From Phycisphaerales bacterium (GTDB lineage: Bacteria; Planctomycetota; Phycisphaerae; Phycisphaerales; UBA1924): 64,000 nucleotides of DNA. The DNA lies in contig WFPK01000053.1 of NCBI GenBank assembly GCA_015487555.1, positions 1 through 64,000 on the forward strand. The letters run 5' to 3'. Positions 1 to 64,000 of the stretch are shown here, one piece after another. The notes under the pieces were generated by a model. It made no database searches and was not told the DNA's origin. It saw nothing but the letters and a program-made list of their open reading frames with translations. The first letter of the stretch is position 1. Every line of letters starts with the position of its first letter. The position numbers and the translations under genes were made by a program.

Positions 1-65
1 CAAACTCTAGCGCACCTACAATCCATCGACCCAGACAGGCCTCTATAGAAGAACGGAGCCAGACC

Positions 66-1220
66 ATGATTGTGCAAGACCTCATCGACACGATGGAACG
101 CATCGCCCCGCTCAAGCACGCAGAAGACTGGGACAAGGTCGGGCTCCAGCTTGGCGTAGTCTCGCGCGAGATCACCGGGCCAATCCTGCTCACCATCGAC
201 CTCACCGAGCGCGTGCTGGCTGAAGCACTCGAGATCGACGCTGGGGCGATCATCGCCTACCACCCCCCGATCTGGAATCCACTCACCTCCTTGACCGACG
301 AGACCCACACCCAGCGGATCATCCGCGGGGCGATCGAAGCGAGGATGATGATCTACTCCCCTCACACCGCCCTCGATGCAGCAGCTGGTGGCATCACCGA
401 TTGGCTCTGCGAAGGGATCAGCGCTCTGCCGGGCGAAGCAGCGCCCGATCAAATCCATGGCGACTGCCGGGCCCTTGCACCGGCAACCGGAGGCGATACC
501 AACCGCGAAGTCAAGGTCATCACCTTTGTTCCCAACAACGAAGTCGATGCACTGCGCAATGCCCTGGGCACCGCTGGAGCCGGCGGCATGGGCAACTATC
601 ACCTGGTCTCATTCAACACCCCCGGACAAGGCACCTTCCTCCCTCAAAGCGGTGCTAAACCAACCATCGGGCAGGTCGGTTCGCTCGAACGGGTCGATGA
701 AACCCGGATCGAAATGGTCTGCTCGCGCCATGCGCTCGCTTTGGTGATCGAAACCCTCAAAGAGTTCCACCCCTACGAAACCCCCGCCTACGACATCGTT
801 GAGCTGGTCCCCGAACCGATTCGCAAGATCGGCGCAGGACGCAGGCTTGTGCTCGATCAGCCCGCGAGCATCGCTGAGCTCTCCAATCGACTCCGCGCTC
901 ATCTCGATCGAACCCGGATCCGATACGCCCTGGCCACCGACGAAAATCACAAGTTCAAAACCATCGGCGTCGTGCCAGGCTCGGGCGGCTCATTGGCCCA
1001 GCTCGCCAAAGCTGAAGGGTGCGAGCTGCTCATCACCGGCGAGATGACCCACCACGAAATCCTCGCTGCGAGCCAATCCGGGCTCAGCATCCTCCTGGCT
1101 GGGCATACCAACACCGAAAGAGGATACCTCAAACGGCTCTGCGGCAAGCTCATCAGCCAGCTCCCCGACGCCCAGGTCGTGCTGAGCAAAGTCGATCGCG
1201 ATGAAATCAAAATCGGTTGA
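66..1220 (+). CDS. Nif3-like dinuclear metal center hexameric protein (DUF34/YbgI family)
   Basis: ORF begins MIVQDLIDTMERIAPLKHAEDWDKVGLQLG, typical NIF3 N-terminus; C-terminal GEMTHHEILAASQ.G motif. Confidence 0.9.
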   Translation: MIVQDLIDTMERIAPLKHAEDWDKVGLQLGVVSREITGPILLTIDLTERVLAEALEIDAGAIIAYHPPIWNPLTSLTDETHTQRIIRGAIEARMMIYSPHTALDAAAGGITDWLCEGISALPGEAAPDQIHGDCRALAPATGGDTNREVKVITFVPNNEVDALRNALGTAGAGGMGNYHLVSFNTPGQGTFLPQSGAKPTIGQVGSLERVDETRIEMVCSRHALALVIETLKEFHPYETPAYDIVELVPEPIRKIGAGRRLVLDQPASIAELSNRLRAHLDRTRIRYALATDENHKFKTIGVVPGSGGSLAQLAKAEGCELLITGEMTHHEILAASQSGLSILLAGHTNTERGYLKRLCGKLISQLPDAQVVLSKVDRDEIKIG

Positions 1221-1248
1221 AGCTTGAACTCAAGCTCGAAAGCCTCTG

Positions 1249-1782
1249 CTATTCACCCCAGGCCCCAGTGCTTGGGCCCATGTTGATCGTGCCCGAGAGC
1301 TCAAGAATAGCTTCGGGCACTTTGAGCTTGGCATCAAAGAGCACCTCGGAGAGCCGACCCGGCGGGATGTATTGCACGGTGCCCGTCAGCGCATAGCTCA
1401 CCTCGCCCGAGCTCTTGATCGCTTCGATCGGGAGCACCGCCGGGAGGGTGAATACATGCGATGAATACATATGAAGCATGATCTCTGGGCTGCGCACCCC
1501 TGAAAAGACCTCGACCCCATCGAGCTCGACCTTGTAGTGCACTTGCCGAAGCGGGATCGGCTCTTTGTTGGGATTGGTTGCCTCGATGGAAAACTCGATC
1601 ACCGACCGCTCATCGCCCTGCTCAATCTCGCGCACACCCACCGCCTGGAATGTCGGTGCGAGCGCTTTGTTGCACCCGCTGAGCAACATCCCCGAGCCGA
1701 GCATCAGTGCGCCGAGCATGATCTTTGTGAACAAGGCGGGTCGAAACACGGAGTCTGATTGGGTGGTCTTTGGTTCATTCAT
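1249..1782 (-). CDS. Putative lipoprotein with LEA14-like (water stress/hypersensitive response) domain
   Basis: ORF 1249..1911; Met at 1782 gives MNEPKTTQSD..LMLGSGMLLSGCNK lipobox; downstream IEFSIEATNPNKEPIPLRQVHYKVELDG resembles LEA_2. Confidence 0.6.
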   Translation of the reverse strand: MNEPKTTQSDSVFRPALFTKIMLGALMLGSGMLLSGCNKALAPTFQAVGVREIEQGDERSVIEFSIEATNPNKEPIPLRQVHYKVELDGVEVFSGVRSPEIMLHMYSSHVFTLPAVLPIEAIKSSGEVSYALTGTVQYIPPGRLSEVLFDAKLKVPEAILELSGTINMGPSTGAWGE

Positions 1783-2023
1783 CACCCACGAGCGTAGCAC
1801 ACCTGCGCCCGATCCGCACACCATCCGCACACCAATAGTCCCCCAAAGCCTCCCAAGAAATCGGGCTTCTGATCGACAAAGACACTTCGCCTCCCGAGCA
1901 AACACAACCATCGCCCGTGGATTTCATCTATCATCAGCTGACAGACTTCCTCATCGGAAGCAACTTCTGGTTGAACTGCTCGGTTTACACAAGAAAAGGC
2001 ACGCACCTTTCTCTCTGGAGCTG

Positions 2024-5000
2024 ATGATTCTCTCCCTCTCGACCATCCTGCTCGGCGCTTGGATGTTGCTCATCGGGCAGCCGATCGCTGCTCAAGAGCT
2101 CAAATCCAAGACGATCGAAAACCCGATCTACTTCGCCGATTCCCCAACCGCCCAGGCTTCGCTCTTGCGCCTGCCCGAGCTCCTCGCCCAAGACAACCTC
2201 GACGAAGCTTCGAGACTCGTCGATCAGGTCATCACCGAGCTGGGGGATCGATTGATCGAATCACAGGCTCGGGATATCTACATCACTGTTCGCAGCAAGG
2301 CACATCGGTTTGTGCTCGAGCACCCCGAGCTGCTCGATGCCTACCGCACCCGCGTCACCCCCTGGGCCCAGGCCCAGCTCGACGCAGACCAATGGCTGCG
2401 CATCGCCCGCGATGCCTGGCTCACCGAGCCGGGGCTCCTCGCCTCGCTCCATCTCGCCCAGACCCTCATCGAGGGTGCCCATTTTCATGCAGGACTCCGG
2501 ATCATCACCGAGCTCAAAGCCCACCCCGACGCCAGCACATGGGCCCATCAAATCCTCCCCCACGCGCACCTGGCCGCGCGGTACATCGACACCGACCAAG
2601 CATGGCAACAGGTTGATTATTGGTCGCAGCGGGCCGGGCAAGGAAAAATCGAACGCATCCCCTCCCCGGGATTGAGTACAAAGAAATCAGCCCCGCGCCC
2701 AATCGGTTCACTGACTTGGAATACCGATCAACCAAAGAACCCAGCCATACTCGATGAAATTCTCCCGATCGCTCTAGGGGCTGCAGCCCTCACGCCCGGC
2801 CACAAACTCGAACACACACAAAAACCCGTCCGTCCGAACTTCTCAAACACAAATCCAGGCCCGACGCCATGGACAACACTCGTCGTCTGGAACGATCTGC
2901 TTTACACCAACGACGGGATCACGGTTTCGTGCTTTGACCGTTTTACGCTCCGCCCGATCTGGCGATTGCAAACCACGCAAGAGCGCACGGAAATACCCAT
3001 CACCGTCGATGCACGCGCCCGGCTCGGGCGGATCATCGAAGATGCGACGACCCTCACTCTTGATGGTGATGATCTGTATGTTCCCGCGGGGATCCCGCGC
3101 AACAACAGCCGCGCTGGCGATGCGCGCCTGCTCAAACTCGATGCTCAATCCGGAGAAATTCAATGGTCAATCAATATCCAAGAGCTCGATGAATCGCTGG
3201 TCGAGGCTTCGATCCGCGGGCAGGTGCTTGTGGACGAGGGGATCGTGGTTGTCGGCGCGCGAACCAACAACCGAAAGCAACGGCTCATCAACCTCGCGGT
3301 CATCGGCCTCGATGCCCAGACGGGCAACCTGCGCTGGATCCGCCAGATCGCCTCCGCCGGATCACTCCCATTCCAGCAGATGGGCCAGCTCGCCCACTCG
3401 CCGATGCTCCACAACGGCGTCGCCTATTGGACAGATCGCATCGGGCTCGGGTTTGCGATTGAGTCGGCCACCGGGCGGGTGCTCTGGGCACGATCCTTGC
3501 CGCCTCCCGATATCTACGCCCGCGCGAGCCGACCATCATTTTCGAGCAACACGCCGATCATCAATACCCACGGGTTCTTCACCCTCTCTCCCGATGGCTC
3601 AAAGATACTCCAGCTCGATCTCGACACCGGAGAAACCATCGCAACACGACCTGCGCACCCAAAGGAATCGTTCTACTTGCTGGGCATCGGCGACCTGATC
3701 GCCTGCGTGAGCAAATACCAGATCACCTACTACCCCGCAGCACAACTCGCCACCGCACCCATCACCAGATCCGCCTTGCTGGGCGGGACTTCGGGCATCC
3801 GCGGGCGCGTAATCAGGGCTGGCGATCGGCTCATCGTCCCTGTCGATACAGGTGTCGAGATGCTCGATCCTCGCAACCCGCAGACCAAAGAACACCTCAC
3901 GCTCGGCGCAACGGGCAATATCATCGCACTCGACGGACAGATTCTGGTCGTTGATGAGATGGATGTATCGAGCTTTCTCGCGTGGGATATCGCTTCGGAA
4001 TTGCTCAGCGATCGCATCGAGTCTGACCCTGCTTCAGCGATCACCCTCGCCGAGCTCGCCTACCGAGCCGGGCGCACCGATGAAATTGTGCTGGCGGTTG
4101 TTGACGCGATGCGTGTGCTTTCCAAACTCCCCTTCGCACAGCGCGAAAAACTCAACGCCCAGCTCTTCGATGCGGTGCTCGAAATGCTCGAAATGGTCGA
4201 AATGGTCGAGCCAATACGAGGCCCAGACTCTTCAAAGCCGTTGCTCACATCCCAAGACCAATCAACACTCCTCGATCACCTGGGCACCCTCGCCCAAACA
4301 CATCAGCAAGTCGTTGCCCACCGCATGGCCTTGGGCGCATGGAATTACCTGCGTGGAAATGCTGCCGAATCGATCGGCGCTTACCAAGATATCCTCGATC
4401 AGCCCGCGCTGAGCGCCTCGATGTGGGAAGGGGCAGGCATCGCGGTGCGAGGCGGGCTCGAAGCGTCACGGCGCATCGGCGCCATCCTCACAACCCAAGG
4501 CTACGCCCCCTACCGATCCTTCGATCAACTCGCCAAAGCCGAGCAACGCTTTGTTGAGGAATCTGCTGATCCCGATGACTACGAACAGCTCGCCAAGCGA
4601 TATCCCTGGTCAACCATCGCCCCAAAGCTCTGGCTCGGCGCAGCAACACGCAGCGCGAAAGATCGAAAGCTCCCCGCAGCCATCAACGCTGCGAGCAAAG
4701 GACTCGAAGCAGCCCAATCGCTCAATCGGTTCGGAATCGAGATCGACCAGCTCATCATCGACCAGCTCGCCGAGCAGGCCCTCACCGGGATGATCACGAC
4801 CAACCGCGCCAGGGATGCCCAAAGCCTTGCATCAACACTCATCGAGAAGTTCCCTAAGCTCACCATCCGGATCGCAGGCGAGATCATCACCAAAGACCAG
4901 ATCGCCCTCAAAGCGCAGGCCAGCTCCCAGCTCCCGCTCCTGGGCGACGCCTTCATCCGCGATATACACCCGCTTCTCGTCACCGGCTCGCCAATCAAAC

Positions 5001-6265
5001 CCACCACCCGCATCGACCAAGGCGGAATCGTCCTCTATGCGCCCCAGCTCGGACGCGCAGAGTATGTCCGCGCAGGACGCGGAGCCTTTGAAACCGTCTG
5101 GTCGATCAAAGCCAAATCGAACCACCCACCGATCATCCCCTGGCAAGACCAGACCCGCACGCTCGTCCTTTGGCCCGAGAGCACCGACAACAACGACACA
5201 GGCACACTCGAAGCGATCGAAACAACCACAGGCAGGCTCATCTGGTCGATCACCAATATCCGATCTGATCTCGCCCAAAGAAGCACCCGGACCCCCGATG
5301 ATCTCGCCCGCGTCGATGCCGAGTTCGCCACGCCAACCCAGGAGCAAGTCCCGATCAATCAGCTTATGGTTGTCACCGACGGGCACACCATCGTCATCAC
5401 CGATCGGATCGGACGAGCCATCGGCGTCGATGTGTTCTCGGGCAATGAGCTCTGGCGATCAGACCTGCCCGCCAATCGCGTGTATGACATAGACCTCAAG
5501 AGTTCGGTGCTCGGCGTGTGCGGGATCATGTATATCGACCAACCCGCCGGGCAAAGAGAAGGCTCGATCACCTCGATCGCCGCCTCGATCGACCCACGCA
5601 CCGGACAGCGCATCCAGGTCATCGACCGATTCGGGATCGCGCCGCGCTGGATCCGTGTAGGGAACAACGGCGATCTCTTTGTCGCCACCGACAATCGAGT
5701 GGTTGCGATCAATACCAAAGCGGGATCGATCGATTGGGTGCTCAATGACGACTCGATCGCTGAGAGTATTTCTGGATGGGTCTGGAACGATCAGCTTGTT
5801 GTACTCAACAGCAATATCGAGCTCTGGCCCGTAAGTCTTGCGGAAGGAACCCGCGCACCTCATGCGTTGGACCTTCGCCAGCGGGTGATCCGCCAAAGCT
5901 GGGTTCAGCCCCGGCTTGGGATGAATGCTTTGCGCATCGCGGGCTCGCGCGGATTCGCCATATTCGACCGGGATCTTCAGCTGATCGCTTTGGATCCCAT
6001 CGAAACGCCCATCGATATGATTGATGCTGCGTGGGCAACAGATCGCACAGTGTTTCTGCAATCGCCCATGCGGCTCGACGACCACTCCGTCGCCGAGCTG
6101 TTCCTGCTTGACTCAAACGACGCCCGCCTGCTCGATACGGTGCGTGTCACGGTACCGATGCTTCTTGATCGCCAACCCAAATCAATCACCGCCATCACCG
6201 GCGGGCTCATCGTGGGATACGACGAGGTCTCCATCTTTGTGCGCACAACCCCGACGACCCGATAG
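2024..6265 (+). CDS. Large PQQ/BamB-like beta-propeller repeat protein
   Basis: Long ORF with repeated LDAQTGNLRW, IESATGRVLW, IETTTGRLIW, VFSGNELW propeller motifs; internal ATG at 2024 starts a signal-like hydrophobic segment (MILSLSTILLGAWMLLIG). Confidence 0.8.
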   Translation: MILSLSTILLGAWMLLIGQPIAAQELKSKTIENPIYFADSPTAQASLLRLPELLAQDNLDEASRLVDQVITELGDRLIESQARDIYITVRSKAHRFVLEHPELLDAYRTRVTPWAQAQLDADQWLRIARDAWLTEPGLLASLHLAQTLIEGAHFHAGLRIITELKAHPDASTWAHQILPHAHLAARYIDTDQAWQQVDYWSQRAGQGKIERIPSPGLSTKKSAPRPIGSLTWNTDQPKNPAILDEILPIALGAAALTPGHKLEHTQKPVRPNFSNTNPGPTPWTTLVVWNDLLYTNDGITVSCFDRFTLRPIWRLQTTQERTEIPITVDARARLGRIIEDATTLTLDGDDLYVPAGIPRNNSRAGDARLLKLDAQSGEIQWSINIQELDESLVEASIRGQVLVDEGIVVVGARTNNRKQRLINLAVIGLDAQTGNLRWIRQIASAGSLPFQQMGQLAHSPMLHNGVAYWTDRIGLGFAIESATGRVLWARSLPPPDIYARASRPSFSSNTPIINTHGFFTLSPDGSKILQLDLDTGETIATRPAHPKESFYLLGIGDLIACVSKYQITYYPAAQLATAPITRSALLGGTSGIRGRVIRAGDRLIVPVDTGVEMLDPRNPQTKEHLTLGATGNIIALDGQILVVDEMDVSSFLAWDIASELLSDRIESDPASAITLAELAYRAGRTDEIVLAVVDAMRVLSKLPFAQREKLNAQLFDAVLEMLEMVEMVEPIRGPDSSKPLLTSQDQSTLLDHLGTLAQTHQQVVAHRMALGAWNYLRGNAAESIGAYQDILDQPALSASMWEGAGIAVRGGLEASRRIGAILTTQGYAPYRSFDQLAKAEQRFVEESADPDDYEQLAKRYPWSTIAPKLWLGAATRSAKDRKLPAAINAASKGLEAAQSLNRFGIEIDQLIIDQLAEQALTGMITTNRARDAQSLASTLIEKFPKLTIRIAGEIITKDQIALKAQASSQLPLLGDAFIRDIHPLLVTGSPIKPTTRIDQGGIVLYAPQLGRAEYVRAGRGAFETVWSIKAKSNHPPIIPWQDQTRTLVLWPESTDNNDTGTLEAIETTTGRLIWSITNIRSDLAQRSTRTPDDLARVDAEFATPTQEQVPINQLMVVTDGHTIVITDRIGRAIGVDVFSGNELWRSDLPANRVYDIDLKSSVLGVCGIMYIDQPAGQREGSITSIAASIDPRTGQRIQVIDRFGIAPRWIRVGNNGDLFVATDNRVVAINTKAGSIDWVLNDDSIAESISGWVWNDQLVVLNSNIELWPVSLAEGTRAPHALDLRQRVIRQSWVQPRLGMNALRIAGSRGFAIFDRDLQLIALDPIETPIDMIDAAWATDRTVFLQSPMRLDDHSVAELFLLDSNDARLLDTVRVTVPMLLDRQPKSITAITGGLIVGYDEVSIFVRTTPTTR

Positions 6266-6309
6266 ATCCACCCCAGTGTGCCAAGGCGATCTTTATTGTT
6301 TGCTTTGTG

Positions 6310-6831
6310 TTATGCGCTTTGTGTGTCGGTAATTGTGCGTGGATCGAGTCCATTTTCGATCGCAGTGATTTTTCGGACTCTTCGTTCGTGCCGACCGCCA
6401 TCGAACCCGGTGCTCATCCACACCTCGACCACCTTGTCGATCAATCGTTCACCGAGCAGATCCGCCGAGAGGCACAGCACATTGGCATCGTTGTGCGAGC
6501 GCGAGAGCTGGGCGGTGAGCTCGTCGTGGACCAACGCTGCCCGTAGTCCTTTGACCTTGTTGGCAGCGATCGACATCCCGATCCCCGTGCCACAGATCAG
6601 CACCCCGCGATCGGCCCGTCCTGCGTTGATCTCTTGTCCAACGAGGTAGGCCTGTTCGGGATAATCGCATTTCTCTTTTTCACATGTGCCAACGATATGG
6701 GCTTGGTATCCCAGCTGGGCCAGGGTGTCGCCGACGAGCTCGGCAGTGTGCATCCCGCGATGATCCGCCCCGATGACAACACGCAAAGCCGACGGGGCTA
6801 AAGAGGGTGAGGATGAGGGTGAATCCGTCAT
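6310..6831 (-). CDS. rpiB: Ribose 5-phosphate isomerase B
   Basis: VVIGADHRGMHTAELV, DYPEQAYLVG, GVLICGTGIGMSIAANKVKGLRAAL motifs. Confidence 0.93.
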   Translation of the reverse strand: MTDSPSSSPSLAPSALRVVIGADHRGMHTAELVGDTLAQLGYQAHIVGTCEKEKCDYPEQAYLVGQEINAGRADRGVLICGTGIGMSIAANKVKGLRAALVHDELTAQLSRSHNDANVLCLSADLLGERLIDKVVEVWMSTGFDGGRHERRVRKITAIENGLDPRTITDTQSA

Positions 6832-7277
6832 GTGATCATCTCCTTGAATCTGGTCTGGATCAATCGTTCGAGCTCGTTGGCTACATCACGATAGACCTCG
6901 ACCGATTGTCCGATCGGATCGGCGATGGGATCAATCGCATCGAGCGGAAAAACTTTATCCGCCGACTCGGGTACCATCGCGATCACCGCGTGGGCGTGGG
7001 CGGGGGTCATGGTCAGGATGATCTGGGCCCGCTCGATGAGCTCGGGGGTAAGCTGTTTGGATCGGTGCCCGCACAGATCAATCCCCCGATCGCCAAGCAC
7101 CTCGATGGCCTGAGGCGATGCACAATGTCCATCGACTGCTGCAACCCCGGCAGAATCCACCGTGATGGTGGTTGCACCGGGATCACGCTGGTCGATAAGC
7201 GCCTGGGCCACTGCCTGGGCCATTGGCGATCGGCAGGTGTTGCCGGTGCAGACGAATAAAACATGAGTATTGAGCAT
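6828..7277 (-). CDS. Low molecular weight protein (tyrosine/arginine) phosphatase
   Basis: MLNTHVLFVCTGNTCRSPMAQA active-site P-loop; ATG at 7277 preferred over upstream in-frame start that translates a purine tract; 4-bp overlap with rpiB. Confidence 0.88.
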   Translation of the reverse strand: MLNTHVLFVCTGNTCRSPMAQAVAQALIDQRDPGATTITVDSAGVAAVDGHCASPQAIEVLGDRGIDLCGHRSKQLTPELIERAQIILTMTPAHAHAVIAMVPESADKVFPLDAIDPIADPIGQSVEVYRDVANELERLIQTRFKEMIT

Positions 7278-7291
7278 CAAATGCACCACAC

Positions 7292-7363
7292 CTTTCTTCT
7301 TCTCTTCTCTTCTCTTCTCTCCACGCCTCTTCTCTTCACGCTTCTTCTTTTCATGCCTTTCTG
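7292..7363. repeat. Polypyrimidine/polypurine tract with TTCTC pentamer repeats
   Basis: cctttcttcttctcttctcttctcttctctccacgcctcttctcttcacgcttcttcttttc. Confidence 0.85.
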
Positions 7364-7561
7364 ATATGCCCCTCTTGGGCAATCAATTCTATGATCTGCC
7401 TGTGCCTGATTTTTCCGGGAAACTTTTTTCGGTAAGCGACCCCGCATCATCGCATGTTCAACCAACTCTTGAGCAGGCAAAGGGTAACGCAAATCGGGAC
7501 ATGACGCAATCTCGAAAATGCGGGCGACTGAAACGCACAACTGTGCGTCGCAGACGAACAA

Positions 7562-7570
7562 TGTGGATAA
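7562..7570 (-). promoter_or_regulatory. Consensus DnaA box upstream of dnaA
   Basis: TGTGGATAA = reverse complement of TTATCCACA; a near-match TGTGGATCA at 7652-7660. Confidence 0.65.
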
Positions 7571-7732
7571 CTTGCAAGAGAAAGGTTGACAATGATAGCC
7601 ACGAGTGATTAGGGTATAGGCGAAGGAAGAATACCGAGTCACTATTCATGCTGTGGATCACCGACCCGGTTTCACAAACGCTCACCGCAGCCTCTCCACT
7701 GGGCTGCTTAGCTGATTGAAAGCAGTTCGATC

Positions 7733-9241
7733 ATGCCAGACCATGATTATCAGGTCTTGGACGATGTCCTTGCGCACATTCGTGCCGAACACCCTGCGGT
7801 TGCCCGAAGGTGGTTCGACGAGCTCGAGCCTTTGGGCATTGTTTCGGGGACCTTTGGCGTTCGTGCCCACTCTGATCTCCACCGCGATTATCTCCGCCGA
7901 AATGGGCTCGATGCCTTTAATGACGCGGTTCGTTCAGTGACAGGGCAACTCATCGCTGTTCGTCTTTTGGGTCCAGATGATGAATGGGCTTTGGCGACCA
8001 AAAATGCCCAATCAACCACCAAATCTGCTGAACAGTCAGCCGACCGATCAGCCACATCGAAATCAGGCTCGGCTGAGCATGCTTCCAAACCCCACGCCGA
8101 CATCGAGGTGCTCGCCAACACCTCATCCTTTGCTTCGTCGGCATCAAAGCCCAAACCAAAGCGCTCGCATGTTTCCTCGGAACGGGCCTGGCTCGATCAC
8201 AATGACGCCCTGCCGATCAATCCAGACTATGGGTTCGAGCAGTTTGTCATCGGCGAGAACAACCAGATCCCCCACGCAGCAGCCATCGCTGTCTCCGAAA
8301 ACCCCGGACATGCCTACAACCCCCTCTTCATCCATGGCGGCGTCGGGCTGGGCAAAACACACCTGCTCCAGGCGATCTGTTTGAGAATCAAACATCAACA
8401 TCCCGGGATCGTAATGCGCTACCTCTCGTGCGATGGGTTCATGACCCAATATGTCAATGCGGTCCAATCCGCCCGGATGGTCGAGTTTCGGCATGCCTTC
8501 CGCGATATCGACCTCCTGGTCATCGACGACATCCATTTCCTTGCCAAACGAGACCGAACACAAGAAGAGTTCTTCCACACCTTCAACGCCCTCTACCAGA
8601 CCAACAAGCAGATCATCATCAGCTCAGACTCGCCCCCCGAAGATATCCCCAATCTCGAAGATCGGCTGACCTCGCGGTTCTTGTGGGGATTGGTCGTCCA
8701 GATCGAAAAACCCGGATTCGAGACCCGCGTCGAGATTCTCAAGCGCAAAGCCCACGACCGTGGGCTCGAGCTACCCGAGAATGTCGCCTGTGAGATCGCC
8801 CAGCATATTGATACCAATATCCGTGAGCTCGAAGGAGCAATCACCAAGCTTCAGATCGTTGCAAGCATCGAAAAAAGACCCATCGACCTCGAGCTCACGC
8901 GCAAAGCGCTGGGTGCCGAGTTTGCTTGTCCTGCCCCTGTCGCCGGGCAAGGCCCGACGATTGAACACATTATCTCGGAAGTCTCGACCTTTTTTCATAT
9001 CAAACGCCCAGATTTGCTGGGCAAACGCCGACACAAATCAGTCGCTCATCCGCGCCAGGTCGGGATGTATCTGACCCGTCAGCTCACCAAACACTCACTT
9101 GAAGAAATCGGCGCCCACTTCGGCGGACGGGACCACACCACCGTCATGCACGCGGTGCGGTCGATCTCGAAAAAATGCAAAGATGATGCAGAGCTTCTGG
9201 GACAAATCCGCACCCTCGAATCCCGCCTGAAACTGCTCTGA
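7733..9241 (+). CDS. dnaA: Chromosomal replication initiator protein DnaA
   Basis: NPLFIHGGVGLGKTHLLQAI Walker A, LLVIDDIHFLAKRDRTQEEFFHTFN, C-terminal GGRDHTTVMHAVRSI DnaA-box binding helix. Confidence 0.97.
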   Translation: MPDHDYQVLDDVLAHIRAEHPAVARRWFDELEPLGIVSGTFGVRAHSDLHRDYLRRNGLDAFNDAVRSVTGQLIAVRLLGPDDEWALATKNAQSTTKSAEQSADRSATSKSGSAEHASKPHADIEVLANTSSFASSASKPKPKRSHVSSERAWLDHNDALPINPDYGFEQFVIGENNQIPHAAAIAVSENPGHAYNPLFIHGGVGLGKTHLLQAICLRIKHQHPGIVMRYLSCDGFMTQYVNAVQSARMVEFRHAFRDIDLLVIDDIHFLAKRDRTQEEFFHTFNALYQTNKQIIISSDSPPEDIPNLEDRLTSRFLWGLVVQIEKPGFETRVEILKRKAHDRGLELPENVACEIAQHIDTNIRELEGAITKLQIVASIEKRPIDLELTRKALGAEFACPAPVAGQGPTIEHIISEVSTFFHIKRPDLLGKRRHKSVAHPRQVGMYLTRQLTKHSLEEIGAHFGGRDHTTVMHAVRSISKKCKDDAELLGQIRTLESRLKLL

Positions 9242-9251
9242 TACACCGACA

Positions 9252-9291
9252 GGCCGATAGGCCGATAGGCTGGTGGGCTGGTGGGCTGATA
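9252..9291. repeat. 8-bp tandem repeat, 5 degenerate units, just after dnaA
   Basis: GGCCGATA GGCCGATA GGCTGGTG GGCTGGTG GGCTGATA. Confidence 0.8.
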
Positions 9292-9643
9292 GATAACTGG
9301 CGGGGGTAAACAACAGGGACAAACGGCGGGGCGAGCAGCGGAACAAGCTGTGGGGATAAACGGTGGGTATCTTGCGCATTGCGCCCCAATGCGCTCAACC
9401 CCATTGTGCACGCCTTGGCCTTGGCACCTCGGGCCCAACACCGAGTTCCAGACGCCCGAGCGCAATCGACAAACAACCGACAAGCTGTCTCCTGGCGGTG
9501 TTTATCTGTAACCCGTTGTCTTTTTTCGGCTTAGGTTGTGTTGCACACGCTTGTTTCACAAATGAGTGTATCTCATAACCACCACCACCAAATTTCTCTA
9601 TGAGTTGATAGGGAGAAGAGTCATTCGACAACTCTGAGCAGGA

Positions 9644-10168
9644 TCATTGGTCGGATTGGGGACGATCCCGGAGTGTACGGAAGAAGTCTTTGAGCTGTTG
9701 GCTGCATTGTTTCTGTTCGAGATTTGGGATGATCTGGCATCGGTGGTTGAGTCTGGGATCATCGCAGAGTTGATAGAGTGTGCGCACGGCACCGGCTTTG
9801 GGGTCTGGTGTGCCATAGACCAGTCGTCCGATCCGGGCGTTGACGATCAACCCGGCGCACATCGGGCATGGTTCGAGGGTAACGACGAGGGTGCAGTGAT
9901 TGAGCCTCCAGTCGGCGATGGACTGGCAAGCTTGGATGATGGCGTTGAACTCGGCGTGCCCTGCGGGGTTGTTGTGCATCTCGCGGGTGTTGTGGGCCGA
10001 TGCGAGTATCTCGCCCGTCGCGGTGTCGTAGACGATCGCACCTACGGGCACCTCGCCGAGTGCTGAAGCCTCGTCGGCGAGCTCGATAGCCCGGTGCATC
10101 ATCGAGCGATCAAGCTCGGTAGGGAGCGACTCAGTGGGTGTGGGGGGCGTTGATTCGGGATGGGTCAT
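9644..10168 (-). CDS. tadA: tRNA-specific adenosine deaminase / nucleoside deaminase
   Basis: GHAEFNAI and LEPCPMCAGLIVNARIGRLVYGTPDPKAGA zinc deaminase motifs. Confidence 0.88.
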   Translation of the reverse strand: MTHPESTPPTPTESLPTELDRSMMHRAIELADEASALGEVPVGAIVYDTATGEILASAHNTREMHNNPAGHAEFNAIIQACQSIADWRLNHCTLVVTLEPCPMCAGLIVNARIGRLVYGTPDPKAGAVRTLYQLCDDPRLNHRCQIIPNLEQKQCSQQLKDFFRTLRDRPQSDQ

Positions 10169-10174
10169 CCGAGC

Positions 10175-11242
10175 TCACTTCCCTTCGCCAGCATCTTCAT
10201 CGGTGGTTGCGTCGGGGTCCTGCGAATCGTTGATCTGGGTTGATTTGATGACTTTTTCAATCGGGAGTACCCGCAAGATGAAAAGCCCGAGCTCGTAGAG
10301 CAGATACAACGGCGTGGCCAAGAGCAGCATCGACAAAGGATCGGCCGGGGTCATAAAAGCACCGAGAATCGCGCTGACCGCGATGGCGTGCTTGCGGTAT
10401 CTGCTCATGAGTTGGGGGTTGAGTATGCCGATCCACCCGAGCATCACCACCACCACAGGCGTCTGAAACGCGATTCCAAAGGCCAATCCCATATTGAGGA
10501 TGGTCTTGATGTATTCGGATATCCGGTATTGCTGGGCGATGCCGATATCCGAGGTGAGGTTGATGACCCGGATGATTGGGTTGCCGTTCTCAATCCCCAC
10601 GCAGACGCGTTGTTGGAGCAAGGCCTGGTTGATCCACATCATGCCCGGGGTCGGATCGGGCGGATCGGCTTGGAGCACGGGGATCATTGGGAAGACAATG
10701 TCGTGGGGCACAGGGGCAGTTGGTACGCTCAGCTCGCTGCTGACACTGGCGCCGAATCCGATAAAGAACGCCAGGATCACCGGAAGGATGATGAAGTAGA
10801 GAAAGAGCATGCTCAAGACTGTGAGCAGGGCTGAGAACGGGATCAGGAGATGGACGATTTTGCGTTCGTGCTTGTAGAGCCCCGGGGAGACAAAGAGCCA
10901 GAGCTGATAGAGCAACCAGGGTGAACCAAGGAGAATGGTCACGATCAGCGCGATCTGCATGACGGCTCCGAAGGTCTCGAACATGCCAGTTGCCAGCAGT
11001 TGAGACCCTTGCCCAGCTTTGGTGAGCTGGTTGCGGGCTGGATCGAGCAGCATCTGAAGCAGGGGGCGTCCAAAGGCAAATGCGATGACAAAAATCGGCA
11101 CAACACCCACGATTGCAAAAAAAACGCGTTTTCTCAGATCATCGAGGTGATCGCCAAACGACATCATTGCCGAATCCGAGAGTTCAAACGAATCGGGTTC
11201 GTCGCGGCCGGGGAGCTGACTTGGTGATCGTGGGGTGAACAT
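10175..11242 (-). CDS. tatC: Twin-arginine translocase subunit TatC
   Basis: SFGDHLDDLRKRVFFAI, multi-TM, GSPWLLYQLWLFVSPGLYKHERK. Confidence 0.92.
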   Translation of the reverse strand: MFTPRSPSQLPGRDEPDSFELSDSAMMSFGDHLDDLRKRVFFAIVGVVPIFVIAFAFGRPLLQMLLDPARNQLTKAGQGSQLLATGMFETFGAVMQIALIVTILLGSPWLLYQLWLFVSPGLYKHERKIVHLLIPFSALLTVLSMLFLYFIILPVILAFFIGFGASVSSELSVPTAPVPHDIVFPMIPVLQADPPDPTPGMMWINQALLQQRVCVGIENGNPIIRVINLTSDIGIAQQYRISEYIKTILNMGLAFGIAFQTPVVVVMLGWIGILNPQLMSRYRKHAIAVSAILGAFMTPADPLSMLLLATPLYLLYELGLFILRVLPIEKVIKSTQINDSQDPDATTDEDAGEGK

Positions 11243-11360
11243 TGGGGAGGTTCAATATCGTATACAGGGAGTCAAGGCGGGTGCTGGCCTGGCGGATTGG
11301 AACAATTGCGTCCAAAATCGGTAAAACCAGACGGAAAGAGATCGACCGGGCATCTTAGCA

Positions 11361-12008
11361 GTGGCAAGGGCACATAATTGGCACCATGAGGGGCAAGGGC
11401 GCGTGGATGAGCAGGATTTGAGTGAGTCGGTGATCCAGGCCGCGATTGCGGGGGATCGTGGTGCGCTCGATCAACTCTGGAAGCAATCTCGGCGGTGGGT
11501 GGGGGCGGTTCTCTTGGCACACAAACCCCGCGAGGCAGACCTTGAGGATCTTTTGCAGGCGGTGGCGATGCAGGTCTGTCGAAAAATCTCGTCCGTTCAT
11601 GAGCCCAAGGCATTCAAGTCTTGGCTTCGGACAGTAGCGATCAATGCTGCCCGTGAGGAGGGACGAAAAACAACCCGGCGCAGACGCTCGATGCTTCGGC
11701 TGGTGGGTATGGAGCAGGCAAATCAAAGTAACCCAGGATCGGCCGATGTGATTATGGCGGATTGGGACGAGTCGCAACGGGTTTATCAGGCTGTGTTGTC
11801 GCTGCCTGTGGGGTATCGCGAGCCGATACTTTTGCGAGGCGTGCGCTCGATGAGTTATCAGCAGATTGGTGAGGTGCTCGATTTGCCGATCACCACGATC
11901 GAGACACGGATCGCCAGAGGCAGGCGGATGCTCAAAGAACTCTTGGCACAGCAGGATACTGAGCGTGAAGGCAAGCTTTGCAAGCAAGCAGCAGCAGGAG
12001 GTGGATAA
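11361..12008 (+). CDS. ECF-type RNA polymerase sigma factor
   Basis: Region 2-like EADLEDLLQAVAMQVCRK and region 4-like LPVGYREPILLRGVRSMSYQQIGEVLDLPITTIETRIARGRRML. Confidence 0.85.
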   Translation: MARAHNWHHEGQGRVDEQDLSESVIQAAIAGDRGALDQLWKQSRRWVGAVLLAHKPREADLEDLLQAVAMQVCRKISSVHEPKAFKSWLRTVAINAAREEGRKTTRRRRSMLRLVGMEQANQSNPGSADVIMADWDESQRVYQAVLSLPVGYREPILLRGVRSMSYQQIGEVLDLPITTIETRIARGRRMLKELLAQQDTEREGKLCKQAAAGGG

Positions 12009-12685
12009 TGCGTACCAATGAATCAAACGAACAGCCGACTATTCGCTTGTCGGGTGATGAGCGAGATGTGTTGGTTGCCCGGGTTGTTGATGGGGCTGCG
12101 ACCAACACGGATTGGACGACCTTTCGTACCCTGGCTGCCCATGATCCGAGCATTTGGTCTGAGCTTGCAGATACGCAGCAGATTCACGAGTTGATGTCTC
12201 AGCGTGTACAAAGTGAGATCGCAGCTGCCGATCGCATTGAGCTTCCTGGCGGGTTGATCGATGATCGTCCGATGCGTGCTCGGCTTGATCTGGTTTCGCG
12301 CTGGGGTGGTTGGGCGGCAGCAGCAGCGATTTTGATGGTGTGGTTCTTTGGTCAACCGATTTCAACAATGGCTCTCGACGAGCATGATTCGGCAGCTGCG
12401 GGGTTGCTGGGATCGCGCATTTTGCTCGATCAGGCCAAGCCCGACCAGGCGTTCGATCAGTATCTCTCGTCTGGCCAAAGTCTGGGGCGGGTTGTTGGCG
12501 AGATGCCCGAACGGATCGTGATCGAGACGCGTCCGATGCCCAATGGCACAATCGAGGTGCTGTATCTTCGTCAAATCATCGAACGGCAGGTCATTGATCA
12601 TGCATACCGCGAGGTGCGTGACGAAGCGGGCAATGTGATCCCGGTTCCTGTCGAGCTCTCGCCAACGGTCGAACGGGCGTTTTGA
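12008..12685 (+). CDS. Putative anti-sigma factor / single-pass membrane protein
   Basis: Starts at 12008 overlapping sigma gene stop; one TM (WAAAAAILMVWFFG); position downstream of ECF sigma. Confidence 0.55.
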   Translation: MRTNESNEQPTIRLSGDERDVLVARVVDGAATNTDWTTFRTLAAHDPSIWSELADTQQIHELMSQRVQSEIAAADRIELPGGLIDDRPMRARLDLVSRWGGWAAAAAILMVWFFGQPISTMALDEHDSAAAGLLGSRILLDQAKPDQAFDQYLSSGQSLGRVVGEMPERIVIETRPMPNGTIEVLYLRQIIERQVIDHAYREVRDEAGNVIPVPVELSPTVERAF

Positions 12686-12789
12686 ACTGGTCGTGTGTTG
12701 AATCGAATATTGATGACCAGCTCGGTCGATGAGCGCATCTTGATACGAGGTGAATAGAGAAGCCGACCAAACACTCAGGAGATATACAA

Positions 12790-14106
12790 ATGAAAGCTTT
12801 GAAAAACAAACTCAGCAACAAGACACTCACAGCATTGCTGATCGCTGTGACAGGAGTTTCTGCATCGCTGGCATCGGCCCAGTTCCGGGTCGAGCATTCG
12901 GCCAAGAGTGGGCTTGCCCATGAGCATGATGAGCAAGCTGAGCAATCTGTTGTGGTTATCAAAAGTCAGGACGATGAGCATGCCTACGAGATTCGTATTG
13001 TCGATGGCGAAATCACCGTCGCCAGGCTCGATGGCGAAGATTTTGACAAAGAACAGGTCATGCTCGATGGAGAAACCTTGGTTTTTCTCGATGAGAACGG
13101 CGAGACACTTTACACAGTCAAGATGCCCAAGATTCACCAGCCCGGCAAACTCCAACGAGGAAAACACCTCTGGGTTACAACAGACGACGATGGACTTGTC
13201 AATACCAGCGAGCGCGAGTTTGTGGTCAGTCTGGGGGAAATGCACGATGAAGAAAAAGATGGTGCGTTCATTGCGAAAGGGCAGTTCTTTGGCCCCAGCA
13301 AGGTGATGCTGGGAATCAACCTTGGCGAGCCTTCGACAGCACTGCGCAAACACCTCAAACTCAAAGATGGCGTGCAGGCGATTCTGGTTGAAAAAGTGAT
13401 CGAAGGGCTCCCCGCCGATCTTGCTGGGCTTGAGGATTACGATGTGATCGTTTCGATCGATGGCAGCGATCAGGCCAGCGGACAAATTTTGAGCAAGGTC
13501 CTCGCAGAAAAAGATCCGGGCGACACCATGAAACTCATGGTGCTCCGCAGCGGCGAGAAACTCGAACTCAAGGTCGAGCTCGCCGAGTATAATCCTCAAG
13601 CATTGGGCACCATATTGGCGAGCCCGAGCATGATTGTCAAGCCTCAAAATGAGAAGGACAGGATACTCGATGTTCTCGTCGAGCTTGAGAATGCTGATCT
13701 TGGGGAGGATCTGGAAAAAAAACTTGTGCAAATCCAAGAGCAGATTCGCCAGCAGTTCTTTGAATCAAGAGAGCAACGCGAGCTTGCCCGCCAGATGCAG
13801 GCAAAGGCAGTGGATGCGATGCGTGATGCCGAGCGTCAACTGATCGAGTTTCGTGATGGCAAACTGATCGTGCGCTCAGGCGGAGGCATGCAGAGTCCTT
13901 TGCAGGTGCTTCGCGGAAATATCCGTGACCATGTTGAAAATATCGCTCCCGATGGGGTTCATGGGCACATGGATTCGTTGGAAGAACGCCTTGAAGAGCT
14001 CGAAGGTCGGCTTGATCGGCAGATCGACGAGCTGAGCGAGCAGATGGATCGGCTCGCCGAGATGTTCGAGCGGCTGATGGATGCCCTCGAAGACGATGAA
14101 ACTTGA
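12790..14106 (+). CDS. Secreted PDZ-domain protein with C-terminal coiled coil
   Basis: Signal peptide; PDZ segment GVQAILVEKVIEGLPADLAGLEDYDVIVSIDGSDQ..; Glu/Leu/Asp/Arg rich coiled-coil tail. Confidence 0.75.
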   Translation: MKALKNKLSNKTLTALLIAVTGVSASLASAQFRVEHSAKSGLAHEHDEQAEQSVVVIKSQDDEHAYEIRIVDGEITVARLDGEDFDKEQVMLDGETLVFLDENGETLYTVKMPKIHQPGKLQRGKHLWVTTDDDGLVNTSEREFVVSLGEMHDEEKDGAFIAKGQFFGPSKVMLGINLGEPSTALRKHLKLKDGVQAILVEKVIEGLPADLAGLEDYDVIVSIDGSDQASGQILSKVLAEKDPGDTMKLMVLRSGEKLELKVELAEYNPQALGTILASPSMIVKPQNEKDRILDVLVELENADLGEDLEKKLVQIQEQIRQQFFESREQRELARQMQAKAVDAMRDAERQLIEFRDGKLIVRSGGGMQSPLQVLRGNIRDHVENIAPDGVHGHMDSLEERLEELEGRLDRQIDELSEQMDRLAEMFERLMDALEDDET

Positions 14107-14282
14107 TGAACAACCATTGATGAACTGCAAAAAAATGCATCCTCGTTGAAACTTGCGTGTAGAACCATTGAAATCAGAAGCGTTTCGATCCCAATCACCG
14201 ATCGGCACTTCTCGAACAAGCCTGTTCTGACGAGCTGAAAATCTGACCACGACGCCGATCCTGGTTCCACAGGATCGACACC

Positions 14283-14320
14283 GGCAGCTGCGCGACGAGA
14301 CCCCGTGCAGCTGCCATTTT
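14283..14320 (+). terminator. Rho-independent terminator-like hairpin after the PDZ gene
   Basis: GGCAGCTGC (14283-14291) / GCAGCTGCC (14307-14315) followed by ATTTTT; a second hairpin CAGGCCA/TGGCCTG at 14348-14367. Confidence 0.7.
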
Positions 14321-14441
14321 TCAAGCTATTTTTACAGCGTTCTCTTTCAGGCCACATTTTTGGCCTGTATTTCTCTTTGGAATGAACGAAACCTGTTGGC
14401 GGTGCGTTTGGTATGATAAAAAGACCATTGCGGAGATACAG

Positions 14442-15563
14442 ATGACCAACGACTCATCAGCACCAAAGCCGGGCGAAGAAGAGCCGAGTGAAGGAAAGCC
14501 GGGTGAAGGAAAAACAGGTGAAGGAAAGACAGGCGAAGAGATGCTCGCGGGGGTTCGTGAGACCTACGACGCGCTCAAAGCCGAGATATCCAAGGTGATC
14601 GTCGGGCAAGACGAGGTGGTCGATCAGATTTTGCTCGCGATTTTTTCTCGTGGGCACGCGATGCTTGTGGGCGTGCCCGGGCTTGCCAAGACTTTATTGA
14701 TCTCGACGATTGCCCAGGCGATGGAGCTCGAGTTCTCGCGGATTCAGTTTACGCCTGATCTGATGCCTACGGATATTACAGGGACCGAGGTGATCGAGGA
14801 GGATAAGGCAACGGGGCATCGCTCGCTGCGCTTTGTCAGAGGGCCGATCTTTGCCAATGTGGTGTTGGCCGACGAGATCAACCGCACGCCTCCGAAAACC
14901 CAGGCAGCGATGCTCGAAGCGATGCAGGAGCGGCAGGTGACGATTGGCGGGGCGCGCCATGTCTTGCCCAGTCCGTTCTTTGTGCTCGCGACCCAGAATC
15001 CGCTCGAACAGGAGGGAACTTATCCGCTTCCCGAAGCCCAGCTTGACCGGTTTATGCTTCAGGTGATGGTTGGGTATCCTGATGAGTCAGAGGAGCTCGA
15101 GGTGATCCGCCGAAGTGCGCGCAAAGGTGAAATCGAGATTCGTGCGGTGGTCGATGGGCAGCAGGTTGCTGATGCCCAGCACATTATTCAGCATGCCCCG
15201 GTGCCCGAGCATGTGCTTCGATACGCCCTTCGCCTTGTCCGCTCGACCCGGGCCAACGAGTGCGATCGGGTGCCTGCGATTGTTCAGGACTATGTTTCCT
15301 GGGGCGCTGGGCCACGGGCGAGCGAAGCCCTTGTTCTGGGGGCAAAGGCCCATGCACTGCTTATTGGCAACGGCATCGTGGGGATTGATTCGGTCCGTGC
15401 TGTTGCGCATCCAGTCCTTCGTCACCGAATTTTGACCAACTTTCACGCCCAGGCAGACCAAACGACGACCGATATGATTGTGGATCAGTTACTCGACGAG
15501 GTGCCCGAACATGCGATGAATAATGCAGGTCGAGCACACGCCCAGCGGGTGATTGGCACTTAG
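14442..15563 (+). CDS. MoxR family AAA+ ATPase
   Basis: VGVPGLAKTLLISTIAQAMELEFSRIQFTPDLMPTDITGTEV and ADEINRTPPKTQAAMLEAMQE motifs; ATG at 14442. Confidence 0.93.
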   Translation: MTNDSSAPKPGEEEPSEGKPGEGKTGEGKTGEEMLAGVRETYDALKAEISKVIVGQDEVVDQILLAIFSRGHAMLVGVPGLAKTLLISTIAQAMELEFSRIQFTPDLMPTDITGTEVIEEDKATGHRSLRFVRGPIFANVVLADEINRTPPKTQAAMLEAMQERQVTIGGARHVLPSPFFVLATQNPLEQEGTYPLPEAQLDRFMLQVMVGYPDESEELEVIRRSARKGEIEIRAVVDGQQVADAQHIIQHAPVPEHVLRYALRLVRSTRANECDRVPAIVQDYVSWGAGPRASEALVLGAKAHALLIGNGIVGIDSVRAVAHPVLRHRILTNFHAQADQTTTDMIVDQLLDEVPEHAMNNAGRAHAQRVIGT

Positions 15564-15594
15564 TGGGGTGATTTTGAATATTTTGATCCCAAGA

Positions 15595-15619
15595 TCAGTA
15601 TATCTTGATACGATATTGA
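15595..15619. promoter_or_regulatory. Candidate Rrf2 autoregulatory operator (imperfect dyad)
   Basis: TCAGTATATCTTGATACGATATTGA: outer arms TCArTAT...ATAyTGA are complementary; about 60 bp upstream of the Rrf2 gene. Confidence 0.4.
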
Positions 15620-15679
15620 GGCTTTTTTCCGTATACATATGCTTTGTGATCACACCAGACGATTGAGAAGGATTTTGCT

Positions 15680-16144
15680 TTGCTCTCACAGACTACCGAA
15701 TATGCACTTCGCTCGATGAGCTGTCTTGCCTATATGCCCGACGAGTTGGTATCGACCGCCCAACTCGCCGAGGTCACGCTTGTCCCAATGAACTACCTCG
15801 CCAAGGTGCTCCAGCTGCTGGCCAAGGCAGGGCTGATCACCGGACGACGCGGGGTTGGAGGCGGGTATCGGCTCAAACGCTCCGCTCGGGATATCTCCAT
15901 ACTCGATGTCATCAATGCCATCGACCCGATCGAACGGATCACCACATGCCCGCTTCATCTCGAAAATCACTCGGGCAAGCTCTGTCCATTGCACGGGCGA
16001 CTCGATGCAGCAGCCAAGACCATTATCGAACAGTTTGGTGGTATTTCGCTGCACGATATGCTCGCAGAAGACCCCACCGTCCGCCCGCTCTGCAATACCG
16101 AAATGCTTCGGCGGGTCGATCTGACCATGGGTGAGTCGGGCTAA
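15680..16144 (+). CDS. Rrf2 family transcriptional regulator, putative Fe-S type
   Basis: TTG start; LSQTTEYALRSMSCLA..., GLITGRRGVGGGYRLKR winged-helix; Cys residues in TTCPLHLENHSGKLCPLH. Confidence 0.88.
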   Translation: MLSQTTEYALRSMSCLAYMPDELVSTAQLAEVTLVPMNYLAKVLQLLAKAGLITGRRGVGGGYRLKRSARDISILDVINAIDPIERITTCPLHLENHSGKLCPLHGRLDAAAKTIIEQFGGISLHDMLAEDPTVRPLCNTEMLRRVDLTMGESG

Positions 16145-16219
16145 ACCAAAGCCCAATGTGCGCAAGTCCTTGTTATCAGGGTTATCAGGGTTGTCAGGGA
16201 TGACCTTGTCGGGATCGGT

Positions 16220-17908
16220 GTGTACGATCGTTGCGTGAGCGAACACAAGAACAAATCAGGGCACGCACTCATGGATCAAAAACCAGATCAAGCGACCGAT
16301 CAGGCTTCTCAAGAGGAGGCTGATGTTCATCATCTCGAACAGCAACGACGCGAAAATCGTGATGCGGTGATCGCATTGGGTATGCTGCCTTATGGCCTGC
16401 GGACCGATGAGCTGATCTCCCTGGCCGATGCCCACGGACGATACGACGAGCAGGCCGACCAAGCATACAAAGCTTCAAATCAAGCTCGCAAACAAGCCAG
16501 GCGGGATAATCCGGAAATCAGCGAGGACGACCTGCCTGCGATTGTGGATGATCGCCCGCGCGTCAAGGTCGCGGGTCGGGTGATGCTCCACCGAGACAAC
16601 GGCAAGCTCATCTGGCTCAATCTCCGCGATCACACCCGAGACACCTTCCAGATTGCGGTGTCCAAGCGCGATTGCGAAGAGAGCGGATTCAAGTTCGCCA
16701 AGGTGCTCGATGGCGGTGATATTGTGATCGCCGAGGGGCCACTCACGATGACCAACACCGGCGAGATCACCTGCTGGGTCGATACCCTGACCCCGGCGAG
16801 CAAGTGTCTCGTGCCCCCGCCCGAGAAGCATGCGGGGTTGCAGGACACCGAGCGGAGGTATCGTCAGCGGTATATGGATATGTGGGCCAATCCAGAAACG
16901 ACCCGGACGCTGATGCTGCGCTCGAAGCTGATGAGCGCGATGCGTCGGTACCTTGAACGACAGGGTTTCATCGAGGTCGAGACGCCGGTTTTGCAGACGC
17001 AGGCCGGCGGGGCTGCTGCTCGGCCGTTCTTGACGCATATGAATGCGCTGAGTCTGGATTTGTCATTGCGGATTGCGCCCGAGCTGTATCTCAAACGGCT
17101 GTTGGTCGGCGGGATGCCTCGGGTCTTTGAGGTGAGCCGAAACTTTCGCAACGAAGGGCTCGATAAGAGTCATAACCCCGAGTTTACGAGTCTCGAGGTC
17201 TATCAGGCCTTTGGGAACTACGAGACGATGATGGAGCTGACCGAGGGGTTGATCCGCGAGCTGGCGGTGCTGGCTGCAACTGAGCAGGCGGGGAAATCAG
17301 ATGCGATGCCCTTTGGCGAGTTGACGATTGATTATCAATCAGCGTTCGAGAAGATCACTTATGCCCAGCTTTTCGAGAAGGCACTCGGATTCTCGATCGA
17401 CGAGATTGACAAAGCGCGGAGCGAATGCGAAAAGCGTGGATTCAAGACCAAGAGCAAGGATGGCACGCCGATTGATGACATTTTCATCATCAACGAGCTC
17501 TTTGAAGAGGTGGCCGAGGCGATGATTGATCCGTCGAGGCCGACCTTTGTGATGGATTATCCTGCGTCGCTCTCGCCGTTGACTCGCCCCAAGCCCGGGA
17601 CGCTCGATGATGTGGTGCCCTTGGCTGATCGGTGGGATTTATTCATCGGCGGCATGGAGATCGGCCCGGCGTACACCGAGCTCAATGACCCTGATATTCA
17701 GGAAGCCAAGTTCCGCGAGCAGCTCGCCGGCGTGGACGACGAAGAATCGACCTTCCGCACCTTCGACGAGGACTTTGTCAATGCGCTCAAGGTCGGGATG
17801 CCGCCAGCGGGTGGGTTAGGGCTTGGGATGGATCGGATTGTGATGTTGCTGGCGAATCAGCGTTCGATCCGCGATGTGCTGCCGTTCCCCATGATGAAAC
17901 CAGTTTGA
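16220..17908 (+). CDS. lysS: Lysine--tRNA ligase, class II
   Basis: KVAGRVMLHRDNGKLIWLNLRD OB fold; FIEVETPVLQTQAGGAAARPF; RVFEVSRNFRNEG; GLGLGMDRIVMLLANQRSIRDVLPFP. True start may be internal (e.g. ATG at 16271). Confidence 0.95.
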   Translation: MYDRCVSEHKNKSGHALMDQKPDQATDQASQEEADVHHLEQQRRENRDAVIALGMLPYGLRTDELISLADAHGRYDEQADQAYKASNQARKQARRDNPEISEDDLPAIVDDRPRVKVAGRVMLHRDNGKLIWLNLRDHTRDTFQIAVSKRDCEESGFKFAKVLDGGDIVIAEGPLTMTNTGEITCWVDTLTPASKCLVPPPEKHAGLQDTERRYRQRYMDMWANPETTRTLMLRSKLMSAMRRYLERQGFIEVETPVLQTQAGGAAARPFLTHMNALSLDLSLRIAPELYLKRLLVGGMPRVFEVSRNFRNEGLDKSHNPEFTSLEVYQAFGNYETMMELTEGLIRELAVLAATEQAGKSDAMPFGELTIDYQSAFEKITYAQLFEKALGFSIDEIDKARSECEKRGFKTKSKDGTPIDDIFIINELFEEVAEAMIDPSRPTFVMDYPASLSPLTRPKPGTLDDVVPLADRWDLFIGGMEIGPAYTELNDPDIQEAKFREQLAGVDDEESTFRTFDEDFVNALKVGMPPAGGLGLGMDRIVMLLANQRSIRDVLPFPMMKPV

Positions 17909-17965
17909 AACCAGTTTGAAACCAGTTTGAAGCCGATTTAAAATCTGCTCATGTATCCAAAAAAA

Positions 17966-17985
17966 CACCCCGCATCGGCGGGGTG
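17966..17985 (-). terminator. Terminator-like hairpin between convergent genes
   Basis: CACCCCGC atcg GCGGGGTG, with an A run on its left (T run on the minus strand). Confidence 0.7.
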
Positions 17986-18014
17986 CTTTGGTGTCTGATG
18001 ATGCGTTGTGAGGA

Positions 18015-19145
18015 TCAGCCCTCAGGAGATTCCGACTTAGGTTTGTTCTCTCGAATCGGGCGACCCTGCTCATCTCGTACGCGTGTATCGATCACTTCGC
18101 CGGTCTTTGGATCGGTGATAAGCATGTCAAATCCATTCTCCGCGACACGCTTGCGTTCGTGGAGCACATTGATCGTTTTGATCGTCGGCGAGATTTCCGG
18201 GAACTCGCGTCGCTCACGCATGAGCTTGAAAATAGTCGTCGCTTCATCGAACGAGAGCTTGCGGAATGCCTGGTCAAACTCGAGGAGGTCCTCGAACTGC
18301 TGTCCGGGGTCAGAGCTCAAATCTTTCTCGAATGCACGAAGGGCCTGCGATTCGGGTGAAGTAAAACCTGCCTCGTCGATCAAGCTTCCGATTTGGCTGA
18401 TTGCTTCAGCGAGCATCGCGTTGTAGGTGATCTCGGCTTCGAGGATTGAATCTTCGAGCACGAAACGCATGACTTCTTCGAGTCCATTCTCCGCATCGAG
18501 CACCTGAATCTCATCGGTGATTGCTTTTTTGTATTCTTGTACGATGTACTGGTTCATGCCGCCTTGGACGCGGGTGAGGATATTGAGATTGAGCAGTTGT
18601 TGGGAGAGTGTGGTGGAAGGGACGAGTGGTTTGAGCATCTCGGCGATGCGTCCCATCTCGTCGATATTGGAGATATCGAAGTTTTTGATGAGTCCGCCGG
18701 TGAGTTCCCAATAGAGATCGAGGTTGTCAATGACCATGAGTTCGAGCCGATATCGGCGGGAATAGATCACAGGCATGATTCGCTCGACCGACTTTGGGCC
18801 GACATTCGGGTTTGAACGCAGCGCGAGGATATCGGGCAGCTGACGGAGTCTGAGAATTCGACCATCAGGACCAATCTTGGCAAGCTTAGGGTAGGGCACA
18901 TTGATCGGGAGCTTGAGCACATCGCTCTTATCCTTGCTTCGGGTGACATTGACCGCAGACTTGGGTTTGGGCGCAGCAGGTTGAGGGGCGGCCTGTGGGG
19001 CTTGTTGTGCTGGTGGCGGGGTATAGGTCGGCTGTTCCTTGGCAGGTTTGGTCGGTGGGGGAGCCACCTGGGCAAACGAAGGCAAGGCAGCGAGCCCGAT
19101 GGCGAGCCCGCTGACGATGAGCATGGTGTTCATTCTCTGGTTCAT
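18015..19145 (-). CDS. Hypothetical secreted protein, Pro/Ala-rich N-terminus
   Basis: ATG at 19145 gives signal peptide MNQRMNTMLIVSGLAIGLAALPSFAQ; no family recognised. Confidence 0.7.
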   Translation of the reverse strand: MNQRMNTMLIVSGLAIGLAALPSFAQVAPPPTKPAKEQPTYTPPPAQQAPQAAPQPAAPKPKSAVNVTRSKDKSDVLKLPINVPYPKLAKIGPDGRILRLRQLPDILALRSNPNVGPKSVERIMPVIYSRRYRLELMVIDNLDLYWELTGGLIKNFDISNIDEMGRIAEMLKPLVPSTTLSQQLLNLNILTRVQGGMNQYIVQEYKKAITDEIQVLDAENGLEEVMRFVLEDSILEAEITYNAMLAEAISQIGSLIDEAGFTSPESQALRAFEKDLSSDPGQQFEDLLEFDQAFRKLSFDEATTIFKLMRERREFPEISPTIKTINVLHERKRVAENGFDMLITDPKTGEVIDTRVRDEQGRPIRENKPKSESPEG

Positions 19146-19431
19146 GTCGTATTCCTCCCGATCCGGCTCTTTTTTCATCCGGCTTGTCTGGTGAAGCAGT
19201 TGTTTTGGTTTGTTTGATCTGGCGTACGCTGGATATGCACACAGGATATGCACATACAGGCCTCGAACACACGCACCGACGGACGATCCTCCAAGGGTAC
19301 CCCTTGATCGACACAATGCCGACACCACTCAAACGCATCGAGGCACCAATTATGACGCTCAATTCGGGATTGAGTTCTCAATTCTTGATTTTTTGGATGC
19401 ACTATCCAGAATTTTCGGACTATAAACCGCC

Positions 19432-20010
19432 ATGCCCACCCCAAAGACGCCCGCAGACCCAAACCCTGACCGAAACATCCTTGCCCAGGCCATCGCGGAC
19501 GCTTCGCTCTTGCGAGGCTCGTTTACCCTCCGATCAGGGCGGACGAGCACCTACTACCTCGATAAATACCGGTTCTCAACCAAGCCTGAAATCCTTGCCC
19601 AGCTCGGCGAGCTCTTCAAAGAACAGATCGGGCAGATCGAGCAAGAAGTCGGCACGGTTCATCAGCTCGCCGGGGCTGAGCTCGGAGGCATCCCGCTTGT
19701 CACCGTTGCTGGGCTCTCCACCGGGCTCACGACGATCTTCGTCCGCAATGCCAAAAAAGACTACGGCACCGCCAAGCAGGTCGAGGGGATCATCAACCAA
19801 GGCGATGTGGTCATCTTCATCGAAGATGTCGCCACCACCGGCGGCCAAGCCCTCGAAGCAATCGAGGTGCTCAAATCGCTGGGCGCAACGGTGCCCGCGA
19901 TGATGACCGTCATCGACCGGGAAGAAGGTGCCCGTGAAAATATCGAAGCAGCTGGCGTGAAGTTCGTCGCGCTCTTCACCAAGGGTGATCTGGGTGTAGA
20001 CGAAGAATAA
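19432..20010 (+). CDS. pyrE: Orotate phosphoribosyltransferase
   Basis: LRGSFTLRSGRTSTYYLDKY and VVIFIEDVATTGGQALEAIEVLKSLGA PRPP-binding motif. Confidence 0.92.
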   Translation: MPTPKTPADPNPDRNILAQAIADASLLRGSFTLRSGRTSTYYLDKYRFSTKPEILAQLGELFKEQIGQIEQEVGTVHQLAGAELGGIPLVTVAGLSTGLTTIFVRNAKKDYGTAKQVEGIINQGDVVIFIEDVATTGGQALEAIEVLKSLGATVPAMMTVIDREEGARENIEAAGVKFVALFTKGDLGVDEE

Positions 20011-20020
20011 TCCAAATTTG

Positions 20021-20116
20021 GGTGCCACTACTCGCCCGAAGGGCGCAGTAGTGCTTGCTTAAAAACACAAAATATCCAAAGACATTACTGCGCCGAAGAC
20101 GGCGAGTAATGGCACC
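20021..20116. repeat. 96-bp paired-hairpin inverted repeat (REPIN/BIME-like)
   Basis: GGTGCCACTACTCGCC (20021-20036) vs GGCGAGTAATGGCACC (20101-20116), complementary with one mismatch; each half also folds internally. Confidence 0.75.
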
Positions 20117-20121
20117 TCGCC

Positions 20122-21048
20122 TTAGTTATTGAGTGATTCTTCGAGCTTGTGGGCCGCTTGGGCCTGCTCTTCGTACCGGAGCCGATTGTTGCGGTGATCC
20201 ATCAGGAAATGCACCTTGCTGGCGAGTTCTTTGCCCGCTTGCTGAACCAGCTGCTTGCGGGCCTGACCCAGGTGTGTTCTCCGTGAGAGGTGCACCACCA
20301 CCATGTGCTCACATTCGACGAGTTTGAGCCATTCGACCAGATCATCGACATGCATGTGCATCCCGATCTTGGCGCGTTCTTTGTGATCGGGCTCGAAGAA
20401 GGTGCACTCGGAGATGATGACCTGGGCCTTGCGGACATCATCGCGCAGCAGATGAGCCCCCGGGAGCGTATCGCCGGTGTAGGCGAGTAATGGCACTTCG
20501 AGGTGGTTGACGATCTCTTCGCCGCTCTGCTTCATATCGCGGAGTTTTTCCTGAGGCAACCCGACGAGGTGTTCTTTGAGTTTGGTGCGCTTCTCGATAA
20601 TCACATACCCGACCGAGGGCGCAGTGTGCTCGGTGTGGAAGGCCCGGAGCATGATGTTGTTCTTGATCTGGATTTCCTGCTCGTGTTCGAGCGGGATCAG
20701 TTCGTAGGGGGTTTTTTGGCGCTCGAGGCTCTGGAACCCGTCCATCATGCCTCGGACATCGGATTCGATGCGTGCATCGCAGACGATGGTGCCCGGGCCC
20801 ATGCCTTGGAAGTTGCGCTGCGAGCACCAGTAGGCCAAGCCGCCGACATGATCCATGTGCCCATGGCTGAGGGCACAGAACTTGGCAGCCAGCGCCGAGC
20901 GCGGGGCCATGCCCATATCGAAGCAGACATCCATCTCGGGGATATTGATCGTGGTGGCTTCGCCCGCGACGGAGTAGCCTTGAACGCGAAAGGGTGGGAG
21001 GTAGAGGAATCCGAGCGAGCCGTCGCGTGGTGGTGGTCTTGGGATCAT
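20122..21048 (-). CDS. MBL-fold metallohydrolase, ribonuclease Z-like
   Basis: FCALSHGHMDHVGGLAYW, LLAYTGDT, VIISECTFFEPDHKERA motifs. Confidence 0.85.
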   Translation of the reverse strand: MIPRPPPRDGSLGFLYLPPFRVQGYSVAGEATTINIPEMDVCFDMGMAPRSALAAKFCALSHGHMDHVGGLAYWCSQRNFQGMGPGTIVCDARIESDVRGMMDGFQSLERQKTPYELIPLEHEQEIQIKNNIMLRAFHTEHTAPSVGYVIIEKRTKLKEHLVGLPQEKLRDMKQSGEEIVNHLEVPLLAYTGDTLPGAHLLRDDVRKAQVIISECTFFEPDHKERAKIGMHMHVDDLVEWLKLVECEHMVVVHLSRRTHLGQARKQLVQQAGKELASKVHFLMDHRNNRLRYEEQAQAAHKLEESLNN

Positions 21049-21137
21049 GGCAGTGAAACTCCGTTGACAGCGTGTTATCGCTGAAAAAAGTGATGATTAC
21101 TCGTCGCTACGAGCACGGTTGAGTCTAGGTTCCCAAT

Positions 21138-21233
21138 GGTGGCCCGGCTCGCCGAGCCGGGTCTTCTCTGAGTTCTCGCATTCTTTTTCCACGCCCACAT
21201 GCTCAAGAACCCGGCTCGGCGAGCCGGGCCACC
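21138..21233. repeat. 96-bp paired-hairpin inverted repeat (REPIN/BIME-like), second element
   Basis: GGTGGCCCGGCTCGCCGAGCCGGGT (21138-21162) vs ACCCGGCTCGGCGAGCCGGGCCACC (21209-21233). Confidence 0.8.
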
Positions 21234-21952
21234 GAAGACTCAGTTGGAACAGTGTGTGATTGCCCACACTCCGGGCATGTGAGGGAGGGGAGATCGGTGG
21301 AGTCGTAGGCGCAGTGGATGCACAGCCCGGCATCGCGCCGGCTCTTGGCGATGGCGTCGTGGGTGTGGGTCTTGAAGTATCTCGTCAGCCAGACGATCAA
21401 GGCGGGGAAGCCGAAGTAGGTGCCGACTTTGATGATCGAGAAGAGGGTTTGGGCGGGGAGGAACTCGATCCGTGCTGGCGTGCCGGGCTGGAACCGGGCG
21501 AGCCATGAATCATTCTTGGCGAAGCGGATGAGCTCTTGATGAGCATCGTTGAGCTCCGATTGAGTGAGTTCCAGATCGAAGAGTTGCCAGCGGTAATCAT
21601 CGGGAGAACTCAACAATGATTCACGGTAGTAAAACTCAAGAATATGATCGATCGGACCAACTTCGCTATATGGTGAAAGCGTGACAGAACCCATTCCGAT
21701 CAGTGCCGGGTCATCAAACCAAGCATTGATCGCGTCTTGATCTTCTGGATCGGCATAGATGTGAACTCCATCTTCTGCGCGGACAATATAAAATGTGGGG
21801 TACCATCCGCACCGTGTAGCGGATCCAAAAACAGGCAAGATAAACCCGGCCCCCAGCATCGTCTGGAACAAGAGTAAGGTGACATATCTTCGGATGGTTG
21901 ATTTCTGAAGCATCCCACTCTCTTTACGCACCGATTCCCCTCTCTGATCCAC
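21203..21952 (-). CDS. Hypothetical membrane protein with C-terminal zinc-ribbon
   Basis: TM segments; LCIHCAYDSTDLPSLTCPECGQ two CxxC knuckles; C-terminus runs into the 96-bp repeat. Confidence 0.65.
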   Translation of the reverse strand: MDQRGESVRKESGMLQKSTIRRYVTLLLFQTMLGAGFILPVFGSATRCGWYPTFYIVRAEDGVHIYADPEDQDAINAWFDDPALIGMGSVTLSPYSEVGPIDHILEFYYRESLLSSPDDYRWQLFDLELTQSELNDAHQELIRFAKNDSWLARFQPGTPARIEFLPAQTLFSIIKVGTYFGFPALIVWLTRYFKTHTHDAIAKSRRDAGLCIHCAYDSTDLPSLTCPECGQSHTVPTESSVARLAEPGS

Positions 21953-21981
21953 CAGCCTCTCGATGGCATATCATCGACCCT

Positions 21982-22812
21982 ATGACCACACCTCAAACCC
22001 CCGAAAAAACAGACTCGACCGATCAACTCGCTCAGCCTAATCAGCCTGCCGAGCATCAGGAATCCGTAGGCGAGATCATCAAACGGCTTGGCCCGGCAGC
22101 TTGGCTTGGGATCGCCTGGGCGGTGTTGCCGGGGATCGCGGGGTTGACGCTCTTGGCCAATATGGGGACAGCGACGCGGCTGTTGGTCGGGACGGATGAA
22201 AATCCCGGGCTGCCTTTGGCGATGGGGATCGCGTTGTATGTTGCGATCTTCATCATCACGGCTGGGCTTGGGGTGCTGCCGACGGTTTCGCAGGCGATCC
22301 TTGCCGGGTTTGCCTTTGGGATCACCTGGGGATTCCCCGCTGCGCTCGTCGGCTTTGCGGGCGCATCAATCATCGGATACACCGTGGCCAATGTGGTGGC
22401 CCGCAAGAAGATCGAAGATGAGATTCACAACCATCCCAAAGCCGCCATCATCCGCGATGCGTTCATTCGTCATGGCAAGGTGCGGGCGTTGGTGATCCTG
22501 ATTTTGATCCGTGTGCCTCCCAACTCGCCGTTCGCGCTGACGAACTACGCGATGAGTGTTTCGGGTGTGAAGCTGGTGCCGTTTTTGATCGCAACGGTGG
22601 TGGGGATGGCCCCGCGAACCTTTGCTGCGGTGTGGATCGGATCGCAGGTGAGCAGCTGGGACGAAGCGAAAATGCCCAAATGGCTGGTGATTGGCGGAAT
22701 TGTGCTGGCGGTGGTGATTCTGGTCGGGCTTGGGAACCTTGCCAACAAAGCAGTTGAATCGGCGATGAAGGACAATGGGCAAGGCAATAGCGGACAAGGC
22801 GATGAAGAATAA
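21982..22812 (+). CDS. TVP38/TMEM64 (DedA/VTT-like) membrane protein
   Basis: GLGVLPTVSQAILAGFAFGITWGFPAALVGFAGASIIGYTVA and RVPPNSPFALTNYAMSVSGVKLVPFLIATVVGMAPRT. Confidence 0.85.
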   Translation: MTTPQTPEKTDSTDQLAQPNQPAEHQESVGEIIKRLGPAAWLGIAWAVLPGIAGLTLLANMGTATRLLVGTDENPGLPLAMGIALYVAIFIITAGLGVLPTVSQAILAGFAFGITWGFPAALVGFAGASIIGYTVANVVARKKIEDEIHNHPKAAIIRDAFIRHGKVRALVILILIRVPPNSPFALTNYAMSVSGVKLVPFLIATVVGMAPRTFAAVWIGSQVSSWDEAKMPKWLVIGGIVLAVVILVGLGNLANKAVESAMKDNGQGNSGQGDEE

Positions 22813-22939
22813 AAGTCTGCCTCAAAGCGGTGTCTCAATGATTGCTCGAAGCGTGGCGCATGAAGCCTGTGGGGAAAAGTGTCGATATGGTGTGAATGAA
22901 TCATATTTTTTATTGCTTTCGTTTACGGTCTAGTATCTC

Positions 22940-24076
22940 TTGATGCCCACACAAGCCGACCCATCTTCTTTGCCGAATCCTGAGCTCAAAGCCAGGGCAT
23001 GTCCGTATGCCGGGCATCGTGCTGTCGGGTCTGCTCAACCGAGCTCGGTGCTCGGGCAGGCAGCGTGTGTGATGGTCGGCACACGGGTGCATGCCAGTGC
23101 CAAGCATGATCGGCGTCGGCTCGGCTCGCAGGCTTTGCATTGGGGCGTGTTGTTTGTTGCGATTTTGCTTTCATTGCCGATCGTGCTGCCGACGCTTTCT
23201 GAGCCGATGCGTGGGTGGATCGACACCAACATTCTGCACTCGCCGGGCAACTGGAAGAGCATCGCGCTGAGCTTGCTGGCTTCGGGTGTGTTTTCGGTCG
23301 GGTTTGTGCACCGGGTTGGGCGCGAGCGGGTGCAGAGCAGCTGCGCGATGCTGCGTCGGCTTGGCCCGGCGACGATCCTCGGGGTGGCGTGGTCGATCAT
23401 CCCCTCGTTCGCGGGCGTGATGCTGATCTTGAATATGGAACCCATCCGTCTGGCACTCGTCGGCGACGCGTCGAGCAGCGTCCACTTGGCTATGGGGATG
23501 CTGATCTATCTGGTCGGGTTTATTGTCCTGGCCGGGTTTGGATGCCTGCCGACGGTTTCGCAGGCGATCCTGGCCGGGTATGCCTTCGGGTTGCCGATGG
23601 GGCTCGGGCTTGCCCTGATTGGGTTCGGCGGGGCTTGCCTTGTCGGATATGGATTTGTTCAGCGGGTCGTCCGGGTTCGTGTCGAGCATGAGCTCGAGCG
23701 CTGCCCCAAGGTGATCTTCATGCGCGATGCGCTCTTGCGGGCCAAGCCGACCAAGGCGGTGGTGATGGTGGCGCTCTTGCGCGCATCGCCGAGCACACCC
23801 TTTGCGTTGACCAACCTCTTGCTGGGCTCGATCGGCATTTCCCGAAGCGTGTTCTTCTTGGGCACGATCATCGGGATGTTCCCGCGCACGCTCGCTGCGG
23901 TGCTGATCGGGCATCAGATCACCGTGTGGACCGGCGAGTTTGACAAGCCGATGTGGGTGCTTGTGACCGGGATCATCGCTCTGGTGATTTTGGTGGTGTT
24001 GATCTCGCGGGCAGCTGGCAGTGCTTTGGCCCATGTTGCCCAAACTCAAGACACTTCGCCGATCTTTGCCCACTGA
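22940..24076 (+). CDS. TVP38/TMEM64 (DedA/VTT-like) membrane protein, tandem paralogue
   Basis: GFGCLPTVSQAILAGYAFGLPMGLGLALIGFGGACLVGYG and RASPSTPFALTNLLLGSIGISRSVFFLGTIIGMFPRT, aligned with the preceding gene. Confidence 0.83.
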   Translation: MMPTQADPSSLPNPELKARACPYAGHRAVGSAQPSSVLGQAACVMVGTRVHASAKHDRRRLGSQALHWGVLFVAILLSLPIVLPTLSEPMRGWIDTNILHSPGNWKSIALSLLASGVFSVGFVHRVGRERVQSSCAMLRRLGPATILGVAWSIIPSFAGVMLILNMEPIRLALVGDASSSVHLAMGMLIYLVGFIVLAGFGCLPTVSQAILAGYAFGLPMGLGLALIGFGGACLVGYGFVQRVVRVRVEHELERCPKVIFMRDALLRAKPTKAVVMVALLRASPSTPFALTNLLLGSIGISRSVFFLGTIIGMFPRTLAAVLIGHQITVWTGEFDKPMWVLVTGIIALVILVVLISRAAGSALAHVAQTQDTSPIFAH

Positions 24077-24118
24077 GCTTGTGCTTGTTCATAGAACCAA
24101 TGTATATAGAATCAGGTA

Positions 24119-25693
24119 TCAGGATGGCCCTTTGGTCAAGAGCACAAAGAGGACGGTGGCACCGATGATGGTGAAGTTGTGTAAGAAATGCGCAGTCATC
24201 GGCGCGATCAATGACCCACGCCATTCACGCATAAACGCGAACATAAATCCAAGGGCGATCAAAGGCGAGACCATCAAAGGCCCGTAGCTGTGCATAAAGG
24301 CAAAGAGTGCAGCACTGAGCAGGGCAGCGAAAACCCAGTGCATCGAGCTGCGCAGATGCCGAAAGAGTGCTCCGCGGAAGACGGTTTCTTCAACGATCGG
24401 TGCCCAAGTGACCGCGAGCAAAAAGAGCAGGATCACAGTGAACACATCGCCCGATGCAATGATTTCAACGATCGGATTGCTCATCGGATCGGGCTCAGGA
24501 GCAGCTCCATTGCTGAGCATGGTTTTGATGAATTTCTGGAGAACAAGCAGGACCATGGTGATGAGGGTGCCAGCAAGGAACAAAGGCACCGAGGCGATAT
24601 AGGCGAGTATCCCGCACCCGATCTCTTTGAGCACGCCTTCGCCCTTGTGCCAACCGATGGCTTTTCTCCAGCTCTGGCGGCGCATCCCGCGAAAAAGCCC
24701 CCAGAAGATCGTCGCAAGCATCAGCCATTGGAGGATTAGCGTGTAGGGGGCGATCTGCGGGAAGATATGGGCAGCGACGAGCATGGCCAGGAACGAGCCG
24801 ACAAAGACGACATAGGTTTCGAGGAAAACGCTGCCACCCTTCGCCGGGACATGGTTGCGGAACTTGATCTTCCCCGATGAGACCCAGACAATCCCGAGCA
24901 CCAGCAGGCAGAGCCCTGCCAAAGGCACAATCAGGAGGACAAGCCCTGCGATGGACATGAAGATGATGATCGGCCATGCGCCGTCAATCAGCTCGGCTCG
25001 GCGCGGGTCGGTGTCATCGAGCCCGTGCGTGAGGGCGACTTGGCCGACAAGTCCGTATCGGGCAGCGATCTGATCTCGTTCGTTGTCTTCGAGTGCGTCG
25101 ATGCCGAAGATATACATGGCTTCAAGGATATCGAGATCGCTGGCGACAAGGTCGTCGGGCTGTTGGTGCTCGAGGCGCTCGGCTTTGAGTGCTTCGATCC
25201 GCTCGAGGGCTGCCTCGGTGCCTTCGAGCTCGCCCGCGAGCAGAATCACCCGAACCTTGTCCTCATCGATCAGGAGTGTTTCGTCCTTGACGAGCATGGA
25301 CATATTCTTGAGGTGAGGCTTGAACACAGCGAACCCACGCATTGCGATCCGGGCGGGGATGTCGATCTCGCCGAAGTTCCCTCGCGCTGGGCGATCGGGC
25401 GATTCGACCGCCGTCGGCGCAGGCTGGGTGCCAAAGAGCTTGTGCTTGAAGTTTTCGCCGGTGTTGGTCCAGAGGAGCACCATCGCAACGACCACGATGC
25501 ACGACAAGAGGGCCAATGCCCGCGAGGTCGGAGTGCCTAGGTCTGGTGGGTCGATCGGGTTGCCCTGCTTGGTCGTCGGGTTGCTCAGATCGTGCCTCAT
25601 CGCATCGGCGACGGGCGACCAGGCGGTGTCGAGTTGCGGCCTGTCTTTGTCGGGTTGGTGTTCGTTCGGGTCGGTGTTCATGCAGCAGTCCAC
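24119..25693 (-). CDS. CPBP family intramembrane glutamic endopeptidase (CAAX/Rce1-like)
   Basis: APIVEETVFRGALFRHLRSSMHWVFAALLSAALFAFMHSYG.. and FLHNFTIIG motifs. Confidence 0.85.
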   Translation of the reverse strand: MDCCMNTDPNEHQPDKDRPQLDTAWSPVADAMRHDLSNPTTKQGNPIDPPDLGTPTSRALALLSCIVVVAMVLLWTNTGENFKHKLFGTQPAPTAVESPDRPARGNFGEIDIPARIAMRGFAVFKPHLKNMSMLVKDETLLIDEDKVRVILLAGELEGTEAALERIEALKAERLEHQQPDDLVASDLDILEAMYIFGIDALEDNERDQIAARYGLVGQVALTHGLDDTDPRRAELIDGAWPIIIFMSIAGLVLLIVPLAGLCLLVLGIVWVSSGKIKFRNHVPAKGGSVFLETYVVFVGSFLAMLVAAHIFPQIAPYTLILQWLMLATIFWGLFRGMRRQSWRKAIGWHKGEGVLKEIGCGILAYIASVPLFLAGTLITMVLLVLQKFIKTMLSNGAAPEPDPMSNPIVEIIASGDVFTVILLFLLAVTWAPIVEETVFRGALFRHLRSSMHWVFAALLSAALFAFMHSYGPLMVSPLIALGFMFAFMREWRGSLIAPMTAHFLHNFTIIGATVLFVLLTKGPS

Positions 25694-26048
25694 AGCGGGT
25701 TTGGTCAGGATTCAGGCATCTTTCGGCGGATTCCTTCCCCATCATCGGCCAGTTTTATCAGTTCGCCCGATCTTGTTTGTGGGGATTTGGATTCAGAGAT
25801 TGACCGAACGGATTGATGAGCCTAATTTACCTTCCCCACACGATTTGTGTTGGGATTGATCTGACAAACATGCAGCTTGAGTTTGGTGAATACAACCACC
25901 CGTTCAAACTGTCCGCCCTGCCCGGTAGGCAGCGTTTCGAGCACGACCGCGGTCGCTGCTGATCTTCATGACGCCTCGTCGAGGTATCCATGCAGACTCA
26001 GAAGCTGTCCAAAGCCTGCATGATCTGATACGAAAAGGAGATGGACCT

Positions 26049-26504
26049 ATGGGATCCACCAAGAAGCACACGCACCTCCGCCGACAGACCTTCGTTGCCA
26101 AGAAGGGCGAAATCACCAAGCAATGGCGCATCGTCGATGCAACCGATCAACGCCTTGGGCGCATGGCCACCGAGATCGCCACCGTGCTCATGGGCAAGCA
26201 TCGCCCCGAGTACACCCCCCATGTCGATTGTGGCGACTTTGTGATCGTCACCAACGCCTCGAAGGTCGCCCTCTCGGGGCGTAAGGCCGAGCAGAAGCTC
26301 CGCCTGACCTACTCGGGCTACCCCGGTGGGCAGAGCGCCGAGTCGTATGGGCACCTCCGCGATCGCAAGCCTGAGCTTTTGATCGAAGAAGCAGTGCGGC
26401 GCATGCTCCCCAAGAGCCGACTCGGTCGCCAGATGCTCAAGAAGCTCAAGGTCTACGCGGGTGAGGATCACCCACACGCTGGCGTCAACGCGATCGCACT
26501 CTAA
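26049..26504 (+). CDS. rplM: 50S ribosomal protein L13
   Basis: KQWRIVDATDQRLGRMATEIATVLMGKHRPEYTPHVDCGDFVIVTNA. Confidence 0.96.
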   Translation: MGSTKKHTHLRRQTFVAKKGEITKQWRIVDATDQRLGRMATEIATVLMGKHRPEYTPHVDCGDFVIVTNASKVALSGRKAEQKLRLTYSGYPGGQSAESYGHLRDRKPELLIEEAVRRMLPKSRLGRQMLKKLKVYAGEDHPHAGVNAIAL

Positions 26505-26606
26505 AACACAGGTACACAACGCAACACGAAAACACCCCCTGCCCAAAGTGCTCTGGCATGTGACCAGAAGCATGGATGCGGGCAGCGAACGAAAGGTTAC
26601 ACACTT

Positions 26607-27137
26607 ATGGCCGGTTACGAAACCACCATCACCAATCCAGAACTCGCTGGCGAAAATGTCGCCAGCTCCGCCGAAACCCAGCAGGCGACTCGCGTGCTGC
26701 CCGATCCAAAGCCTGCCGACAAGCACGGGTGGTGGTGGGGCACCGGACGACGCAAAGCCGCGGTCGCTCGTGTGCGTTTTCGCCCGGCTGCCGATTCAGG
26801 TAAGGGCGAGTTGAAGATTCAGGTCAGCCGAAAGAAGTTCAAAACCATCGAAGAGTATTTCTCCGAGATGCAAGATCGTGCCGATGCGGTTGCGCCCCTC
26901 AAGCTGACTGACACCGAAGGCAAGCTCGACATCTTCGTCCGCGCCCACGGCGGCGGGTACATGGGCCAAGCACAGGCCATCCGTTTGGGAATCTCACGAG
27001 CACTTGTTGGATACGACCCAAACTTCGAGCCCGCCTTGCGTGAAGCCGGGTTCCTGACCCGCGACGCCCGCAAGGTCGAACGCAAGAAGTACGGCCAGCC
27101 CGGCGCCCGCGCCCGCTTCCAGTTCTCGAAACGCTAA
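26607..27137 (+). CDS. rpsI: 30S ribosomal protein S9
   Basis: [18 protein letters not shown] and C-terminal [23 protein letters not shown]. Confidence 0.96.
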
Positions 27138-27179
27138 AAAAACACAGCAAGACTTGTGCTCTTGTCCTCGTTTATTCAC

Positions 27180-27210
27180 CCAGCCCGGAGAAGTTCGGGC
27201 TGGTTTTTTT
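27180..27210 (+). terminator. Rho-independent terminator of rplM-rpsI
   Basis: CCAGCCCG gagaagtt CGGGCTGG TTTTTTT. Confidence 0.88.
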
Positions 27211-27235
27211 ACATCATTCACGCAAAGCGGATACA

Positions 27236-27964
27236 GTGGAAGCAGTGCGTAAACGAGTGTCATCATGTCTGGGTTGGGTTGATCGCCATGCCATCGGTGT
27301 GGCGATTGGTGGTGCGTTGGCAACGATCATGCTCGGTATGATCGCTGGTATTGGTGTCGCCCGGCTCAACGATGTGCCCGCGTGGTGGATGCAGGCCCAA
27401 GAAGTGATGGGCGATGAGTCGACGATTCGATTGCAGGCCCAGCAACTCGAAAACGCAGTGACCACCCAGCTGACCGCGATCCGAAACCAGGACGATCCTC
27501 GGTGGAGCATCGCGATCACACCCGATCAGGCCAATGCATGGCTCGACGCTCGGCTGGTCGATACCATCGTCACCCACATGGGCGATGAGGCCTGGCCAAG
27601 AACGATCGAACGGGTGCTCCTTGGTGTAGAAGCAGATCAGATGATCCTCGGGGTTCGCGCCAGGCACCAGCAAGGATCGGTTATTCTCTGGGCGCATGTG
27701 ACACTCGAGCTCGATGCGCAAGGTGTGCTTTGGGCAAAGCTCACCAGCACCCACGCCGGGCGGGCGTGGGTGCCGATGGGTGTGGTGAGCGCATTTGACA
27801 ATCAGCAGCGCTCTTGGGCACGATTCAAGATCGGATCGAGCGCTCTTGAGCTCGGCGATGGCCGCACTGCCAGGCTTCTCGCGTTGCGAGTCAATGATGG
27901 GCGTATTGAGCTGGTGCTCGAAACGACCGCTGGTACGATTGATGATCCGGATATGCAGGACTAG
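27236..27964 (+). CDS. Hypothetical membrane-anchored protein
   Basis: GTG start; N-terminal TM (IGGALATIMLGMIAGIGVA); no family recognised. Confidence 0.6.
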   Translation: MEAVRKRVSSCLGWVDRHAIGVAIGGALATIMLGMIAGIGVARLNDVPAWWMQAQEVMGDESTIRLQAQQLENAVTTQLTAIRNQDDPRWSIAITPDQANAWLDARLVDTIVTHMGDEAWPRTIERVLLGVEADQMILGVRARHQQGSVILWAHVTLELDAQGVLWAKLTSTHAGRAWVPMGVVSAFDNQQRSWARFKIGSSALELGDGRTARLLALRVNDGRIELVLETTAGTIDDPDMQD

Positions 27965-28049
27965 GTCGTGTCTGACGGCTCATTTTCTTTCAGTAGAACA
28001 GGCTTTGGGCCTTATTCTACCAAGAGTGTGGGAGCCATCAGACATAACC
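27964..28049. repeat. Imperfect inverted repeat, third paired-arm element
   Basis: GGTCGTGTCTGACGGCTC (27964-27981) vs GAGCCATCAGACATAACC (28032-28049); inner GTAGAA..TTCTAC arms; may act as terminator. Confidence 0.5.
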
Positions 28050-28139
28050 AATCCAACTCTTGTCCAACTCTTGCCCCGCTTTGCGATCTCGCCAGGAGAG
28101 ACAAGGGCTGGCGGACTTGTTTGTCAGAACACCAACCAA

Positions 28140-28757
28140 TCAAGATGCCAGTGGCGAAGTGATCCGCTTTGTGCTCGATTGGCGCACTGTGGCGTCGATA
28201 AGTTTTCGAGCACCCGGCGTCTGAATTGTACGGATCGTGTCGGCGTGCTTGGTGAAGAGTTCACGGAATGCCGGATCGCGGTTCATGGTGTACTCGAGTG
28301 ATTGGATGATCGACGCAGTGTTGGTTTTGAGATTCTTTGAGCGAATCATTGTTGCAATGAGCGCAGCACCAAGCACGATCGGGCCTTGGGCTGGGGCGGG
28401 AATCCAAGGCGAGAGTGCATCGGCAGCTTTGGTCAACGAATCGCTTGGGTTCTGCGCTTCGGCGATCACCAGATCCGCCTGAGCAATCGCGGCATTGAGT
28501 GCACTGAGCTGCGCTTTGGCATTGGCGATCGCAGCGTCGAGATACGGCGCATCGGCGGAAGTATCCTCGATTGTTTCACGCTTGTTTTCGAGTGCGATCA
28601 GCTGATTTTGCACATCGGTTTCGATCACGGCTGCCTTTGCTCGCCAGGCGCTTGTTTGGGCCAATGCGCCCTCGAGATTGGCGCACCCGCCGATCATCGT
28701 GAGTGCCAAGATGGCGATGATGATGCTTGCTGTATTGATGATGATTTGTTTCGACAT
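28140..28757 (-). CDS. Small lipoprotein with a long helical region and one C-proximal hydrophobic segment
   Basis: ATG at 28757: MSKQIIINTASIIIAILALTMIGGCAN lipobox; Ala/Asp-rich helix; GPIVLGAALIATMI segment; RBS GGGGAGA 7 nt upstream. Confidence 0.75.
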   Translation of the reverse strand: MSKQIIINTASIIIAILALTMIGGCANLEGALAQTSAWRAKAAVIETDVQNQLIALENKRETIEDTSADAPYLDAAIANAKAQLSALNAAIAQADLVIAEAQNPSDSLTKAADALSPWIPAPAQGPIVLGAALIATMIRSKNLKTNTASIIQSLEYTMNRDPAFRELFTKHADTIRTIQTPGARKLIDATVRQSSTKRITSPLAS

Positions 28758-28815
28758 GTCTGTTCTCCCCGCGTGCACAACAACCCCCCGGCTGCACGCG
28801 AAAGCCGGGGAGATG
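28757..28815 (-). promoter_or_regulatory. Structured 5' leader with mutually exclusive stems overlapping the RBS
   Basis: RNA-sense: TCTCCCCGGCTttcgcgtgcAGCCGGGGggttgttgTGCACGCGGGGAGAacagacATG. Confidence 0.6.
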
Positions 28816-29039
28816 GGGTGTTGATGATGCGGGGAATGATGAAGCCGAGCACTCGGAACATCGGGCATGGTGATGGTACAGGGAAAAGACGGATTGACAA
28901 GCATGATTCGCTGGAGCGCACGGACTTTGCGCACGAGGGTTGGTATTGGGCAAGCTGATATCGGGCAAAGAAGAGAATGAGCGGGGTTTGGTTGTTGAGT
29001 GTGGATCGCACGGAGAAAAGTGGGCACAGGGGGACTTTC

Positions 29040-29081
29040 TTCAGCTTTTGATCTTCGGCTTTTGATCTTCGGCTTTTGATC
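29040..29081. repeat. 14-bp tandem repeat, about 3 copies
   Basis: CTTCAGCTTTTGAT CTTCGGCTTTTGAT CTTCGGCTTTTGAT. Confidence 0.85.
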
Positions 29082-29322
29082 GAAACACATCTCCATCGAG
29101 TCTTTGTAAAATGGGCCCGGGATGAGTCAGGGTGAGTCGTGGTGAGTCAGGGTAAAAAAGTGTCCAAATTGGGCTTTGCTTTTCCTCAAGCCTGTTCAAA
29201 CGGCGAGTTTTTTCTTTTGAAATCTCGGCTTTGTGGTATACTCGACGCAGGGCGAGGCGATGAATTCGTCGCCAGCGCCTTTGGAGTGCGCTCGTGTGAT
29301 GTGCTTTGAGGAGGAAAACTTG

Positions 29323-30345
29323 ATGCGTCAATCTACTCTGCAATCTACTCTGTATGCCCGTTTGGGTGCAGTGCTTTCGGTCGCAGTTGCCCTGTGTAGC
29401 CCGGCTCACGCCGACGAAATCACGGTGCAGAACGATTCGCTTGTCGATGGAGGCACCGTGGCGATCTGCCCGTGCTTTACCGCTGGCGAAGAGGCAGCGG
29501 TCTGGCTGACGAGCCCGTGCGATGGCGACATCGTGGCGATCCAGATCTTCTGGAAATCACTCCTGGGCGGGGCACAAATCTCACTCGAAGACTCCATTAT
29601 CGTCTACCAGGGCGGGAACTTTCCCAGTCCCGGGCCAGTCAAAGATTCGTTCGATGCGCCCGCACTGATCGACGGCGGGCTCAACGAATTTCGATACCAG
29701 GACGAGAATCAGACAATCCCCATCTCGATCCCCGTCACCGCTGGCGAAGAGTTTGTCGTCTCGCTCAAGTTCTTCAACTCCAACAATACCGATCAGCTTT
29801 TGCCCAGTGTCGTTTCCGATGACTCGGGGTGCCAGAGTGGCAAAAACACGGTGAAGGTCAATGGGTCGGTGTGGATGGATGCGTGCGCACTGGGCGTCTC
29901 GGGTGATTGGGTGATCCGCGCAGTGATCGAATGTTCGGGCGAACCCACCGGGGCTGCATGTCTGCCCGATGGCACCTGTGCAGAAGGGCTCACCGAAGCC
30001 CAGACCATCGCACTCGGTGGTTTCTGGAATGGTGCAGGGACCGCCTGTGGCGATGTGTTGTGCCTTGGGGCATGTTATATCCCCGCCACCGAGCAATGCG
30101 TGCAGTTCGATCGCGCGACTTGCGAGATCGTCGGCGGAGTCTGGAGCGGACCGGGAACGACCGAGTGTGAAACACAATGCCAGGCAGATATCAATGGCGA
30201 TGGGACACTCAACTTCTTTGATGTCTCGGCGTTCCTCCAGGCATTTGGTGTCAAAGACCCCATGGCGGACTTCAATAACGACGGCAGTTTCAACTTCTTC
30301 GATGTCTCCGAGTTCCTCCAAGCGTTCAGTCTGGGATGCCCATGA
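29323..30345 (+). CDS. Secreted protein with C-terminal GC-type dockerin-like module
   Basis: Signal peptide at ATG 29323 with RBS GAGGAG; C-term CQADINGDGTLNFFDVSAFLQAFGVKDPMADFNNDGSFNFFDVSEFLQAFSLGCP. Confidence 0.8.
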   Translation: MRQSTLQSTLYARLGAVLSVAVALCSPAHADEITVQNDSLVDGGTVAICPCFTAGEEAAVWLTSPCDGDIVAIQIFWKSLLGGAQISLEDSIIVYQGGNFPSPGPVKDSFDAPALIDGGLNEFRYQDENQTIPISIPVTAGEEFVVSLKFFNSNNTDQLLPSVVSDDSGCQSGKNTVKVNGSVWMDACALGVSGDWVIRAVIECSGEPTGAACLPDGTCAEGLTEAQTIALGGFWNGAGTACGDVLCLGACYIPATEQCVQFDRATCEIVGGVWSGPGTTECETQCQADINGDGTLNFFDVSAFLQAFGVKDPMADFNNDGSFNFFDVSEFLQAFSLGCP

Positions 30346-30560
30346 TGAAAACAGGTGTTCCGCAGGGCTTTGTTTGGGTACAATTTGTGTAATTGATGAT
30401 GCAGAAATAGTTTTCCGGGCAACCCGGGTGATGAGATTGACGAATAATAAACCACGGGCATTCGCCCGTTTGAACAGCGTTTTTTCAGTTTGTAGGCGGG
30501 CTTGCGGATGTCCGATCTATCGCTGACAGATCCGATCAATGGATCGGGGAGAGAATCAAC

Positions 30561-31922
30561 ATGAATCGTTTACTTTGTGCGTGCCTTATCGCCGCCACCG
30601 GATCAGTTGCCAGCGCGCAGCTCACCACCCAAGAGATCGCCAACGGCCTTGACCGCCCGGTGTTCGTCACCCATGCTGGTGATGGTTCCGGGCGTTTGTT
30701 TATCATCGAGCAAGAAGGTGCCATCCGCATCATTGATGCCGATGGCAATCTGCTGCCAACCCCGTTCCTCGATATCGACCCCCTCGTGGTCGGCGGAACC
30801 AGCGGGGGCAACGAGCAAGGGATGCTCGGGCTTGCATTCCACCCTGATTACGAAACCAACGGCAAGTTCTATGTGAACTACATCGGCAGCGGCGGCGATA
30901 CCCGGGTTGCTGAGTATCAGGTTTCGGCGGGCGATCCGAACATCGCCGATCCGGGCACCGCGCGGATCATTCTGTTTCATAGCCAACCATTTTCAAACCA
31001 CAATGGTGGATGGCTTGGATTTGGACCCGACGGATACCTCTATGTTGCTTCGGGCGATGGCGGTTCGGCCAATGACCCGGGCAACCGGGCTGCGAGACTT
31101 ACCCAGCCTTTGGGCAAGATTCACCGCATCGACATCGACGGCGGCGATGATTTCCCCGGCGATAACCTCCAGAACTACGAAGTACCCGCGGACAATCCGT
31201 TTGTCGGCGTACCCGGCGCAGTTGAATCCATCTGGCACTACGGCTTGCGCAACCCCTGGCGGACAAGCTTTGACCGCGAAACTGGCGATATGTGGATCGG
31301 TGATGTCGGGCAGAACGCCTTTGAAGAGGTCAACCATAATATCGGCAATGTTGGTGGATTGAACTATGGATGGCGCTGCCGAGAAGCATTCCAGGATACC
31401 GGGCTCTCGTGCGGAGCTACCGACTGGACCGATCCAGTCCATGCCTACCCGCTCTCGGGGGGCAACTGCTCGGTCATCGGCGGGTATGTCTATCGTGGGT
31501 GCGAACTCGGCGAAGCATATCAGGGATTGTATTTCTTCGGCGACTACTGCGGCGGGTCGATCTGGACCCTTGATCCAACAGACTACTCGCGCACCACCGA
31601 GTTCAACTTCGGGTTTGGGCTCTCGTCATGGGGCGAAGACGAAGCCGGCGAGCTCTACATCAGCGATGTGTTCTCCGGGCAGGTCTTCAAGCTTGTCAAC
31701 CCGACCGCACCCGACGACGACGACAACGGGATTCCCGACGCCTGTGAAACTTCATGTGCGCCCGATCTCACCGGCGATGGTGAGTTGAACTTCTTTGATA
31801 TCTCGGCATTCCTCACCGCCTTTGGCAACGAGGACCCCGTGGCGGATTTTACCAACGACGGGCTGTTCAACTTCTTTGACATCTCGGCGTTCCTCAAGGC
31901 ATTCAGCGCTGGGTGCTCATGA
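30561..31922 (+). CDS. PQQ-dependent sugar dehydrogenase-like protein with GC-type dockerin-like module
   Basis: IANGLDRPVFVTHAGDGSGRLFIIEQEGAIRII, GMLGLAFHPDYETNGKFYVNY, NHNGGWLGFGPDGYLYVASGDGG; C-term module ending AGCS. Confidence 0.88.
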   Translation: MNRLLCACLIAATGSVASAQLTTQEIANGLDRPVFVTHAGDGSGRLFIIEQEGAIRIIDADGNLLPTPFLDIDPLVVGGTSGGNEQGMLGLAFHPDYETNGKFYVNYIGSGGDTRVAEYQVSAGDPNIADPGTARIILFHSQPFSNHNGGWLGFGPDGYLYVASGDGGSANDPGNRAARLTQPLGKIHRIDIDGGDDFPGDNLQNYEVPADNPFVGVPGAVESIWHYGLRNPWRTSFDRETGDMWIGDVGQNAFEEVNHNIGNVGGLNYGWRCREAFQDTGLSCGATDWTDPVHAYPLSGGNCSVIGGYVYRGCELGEAYQGLYFFGDYCGGSIWTLDPTDYSRTTEFNFGFGLSSWGEDEAGELYISDVFSGQVFKLVNPTAPDDDDNGIPDACETSCAPDLTGDGELNFFDISAFLTAFGNEDPVADFTNDGLFNFFDISAFLKAFSAGCS

Positions 31923-31960
31923 TGGGTGTCCGTAAACTGACACGGCACTTGTAAACATAT

Positions 31961-32007
31961 CCAGATCAGGCCGAGCCTTATTGGGGTTCGGTCTGATCTG
32001 GTTTTTT
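31961..32007 (+). terminator. Strong Rho-independent terminator
   Basis: CCAGATCAGGCCGAGCC ttattgg GGTTCGGTCTGATCTGG TTTTTT. Confidence 0.9.
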
Positions 32008-32050
32008 ATCTCGACAAATCGGAAAAGGATAAACCGGAAAAGAGAGAGAC

Positions 32051-33127
32051 ATGAACACATCAACACACGCATGTTTATGGACAGCTGCCCTCTTGGGTTC
32101 AAACTTGAGTTCAAACGCATGGGCGCAGAGCTTCGAGAGCACGATCGACTCAAAGATAAGCACCTCGGCCTTCGATTCGGTCATGGTCTTTGATTCTTCG
32201 GGCACCATCATCGGCGATTATGATCCAGAAACCAATCCGGGAGGAACGCAGACTCGTCCGGGGCTCTTTGGTGGATCAGGCAATCATCCGATCGACACCT
32301 CGGTCTCGTTGGCTGCCGATACGATACTCGATACCAACCCGGCGGGATCATTCGTGTTCATGCCCGATTTCGACGCAGGGCTTGTCGAGATCGACGGGCT
32401 TGTAACCGATCTGGTCAACGGACAACCAGGAGGAACCAACCTCGTCGCGACCATGCTCTATAGCACCTTTCACACCATCAATCCTTCCTTTATTTATCCC
32501 GGAGGCACGCCGATTGATGTCCCGATCGGACAGATCACAGGAATCACCGCTGCAACATTGACCCAGACCGACCTGGGCGCGGGCACACTGATGCCAACGG
32601 ATGATCCTGATATCTTCACCATTGCGATACTCATCCCGGCCCAGCTCGACATGGTGGTGGATACTGCCTTACCCGGAGAAGACCCAATCCCCACGCCGAT
32701 CGACACCATCCCGATGGTGCTTCCTGTTGCAGGGCAGGTCGAAATCCTCAGCGATGGATCGGTGCTCATCACCCTTGATATCACGCCCGATCCGATCTCG
32801 ATGGTGATCCCGCTCGACGGCGTTGTTGTGCCCGATGTGCCCTTCGAGCTTCCGACCTTCGGTGCCGAGACTGCTTCGGTGATTTATTCTTCAGTGCCCG
32901 AGTCGGTCAGTGTGGATGCATCGCTGGGGATGACGATCGTGGCGAGTGGATTGGCCTCGTGCGCAGCCGATGTCAACGGCGATGGAATGCTCAACTTCTT
33001 TGATGTCAGTGCATTTCTGAGCGCGTTTAGTGCGATGGATCCAGCAGCCGACTTCACCGGCGATGGCGAGTTCAACTTCTTCGATGTCTCGGATTTCCTC
33101 GCTGCATTCGCTGCTGGGTGTCCGTAA
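32051..33127 (+). CDS. Hypothetical secreted protein with GC-type dockerin-like module
   Basis: Signal-like N-terminus MNTSTHACLWTAALLGSNLSSNAWAQ; C-term CAADVNGDGMLNFFDVSAFL..FAAGCP. Confidence 0.78.
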   Translation: MNTSTHACLWTAALLGSNLSSNAWAQSFESTIDSKISTSAFDSVMVFDSSGTIIGDYDPETNPGGTQTRPGLFGGSGNHPIDTSVSLAADTILDTNPAGSFVFMPDFDAGLVEIDGLVTDLVNGQPGGTNLVATMLYSTFHTINPSFIYPGGTPIDVPIGQITGITAATLTQTDLGAGTLMPTDDPDIFTIAILIPAQLDMVVDTALPGEDPIPTPIDTIPMVLPVAGQVEILSDGSVLITLDITPDPISMVIPLDGVVVPDVPFELPTFGAETASVIYSSVPESVSVDASLGMTIVASGLASCAADVNGDGMLNFFDVSAFLSAFSAMDPAADFTGDGEFNFFDVSDFLAAFAAGCP

Positions 33128-33339
33128 ACAATGCCCGATAATCTGAGTGGTTCTCGATCGGCTTGCTTCTGGCAGCCGATCTTTCCTTATTCGGACTCCG
33201 AACATCGGAATTGGAATTCTCAGTCTCAGAATCTGCTTTATTTCGCCTAATCCCCGTGATATACTCAGCGAGTGAGAGAAACCATGCCAACAGTGTCTTT
33301 GTCGCTGTGGTGTCTTAGGGAGAGAAGAGAGGAAGGGAA

Positions 33340-36300
33340 ATGAAGAAATCAGTTTTATCGGCGTGCGCGATCGTTGCCTTGGCAGGAACTTCAGCAGGAG
33401 CACAGGTCATCGGCTGGGCATCGGCCATCGATGGTGATTGGAACAACTCGGCCAACTGGATTGGCGCCAATATTCCCAACGCTGTTGGTGAAGACGCGGT
33501 GCTCGGGCTTATTGGCCCGTACATCGTGGAGACTTTTGCAAACTTCTCCTACGGCTCGTTGTCGATCACAAACCCGGATGCCACGCTTCATATCGGGTCA
33601 AACCGAACCATGACACTCAACAGCGGAAGTTTGTTCAATGACGGCACTGTTATTGTGAACCCGACAGGAACGGGTTTCAATGCACACCTGAGCTTTGCTT
33701 CCGATGCCACCATCACCGGAACCGGGTCTATCTTGCTCAACGCACAAATCGAACCCAATGATGCACAAATCCTGGGCAACGCATTCACCATCACCCATCT
33801 CGATGGACACACGATCCATGGATCAGGAAATATCACGGGTGCGATGACCAACTCGGGGACAATCGTCGCCGACATCCCTGGGGGTGTGGAGCTGCGACTG
33901 TCTGGAACGATGACACAAACCGCCACCGGGATTGCGGGCGCTGATGGGGGCACCCTGCTGCTGGGTAACGGATCGGTCATCACCGGCGGGCAACTTACCA
34001 CACTCAACGGCGGCAAAGTCGAAGTTCAGAACACCGCCACCATCGGCGATCTCATCAACTCTGGCGATCTCGATATCCCCGGACAGGGATGGTATCTGCT
34101 GCTCAATGACAGTATTGTGAACGACGGCACCATCAACATCAACTCGAATAGCAATGGATTCAACGCTCATCTCCGGTTCGATGTCGCTGCAACCATTGCT
34201 GGCACAGGAAAGATCACGATGGTGAGCAATGGGGATTTGGGTGATGCTCAAATCCTGACCAATGGCGCATTCGATGGTACCATCGGGGCCAATCAGACCG
34301 TTGAAGGGAGCGGGCTCATCACCGGAGCTAACAGCGGCACGATCGTCAACCTGGGCACGATCAACGGGAATGACCCGGCAGTCGGTTTAGGGTTGGCAGG
34401 GAATCACAGCGGCGACGGGACATACCAATCTGATGATGGGTTGATCGAGCTTCGCAATGGGCTGATCCTTGATGGAGGCACCTTCGATTCAACTGGGGCG
34501 GGGATCATCGACATGACCACCGGCGGCGTCGTCACCCTCTCCAACATCACCAACCTGGGGCAGATGGGCATTCGTGGACAAGGTGGTTCTATCAGTCTGC
34601 TCGGACCAATGACCAACAACGGTACCCTGACCATCAACTCCAACAACAACGGCTTCAATGCCCACCTTCGCTTCGATGCCAGTGCTGAGATCAACGGCAA
34701 TGGGCTAATCCAGATGGTGGCGGGTACTTCAGACCTTGGCGATGCACAACTCTTTACCAATGGCGTGTTCAACGGAATAATCGGCGCAAACCAAACTGTC
34801 GCTGGAAGTGGAATCATTGATGGGCGCAGCGGAGGCACCATCGTCAATAACGGAATAATCAATGGCAATCATGCTGCGGTTGATCCTGACCCGGCGGTGG
34901 CTCTGGAACTTTGGGGTAACCACGATGGCAATGGCGGCGGGATATATCGCTCGGATGACGGCATCCTTGGGCTTCGCAGCGGGCTCGTCCTTGATGGCGG
35001 CACCTTCGATTCAACCGGGGCGGGGATCATCGACATGACCACCGGCGGCGTCGTCACCCTCTCCAACATCACCAACCTGGGGCAGATGGGCATTCGTGGA
35101 CAAGGTGGTTCTATCAGTCTGGTCGGACCAATGACCAACAACGGTACCCTGACCATCAACTCCAACAACAACGGCTTCAATGCCCACCTTCGCTTCGATG
35201 CCAACGCCACGATTGATGGTAACGGAACGATCCGGATGCAGACTGTTGGAAGTTCCGGCGATGCCCAGATCTACACCAATGGCCTATTCACCGCCACCAT
35301 CGGCACCAACCAGATGGTTGCTGGCAGTGGGATTATTGATGGACGCTTGGACGGAACCATCGTCAATCACGGCATGATCAGCGCGGATGATCCGACGGCT
35401 GCGCTCGAACTCCGGGGCAATCACTTCGGTGACTCAATTGGCATCTACAACGCCAATGACGGCGTGCTCGCGCTGACCGGTGGACTTGTGCTTGACCACG
35501 GCGTTTTCAGCTCCTCGGGCACCGGGATCATTGACATGACCACCGGCGGCACCGCCACACTCTCCCGTATCACCAATACCGGGACGATGGGGATCCGCGG
35601 GCAGGGTGGGACTATTGAGTTGGTTGGGCCATTCACCAATAACGGAACGATCTTGATCAACTCCAATGACAATATCTTCAACGCCCGTATCCGGTTCCTC
35701 GATGCCACGATCATCGACGGCACGGGCACCATCGACATGTTTGTTGCCGGGACTGATTTCGGCGATGCACAGATCCTCAACGACCAAGGATTCATCGGCA
35801 CCATCGGCGAGGGACAAACCATCACCGGCAGCGGACGGCTTCAAGGCGAGATGAACATGGACGGCACGCTCGATCCGGGCTCAACACACCGCCGATTCGA
35901 TATCGACACCCTCCACCTCTCGGCAACCTCAGCGATGGTCGCTGATCTTGGCGGGTTGCTCGGAGGCGAGTTTGATCGGTTGCTCCTTGGAGGATCCGAC
36001 GCCATCAACCTCGACGGCACCCTGACGGTCAATCTCGATGCAGGGTACACCCCTGTGTTTGGCGATTCGTGGGATATCATCGACGGCGGCACCATCGTCG
36101 GATCGTTCGCAACCACGCATGTACCCAATGCACCAATCGGGCAGGTGTACCGTGTGATCTACGAACCAAGCCGAGTCTTTGTGGTGCTCACCTGTGATGC
36201 GGATTACACCGGCGATGGGGTGCTCAACTTCTTCGATGTTTCCAAGTTTCTCACACTCTTTAGCGCCCAGGACCCAGAAGCCGACATCAACGGCGACGGG

Positions 36301-36360
36301 AGCTTTAACTTCTTCGATATCTCCGCATTCCTCCAGATATTCTCAGTCATCTGCAAGTAG
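33340..36360 (+). CDS. Large secreted repeat protein (beta-helix/adhesin-like) with dockerin-like C-term module
   Basis: Signal peptide; repeated TNNGTLTINSNNNGFNAHLRFDA / GSGIIDGR..GTIVN units; C-term CDADYTGDGVLNFFDVSKFL..FSVICK. Confidence 0.82.
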   Translation: MKKSVLSACAIVALAGTSAGAQVIGWASAIDGDWNNSANWIGANIPNAVGEDAVLGLIGPYIVETFANFSYGSLSITNPDATLHIGSNRTMTLNSGSLFNDGTVIVNPTGTGFNAHLSFASDATITGTGSILLNAQIEPNDAQILGNAFTITHLDGHTIHGSGNITGAMTNSGTIVADIPGGVELRLSGTMTQTATGIAGADGGTLLLGNGSVITGGQLTTLNGGKVEVQNTATIGDLINSGDLDIPGQGWYLLLNDSIVNDGTININSNSNGFNAHLRFDVAATIAGTGKITMVSNGDLGDAQILTNGAFDGTIGANQTVEGSGLITGANSGTIVNLGTINGNDPAVGLGLAGNHSGDGTYQSDDGLIELRNGLILDGGTFDSTGAGIIDMTTGGVVTLSNITNLGQMGIRGQGGSISLLGPMTNNGTLTINSNNNGFNAHLRFDASAEINGNGLIQMVAGTSDLGDAQLFTNGVFNGIIGANQTVAGSGIIDGRSGGTIVNNGIINGNHAAVDPDPAVALELWGNHDGNGGGIYRSDDGILGLRSGLVLDGGTFDSTGAGIIDMTTGGVVTLSNITNLGQMGIRGQGGSISLVGPMTNNGTLTINSNNNGFNAHLRFDANATIDGNGTIRMQTVGSSGDAQIYTNGLFTATIGTNQMVAGSGIIDGRLDGTIVNHGMISADDPTAALELRGNHFGDSIGIYNANDGVLALTGGLVLDHGVFSSSGTGIIDMTTGGTATLSRITNTGTMGIRGQGGTIELVGPFTNNGTILINSNDNIFNARIRFLDATIIDGTGTIDMFVAGTDFGDAQILNDQGFIGTIGEGQTITGSGRLQGEMNMDGTLDPGSTHRRFDIDTLHLSATSAMVADLGGLLGGEFDRLLLGGSDAINLDGTLTVNLDAGYTPVFGDSWDIIDGGTIVGSFATTHVPNAPIGQVYRVIYEPSRVFVVLTCDADYTGDGVLNFFDVSKFLTLFSAQDPEADINGDGSFNFFDISAFLQIFSVICK
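34477..34680 (+). repeat. 204-bp near-identical internal repeat, copy 1
   Basis: By-eye alignment to 34999-35202 shows about 2 substitutions (ACT/ACC; CTGCTC/CTGGTC). Confidence 0.9.
34999..35202 (+). repeat. 204-bp near-identical internal repeat, copy 2
   Basis: See copy 1. Confidence 0.9.
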
Positions 36361-36390
36361 CGAACGCTCAACATGCAGGATTGCTTTTAT

Positions 36391-36416
36391 AGCCCGGGGC
36401 CACCCGGGTTTTTTTA
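36391..36416 (+). terminator. Rho-independent terminator
   Basis: AGCCCGGGGCCACCCGGGTTTTTTT. Confidence 0.75.
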
Positions 36417-36651
36417 TGCCGATACAACTATACAACTTGTCCGACTTTTTATTCAAGAGAACAAGCTCTGTTTATCCTGATTTATAATGTCTTCATCTTC
36501 TGGGTTGATATTGAGGCTTCTGGTGAATTCCCTTGTTTTTACGAGGAATTCATCGAAGTTCTTGCAACACCAGGCCGAACAGGCAAGAATCTATATGCGA
36601 CGCGGTGTGATTCCACACCGAACTTGTGAGATCAAAACTGGCGGAGAATGA

Positions 36652-38550
36652 GTGATGCACAGCGGCTTTTCTATCAGCACCCTGACGAGCGCGGTGCGCG
36701 CCCGCAAGGGCGCCTTTGTTGTCGGGTTTGGATTGAGTGTCGGATTGATCGCGATGGGCTTTGTAGGCGAGCCTGAGGAGCAGGTCCAGATACAGGTGCC
36801 AACTACACTCAACGATTTTCGCATGCCCGGGACCCAGCCCAACTCGCTGACACATGAAATCGTTGGTTCGGATACCTGTGCCAGCTGCCACGGATTCTAC
36901 GACGAAGCGCACGATATCTTCGGAACCTGGTCGGCTTCGATGATGGGGCAGTCGATGCGTGACCCATTGTTCCTCGCGGCTTTGACCATCGCCAATCAAG
37001 ACGCAGCTTTCGCTGGCGATTTGTGCCTGCGTTGCCATACACCAGGCGGATGGCTCGAAGGGCGATCGACCCCGACTGATGGGTCTGCCTTGCTCGATAT
37101 TGATTTACAGGGTGTTTCGTGCAGTGTCTGTCATCGCATGGCCGATCCGGAGTATCAACCCGGAGTCTCGCCCGCGGTTGATCTCGATATCCTCAATACA
37201 CTCGGGGCGGATGCACCGACTCCAGATCAGTCACACTCGGGCGCCTTTGTCATCGACCCGCTCGATCGTCGGCGAGGTCCATACGACGAAGGCCCTGACT
37301 TCTTCTATCACGAGTGGGAACAATCACCATTTCACCAGAGCTCGAGCTTGTGCAAAACTTGCCATGATGTCTCCAACCCGGTTTTCACCGCCCAGCCCGA
37401 CGGCACCTATGTGCTCAACGAGCTCGACGCCCAGCATCCGACCAACAATGTCTATGACACCTTCCCTGTCGAGCGCACCTATTCGGAATGGTTGATGAGC
37501 GATTTCGCCAAAGGCCCGGTCGCGATCGGCGATCGGTACGAAACCGCCCTCCCCGCGGTATCGAGCTGTCAGGATTGCCACATGCCAGAGACCGATCTCC
37601 AGGCGTGCCGATTCGATGAGAACCGACCAAACTACTCCACTCACTCATTCAGTGGTGCCAACAACTGGGTGCTTAATGCGATCCGCAACCTCAATCCCAA
37701 CGACTTTGTCACCGGTCTCCAGCCCGAGCTCGTCGCCCAGTCCATCGAACGGGCAGAAGAAATGCTCCGCGATGCTTCGGACATGGAGCTCTCGATGGTC
37801 GGGAACAAGCTCAATGTCCGCATCATCAATCAAACCGGGCACAAGCTCCCCACCGGATATCCCGAAGGTCGGCGGATGTGGATCAATGTCCAGTTCTTCG
37901 ATAATACAAACACACTCATCGCCGAGCACGGCGCCTATGACCAGGAAACCGCCCTGCTCACGGTCGATGACACCAAGGTCTACGAAACCAAGCTCGGCCC
38001 TGACGAAGCCGTCAGCGCACTCACCGGCGTGCCCGCAGGACCAAACTTCCACTTTGTGCTCAGCAATGTTCGCTACAAGGACAACCGCATCCCCCCACGC
38101 GGATTCACCAATGCCAACTTCCAATCCATCCAGGCCGAGCCGGTCGCCTATACCTACGACGATGGCGTTTACTGGGATGACACCCAATACGCAGTCCCCA
38201 AAGGAGCTGCCAGAGCCGATGTCCGGGTCTACTACCAGACCACCAGCAAAGAATACATCGAGTTCCTTCGCGACAAGAACATCACCGACTCACGCGGGCA
38301 AGAGGTCTATGACCAATGGGTCATCACCGGAAAAAGCCCGATCGTCGAGATGGATGTGGGCACACTCACCTTCCCGACATCATGCCCGCCAGATATCACC
38401 GGCGATGGATTGCTCAACTTCTTCGATATCTCAGCATTCCTGACAGCCTTTGGCAACCAGGACCCGATCGCTGATTTTACGAATGATGGACTGTTCAACT
38501 TCTTCGATATCTCGGCGTTCCTGCTGGCCTTTGGAGATGGGTGTCCGTAG
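36652..38550 (+). CDS. Multiheme c-type cytochrome with GC-type dockerin-like module
   Basis: Five CxxCH motifs: CASCH, CLRCH, CSVCH, CKTCH, CQDCH; C-term CPPDITGDGLLNFFDISAFL..FGDGCP; ATG at 36655 or GTG at 36652. Confidence 0.85.
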   Translation: MMHSGFSISTLTSAVRARKGAFVVGFGLSVGLIAMGFVGEPEEQVQIQVPTTLNDFRMPGTQPNSLTHEIVGSDTCASCHGFYDEAHDIFGTWSASMMGQSMRDPLFLAALTIANQDAAFAGDLCLRCHTPGGWLEGRSTPTDGSALLDIDLQGVSCSVCHRMADPEYQPGVSPAVDLDILNTLGADAPTPDQSHSGAFVIDPLDRRRGPYDEGPDFFYHEWEQSPFHQSSSLCKTCHDVSNPVFTAQPDGTYVLNELDAQHPTNNVYDTFPVERTYSEWLMSDFAKGPVAIGDRYETALPAVSSCQDCHMPETDLQACRFDENRPNYSTHSFSGANNWVLNAIRNLNPNDFVTGLQPELVAQSIERAEEMLRDASDMELSMVGNKLNVRIINQTGHKLPTGYPEGRRMWINVQFFDNTNTLIAEHGAYDQETALLTVDDTKVYETKLGPDEAVSALTGVPAGPNFHFVLSNVRYKDNRIPPRGFTNANFQSIQAEPVAYTYDDGVYWDDTQYAVPKGAARADVRVYYQTTSKEYIEFLRDKNITDSRGQEVYDQWVITGKSPIVEMDVGTLTFPTSCPPDITGDGLLNFFDISAFLTAFGNQDPIADFTNDGLFNFFDISAFLLAFGDGCP

Positions 38551-38572
38551 AGAATACACAAAAAGCCGATCG

Positions 38573-39157
38573 TCAATCCTTGCGGCTGTTGGGTGCAAGC
38601 ATGATCCCGATGTTGACCAGACGCTTGTTGTCGTCTGGGTGAGACGCTCTGCATATCTCCCAGATTCTTCCGATCAGCTCGTTGATCTCTTCAAGTGAGT
38701 CATCATTTACCCAAGCAGAGATGATTCCGAGGTAGGTATCGCGCAGCGGGCCACGGACAACCGCGCCGGGATCGTCGATTGCGCGTTCGTGTAGCCGAGT
38801 CATCATCCGCCCAACAGCCTTGCTGTGTGCCCGGTGATAGGCCACCACATCCGGATCGTCAGGATTGTGTTTGATGAGGATGGTTCGGGCGATCGGGCAG
38901 TAGAGCTGTTCGTATCGCTTGCCTGCCAGGCGAACATCGGCTTCAAGAATAAGCCCGGCCTCGACGAGCTGTTCGATGTGCGGGTAGATCGAGGTCCGCG
39001 ATCGCCCGGTGAAGGCTGCGATCTCGCCGGCGGAGCACTCTTCGAGCGCACAGGCGGCATTGAGCACCTCCATCCGGATCGGGCTTGCCAACACCCACAT
39101 ATCTTTGCCTTTGGAAATTACATGCTTATCTTTGATCGACTTGAGTCTTTGGTTCAT
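38573..39157 (-). CDS. Winged-helix (ArsR-like) transcriptional regulator
   Basis: VLASPIRMEVLNAACALEECSAGEIAAFTGRSRTSIYPHIEQLVEAGLI. Confidence 0.75.
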   Translation of the reverse strand: MNQRLKSIKDKHVISKGKDMWVLASPIRMEVLNAACALEECSAGEIAAFTGRSRTSIYPHIEQLVEAGLILEADVRLAGKRYEQLYCPIARTILIKHNPDDPDVVAYHRAHSKAVGRMMTRLHERAIDDPGAVVRGPLRDTYLGIISAWVNDDSLEEINELIGRIWEICRASHPDDNKRLVNIGIMLAPNSRKD

Positions 39158-39550
39158 CTCACCTCAGCCATTTCGTGTTTGACCCAACATACAAACACCT
39201 AACTACAATGGGAGTGGGTTCGCATACACCATATCCAAAACGGGAAACAAATGTGCAACCCAAGGGCACCAAATGATCCGTTTATAACCGGCCGTTCTGA
39301 TATTTTATAAGCAGTTTTCTGTTTCTACCCCGTCTTTTTTCTGTTATACTGTATTTATCGGGCTCACCGATTTTGTGAGGGATTTCTATGAGGGGCGATC
39401 TGCAATCCGAGTAAGAGATGCCAGGCGTTTGGTCAAACGCTTCTGGGCTGTGATGTTGGGTTGTGGTGTGTTGTTGAGTTGGTCGTCCTTGAGATATACA
39501 CAAAGAAAGCCTGCAGTATGGCTTTCACCAACTACAAGGGAGAAAGACAA

Positions 39551-41695
39551 ATGAAACGGCCCAATGTCTTTGCCTCGATTGCGGGTATCACCGCATTGAG
39601 TGCACTCATCGTAACGGGTGCTTCGGCAGCCAATCAAGACCCATCGTTGCGCGAAGGGATGCGCCCGGTCGTCACCGAAGGAGCGCCGGTCTCGCCTGTC
39701 TCGGGCGAGCACGCCGGCGAGCTCTTCCGGGCCAAAGTCTCGCAAGATCGAAAAGTTACACTTCCGCATCCACCAATCGACCAGATTCCATGGATGCCCA
39801 TGCCCGATCCGATCGCACCGGGGATCACTCCTGCCGGTGGTGAATCGGGCATGACCTTCCACGATGCGCTCACAGGTGAAACCCGCGAGCTGCCTCTGAA
39901 TCCATCGGGCACCAATGCCATCGGCGGCCAAAGCATCGAAGGTGATTATCCAGGGTTCGGAAACCTGATTGACAACTCCGATGAGATCGGACGAGGATTT
40001 GGGAGCATGACCCTTGCCGGTGGGCTCAGCTCTTGGCCTCGCTCGGGCAATGTGAAACTCGTCATGCGATTCACCGATGTCAATGGCATCCAACGCTGGT
40101 TCGTTTGCTCAGGATCAATGCAAGATTCGGGCGTTGTGCTCACTGCTGCCCATTGTGTCTATGCCCGAACACCAAATGGAATCGTCATCAATGACTGGGC
40201 TGACATCGTGTATGTCTACCCGGCATGGGACGGCGTCTCGAACAACGGCCAGTTTGATGCCCCCGATAGCAACGAAGTGATTGAAAACTTTGGATACGCC
40301 TTTGGTTCTTCATTCCTCGCAGGAACAAACTACATCAACAACGGCGACTGGGACGCCGACGCAGGGCTTATCCGCATCACCCGAGGCTCAAGCCGAAGTG
40401 TCGGGATGCTCACCGGATGGTATGGATGGGCATGGGGACAGAGCTGCGCCACCATCCAATCCCGCACCTACCACAACTTCTCATACCCTACAGAAAACTG
40501 CCCAACACCCGGGCTCCACACCGGAACCGATATGTACTACTGGAACGGTACGATCGACTCGTGCCCCAACAACCAGATGGAACTGACCACCGGGGGCAAC
40601 TGCCTCGATACCGTCTGGGGTGGAATGTCAGGCTCGGGCATGTACTACATCGTCGACGACAACCGATATGTCCACGCGGTCTGCTCGACCTCGAATCGAA
40701 ACGACTGGGGACGCTATTGCAAACTCTGGGAAACCTTCGTCAACGATATGCAAACCTTTGAAAACAACACCCGAGGCAACACCTTTGATCTCGAATCGCT
40801 CCGGTTCCGTGCGGGCGGATCGACCAGCGTGTTCCAAGGACAAGCAATGGACGCAGATGCATCCGTCTTGGTTGTCAACGCAACCAACAACAATCCAGCT
40901 GCCGATTCGTATACCCTCCGGGTCTACCTCTCGACCAACAACAACATTTCCTCAGCCGATACACTCTTGGCGACCTGGGTCTACAACACCAACTTCGCCG
41001 CGATGCAAATACGAAATTTCATCGTCCCCGCGCCGGTGATCCCACTCGACACACCTCCGGGCGACTACTGGATCGGAGCGATTCTCGATTCTGGAACCGA
41101 CAGCATTTCGTCGAACAATGATACCGATACCTGGGATGCCCAGCAGATCACCGTCAACCTGGCGAGGCCTGATCTTGATGCCACACTCTGCGATGCAGTA
41201 TCAGGAACTTACTACCAAGGCGAAACCGTCTCGGTGACACACCGGACATTCAACATCGGCGAGCGCATCTCGGGCGATGTCAGCTTGGAGTTCCGCGCCT
41301 CGACCAACCAGATCATCTCGACCTTTGACACCTTCATGGAGGACCGCTCCTACAACCCACTCCCCGTTGGCAATAGCATCTGGGTCGTCTCCACTGTCCA
41401 GATTCCTGACGATCTCCCTCCGGGTGATTACTACATCGGGACAATCGTCGATGAATCGCTCGGGCTTGATCCAACCTTCAGCAACAACTGGGTCTCGGAT
41501 ACCGATACCATCACCGTGCTCGCGCCGTGCCGGCCTGATCTGAACGGCGATGGTCGGCTCAACTTCTTCGATGTCTCGGCCTTCCTCACCGCGTTCAACG
41601 CAATGGATCCCGTTGCCGATTTCAACGACGATGGACAGTTCAACTTCTTCGATGTCTCGGCCTTCCTCGCAGCATTCAGCGCTGGTTGCCCATAA
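39551..41695 (+). CDS. Secreted trypsin-like serine protease with CARDB-like repeats and GC-type dockerin-like module
   Basis: GVVLTAAHCVYA (His), WDADAGLIRI (Asp), WGGMSGSGMYYI (Ser); C-term CRPDLNGDGRLNFFDVSAFL..FSAGCP. Confidence 0.85.
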   Translation: MKRPNVFASIAGITALSALIVTGASAANQDPSLREGMRPVVTEGAPVSPVSGEHAGELFRAKVSQDRKVTLPHPPIDQIPWMPMPDPIAPGITPAGGESGMTFHDALTGETRELPLNPSGTNAIGGQSIEGDYPGFGNLIDNSDEIGRGFGSMTLAGGLSSWPRSGNVKLVMRFTDVNGIQRWFVCSGSMQDSGVVLTAAHCVYARTPNGIVINDWADIVYVYPAWDGVSNNGQFDAPDSNEVIENFGYAFGSSFLAGTNYINNGDWDADAGLIRITRGSSRSVGMLTGWYGWAWGQSCATIQSRTYHNFSYPTENCPTPGLHTGTDMYYWNGTIDSCPNNQMELTTGGNCLDTVWGGMSGSGMYYIVDDNRYVHAVCSTSNRNDWGRYCKLWETFVNDMQTFENNTRGNTFDLESLRFRAGGSTSVFQGQAMDADASVLVVNATNNNPAADSYTLRVYLSTNNNISSADTLLATWVYNTNFAAMQIRNFIVPAPVIPLDTPPGDYWIGAILDSGTDSISSNNDTDTWDAQQITVNLARPDLDATLCDAVSGTYYQGETVSVTHRTFNIGERISGDVSLEFRASTNQIISTFDTFMEDRSYNPLPVGNSIWVVSTVQIPDDLPPGDYYIGTIVDESLGLDPTFSNNWVSDTDTITVLAPCRPDLNGDGRLNFFDVSAFLTAFNAMDPVADFNDDGQFNFFDVSAFLAAFSAGCP

Positions 41696-41720
41696 TCCAT
41701 CGAATCCATCTCAACACCCA

Positions 41721-41747
41721 ACCGGGCCTTTGTGCCCGGTTTTTTTA
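41721..41747 (+). terminator. Rho-independent terminator
   Basis: ACCGGGC ctttgt GCCCGGT TTTTTT. Confidence 0.88.
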
Positions 41748-41872
41748 TTGCCTTCTTGGCGCACATCACCTCCTCCGAAAGCCTGGAGAGGCGAAAAGAA
41801 CGGTTCTTCGATAGAAAAAAACCCCCAACTCAAACGAGCTGGGGGTTGGGCTGTGATTCTGGATTCGATCAC

Positions 41873-43843
41873 TCAGACCGTGACGCCCAGGAGCTCCATG
41901 ACCTTGTTGGCGATGTCCTGGGCAGTAAGCCCGCACATTTCGAGCATTTCCTCTGCGGTGCGGGCGCTCTTAGGAATCTGCTTGACGAACATCTGAGCGA
42001 GTTCAAACCCATCGCCGGATTCCATCAGTGCATCAGCGATCGCCGAGCCGAGCCCGCCGCCGTAGTTATCTTCGAGCGAGATGACGAACCCGCCGTTCTC
42101 GCCGACGATATCGAGAAGCTTGTCGGTATCGAACGGGATCGAATACATATCGAGCAGCGTCGCGCTCACGCCGGCCTTATCAAGAATCTCGACAGCCTTG
42201 TTGCCCTCGTGAACCATAATCCCCGATGCGGCGAGCACGATATCGCGTCCCTGGGCGAGGGTTTCAAACCCGCCGAGGTTGAAGACATGGTCATCGGAGT
42301 AGAGCAGCTCGGTGTCGGCACGGATTGTCCGCATGTAGCACACGGATTCATACTCAGCCATCACGCCAGTGAGGGCGTAGGCCGCGTAGGCGTCGGCGGG
42401 CTGAAGGATGTAGCACCCCGGGTTGCCGTGGTGATCGGTCATCGTCGAGAACGAGCGGAACCAGGCAACATCGGGCAGCGACATCTGGCTTGGCCCGTCG
42501 GCTGCCAGGGTGATCCCGGCGTGCGAGCCCACGAGCTTGATATTGGCGCCCGAGTTGATCGCCATCTCGATCTGGTCGTAAGCCCGGTTCATGAACTTGG
42601 CGAAGGTCGAGCAGAAGGGCATCTTGCCCGCTGCGCTCATGCCCGCGCCAACCGAGACCATGTTCTGCTCAGCGATCTTGCACTCAACGAATCGCGATTC
42701 GAGCGAAGCGTCTTTCTTGAAGGTTTCCGCGAAAGTCGAGTTGGACACATCCGCATCGAGGACGACAACATCGGAGTTGATGCTGCCCAATGCCCGCAAC
42801 GCCACGCCATAGGCTTTGCGGGTGGCGAATCGGCCCGATTGAAGCACATGCCCCATGTCCATTGACTCCATCGCAGCACTCAAAGGCGGCAGCTCGGCAT
42901 CGTTGGCAGACTTGGCGGGCGCTTCGGTGGGTGGCTCGATGGTGAACTCGTCTGTGCCGCTCAGTGCGCTGGTGAGCTCGATGCGTCGCTCGGCGAGCTC
43001 GCCGAGTGCTTTCTGGAGGGCATCACCGGTCGCGGGTTTGCCGTGCCAGCCGCCGCCTTGCATCGACGGTGCCCCCCAGCCTTTGACGGTCTTGGCGATG
43101 ATCGCGATGGGTTTGGCGTTTTCGTTGGCCGAATTTTCGATGAACTTATCAAAGGCCGACTTGATCTGATTGGGTGCGTGCCCGTCGATCTCGATGACTT
43201 CAAACCCATAAGCCTGGAGCTTGTGGGTGAGCACCTCGGGGCTTTGCTGTCCCGAAACCCGGTCGGCCTGCCCGTATTGGTTGCAGTTGAAGATCGTACA
43301 AACATTGGTCAGCTGATGATCGACGATGAAGTCGAGTGCTTCAGCGACCTGTCCTTCGCGTGCTTCGCCATCGCCGACGATGCAGTAGACGCGTCGGTCG
43401 AGCCCGTCGATCCGTGCCGCTTTGGCAACACCGGCTGCGACACTGAGCCCTTGTCCAAGCGACCCGGTTGCCGCGTCGAAGAAATCGACGCCTTCCATTG
43501 GATTGGGATGTCCATCGAGCACCGAGTGCCAATCGCGCAAGGTGGAGAGATCATCAACGCTCAGCTTGCGTTTATTATCGTCTTTACCGACCACAACCCC
43601 GAGCGTCGCCATCGCAGCGTACACCGCGGGGACTGCATGCCCCTCGGAGAGGACCAGTCGATCCGAGGTCGGGTAGTTTGGGTAATCCGGGCTCCATCGC
43701 ATCGAGGTAAACATCAGCGTGGTGACGAGGTGTCCGATGCTCATCGCACTCGTTGGGTGTCCGGTGCCCGCAGCAGCCGTCATCTCTAAGCTCAACCGAT
43801 CGAGTTCCAACGCCTGGGCGTGTACTGCAGCTTCGTATGACAT
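41873..43843 (-). CDS. tkt: Transketolase
   Basis: MTAAAGTGHPTSAMSIGHLVTTLMF, FIVDHQLTNVCTIFNCNQYGQAD; C-terminal half with YDQIEMAI and SHAGITLAADGPSQMSLPDVAWFRSF. Confidence 0.92.
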   Translation of the reverse strand: MSYEAAVHAQALELDRLSLEMTAAAGTGHPTSAMSIGHLVTTLMFTSMRWSPDYPNYPTSDRLVLSEGHAVPAVYAAMATLGVVVGKDDNKRKLSVDDLSTLRDWHSVLDGHPNPMEGVDFFDAATGSLGQGLSVAAGVAKAARIDGLDRRVYCIVGDGEAREGQVAEALDFIVDHQLTNVCTIFNCNQYGQADRVSGQQSPEVLTHKLQAYGFEVIEIDGHAPNQIKSAFDKFIENSANENAKPIAIIAKTVKGWGAPSMQGGGWHGKPATGDALQKALGELAERRIELTSALSGTDEFTIEPPTEAPAKSANDAELPPLSAAMESMDMGHVLQSGRFATRKAYGVALRALGSINSDVVVLDADVSNSTFAETFKKDASLESRFVECKIAEQNMVSVGAGMSAAGKMPFCSTFAKFMNRAYDQIEMAINSGANIKLVGSHAGITLAADGPSQMSLPDVAWFRSFSTMTDHHGNPGCYILQPADAYAAYALTGVMAEYESVCYMRTIRADTELLYSDDHVFNLGGFETLAQGRDIVLAASGIMVHEGNKAVEILDKAGVSATLLDMYSIPFDTDKLLDIVGENGGFVISLEDNYGGGLGSAIADALMESGDGFELAQMFVKQIPKSARTAEEMLEMCGLTAQDIANKVMELLGVTV

Positions 43844-44279
43844 GTGTCTATTCCTTGTTGTTGAACGGCATTGTCGTTGAGTTCTCACGCCCAAAACGAC
43901 CAACGCCGTGGCTTCTTAGGGATTCCCCGCGCCTCTACACGAGGAGTTTGGAGTCCTAGAGCACGGCGCAGCGTACATTCAGATTATGCCCCCATCCTAG
44001 CTCTGCACCACAATCCATGCGCGCCATCGACGCTTGATTCAGACGCAATTCTTCATTTGGCGCGCGATTTGCTTGGTTCATCCACAACCTATCCCCAATT
44101 GCATATGCCAGCCTGGTGCAGATTTGTGCACAACCCACGATCTGGTGGATTTTCATGCACTCAACGACACGATAAGCCCCCGGATCAACCCCCAATCGCC
44201 TACCATACCACACACGAAACGAACCAGAACCAGCAGCCTCTTTCTGAATCGAAAGATGGGCAGCATGTGGAGTTACGCG

Positions 44280-45449
44280 ATGAAAGTCATCTGTGAACGA
44301 GCCGCCCTTCTCGAAGCGGTCAATCAAGTCTCAGGCGTGGTCGCCTCTCGATCCCCGCGCCCCCAACTTACCTGCATCAAGCTCGCTGCAACCAAATCCG
44401 ATGAGGGGGCCGAGCTCACCCTCTCGGGCACCGACGCCGAGATTTCGCTCACCGTCCGCATCGGACGCGTCGATGTCGCCCAAGAAGGCTCAGCCCTGAT
44501 CCCCGCGGACAAACTCCGCCAGATCATCTCCGCTGAAGAGAACGAATCAACCCTCACCCTCGAAACCGCAGGCGAGACCACCACAATCAAAGGCGAAGAC
44601 GCCCTCTTCTCGCTCCACGGATTCGATCCTGCCGATTTTCCCGCTTTGGCCGACTATAAAGCCATCGCGGAAGGATCTGCCGCCTCGGCAGCAGCCAAAT
44701 CGCTCTTTGCCACCCAGGCAGGGGTCATTGATTCGCTCGTTACCCGCACACTCTTCGCAGCAGCCCGCGAAAACTCCCGGTACGCAATCAATGGCGTGCT
44801 CATGGTCCGCGAGGGCAAAAAGCTCGATATGATCGCCACCGACGGACGCCGATTGGCCAAATCCTCTGTCATCATCTCCAGCGCTGGCGAGGATACCCAG
44901 TGCATCATCCCATCCAAAGCACTCTCGATGATCCAGAAACTCGCGGTCGATCAGGATGAGCCTGTCCATGTTGCCATCACTGACAATCAGGCGGTCTTCG
45001 CCTTTGGCGATGAGCCGACCGACTCGCGGGCTGTTCTGACCACCAACCTCGTCGAAGGCACCTTCCCGCCTTACGAAGATGTCATCCCCCGTGATCTCGA
45101 TATCAAGGTCACCTTCAATCGCGATACCCTCGCCTCGGCGGTCAAACGGGCAGCCCTGCTGACCAACGAAGAATCCCGAGGTGTTCGGCTCACATTTACA
45201 GGCGAAAACCAATCCCTCGAACTCTCAAGCCGAGCACCAGAAATGGGCGAAGCGAACATTACCGTCGATCTGGCAGCCTACGACGGCAACGACATCGAAA
45301 TCGGGTTCAACCCCACCTTCATCACCGACGCCCTCAAAGTCATCACCGATCCAGAAATCATGATCGAGCTCAAAGCCCCCAATAAACCCGGGCTCTTCAA
45401 AGCTGGGAATGATTTTCTCTATGTCGTGATGCCGGTGAATCTGAGCTAG
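44280..45449 (+). CDS. dnaN: DNA polymerase III subunit beta (sliding clamp)
   Basis: MKVICERAALLEAVNQVSGVVASRSPRPQLTCIKL; ATDGRRLA; C-term NDFLYVVMPVNLS. Confidence 0.95.
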   Translation: MKVICERAALLEAVNQVSGVVASRSPRPQLTCIKLAATKSDEGAELTLSGTDAEISLTVRIGRVDVAQEGSALIPADKLRQIISAEENESTLTLETAGETTTIKGEDALFSLHGFDPADFPALADYKAIAEGSAASAAAKSLFATQAGVIDSLVTRTLFAAARENSRYAINGVLMVREGKKLDMIATDGRRLAKSSVIISSAGEDTQCIIPSKALSMIQKLAVDQDEPVHVAITDNQAVFAFGDEPTDSRAVLTTNLVEGTFPPYEDVIPRDLDIKVTFNRDTLASAVKRAALLTNEESRGVRLTFTGENQSLELSSRAPEMGEANITVDLAAYDGNDIEIGFNPTFITDALKVITDPEIMIELKAPNKPGLFKAGNDFLYVVMPVNLS

Positions 45450-45563
45450 AGCGTGTCTGAGGGCTCGTTTGAGGGCTCATTGGCCATACCAAAACGCATT
45501 TGGACACAACCATCTTCTTTGGGAACGGTTCCAATCAGATGCATGCCATCCAAAGACGCGCCA

Positions 45564-46082
45564 TCATGCTGCGTCGTGGGTTCGGTGCGTTCTTTGGGTT
45601 GGTTTCGATTGGCTCGGCGCATCGCCTGGATCAGCGACGCGGGCATGGCGGGCAGCGTGCAAATCCCGGCTATGGGATGCATGGGCGACGCTGGATGGAG
45701 ATTGCAATTGTTGATAACTCGATCTCTGGGTAGACTTTACAACGGCTTGGTCGTATTTCAGGCTCAGCAAGGTCAGGGCGGGCATCACCAGCAGAGCAAC
45801 GATGGCGAAGAGCTCGGCGGTGCCTAAGGTGCCGAGTGTTTCTGGGCGAACCATCACGATCATCAACACAACGCCCAGCACCAGACACCCCGCCCCGATC
45901 GTAACTAGGAGTCCTCGGCGGATGCGTGTCCACAGAGATACCCCACCGGCGGGGGGGTTGGGTACCCGAGCATACAAATCATGATTCTCCAAAGATCGTC
46001 CCTCTGCATTGTTCGAGATGCAGCTGTGCATCAATGCGGATACTCTATCCTCTTCGAGAAGTCGGGAGTTGAGGATTGGCAC
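45564..46082 (-). CDS. Hypothetical small membrane protein
   Basis: Two TM helices (LLVTIGAGCLVLGVVLMIVMV; LFAIVALLVMPALTLLSL); start uncertain, possibly 46031. Confidence 0.5.
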   Translation of the reverse strand: MPILNSRLLEEDRVSALMHSCISNNAEGRSLENHDLYARVPNPPAGGVSLWTRIRRGLLVTIGAGCLVLGVVLMIVMVRPETLGTLGTAELFAIVALLVMPALTLLSLKYDQAVVKSTQRSSYQQLQSPSSVAHASHSRDLHAARHARVADPGDAPSQSKPTQRTHRTHDAA

Positions 46083-46169
46083 AGGATTTCGTCAAAACAA
46101 ATCAGATCAATCACGCCAACCGTTTGTGTTGGACGCGGTAGGCGGGTATCGTCCACACCAAAGAGGTTT

Positions 46170-48785
46170 ATGTTGTTGAAGATTTCCCACATCACCCACA
46201 CCACCCCCTCCCCTGGCTCGACCTTGCTGGCGATTATTGCTGGTGCGGGCGTTGTGTGCGCCAGTGTTTCCCATGCCGGGACGATTGATCCGCCGACGGA
46301 TTCGCCCAGGGTTTCGGGCTTTGAAGCGTCCGAGCCCGAGCAAGACAAGAGCATGGATGTTTATGAGCACCGGATGATCGCCAGCGTCTCGGTCCGTCCG
46401 GTGATGATCGGCAGCACCCAAAGCCCACTGACGACCCAAGCCCAGCAAGAAGCCCTCAACAATATCCGCTCGCGTCCCGGAGCCCTCTTCGATGCCGAGA
46501 TGATCCGAAGCGATATCCGCAGACTCAATCGGCTCGGATCGTTCTCACGCGTCGAGGTCTACGCCGGGATCAACGACGACGGGTCGGTCGAGCTCGTCTT
46601 TGAAGTCCTCGAGCGCCAGCTCGTCGTCGATGTCCAGGTTGCAGGCAACGAGCAGATCAACGATTCCGAGATCGCTGCGGTGGTCGATGTCACCTCGGGC
46701 ACGCCCATCGACCGATTCCAGATCGACCGCTCAGCCAGGCGCATCGAAGACCTCTACCGCCAGAAGGGCTACTACTACGCGCGGGTCTCGATCGACGAGG
46801 AGGAGCTCGCCGACACCGGATTGGTCCTCTTCCGGATTCTCGAAGGCGAACGGCTCAAAGTCACCGCGATCCGCTTTTCAGGGCACGAAACATTCTCTGC
46901 CAAACAGCTCCGTCGGGAGGTCGATACCAAGGTCGCTTCGTTTTTCCGCAAGGGTCAGCTCGACGATGACAAGCTCGATGCCGACATCGCCAACCTGATT
47001 CGTTTTTACCGTGATCGTGGATACCTCGATATCCGCGCCGATCGGCTGATTCAGCCCGCGCCCAACGGGCGCGAAGCGATCATCACCTATCTCATCGAAG
47101 AAGGCCCGCTGTACCTTCTGCGTTCGGTGCAGATCAACATCGAAACCGAGCCCGGGAGTGAGCCCGTTTACAATCGCGCCCAGATCGCCGGATTGATGAG
47201 CATCAAGGCTGGCGAGGTCTACTCGGTTCGTAAGCTCGACGACTCGATCAAGGCGATCCGCTCGGCGTACGGGCAGATGGGCTATGTTGATGCTGCGCAA
47301 GAGAGCCCGCAGAAAATCTTCCGGATCGAGAAGCGAGACCCCACCGAGCCTCTGGTCGATCTGATCGTCATGATTAGCGAGGGCAAGCGGTACCGTGTCG
47401 GCGAGGTCATCATCCAGGGCAACGATCTCACTCGCCAGGAGGTCATCCGCAGGCAAGTCGAGCTTCGCCCGATGCGTCCGCTCGATACCACCGCGGTCGA
47501 GCGATCAAAGATCCGCCTGCGCCGTCTTCAGCTTTTCAACCGCCGAACCGGCGCAATCATCACTCCCCAAGAACCAGGCGTCGAGTTCTTCGCCGAGGTC
47601 TGGGATAACGAGTTTGTCCCGCGGGCAAAGAAAACCAAAGCCAAGGCTGCCCCGGGCACACGCATCACGCTCGATCCCAACGATGAATCCAACTACCGCG
47701 ATGTGCTCATCGAAATCGAAGAGACCAACACCGGCTCATTCGACATCGGCGGAGCCGTCTCGTCGGACTCGGGGGTCGTCGGACGCATCGCCCTGACACA
47801 GCGCAACTTCGATATCCGCGATACACCCGATTCACCCGGCGAGTTCTTCTCAGGACGCGCCTTCCGAGGCGGCGGGCAAACCTTTCAGATCGAGCTCCTC
47901 CCCGGCAACCGCATCCAGACCTACTCGATTGGATTGACCGAGCCCTACCTGTTTGAATCAAACTACTCCGGATCGACAAGCCTCTTCTACCGCAACCGAG
48001 ACTTCGACGAGTTTGACGAGCAGCGCATGGGCACCCGCCTGGGGCTCGGCAGACGCTTTGGAACGCGATGGAACGGCAATCTGACCTTCCGGGCCGAGGA
48101 GGTTGAGCTCTCGGACATCGAGCCCGATCGTCCGGTCGATATCTTCGCCGTCGCCGATGCGAGTCTGCTCGTTGGGCTCCGCGGCAGCCTCAAGCGGACA
48201 ACACTCGATTCACTCACCAGACCGACCAAGGGATCGCGCACAAGCATCTCGCTCGAGCAAGTCGTCGGCGACTTCGAGTTCACCAAGTTCGAAGCTTCCC
48301 ACTCCACCTTCATCCCCCTCCGCGAAGACTACCTGGGCCGACCCACTATCCTCAACCTGCGCTCGAGCATCGGGTACATCCCCCAAGGGCGGGACAACAC
48401 CCCGACCTACGAGCGGTTTTATATGGGCGGACAGAGTTTCCGTGGATTTGATTTCCGCACCGTCTCGCCCAAGGGCATCCGCAACGACAACGGGCTGCCT
48501 TCAACCGATTCAGTCGGAGGCACATGGAAACTCTTTGCCAGTGCGCAGGTCGAGCAGCCGCTCTATGAAGATATCTTCTCGCTTGTCGGGTTTGTCGATG
48601 CCGGGACGGTTTCGTTTGATCCTGGGTTTGACGAGTTGCGTGTTTCGGTCGGGGTTGGCATCCGTTTCCATATCCCCGCGTTGAGCCCTGCTCCGTTGGC
48701 CTTTGATTTCGGATTCCCAATTCTGAGTGAAGACGATGACGACAAGCGGCTCTTCACCTTCACCATCGACCTGCCCTTCAACTAA
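46170..48785 (+). CDS. bamA: Outer membrane protein assembly factor BamA (POTRA + Omp85 barrel)
   Basis: Repeated POTRA pattern (RIEDLYRQKGYYYARV, LIRFYRDRGYLDIRADR); barrel with GGQSFRGFDFRTVSPKG and terminal Phe-Asn. Confidence 0.88.
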   Translation: MLLKISHITHTTPSPGSTLLAIIAGAGVVCASVSHAGTIDPPTDSPRVSGFEASEPEQDKSMDVYEHRMIASVSVRPVMIGSTQSPLTTQAQQEALNNIRSRPGALFDAEMIRSDIRRLNRLGSFSRVEVYAGINDDGSVELVFEVLERQLVVDVQVAGNEQINDSEIAAVVDVTSGTPIDRFQIDRSARRIEDLYRQKGYYYARVSIDEEELADTGLVLFRILEGERLKVTAIRFSGHETFSAKQLRREVDTKVASFFRKGQLDDDKLDADIANLIRFYRDRGYLDIRADRLIQPAPNGREAIITYLIEEGPLYLLRSVQINIETEPGSEPVYNRAQIAGLMSIKAGEVYSVRKLDDSIKAIRSAYGQMGYVDAAQESPQKIFRIEKRDPTEPLVDLIVMISEGKRYRVGEVIIQGNDLTRQEVIRRQVELRPMRPLDTTAVERSKIRLRRLQLFNRRTGAIITPQEPGVEFFAEVWDNEFVPRAKKTKAKAAPGTRITLDPNDESNYRDVLIEIEETNTGSFDIGGAVSSDSGVVGRIALTQRNFDIRDTPDSPGEFFSGRAFRGGGQTFQIELLPGNRIQTYSIGLTEPYLFESNYSGSTSLFYRNRDFDEFDEQRMGTRLGLGRRFGTRWNGNLTFRAEEVELSDIEPDRPVDIFAVADASLLVGLRGSLKRTTLDSLTRPTKGSRTSISLEQVVGDFEFTKFEASHSTFIPLREDYLGRPTILNLRSSIGYIPQGRDNTPTYERFYMGGQSFRGFDFRTVSPKGIRNDNGLPSTDSVGGTWKLFASAQVEQPLYEDIFSLVGFVDAGTVSFDPGFDELRVSVGVGIRFHIPALSPAPLAFDFGFPILSEDDDDKRLFTFTIDLPFN

Positions 48786-48935
48786 ACTTTGCCCGATCAA
48801 CCGACCAGATCAGGCGTGAAATCCACCAGAAATGGACAAACACAGGCATATTCGCCTGCTTGATGTCAACCAACGCATCTTTTTCCGGTATACCATTGAA
48901 GCAGACATCCATCGGCACGCACGGAGGTTCCCCAT

Positions 48936-49553
48936 ATGCACACACATCACACCCGCCCTCTTCACATGCTTTGGGTCGCTCTGGCAGCGATCGTCGCCGC
49001 CTTTGCCTGGCAGGCCGGGGCCAATGCTGTTCGCCCGCCCGCCCTGCCCACCGCGGTTGCCACGGTTGATATCGTCGAAATTTTCGAGAAGCTCGACGAG
49101 CTCCGCGTCCGCGAGGACGAGCTCGAAGCCAACAAAAACGCGCGCCAGGCCCAGCTTCAAGAGGTCGCCGACCAGATCAACATCCTCAAAGCCGACCTCG
49201 AAGCAGGCACCCCGGGCACCGATGAATACAAAGACAAAATTCGCCAGATGATGGAAATCCAGGCGGTCTACGAAGCACGAGGCAACGCTCTGGGCCAAAT
49301 CCTCTCGATCGACCGAGGCAATGTCACCCGCGAAACCTACGAAAAAATTACCGATGCCATCGCACGGATTGCTGATCGCGAAGGATACGACATCGTCCTC
49401 TTTGATGACTCGCTCTTCCTGGTCCCCGAAGGAGCCCAATATCAAGATGTGTTCCGTTCGATCGTTTCGCGGAGTGTAATTTATCGTCACGAGGGCGTGG
49501 ATATCACCGATCAGGTCATCACCATGATGAACAACGAGTTCAACACCCCCTGA
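48936..49553 (+). CDS. OmpH/Skp family outer membrane chaperone
   Basis: TM/signal then VATVDIVEIFEKLDELRVREDELEANKNARQAQLQEVADQ coiled coil; located between bamA and lpxD. Confidence 0.8.
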   Translation: MHTHHTRPLHMLWVALAAIVAAFAWQAGANAVRPPALPTAVATVDIVEIFEKLDELRVREDELEANKNARQAQLQEVADQINILKADLEAGTPGTDEYKDKIRQMMEIQAVYEARGNALGQILSIDRGNVTRETYEKITDAIARIADREGYDIVLFDDSLFLVPEGAQYQDVFRSIVSRSVIYRHEGVDITDQVITMMNNEFNTP

Positions 49554-49602
49554 TCTACGCTCAGCAGCGTTGCCAAGAAATCGATGAAAAGAGGCCCTGC
49601 GG

Positions 49603-50703
49603 ATGATGACAACCGATTCCGAGCAATCAACATCGCCCGAATCTGGCTCGGTTTCGATCCGTGCCGACGAACTCGCCGGGCTCGTCGAGGGTCGGCTGGT
49701 TGGAAACCCCGAGCTTATCCTCACCGAACTGGCCTCGATCGAAGACGGCAGCCCGGGCTCGCTTACCTTCATCCGCTCGAAAAACTTCGCCAACCTCTGG
49801 AGCGATTCCTCCTGCTCGGCAGCACTCGTCACCCAGGGGGTCGATGTTCCCGGTCATGATCCCGAGACACGGGCACTCATCTTTGTCCCCGATGCGGATA
49901 TCGCGGTGATCAAAATCCTCGAAGCGATCAAACCCAAACCCTCAGCTCCAGGTGTTGGGATTCATCCCAGCGCCACCGTCCACCCCGATGCCCAGATTCA
50001 CCCCGAAGCTTCGATTGGTCCGGGATGTGTCGTCTGCCAAGGAGCAGCCATCGCTTCGGGTGTTGTTCTGGTTGCCAATGCCTACATTGGGCAAGATGCC
50101 CAAATCGGACAAGACACCATCTTGCACCCCGGAGTGGTTGTCGGCGATCGGTGCGTCGTCGGCGATCGTGGACTCATCTTTGCCAACTGTGTCATCGGTG
50201 CCGACGGGTTTGGATTTCTCACCGCGACTAAGGATCGCCCCGTGACCAAGGTGCCTCAGATCGGTACGGTTGAAATCGGCGATGATGTTGAGATCGGTGC
50301 CTGCTCGACGATTGACCGTGCCAAGTTCGGCGTGACCAGAGTCGGGCATCGCACCAAAGTTGATAACCAGGTTCATATCGCCCATAACTGCATTGTTGGC
50401 AACGATGTCCTGCTATGCGGGCGAACAACCCTCGGGGGCTCATCGACCATCGGGGACCGTACCATGATCGGGGGGGCGGTGGTGCTCAACGATCAGGCAA
50501 CCGTTGGAGAAGATGTCAAAATCGCAGGCGGCGCAATCGTGCTCGACGAAATTCCCCGCGGCGAGACGGTTCTGGGGGTTCCTGCGATGCCTGCGCGCAC
50601 CGCCCTGGCCAATGCAGCAGCGAGCCGAAACCTCGCCAAGTTCTGCCGACGGGTCGAGAAAACACTCAAAAAACTCGACCCAGACTACAACAACTCATCC
50701 TGA
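49603..50703 (+). CDS. lpxD: UDP-3-O-acylglucosamine N-acyltransferase
   Basis: Left-handed beta-helix hexapeptides; GADGFGFLTATKDRPVTKVPQIGTVEIGDDVEIGACSTIDRAKFGVTRVGHRTKVDNQVHIAHNC. Confidence 0.94.
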   Translation: MMTTDSEQSTSPESGSVSIRADELAGLVEGRLVGNPELILTELASIEDGSPGSLTFIRSKNFANLWSDSSCSAALVTQGVDVPGHDPETRALIFVPDADIAVIKILEAIKPKPSAPGVGIHPSATVHPDAQIHPEASIGPGCVVCQGAAIASGVVLVANAYIGQDAQIGQDTILHPGVVVGDRCVVGDRGLIFANCVIGADGFGFLTATKDRPVTKVPQIGTVEIGDDVEIGACSTIDRAKFGVTRVGHRTKVDNQVHIAHNCIVGNDVLLCGRTTLGGSSTIGDRTMIGGAVVLNDQATVGEDVKIAGGAIVLDEIPRGETVLGVPAMPARTALANAAASRNLAKFCRRVEKTLKKLDPDYNNSS

Positions 50704-50713
50704 TCCCAAGCCC

Positions 50714-51577
50714 ATGATGAACCGGACCACACTCAATGACGCTGTCCGTATCGCGGGCACCGGGCTCTTCACTGCCGAGCCTGTCGCATTGGCGATCTGC
50801 CCATCGCACGATCAATCGGGGATCACCTTCCGCCGAGCCGATACCAGGGTCCCTGTTCATATCGCCAACCTCTCCGCGATGCCCGTGCATGAAGCCTTCG
50901 CCCAGATGCCCCCTCGGTGTACGAGTATCTGCTCCCAATCCACCAACATCGCCACCATCGAGCACCTGCTCAGCGCCCTGGTTGGGATGGGGATCACCGA
51001 CGCCTCGATCGAGATCAGGTCGCCACATCCACATTGCGAGATTCCGATCATGGACGGGTCAGCCCGCGATTTTGTCAACGCCTTGAGCGAAGTCGGCATC
51101 GAAACACTCGAATCTCAGGTCGAGCCCATCACCATCGACAAGCCGATCATCATCGAAGAGCACGGCGCGTCGATCACCATCGAGCCGGCCCAATCGCCTA
51201 GCTATACCTACACCATCGACTACCCGACGGATCCCATCGCATCGGCAACAGTCACCTGGCAAGGTGATTCGACCGACTATGCCAGTCGCATCGCCCTGGC
51301 CCGTACCTTCTGTCTCGAGCGTGAAGCCAACGCGATGCAAAGCGCCGGGCTCTTCAAACACCTCCAAATCAACGATTTACTGGTCATCGGCGACATCGGA
51401 CCGATCGAGAACACCTATCGCCACGAGCACGAATGTGCCCTGCACAAACTCCTCGATCTCATCGGCGACCTTGCGCTCGTTGGTCGCCCCTTGTGCGCCA
51501 AAGTCAGTGCGATCAAATCCGGGCACGCCATGACTCACCGGGCAGCCAGAGCGATCATCGGGCAGCAGCGCTACTGA
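50714..51577 (+). CDS. lpxC: UDP-3-O-acyl-N-acetylglucosamine deacetylase
   Basis: TIEHLLSALVGMGI, IPIMDGSARDFVNAL, HECALHKLLDLIGDLALVGRPL, GHAMTHRAARAI. Confidence 0.92.
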   Translation: MMNRTTLNDAVRIAGTGLFTAEPVALAICPSHDQSGITFRRADTRVPVHIANLSAMPVHEAFAQMPPRCTSICSQSTNIATIEHLLSALVGMGITDASIEIRSPHPHCEIPIMDGSARDFVNALSEVGIETLESQVEPITIDKPIIIEEHGASITIEPAQSPSYTYTIDYPTDPIASATVTWQGDSTDYASRIALARTFCLEREANAMQSAGLFKHLQINDLLVIGDIGPIENTYRHEHECALHKLLDLIGDLALVGRPLCAKVSAIKSGHAMTHRAARAIIGQQRY

Positions 51578-51631
51578 GAAACAACGAAATGGCAAGAGGC
51601 AAGAGGATTTGTATTGCACGCAGCCCAGGCT

Positions 51632-53509
51632 TTACGGGCACCCATCAGCAAATGCAATCAGGAATGCGGAAACATCAAAGAAGTTAAACTCACCATTCTC
51701 ATCGAAGTCTGCTGCGGGGTCTGCCTTGCTAAACAAGGTCAAGAACGCAGAAACATCGAAGAAGTCGAGCTCACCATCATCAGTGAGGTCCGCAGCACAC
51801 GATGGAGCGCACGAGGCGATCATCGAACAGAACGGCGTCACCGCAGCCACTTGCGAATAGGCAAACCCATCTGGAGCACTCGGATCGGCAACGATCCATT
51901 GCATATAAAAAGTCTGTCCATCCATCGCCGGGTTGTCGATCGGGTAGATCAGCGTCCCGAACCCATCGCCAGCGCCCATCCCATTGAGCGCGATCGGGCC
52001 GACGAGTTCATCCTGAAGCACAAGCCCATCAACCGGCGGGGTCGACGAAATCGCCACCCATGCTTGGGCTCCGCCAAGGGCAAAGTCGAGCCCGATCTTG
52101 AATCCGAGGTTCCCGATATTGGGAGGCACCACCGCGATCATCTTGGGCGTATACCCGCCGGTGCCCATGACCCCTGATTCGGTAATCATCGGGTTGGGTG
52201 TGTCGAGCTCGGTATGAAGCGTCGGGCGATCGAACGGGAAGGTCTCGTTGGCGACCCGTGGATCCGTCAGGGCGGTGTTGATGAAGTTTTTGACGATCGC
52301 TTCGTTTTCAGGCGAGAAGACGATCGGTGAGTTGAGCCTGAAATCCCGATTCTCAGGCAACGGCCCAAGCCCATTGCGATGGGCATAAAAATCAAAAACA
52401 TCATCCATCGTCTCGATCATGCCCGTGTGCATAAACCGATCACGCAATCCAACATTGCGAAGCGTGCTCATCCGAAAGGCACCCCGCTCAAAGCTCACCC
52501 CGGTGACACCTGCGCGGCCGATATCTTCTTCGATCGGGCGCACGCCCTCGACGATGAAGTTGTTGGTGGTGAACAGTGGGGCAGTATGACAGTTGTTGCA
52601 GGTCGAACCGCGATAGAGCGTCCACCCGAGCTGCTGTTCGGGGGTCATCGCCGAGTCATCACCCGCATTCCACAAATCCCAAGGCGACTCGCCAGGCACC
52701 AGCGTCCGCTCATAGGTCGCAATCGCAAACCCGATCCGCGCAGCGGTCACCTCAGGATCGCCAAAGGCTGACTCAAAGAGCGCCGGGTAAGTCTCATTGG
52801 CGGTAATCGCATCGAGCATATCCTGAGGGATATTCGACGCCAGAGCCAAGGGTTTGGCGTTGGCGATCTTGGTTGTCACCGATGCCCAGTCTCGATCCTG
52901 GTGGGCCATCTCGATGTCATTGAGGATCGGAACGAGCGATTGAATCTCGAGTGCAGCACTTGAAATCGCGAGGGTTTCGCCGGTAACGGGATCAATATAA
53001 TCGCCCTCAGCCCGTCCATCCCAGAACAGGTTGCCGACATACATCGACACATGGTTGTTCATCGAACGCCGCCCGGTGACTTGAGGCTCAAGATCATACA
53101 AAGGCGAACGGATATAGAGCCCGTCAACATCCGTAGCGATCAGCCCGGGCGATCCATCGAGATCGTCAGGTGTTCCAAAGATGCCATCGAAAGCCGGGTT
53201 GAGCCCGACGCGTGGATCGACGCCGCCTTCGGATGGGATATGGCAGGTGCCACACGAGATGGTGTTGTCGCTCGAGAGCTGTTCATCCCAGAACAGAATC
53301 TTGCCCAGCACCCGTTTTTCTTCGGTCACCGGATTCTCAGGAGGCGCAAAGGGTTCCCACAATCCGATCACCGCTCCATCCGCCCGGTCGAGTTCGCGCT
53401 CGGACTGGGCGGATGCGTTCGTGGTGCCAAAGAACCCAACAAAAACAACAGAAGCCGTGGGCACAAGTGCGCCCAAGGCTTTGATGGCCGAGTGAAAACG
53501 GTATGGCAT
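51632..53509 (-). CDS. Di-heme cytochrome c peroxidase/MauG-like protein with GC-type dockerin-like module
   Basis: Signal peptide; VLGKILFWDEQLSSDNTISCGTCHIPSEGG, CNNCHTAPLFTTNNF, RNVGLRDRFMHTGM; C-term CAADLTDDGELDFFDVSAFL..FADGCP. Confidence 0.88.
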   Translation of the reverse strand: MPYRFHSAIKALGALVPTASVVFVGFFGTTNASAQSERELDRADGAVIGLWEPFAPPENPVTEEKRVLGKILFWDEQLSSDNTISCGTCHIPSEGGVDPRVGLNPAFDGIFGTPDDLDGSPGLIATDVDGLYIRSPLYDLEPQVTGRRSMNNHVSMYVGNLFWDGRAEGDYIDPVTGETLAISSAALEIQSLVPILNDIEMAHQDRDWASVTTKIANAKPLALASNIPQDMLDAITANETYPALFESAFGDPEVTAARIGFAIATYERTLVPGESPWDLWNAGDDSAMTPEQQLGWTLYRGSTCNNCHTAPLFTTNNFIVEGVRPIEEDIGRAGVTGVSFERGAFRMSTLRNVGLRDRFMHTGMIETMDDVFDFYAHRNGLGPLPENRDFRLNSPIVFSPENEAIVKNFINTALTDPRVANETFPFDRPTLHTELDTPNPMITESGVMGTGGYTPKMIAVVPPNIGNLGFKIGLDFALGGAQAWVAISSTPPVDGLVLQDELVGPIALNGMGAGDGFGTLIYPIDNPAMDGQTFYMQWIVADPSAPDGFAYSQVAAVTPFCSMIASCAPSCAADLTDDGELDFFDVSAFLTLFSKADPAADFDENGEFNFFDVSAFLIAFADGCP

Positions 53510-53638
53510 GACGGAATCCTTAGCGTTGAAAAACTGATCAGTCTCCGGGGAAAGTATACACCAAATCTCATTATTCACAACAGAATAAAGGACCAAAAAG
53601 CCCGCTATAAGCGATGTCTACGAGGAATTTTATAGGGT

Positions 53639-54844
53639 TTACCGACACCCGGCATTGAACGAGCTGAGAAAGGCTGAGACATCGAAGAAGTTGTACAGCC
53701 CGTCGTTTGTAAAATCCGCCACCGGGTCGTTGGCGTCAAAGGCGCTCAAGAATGTCGAGATATCGAAGAAGTTGAGCAATCCATCGCCGGTGAGATCGGC
53801 TGGGCACAAGGGAAAGCATCCGGGTTCGGGTTGGTTTACATCCCATCCGTTGCCGCCAAAGGCGACAATGGCATCAAGCGAGCGATCATTGAATGCGCCG
53901 TATCCGATGAATCCTTCCGCTTCAACTTGTGCAAGAAAGTCACTTGCCCGCGCATTGTTCTCGGAAGCGGATTGGTTATTCCGGTTGATGATGTAGTCCG
54001 TGACCAGCACCGCTTTGCTGTTGAGTTTGTATGTGCGGAGCAGATCGAGTGCGTAGCTGGTCTGGGCTGGAAGCTGCGGAGCAAGCTCGTCATACCACAC
54101 ATCCTCTCGCCCGACCCCATTGATCGAGGCGAAGTAGTCAGCTGTTTCTGAATCAAGCTCGCCGTTGTCGTTGAGGATGATGTCCACCCCACCCTGAGGG
54201 AAAACCAGAAAATCCACATCGCTGCGTACGACACGCGCGTGGCGGGCGATTTCCTCGACAAAGTCGATCATCTCGGTGCGGGCCTGGGCGCGCGGGCGTT
54301 CGACGATGCCATCGGGCGATGACCAGAAGTAAAAAGCATCAATGATATCGAGATACACCCCATCAAACCCCGCATCAATAATCGCATCATACGGCGAGGT
54401 GTAAGGCCCCGCATCCGTTCCAACGATCAAATGCTGCCATTGAGGCATCCAGTAGCGAACCTTGAAGTTGCCTTCCCAGTCCGGATTGGTCGGGCCCAGC
54501 CACGCGGGGGCGACGCCCGGGATCGGATTGTTGTCATCATCAATCCATCCGGGATCAAAGTAATCTCGATATGACTCAGCTTCGCCAATCGACAGGTACG
54601 CGAGCACTTTCTTCGGGCACGGGCCATCAGACCGGATCTGCTCAATTTCCTGGGCGGTGAAGGCGGTTGCCTGCGATCCGTCAGCAGTAGGCTCAAGGAT
54701 CAACCAATCAACATCGGCATCAATGAGCTGTTGCACCGTCATGGCGTCGGGTTGAAGCACATAGAGCAAGTCTTGACGCTGACCCAGAGCGTATGGAGTG
54801 GTGAGCATCAAGAGAACGCTGCCGAATAAAAACGATCTGTGCAT
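53639..54844 (-). CDS. GH114-like (endo-alpha-1,4-polygalactosaminidase/TM1410-like) protein with GC-type dockerin-like module
   Basis: VLAYLSIGEAESYRDYFDPGW, GFDGVYLDIIDAFYFW; C-term CPADLTGDGLLNFFDISTFL..FNAGCR. Confidence 0.8.
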   Translation of the reverse strand: MHRSFLFGSVLLMLTTPYALGQRQDLLYVLQPDAMTVQQLIDADVDWLILEPTADGSQATAFTAQEIEQIRSDGPCPKKVLAYLSIGEAESYRDYFDPGWIDDDNNPIPGVAPAWLGPTNPDWEGNFKVRYWMPQWQHLIVGTDAGPYTSPYDAIIDAGFDGVYLDIIDAFYFWSSPDGIVERPRAQARTEMIDFVEEIARHARVVRSDVDFLVFPQGGVDIILNDNGELDSETADYFASINGVGREDVWYDELAPQLPAQTSYALDLLRTYKLNSKAVLVTDYIINRNNQSASENNARASDFLAQVEAEGFIGYGAFNDRSLDAIVAFGGNGWDVNQPEPGCFPLCPADLTGDGLLNFFDISTFLSAFDANDPVADFTNDGLYNFFDVSAFLSSFNAGCR

Positions 54845-54919
54845 ACCGAATCTCCAAAGAGGAAAACCAGTATCCTGTTCGCCTTCGATTCTCTGCGGTT
54901 CTCTTGATATACAAGAGTT

Positions 54920-56134
54920 TTATGATCCGACCAGCGCTTCATTGGTCTCAAAGCGTTGCAGTGCTGCCAGGAGCTGCTCGACCTGCACAGGCGGCGGCAT
55001 ATTGAGCATCCGTCGGCGAAGAGCGGTAATGGTCTGCAATGGCTTGTCTTCGATGAGCAAATCCTCTTTGCGTGTGCCGCTGGCAGCGAGGTTGATCGCG
55101 GGGAAGAGTCGTTTCTCAGCGATCTTGCGATCGAGAATCAGCTCCATATTGCCCGTGCCTTTGAACTCCTCGAAGATCACCTGATCGCCTTGGCTGCCGG
55201 TATCGACCAGGCAGGTGGCGATGATGGTGAGCGACCCACCCTCTTCGGTATTGCGCGCTGCGCCGAAGATTTGCTTGGGGATTTCGAGGGCCTTCGAGTC
55301 GATCCCCCCCGACATCGTGCGCCCAGAGCTGGCGTGCTTGTTCGAGCGGTTGAATGCCCGTCCGATCCGGGTGAGCGAATCGAGCACGATAAACACATGC
55401 TTGCCTGCTTCGACCATGGCTTTGGCCCGTTCGATCGTGGTGATCGAGAGTTCGATGTGCTTGGCGATATCATGATCGTTGCTCGATGCGAAGAGCTCGA
55501 TCTGCTCGCGTTTCCAAGGCTTGTCCCAAGGCTCGTCGCCGTCACGCTGGGCAGCGTTGCCGTGAAATGTGCGGAGGAAATCCGTCACTTCCTCGGGGCG
55601 CTCGTCAATGAGCAATGCCATCACATGCACATCAGGGTGATTCATCAGCACCGCGGTGGTGATGTCCTTGAGCAGCGTCGTCTTGCCCGCTTTGGGAGGC
55701 GAAACAATCAATCCTCGCTGTCCACGCCCGATCGGGCAGAAGAGATCAATCAATCGGCACACCGGCGGACACCCGGGATACTCGAGTGTCAAGCGTGGGG
55801 CCGGGTCAATACTCGTCAAATCCGCAAACTGCTTGCGCGACGCGAAGTCTTCGGGGCTCATCCCTTCGATTTCGATGAACCGCTCGACCACCGGACGAGG
55901 CTTGCGAGGCCCAGATGGCCCGCGCCCCCTTCGGCGTCTTCGGGGCTTCTTCTCCACGACCTCCACCTCGACGCGCAATCCATCACGCAACGGTAAATTC
56001 TCCCCGAAATGAACAGGGACAAACGGATCGTCGGGAGCTTCAAGCGTCTTGGCGGTGGTGTCCGAGAGTTGTCGAACACGCCCCTCAGAACGCTTTGGCC
56101 ATTCCAGTATGCCAGTCAGCGTGGTTGTAGACAT
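54920..56134 (-). CDS. rho: Transcription termination factor Rho
   Basis: DLFCPIGRGQRGLIVSPPKAGKTTLLKDI, VFIVLDSLTRIGRAFN, SGGIDSKALEIPKQIFGAARN; Arg-rich insert PRRRRRGRGPSGPRKPRP. Confidence 0.94.
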   Translation of the reverse strand: MSTTTLTGILEWPKRSEGRVRQLSDTTAKTLEAPDDPFVPVHFGENLPLRDGLRVEVEVVEKKPRRRRRGRGPSGPRKPRPVVERFIEIEGMSPEDFASRKQFADLTSIDPAPRLTLEYPGCPPVCRLIDLFCPIGRGQRGLIVSPPKAGKTTLLKDITTAVLMNHPDVHVMALLIDERPEEVTDFLRTFHGNAAQRDGDEPWDKPWKREQIELFASSNDHDIAKHIELSITTIERAKAMVEAGKHVFIVLDSLTRIGRAFNRSNKHASSGRTMSGGIDSKALEIPKQIFGAARNTEEGGSLTIIATCLVDTGSQGDQVIFEEFKGTGNMELILDRKIAEKRLFPAINLAASGTRKEDLLIEDKPLQTITALRRRMLNMPPPVQVEQLLAALQRFETNEALVGS

Positions 56135-56453
56135 GTGTTTTCTTGTTTCACAACAGACCTCATGCATAACACACAGTAAAATCTGAAGCGTAGTTCGTGC
56201 ATCTCGTCCGCGTTATCTGGTGGCTGACAGGTCGGCCCACCAAGTCTCGGCCGTCGATGCGATTGCTGGAAGTATACACCGGGTATCAACAGAATCCTAC
56301 TCCAAATCCTCAAGCATCCCCCGAGATGGGTGCCGTGGCCTCCAATTCGTGCCCCTGCCCTTGGCCTTGCTAAGATAGGGGATCGTTGGCGCTCAGAGAG
56401 CGACTTTTTATCGCCCCTGGTTATCGCCCCTCACTGTCGCCCCTGGAACACGC

Positions 56454-58214
56454 ATGCAGACCTTGCGAGGCATCCCAGTATCCCCCGGATTTGTGATCGG
56501 GCGCATCTTCGTCATCGAGGATGAATCCCGCCCGCGCGTCCACAAACGCGAGATTGACCCCGCCGATGTTCCCGCCGAGCTCGAACGCTACGAGTTCGCC
56601 CGCGCCGCTTCGATCAGCGAGCTCAACGAGCTCCACAAAACCGCAGCCGACGAAATGGGCAAAGAGGCCGCCAAAATCTTCCTCTTCCACATCGGCGTGC
56701 TCTGCGATCCCTCCGTGATGACTCCGATCAAAAAAATGATCGAAGAAGAGCATCTCAACGCTGAGTATGCGATCTCGAGCACCTTCAACACCATCGCCAA
56801 AAAATTCGCCAACCACCCCGATTCCACCTTCCAGTCCAAGGTCGATGACCTTCGCGATCTCGCATCGCGCCAGCTCGAAAACCTCGATACCAGGAAGAAA
56901 GTCTCGATCACCAACCTCAACGAAGGCACCGTCATTGTCGCCCGCGATCTGACCCCATCGCAGACCGCCGGGTTCGATCGAACCAAAGTCGCCGCCTTTG
57001 TCACCGCGCTGGGCGGCCGAACCAGCCACACCGCGATCGTCGCTGGAGCACTCAATCTCCCCGCAGTGGTCGGGGTCAAAGGGCTCCTCTCGCAGGCCAA
57101 CGATGGGCAAAGAATCATCGTCGATGGCGAAAAAGGACTCATCATCCTCGACCCCGATGATGAAACCATCGAACACTACCACCAGGCGCAAATCCGTGCC
57201 CGCCAGGTCAGCCTCTCGCTCCACGAATACGCCAAACTCCCCGCCATCACCGCCGACGGGGTGCACATCACCCTCTTGGGCAATATCGAGTTCGCCCACG
57301 AAATCGACCAGGTCATCAACGACGGCGGCACCGGCATCGGACTCTACCGCACCGAGTTCCTCTTCCTCACACGCCAGAATAAACCCACCGAAGAGGACCA
57401 CTACCGCGCTTACTCCGAGTGCGTCAAACACCTCAAAGGCAAGCCCCTCACCATCCGAACCATCGACCTGGGGGCTGACAAATACACCCAAGAACAAGAA
57501 GAAAACCCTGAACGAAACCCGTACCTTGGGCTGCGTTCGATCCGGTATTGTCTGGTGCATCAGGATATTTTCCGCACCCAGTTGCGGGCGATTCTCCGCG
57601 CCAGCGCCCATGGCCCGATCAAAGTGATGTTCCCGCTGGTGACCAATATCGCCGAGTTCCGTACGGGGAAATATTTCATCCGCGAAGAGATGGAAGAGCT
57701 TGATGAGCAAGGGGTTGCGTACGATAAGGATATCGAGATCGGGATGATGGTCGAGGTACCCGCCGCGGCCCTGATGGCCGGTTCGTTCGCCCGAGAAGTC
57801 GACTTTTTTTCCGTCGGAACCAACGATCTTGTGCAATACACCCTCGCAGTTGACCGAACAAATGAACGGGTCGCGTCTCTATATACCCCGATCCACCCGG
57901 CGGTGCTCAAGCTCATCCGCGATGTGACCCGTGCGGGGCGTCGCCATGAGGTCCCGGTGTCATGCTGCGGGCAATCGGCTGCCGATCCTGTCTTTGCCGC
58001 GTTGCTGTTGGGGCTCGGGGTGCGTACCATCTCAGCAACCGGATCGTCGATCCCTATGCTCAAGAAGACGATTCGTGGGCTGACTGTGTCCCGATGCGAA
58101 CGGATTGCTAAAAAAGCGATCAGTTTCGATTCCGAAGCCGAAGCTGCCAGCTATGTGCGGTCGAGGCTCAGAAAACTTGTCCCCGAGGTGTTCGACGGGC
58201 GTCCCGTCGGCTAG
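56454..58214 (+). CDS. ptsI: Phosphoenolpyruvate--protein phosphotransferase (PTS enzyme I)
   Basis: LRGIPVSPGFVIGRIFV, ALGGRTSHTAIVAGALNLPAVVG active His, GIGLYRTEFLFL, VEVPAAALMAGSFAREVDFFSVGTNDLVQY. Confidence 0.92.
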   Translation: MQTLRGIPVSPGFVIGRIFVIEDESRPRVHKREIDPADVPAELERYEFARAASISELNELHKTAADEMGKEAAKIFLFHIGVLCDPSVMTPIKKMIEEEHLNAEYAISSTFNTIAKKFANHPDSTFQSKVDDLRDLASRQLENLDTRKKVSITNLNEGTVIVARDLTPSQTAGFDRTKVAAFVTALGGRTSHTAIVAGALNLPAVVGVKGLLSQANDGQRIIVDGEKGLIILDPDDETIEHYHQAQIRARQVSLSLHEYAKLPAITADGVHITLLGNIEFAHEIDQVINDGGTGIGLYRTEFLFLTRQNKPTEEDHYRAYSECVKHLKGKPLTIRTIDLGADKYTQEQEENPERNPYLGLRSIRYCLVHQDIFRTQLRAILRASAHGPIKVMFPLVTNIAEFRTGKYFIREEMEELDEQGVAYDKDIEIGMMVEVPAAALMAGSFAREVDFFSVGTNDLVQYTLAVDRTNERVASLYTPIHPAVLKLIRDVTRAGRRHEVPVSCCGQSAADPVFAALLLGLGVRTISATGSSIPMLKKTIRGLTVSRCERIAKKAISFDSEAEAASYVRSRLRKLVPEVFDGRPVG

Positions 58215-58602
58215 CTCAATCTCGCGTATCTTTGCTCGATCTTTATCAGGTCGCTGCAGAGTCCAACGATTGATCCTCGGCCACGAACAACGCGCAGTCG
58301 TTGGCTCGACCCACCAGAGTTGAGTCAACAGGCCGCCGAGTCATCTAGGTGTGCTCTTCGAGCGATGTGATTGATCTTTGCGATCAATCCGGCGCATGGC
58401 CAAAGCGTGTGCTCCAGATTTGTGGGGCGTGCGTACACCGAGATAACCACGCCAGCCGCTGCCATATTTCAGTGAGCACCGAGTGCACAGGCACCGCGCA
58501 ACTTTACAGCTTCTGCCCCACACGCCCCGACGCGACTCTGCGTTCGTGCGTTTGCATGGCTAGGCCCAAAGTCACTCACTGACCAACAAGGTCACGATAC
58601 CA

Positions 58603-61551
58603 ATGACAGATTTCCTAGAAAACAACGACAACCAATCCAACGAGCCCCAACCCGAAAGCACATCAGAAAGCGTGTCAGAAAAGAAGAGTAAGACGACCAA
58701 GAAGAAAACATCCAAGAAAAAAACCACCAAGAAGGCTGCTTCAAAGAAAACCACCAAGAAGAAGACTTCGAAACAGGTCACTAAAAAAGTCGCCAAGAAA
58801 ACGACCAAAAAGCTTTCCAAGCAAGTTTCCAAGAAGGTTTCCAAGCAAGTTGCCAAAGAGATTTCGCATGAAGATACCGAGCTCGAGCCTGTTGAATCGC
58901 CCGCCGATGAGACAATCGTTCAAGAACCAGTCGCCGAGCTTGAGCCTGAGTCCGAAGCGGAAGTAGACTCCCAGGATTCTCAACAGGATTCTCAAGAGGA
59001 ATCAGCTCCTCGCCGCCCATCGCGGTCGAAGAAAACAGCATCGAAGAAGGCCGCCAAAAAAACAACGCGCAAAGCATCATCATCCAAAGCCGCTGCCTCA
59101 GTGCCGCAGGCCGAGATGATTATCAACTATGTGCCCGGCGAAGAGTGCCGCGTCGCCATGCTCGAAGACGGCAAGCTCGAAGAGCTCATGGTCGAGCCCA
59201 CCGATCGCGTCTCACGCGTGGGCAATATCTATGTCGGGCGGGTCACCAACATCGAGCCCTCGATCCAGGCGGTCTTTGTAGACTTTGGCACCGAAGAAAA
59301 CGGGTTCCTCCATGTCTCGGACCTGCACCCGCAGTACTTTGCCAAAGGCGACGAAAAAACAGAACGCGTCGGCAAGAAAACCCCGCGCAAGAGCCGCCCA
59401 CCGGTGCAAGACTGCATCAAGCGCGGGCAAGAGATCATCGTCCAGGTCCTCAAAGAGGGCGTGGGCACCAAGGGCCCAACCTTGACAAGCTACCTCTCGA
59501 TCCCGGGTCGGTTCCTGGTCATGATGCCGGGCATGGACAAGGTCGGCGTCTCACGCAAGGAAGAAGACGAGGACAAACGCAAAGCTGCCAAGCAGATTCT
59601 TTCTCAGCTCGAACTCCCCGAAGGATTCGGGTTCATCCTCCGCACCGCCGGGTTCGATCGCACCAAGGCCGAGCTCAAGCGCGACCTCTCGTATCTTGCT
59701 CGGCTCTGGAAGGACATGGAATCCCGGCGCAAAGGCGGCAACAAGCCCCGCCTGCTCTACACCGAGTCCGACCTGCTGGTGCGTTCGATCCGCGACCTGC
59801 TGACTTCGGAAGTCTCGCGCGTCGTGATTGATTCCGAACCGGCGCTCAAGCGCGTCGCCCGGTTTGTCAAAATCGCAGCTCCGCGTTCGGGCGCCAAGCT
59901 CTCGCACTACACCGGCACCAAGCCGATCTTCCACGCCTTTGGCATCGAGTCCCAGATCAACGAAATCCACGCCCGCGAGGTCATGCTCCCCTCGGGTGGG
60001 CGATTGGTCATCGACCAGACCGAAGCTTTGGTCGCCATTGATGTCAACTCGGGCAAGTCGCGCGCAGCGCGCGATGCCGAGACCAACGCCTTTCGGACCA
60101 ACATGGAAGCGGTCGATGCCATCTGCCGTCAGCTGCGCCTGCGCGATCTGGGCGGGCTGGTCGTCAACGACCTGATCGACATGCGTTTCCACTCGCACCG
60201 CAAGGAAGTCGAAGCGCGGTTCAACGAGCGCCTCAAGCGCGACCGCGCCAAATCATCCACCGCGCCCATCTCGCCCTTCGGGCTCCTTGAGATGACCCGC
60301 CAGCGGATGCGTGGGTCGATGGAGTCCCAGCACTTTGCCGATTGCCCGATGTGCCACGGGCGCGGGCTCGTCAAGCGCCCCGATTCGGTCGCCGCCACCG
60401 CCCTGCGTGATCTGGCAGCCCTGCTCGATCACCCCAAGGTCCACCGCGCCGAGCTGGTCGTCAACCCCCGCGTCGCCAGCGCCCTGCTCTCGACCAAACG
60501 ATCGAGCCTGACGCGCATCGAGCTGATCTCGGGCAAGATGCTTGATGTCCGTGTGTCCGAATCACTCCCGATCGACCGCGTCTCGTTCTATGCCTACGAC
60601 GAATCGGGCTCGGACATCAATATCGAAAAACTCAAACCCGCCAAGCGCCCCCAGCCCGCGGTTGTCGAATGGCGTGATGAGAGCTCACCCGATGGCTCGT
60701 GGGCGATGGACCCGCTCGATGAGATCGACGAAACCACCGTCCAGAAGCTCGCGGAGGAAATCGCCCGCAAGGCCGAATCTGCCGAGCATGTCGAACTCCC
60801 CGTCGAAGGCGAGCTCGACGAGGGCAGCGAAGCCTTCAAGAAGAAACGCCGCCGTCGCCGAGGCGGGCGCGGGCGCAGCCGATCGGACGAGGGATCAGAA
60901 AACACCGAATCACGCGAAGACGATCGCCCACCGAAGGGTGAATCTGACCAAGACCAATCCAGCGAATCGGGTCAATCCGATGAGCCCGTCGAGCTCGATG
61001 AGAACGGCGAGCCGATCAAGAAGAAGCGCCGCCGCCGTCGTCGTGGCGGTCGTGGCCGTGGTCGATCAGGTGAAGAAGGCAGCCAAGAGAACGATTCATC
61101 GGAAACCGATGCTTCGTCGAGCGATGAGTTTGAGCCCGTTGCCCAGGATTCTTCACCCGAGCAATCAGCGTCATCCTCTGATTCTTCATCCGAAGATTCA
61201 TCCCCACGCCCCCGTCGTCGCCCAAGACGCCGACCATCGAAGAAGGGCTCATCGGACGAGGGTTCCTTGTCCGAGTCGGCTTCGAACGAAGCTCAAGACG
61301 CACCAGCCGACAAACCCGAAGCCGATCGTGTCACCGAGCCCAAACCCAAATCGCGTCGTCGATCGCGCTCGAAAAAACCCGCACCCGAATCGGATTCTGA
61401 GTCCGTTTCCGAATCCGCACCCAAAGCGGAATCCAAGCCTGGATCCAAGCCCGAGCCCGCAGCCGACAAACCCAAACCCAAGCGTGGATTATATTCGAAC
61501 TCCCGTCGAGTCTTGTCCGCCAGCGAACTGGCCAAGCTGGGGCTCGAGTAA
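58603..61551 (+). CDS. Rne/Rng family ribonuclease with Lys-rich N-terminal and Arg-rich C-terminal extensions
   Basis: S1 region GNIYVGRVTNIEPSIQAVFVDFGTEENGFLHVSDL; LVIDQTEALVAIDVNSGKS; CPMCHGRGLV zinc link; low-complexity tails. Confidence 0.9.
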   Translation: MTDFLENNDNQSNEPQPESTSESVSEKKSKTTKKKTSKKKTTKKAASKKTTKKKTSKQVTKKVAKKTTKKLSKQVSKKVSKQVAKEISHEDTELEPVESPADETIVQEPVAELEPESEAEVDSQDSQQDSQEESAPRRPSRSKKTASKKAAKKTTRKASSSKAAASVPQAEMIINYVPGEECRVAMLEDGKLEELMVEPTDRVSRVGNIYVGRVTNIEPSIQAVFVDFGTEENGFLHVSDLHPQYFAKGDEKTERVGKKTPRKSRPPVQDCIKRGQEIIVQVLKEGVGTKGPTLTSYLSIPGRFLVMMPGMDKVGVSRKEEDEDKRKAAKQILSQLELPEGFGFILRTAGFDRTKAELKRDLSYLARLWKDMESRRKGGNKPRLLYTESDLLVRSIRDLLTSEVSRVVIDSEPALKRVARFVKIAAPRSGAKLSHYTGTKPIFHAFGIESQINEIHAREVMLPSGGRLVIDQTEALVAIDVNSGKSRAARDAETNAFRTNMEAVDAICRQLRLRDLGGLVVNDLIDMRFHSHRKEVEARFNERLKRDRAKSSTAPISPFGLLEMTRQRMRGSMESQHFADCPMCHGRGLVKRPDSVAATALRDLAALLDHPKVHRAELVVNPRVASALLSTKRSSLTRIELISGKMLDVRVSESLPIDRVSFYAYDESGSDINIEKLKPAKRPQPAVVEWRDESSPDGSWAMDPLDEIDETTVQKLAEEIARKAESAEHVELPVEGELDEGSEAFKKKRRRRRGGRGRSRSDEGSENTESREDDRPPKGESDQDQSSESGQSDEPVELDENGEPIKKKRRRRRRGGRGRGRSGEEGSQENDSSETDASSSDEFEPVAQDSSPEQSASSSDSSSEDSSPRPRRRPRRRPSKKGSSDEGSLSESASNEAQDAPADKPEADRVTEPKPKSRRRSRSKKPAPESDSESVSESAPKAESKPGSKPEPAADKPKPKRGLYSNSRRVLSASELAKLGLE

Positions 61552-61560
61552 GGAGTCGGC

Positions 61561-62793
61561 GTGGGTAAGCACATCGGCGCCCAAACCAAACGCGTCATCA
61601 TCCTCGGCTCAACCGGGTCGATCGGCGCGCAAACCCTGCAAGTCATCGAGCACCTCAACACCCTGGCCGATCAGGGCGAATCGGGCACCCGTTTCGAGAT
61701 CGTCGGGCTCGCTGCCGGGTCGAACCATCGTCAGCTCATCAAGCAGGCCAATGCGCTGGGCGTGCGCGATCTTGCTTTGGCCTGCGCAGACAATCCGCTG
61801 GATCAATCCGGGTTCAACTTCCGCATCGGCTCCGATGCTCCGCGCCGGCTGATCGAAGAGGTTCCTTGCGATCTCGTCGTGGGCGCGATCGTCGGCATCG
61901 CCGGGCTCGATTCGGTTCTCTGCGCGCTCGAACTCGGCATTGATGTCGCCCTGGCCAACAAGGAAACCCTCGTCGCAGCCGGGGCATTGGTGATCGAAAC
62001 CGCCCGCAAATCCGGCGCGTCATTGCTGCCGGTCGATTCCGAGCACGCCGGCGTCTGGCAGTGCCTGTGCGCAATGACACCCGAGCCCTACGCCCCGCCG
62101 ATGCCCGCGCCCGGGTGCATCGAACGCGTCGTCCTGACCGCATCGGGAGGCTCATTTGGCACCCAGTCCCGCGATGAAATCATGCACGCCAAGCTTGCCG
62201 ATGCGCTCAATCATCCCAACTGGTCGATGGGCGCCAAAGTCACCATCGACAGCGCGACCCTGATGAACAAAGCCCTCGAACTCATCGAAGCCCACTGGCT
62301 CTTCGGGCTCGATGCCGATCAGCTCGGCGCGGTGATTCACCCACAATCCATCGTCCATGCCCTCGTCGAGTGTGCCGACGGCTCGGTCATCGCCCAGCTT
62401 GGCGCACCCGATATGAAAGCCCCGATCCAGCACGCCCTCGATTGGCCGACTCGATCCCAAGCCTGCGCCGATCGGCTCGACATCGCCAAACTCGGAACGC
62501 TCGATTTTCAAGAGATCGACCCCGATCGTTTCCCCGCGATCAACCTGGCGATGAGCGCGATTCGAGCAGAGGGCTCCGCCGGCGCGATCCTCAATGCTGC
62601 CAACGAGCGGGCTGTCGAGCACTTCATCGCCGGCCAGCTTCCCTTCGGCCAGATCGACCACTGCGTTGCTTCAGTGCTGGCCGAGCTTTCGATCGAGCCC
62701 ATCAACACCCTCGCCGATGTCTACGCAGCCGACGCCCGCGCCCGCGAATGCGTCGATCAGCGCTGCCCAAGCAAAGCCGGGGGCATGCGATGA
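61561..62793 (+). CDS. dxr: 1-deoxy-D-xylulose-5-phosphate reductoisomerase
   Basis: GTG start; VIILGSTGSIGAQTLQVIEHL, ALANKETLVAAGALV, LTASGGSF, HPNWSMGAKVTIDSATLMNKALELIEAHWLF. Confidence 0.95.
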   Translation: MGKHIGAQTKRVIILGSTGSIGAQTLQVIEHLNTLADQGESGTRFEIVGLAAGSNHRQLIKQANALGVRDLALACADNPLDQSGFNFRIGSDAPRRLIEEVPCDLVVGAIVGIAGLDSVLCALELGIDVALANKETLVAAGALVIETARKSGASLLPVDSEHAGVWQCLCAMTPEPYAPPMPAPGCIERVVLTASGGSFGTQSRDEIMHAKLADALNHPNWSMGAKVTIDSATLMNKALELIEAHWLFGLDADQLGAVIHPQSIVHALVECADGSVIAQLGAPDMKAPIQHALDWPTRSQACADRLDIAKLGTLDFQEIDPDRFPAINLAMSAIRAEGSAGAILNAANERAVEHFIAGQLPFGQIDHCVASVLAELSIEPINTLADVYAADARARECVDQRCPSKAGGMR

Positions 62794-64000
62794 GTCGATC
62801 GTTCAAATCCAAAAAGATAACCCCCGAGCAGCACGCCCGCATCCGCGAGCAGCTCACCAATATCCTCAAGCAACTTGGCACCGGCCAAACAACCAAAGCC
62901 GCCCCGGCCATCACCGGGCTCATCCGCAAATACCCCACCCTTGCCGAGGTCAACCATGTCGCTGCCGGGTTCTACGCCCAGACCAAAGCGCCCGACCAGG
63001 CCCTCTACTACGCTCAGCGCGCCTGCGATCTTGCGCCCGACGAGCCTCAGTATCTCAGCGCCCTGGGCACGCTGATGGTGCAATCGGACCAATGCGAACA
63101 AGCGATTGTCCATCTCGAAAAGGCACTCGAACGCAATCCCGATATTGAGCAAGCCATGGGCGCTCTGGGCATCGCCTATCTCGAAACCGGGCGCATCGCC
63201 GACGCCAGAACAGTCCTCACCCGATCCATCGAGCGCTTCCCCGACGAGCACGAGCCGATCATGAACCTCGCCCTACTCGAATCCGACATCGCCAATGCAG
63301 GCAAAGCCATCGAGTTGATGCGCACCGCTTTGAATCGTTTCCCCGACCACCCGATCCTCCACGATTCGCTCGCGATGTTCAGCTGCTACGACGATCAGCT
63401 CACCCCCCAGGAGGTCTTTGCCATCCACCAGGATTTCGGCAGATGCGTCCAGTCCAAGGTCCGCCCGCCGAGCACCTATCCAAACACGCCCGATCCCGAG
63501 AAGCGCCTGCGCATCGGGTTCATCTCGCCGGATTTCAAGACCCACTCGATCGCTTACTTCATCGAGCCCCTCTTCGAGCACCTCGACCGGGACCGGTTCG
63601 AGCTCTTCGTCTATTCCACCAGCACCCACGCCGACGCCATGACCGCCCGGATCAAGTCCCACGCCGATCGCTGGCGAGACTGTACCCAAGGCATCGCAGC
63701 GACCCACAAGCAGATCGTCAACGATCGGCTCGACATCCTCGTCGAGCTCACCGGGCACTTCGCCTCCAACCAGCTCCCCCTGATGGCTGCCAAACCCGCG
63801 CCCGTTTCGATCTCCATGATCGGCTACGCCAACACCACCGGGCTCGAATCCATCACCGCCCGCATTGTCGATGCGATCACTGACCCCGCGCCCCAGGCCG
63901 ACGCGCTGGCGACCGAACAACTCGTCCGCGTCGCAGGCTGCTTCCTCTGCTACCGCCCGCCGACCGATCTGCCCGAACTCGCCATCGACCCCGACCGCTC
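62790..64000 (+). CDS. TPR-repeat O-linked GlcNAc transferase/SPINDLY-like protein (3' truncated by window end)
   Basis: ATGA overlap with dxr stop; TPR units; KRLRIGFISPDFKTHSIAYFIEPLFEHLDRDRFELFVYS OGT motif; open at window end so absent from the ORF track. Confidence 0.82.
   Translation, partial: MSRSFKSKKITPEQHARIREQLTNILKQLGTGQTTKAAPAITGLIRKYPTLAEVNHVAAGFYAQTKAPDQALYYAQRACDLAPDEPQYLSALGTLMVQSDQCEQAIVHLEKALERNPDIEQAMGALGIAYLETGRIADARTVLTRSIERFPDEHEPIMNLALLESDIANAGKAIELMRTALNRFPDHPILHDSLAMFSCYDDQLTPQEVFAIHQDFGRCVQSKVRPPSTYPNTPDPEKRLRIGFISPDFKTHSIAYFIEPLFEHLDRDRFELFVYSTSTHADAMTARIKSHADRWRDCTQGIAATHKQIVNDRLDILVELTGHFASNQLPLMAAKPAPVSISMIGYANTTGLESITARIVDAITDPAPQADALATEQLVRVAGCFLCYRPPTDLPELAIDPDR

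Follow-up and report, generated by a model that had tools for sequence, protein, structure and literature searches.

Pseudoknots in mRNA leaders with autoregulatory function control translation in the cases of S15 (rpsO), S4 (alpha operon) and T4 gene 32. The preQ1 riboswitch is a pseudoknot leader acting on translation (PMC11625349). For tisB of E. coli, a standby pseudoknot in the 5’-UTR is needed for controlled translation, as shown by compensatory mutations (PMC7708055). The leader described here precedes a lipoprotein gene in a stretch of 64,000 nt (the window) from a Phycisphaerales bacterium, and is a further case within this broad kind of leader pseudoknots. With a probability of about 0.7, it is considered an undescribed cis-acting H-type pseudoknot element which controls translation initiation and in which stem 2 reaches as far as the Shine-Dalgarno sequence (SD).

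Layout of the leader

The original prediction had proposed three mutually exclusive 8-bp stems, formed by the segments A, B and C, directly over the ribosome binding site (RBS). The quoted RNA-sense sequence was found on the minus strand (28757-28815) ahead of the lipoprotein ATG (28757-28755), and three perfect 8-bp complements exist: A:B (CCCCGGCT/AGCCGGGG), B:C (CGCGTGCA/TGCACGCG) and A:C (TCTCCCCG/CGGGGAGA). Exclusivity was not upheld. No position is used by both the A:B stem (S1) and the leading 7 bp of B:C (S2), so both can form together, and the orthologues keep both as a pseudoknot. A conserved RNA structure does lie on the RBS, whereas the three-stem competition is not supported. The elements of the leader are, from 5’ to 3’:

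28873-28900, minus strand: candidate promoter TTGTCA-16 nt-TACCAT (consensus scan, 9 of 12 matches; TACCAT is similarly placed in leaders L011 and L014)
28829-28834, minus strand: C-run CCCCGC, a possible anti-SD (helix P0); it recurs upstream of S1 in leaders of the genus and complements GCGGGG of the RBS
28803-28810, minus strand: 5’ strand of S1, CCCCGGCU, a pseudoknot stem which covaries in relatives
28801-28802, minus strand: loop L1 (UU), between the 5’ strands of S1 and S2
28794-28800, minus strand: 5’ strand of S2, CGCGUGC, inside the S1 loop; CGCGTG is invariant in the subgroup, GCGCTC or ACGCTC is found in the sister subgroup
28786-28793, minus strand: 3’ strand of S1, AGCCGGGG
28777-28785, minus strand: loop L3, GGUUGUUGU, 9 nt, crossing S1
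28770-28776, minus strand: 3’ strand of S2, GCACGCG, flush with the SD (own versus swapped strands, z -7.4)
28764-28770, minus strand: SD, GGGGAGA, 6 nt before the ATG
28140-28757, minus strand: lipoprotein gene, 205 aa, without Pfam family

The geometry is that of an H-type pseudoknot: S1 (8 bp) and S2 (7 bp) do not overlap and the loops L1, L2 and L3 comprise 2, 0 and 9 nt. As in H-type pseudoknots generally, L1 would cross the deep groove of S2. The 3’ strand of S2 (28770-28776) ends on the SD (28764-28770), which places the second stem immediately 5’ of it. None of 300 dinucleotide shuffles of this leader reached the pseudoknot combination (p = 0.003). By contrast, a 91-nt stretch has an ordinary nested folding energy given its base composition (z -0.52), which was equalled by 57 of 200 shuffles.

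The original prediction depended on transcription from upstream of segment A, and this is borne out as far as promoter motifs can tell. The sequence TTGTCA-16-TACCAT (28900-28873) is a likely promoter upstream of segment A, and TACAAT is present in eight relatives, compared to 0.27 expected from shuffles; seven carry it at -92 to -103, the eighth at -78. Taken together, these matches place the transcription start probably upstream of the pseudoknot.

Conservation of the pseudoknot

From the relatives, 65 leaders were extracted, giving 56 non-redundant orthologue leaders from one bacterial family. Visual inspection and a search for H-type pseudoknots based on stacking energies showed that the leaders of the genus carry a variable hairpin, the loop of which pairs with the nucleotides directly preceding the SD. 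The S2 helix differs between subgroups (CGCGTG/CACGCG in one, GCGCTC or ACGCTC/GAGCGT in the other, GCGTTCG/CGAACGC in L026), and the stems are wholly different in other genera (L028; L032/L070; L087/L088; L095/L100/L101). The fold of the leader is kept in relatives while the stem sequences are almost entirely replaced.

Compared to dinucleotide shuffles, the pseudoknot reached p ≤ 0.05 in 32 and p ≤ 0.01 in 21 of the 56 non-redundant leaders (Fisher 7e-28, shared ancestry being ignored in the leader statistics). Within the genus, 16 of 17 non-redundant leaders had p ≤ 0.013, the exception being L019 (0.106). For control leaders of other genes from the same sequences (100 shuffles each), p ≤ 0.05 was obtained in 3 and p ≤ 0.01 in 1 of 42. 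The remaining 24 of the 56 leaders miss p ≤ 0.05, and in some members of the family the element is accordingly absent, altered or, because the start codon was wrongly assigned, misplaced. Ambiguous start-codon calls were noticed in genus g24 (L095-L101, L103), of which one genome (G155) has two paralogues, L095 and L103, with differing leaders.

Strands were swapped between species using fixed windows, i.e., segments were not chosen by structure. Own strands paired better than swapped strands for S1 (z -6.3) and S2 (z -7.4), compared to -0.2 and -0.6 for control window pairs; swaps between close relatives work against this result, not for it. Seven leaders of one subgroup were aligned without regard to structure, and the structure of L018 was then counted on this alignment: 98.1% of cells were paired and six S1 pairs had both partners changed, a result matched by 0 of 500 shuffles. 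When the same structure was slid along the alignment, pairing dropped to 15-68%. Three S1 pairs with both sides changed were also found among L014-L016. Variation of S2 inside the best-covarying subgroup, that of the seven aligned leaders, is one-sided only, and the support for S2 comes from the comparisons between subgroups and genera, i.e., the strand swaps. Covariation is found for both stems, by two-sided changes and swaps for S1 and by swaps for S2. In genus g15 (alignment of four leaders) S1 covariation was weak, and the two leaders of genus g18 gave no useful alignment; in both cases the stems are too dissimilar. These data show the two crossing stems, their position and their compensatory conservation across the family, and the RNA structure itself very probably exists.

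ALTERNATIVES

Covariation across orthologues, which had been suggested as a check, supported S1 and S2, and A:C failed it: between the S1 5’ strand and the SD, the longest complementary run was 2-6 nt in 17 orthologues, and the A:C pairing was found only in this genome. A:B had also been said to leave the RBS free. When the C-run of this genome is included, the nested fold has about -37 kcal/mol, retains S1 and pairs the SD, with a mean unpaired value of 0.011 for the SD at 37°C. Since the SD is paired in this model even with A:B formed, A:B alone does not free it. Predicted SD accessibility did not clearly separate the states (mean 0.43 vs 0.40). The thermometer, also part of the original prediction, found no support in a temperature scan from 5 to 75°C, in which the nested ensemble, a model that cannot represent the pseudoknot, did not open.

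CCCCGC may pair with the SD. Two leaders, L019 and L026, are without CCCCGC and have CUCUCCCA and UCUCCUGC, respectively, each complementary over 8 nt to the SD of the same leader (p = 0.004 and 0.016). For P0, own versus swapped strands gave p = 0.0004 with structure-anchored segments, and z -1.3 (p 0.09) with fixed windows; individually, P0 was significant in only 2 of 41 leaders. In a crude energy comparison, the pseudoknot was about as stable as the best nested fold, the knot being better in 5 of 32 cases.

The lipoprotein gene and its neighbourhood

The encoded protein has a signal peptide and a lipobox (MIGGC), and Cys25 is invariant in 52 orthologues. No family was found in Pfam, and a PHROGs search gave weak matches only (best E 0.038). 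The AlphaFold2 model is all-helical (mean pLDDT 85.9) and had no match in the PDB at E ≤ 0.001. Of the 21 genomes of the genus, that of the window among them, 19 have an orthologue, as do 67 of 163 genomes of the family. Among 400 genomes of the order, only four belonging to other families gave matches, which were weak; the gene is almost limited to one bacterial family. The lipoprotein frame runs open for more than 300 nt upstream across the leader (28758-29096, minus strand), which creates a spurious ORF of 318 aa. Automatic annotation could hide the leader in this way.

In most relatives the gene order is lpxD-lpxC-lipoprotein on a single strand. At locus L010, Pfam confirmed LpxC and a hexapeptide-repeat (LpxD-type) gene; in the window, it confirmed LpxC as well as LpxD. 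Here, lpxD-lpxC (49603-51577, plus strand) are displaced and inverted relative to the lipoprotein gene, which they adjoin in most relatives, and lie about 21 kb away on the opposite strand. Despite this separation, the lipoprotein gene retains its pseudoknot. Downstream of the lipoprotein gene, members of the genus have a convergent gene with no known function, and one of rpsI type (rpsI was named by eye). In the window, the conserved convergent gene is located at 27236-27964 (plus strand) between the rpsI-type and lipoprotein genes; it is without Pfam family and has relatives in 17 other loci of the compared set.

Eight predicted proteins of the window share a C-terminal two-copy repeat, xDxxGDGxLNFFDxSxFLxxF, which resembles a dockerin or EF-hand-like tag. 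Six of the eight genes are situated between the lipoprotein gene and lpxD-lpxC, i.e., in the stretch parting genes which are adjacent in relatives:

29233-30345, 30561-31922, 32051-33127, 33340-36360, 36652-38550 and 39461-41695, plus strand: repeat-tagged protein genes with the shared C-terminal repeat
51632-53596 and 53639-54844, minus strand: repeat-tagged protein genes with the shared C-terminal repeat

Proposed mechanism and rival explanations

We propose that the lipoprotein mRNA leader would fold in the cell into the H-type pseudoknot with S2 ending on the SD. The 30S subunit would have to dock beside this stable knot or unfold it, so that pseudoknot formation would set the amount of protein. 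On the strength of position and conservation, the pseudoknot probably controls translation initiation; an action on translation, not on RNA stability, is presumed, as is some factor or condition modulating the knot. Relievable repression is the most likely sign, perhaps helped by pairing of the C-run with the SD; this is a judgement, not a result. A more speculative and rather doubtful extension is a switch depending on shape only and free of sequence constraints, in which pseudoknot and upstream anti-SD would be rivals for the RBS of this envelope lipoprotein with its link to the lipid A genes lpxD-lpxC. A cellular signal would set the balance, for example the outer membrane state, ribosomal protein S1, some other RNA-binding protein or a helicase, and only the architecture would be selected.

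A bistable switch without this extension is a possible, tentative reading. CCCCGC:GCGGGG with S1 formed would be the off state, formation of S2 would release the SD and give the on state, and the same GCG would be contested in this genome. The nested fold that pairs the SD and retains S1, the replacement SD complements of L019 and L026 and the structure-anchored swap of P0 are consistent with it. However, the fixed-window swap was not significant, P0 is individually significant in only two leaders, and competition is not forced in several genera, where the C-run/SD helix is clear of S2. Somewhat less likely, the pseudoknot might aid translation or mRNA stability, either by 5’-terminal protection from decay or, by analogy with tisB, by recruiting ribosomal protein S1 and the 30S subunit. 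The tisB pseudoknot is required for binding of 30S and S1 (PMC7708055), in several relatives the conserved TACAAT would make the knot lie close to the start of the transcript, and structure without sequence conservation suits a purely mechanical role. The knot of tisB, however, lies near the 5’ end and far from the sequestered RBS, whereas the knot here abuts the SD, and a stable fold in this position is expected to hinder 30S binding.

The three-way mutually exclusive switch or thermometer, as first proposed, is now very improbable. All three 8-bp pairings are present in this sequence, but A:C is not conserved in the 17 orthologues, A:B and B:C are retained jointly as a pseudoknot, and the nested model did not open between 5 and 75°C. 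Equally improbable is that the structure arose by chance, merely reflects inverted repeats rich in GC, or is what remains of an upstream gene's terminator. The ordinary nested folding energy and the position of lpxC upstream on the same strand in most relatives would fit; compensatory changes and swap tests contradict chance or mere inverted repeats, no clear U-tract is seen at the site, and the pseudoknot is present here without lpxC upstream. A terminator scan listed CTTTCGCGTGCAGCCGGGGG-GTTGTTGTGC (28804-28785), which sits inside the pseudoknot just upstream of the lipoprotein RBS, as terminator-like; it found 2 sites compared to 1.3 by chance. A terminator or lpxC-linked element is considered unlikely, since a convincing U-tract is missing and the knot is not tied to lpxC in the window; a chance origin was ruled out by the shuffles, the leaders of other genes and the swap tests. 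A dispersed repeat was also rejected: the genome has no convincing second copy, only weak matches, and the pattern TCGCGTG-N14-30-CACGCG occurs once elsewhere in the genome, compared to five matches of the reversed control pattern. Control of translation initiation by the pseudoknot is kept as the preferred reading.

Comparison with known systems

No Rfam family reached the gathering score at seven orthologue loci, and no preQ1 match was obtained over 28000-29300 even at E ≤ 10; by the tests made here, the leader is not a preQ1 riboswitch. A small-ligand riboswitch pocket was rejected in general, because S2, L1 and L3 vary from one subgroup or genus to the next and conserved unpaired nucleotides are missing. 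A literature search on the Phycisphaer- group found no pseudoknot paper. The leader has a structure supported by covariation and is not represented in Rfam 15, and its gene, a family-specific lipoprotein beside lipid A genes, is worth testing.

Like RNA thermometers (ROSE, fourU), the structure lies over the SD; unlike these, it has no predicted melting transition in the nested model and no Rfam match, and S2 is a GC-rich crossing helix. The pseudoknot of tisB is near the 5’ end and about 100 nt from the sequestered RBS, whereas the knot of this leader abuts the SD. In rpsO, the alpha operon and T4 gene 32 the leader responds to its own product; here, the product is a predicted membrane-anchored lipoprotein and not a known RNA-binding protein. 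The preQ1-I and SAM-II riboswitches are similar in being compact H-type pseudoknots in 5’ leaders, in which stem 2 contacts or adjoins the SD. They differ in that stems and loops of the present leader change sequence between genera, with neither a conserved pocket nor an Rfam match, and in that the lipoprotein gene is without known relation to queuosine or methionine. Complete turnover of both stems with the fold kept is unusual beside riboswitches with conserved pockets, and constitutes a natural experiment on what an SD-adjacent pseudoknot does.
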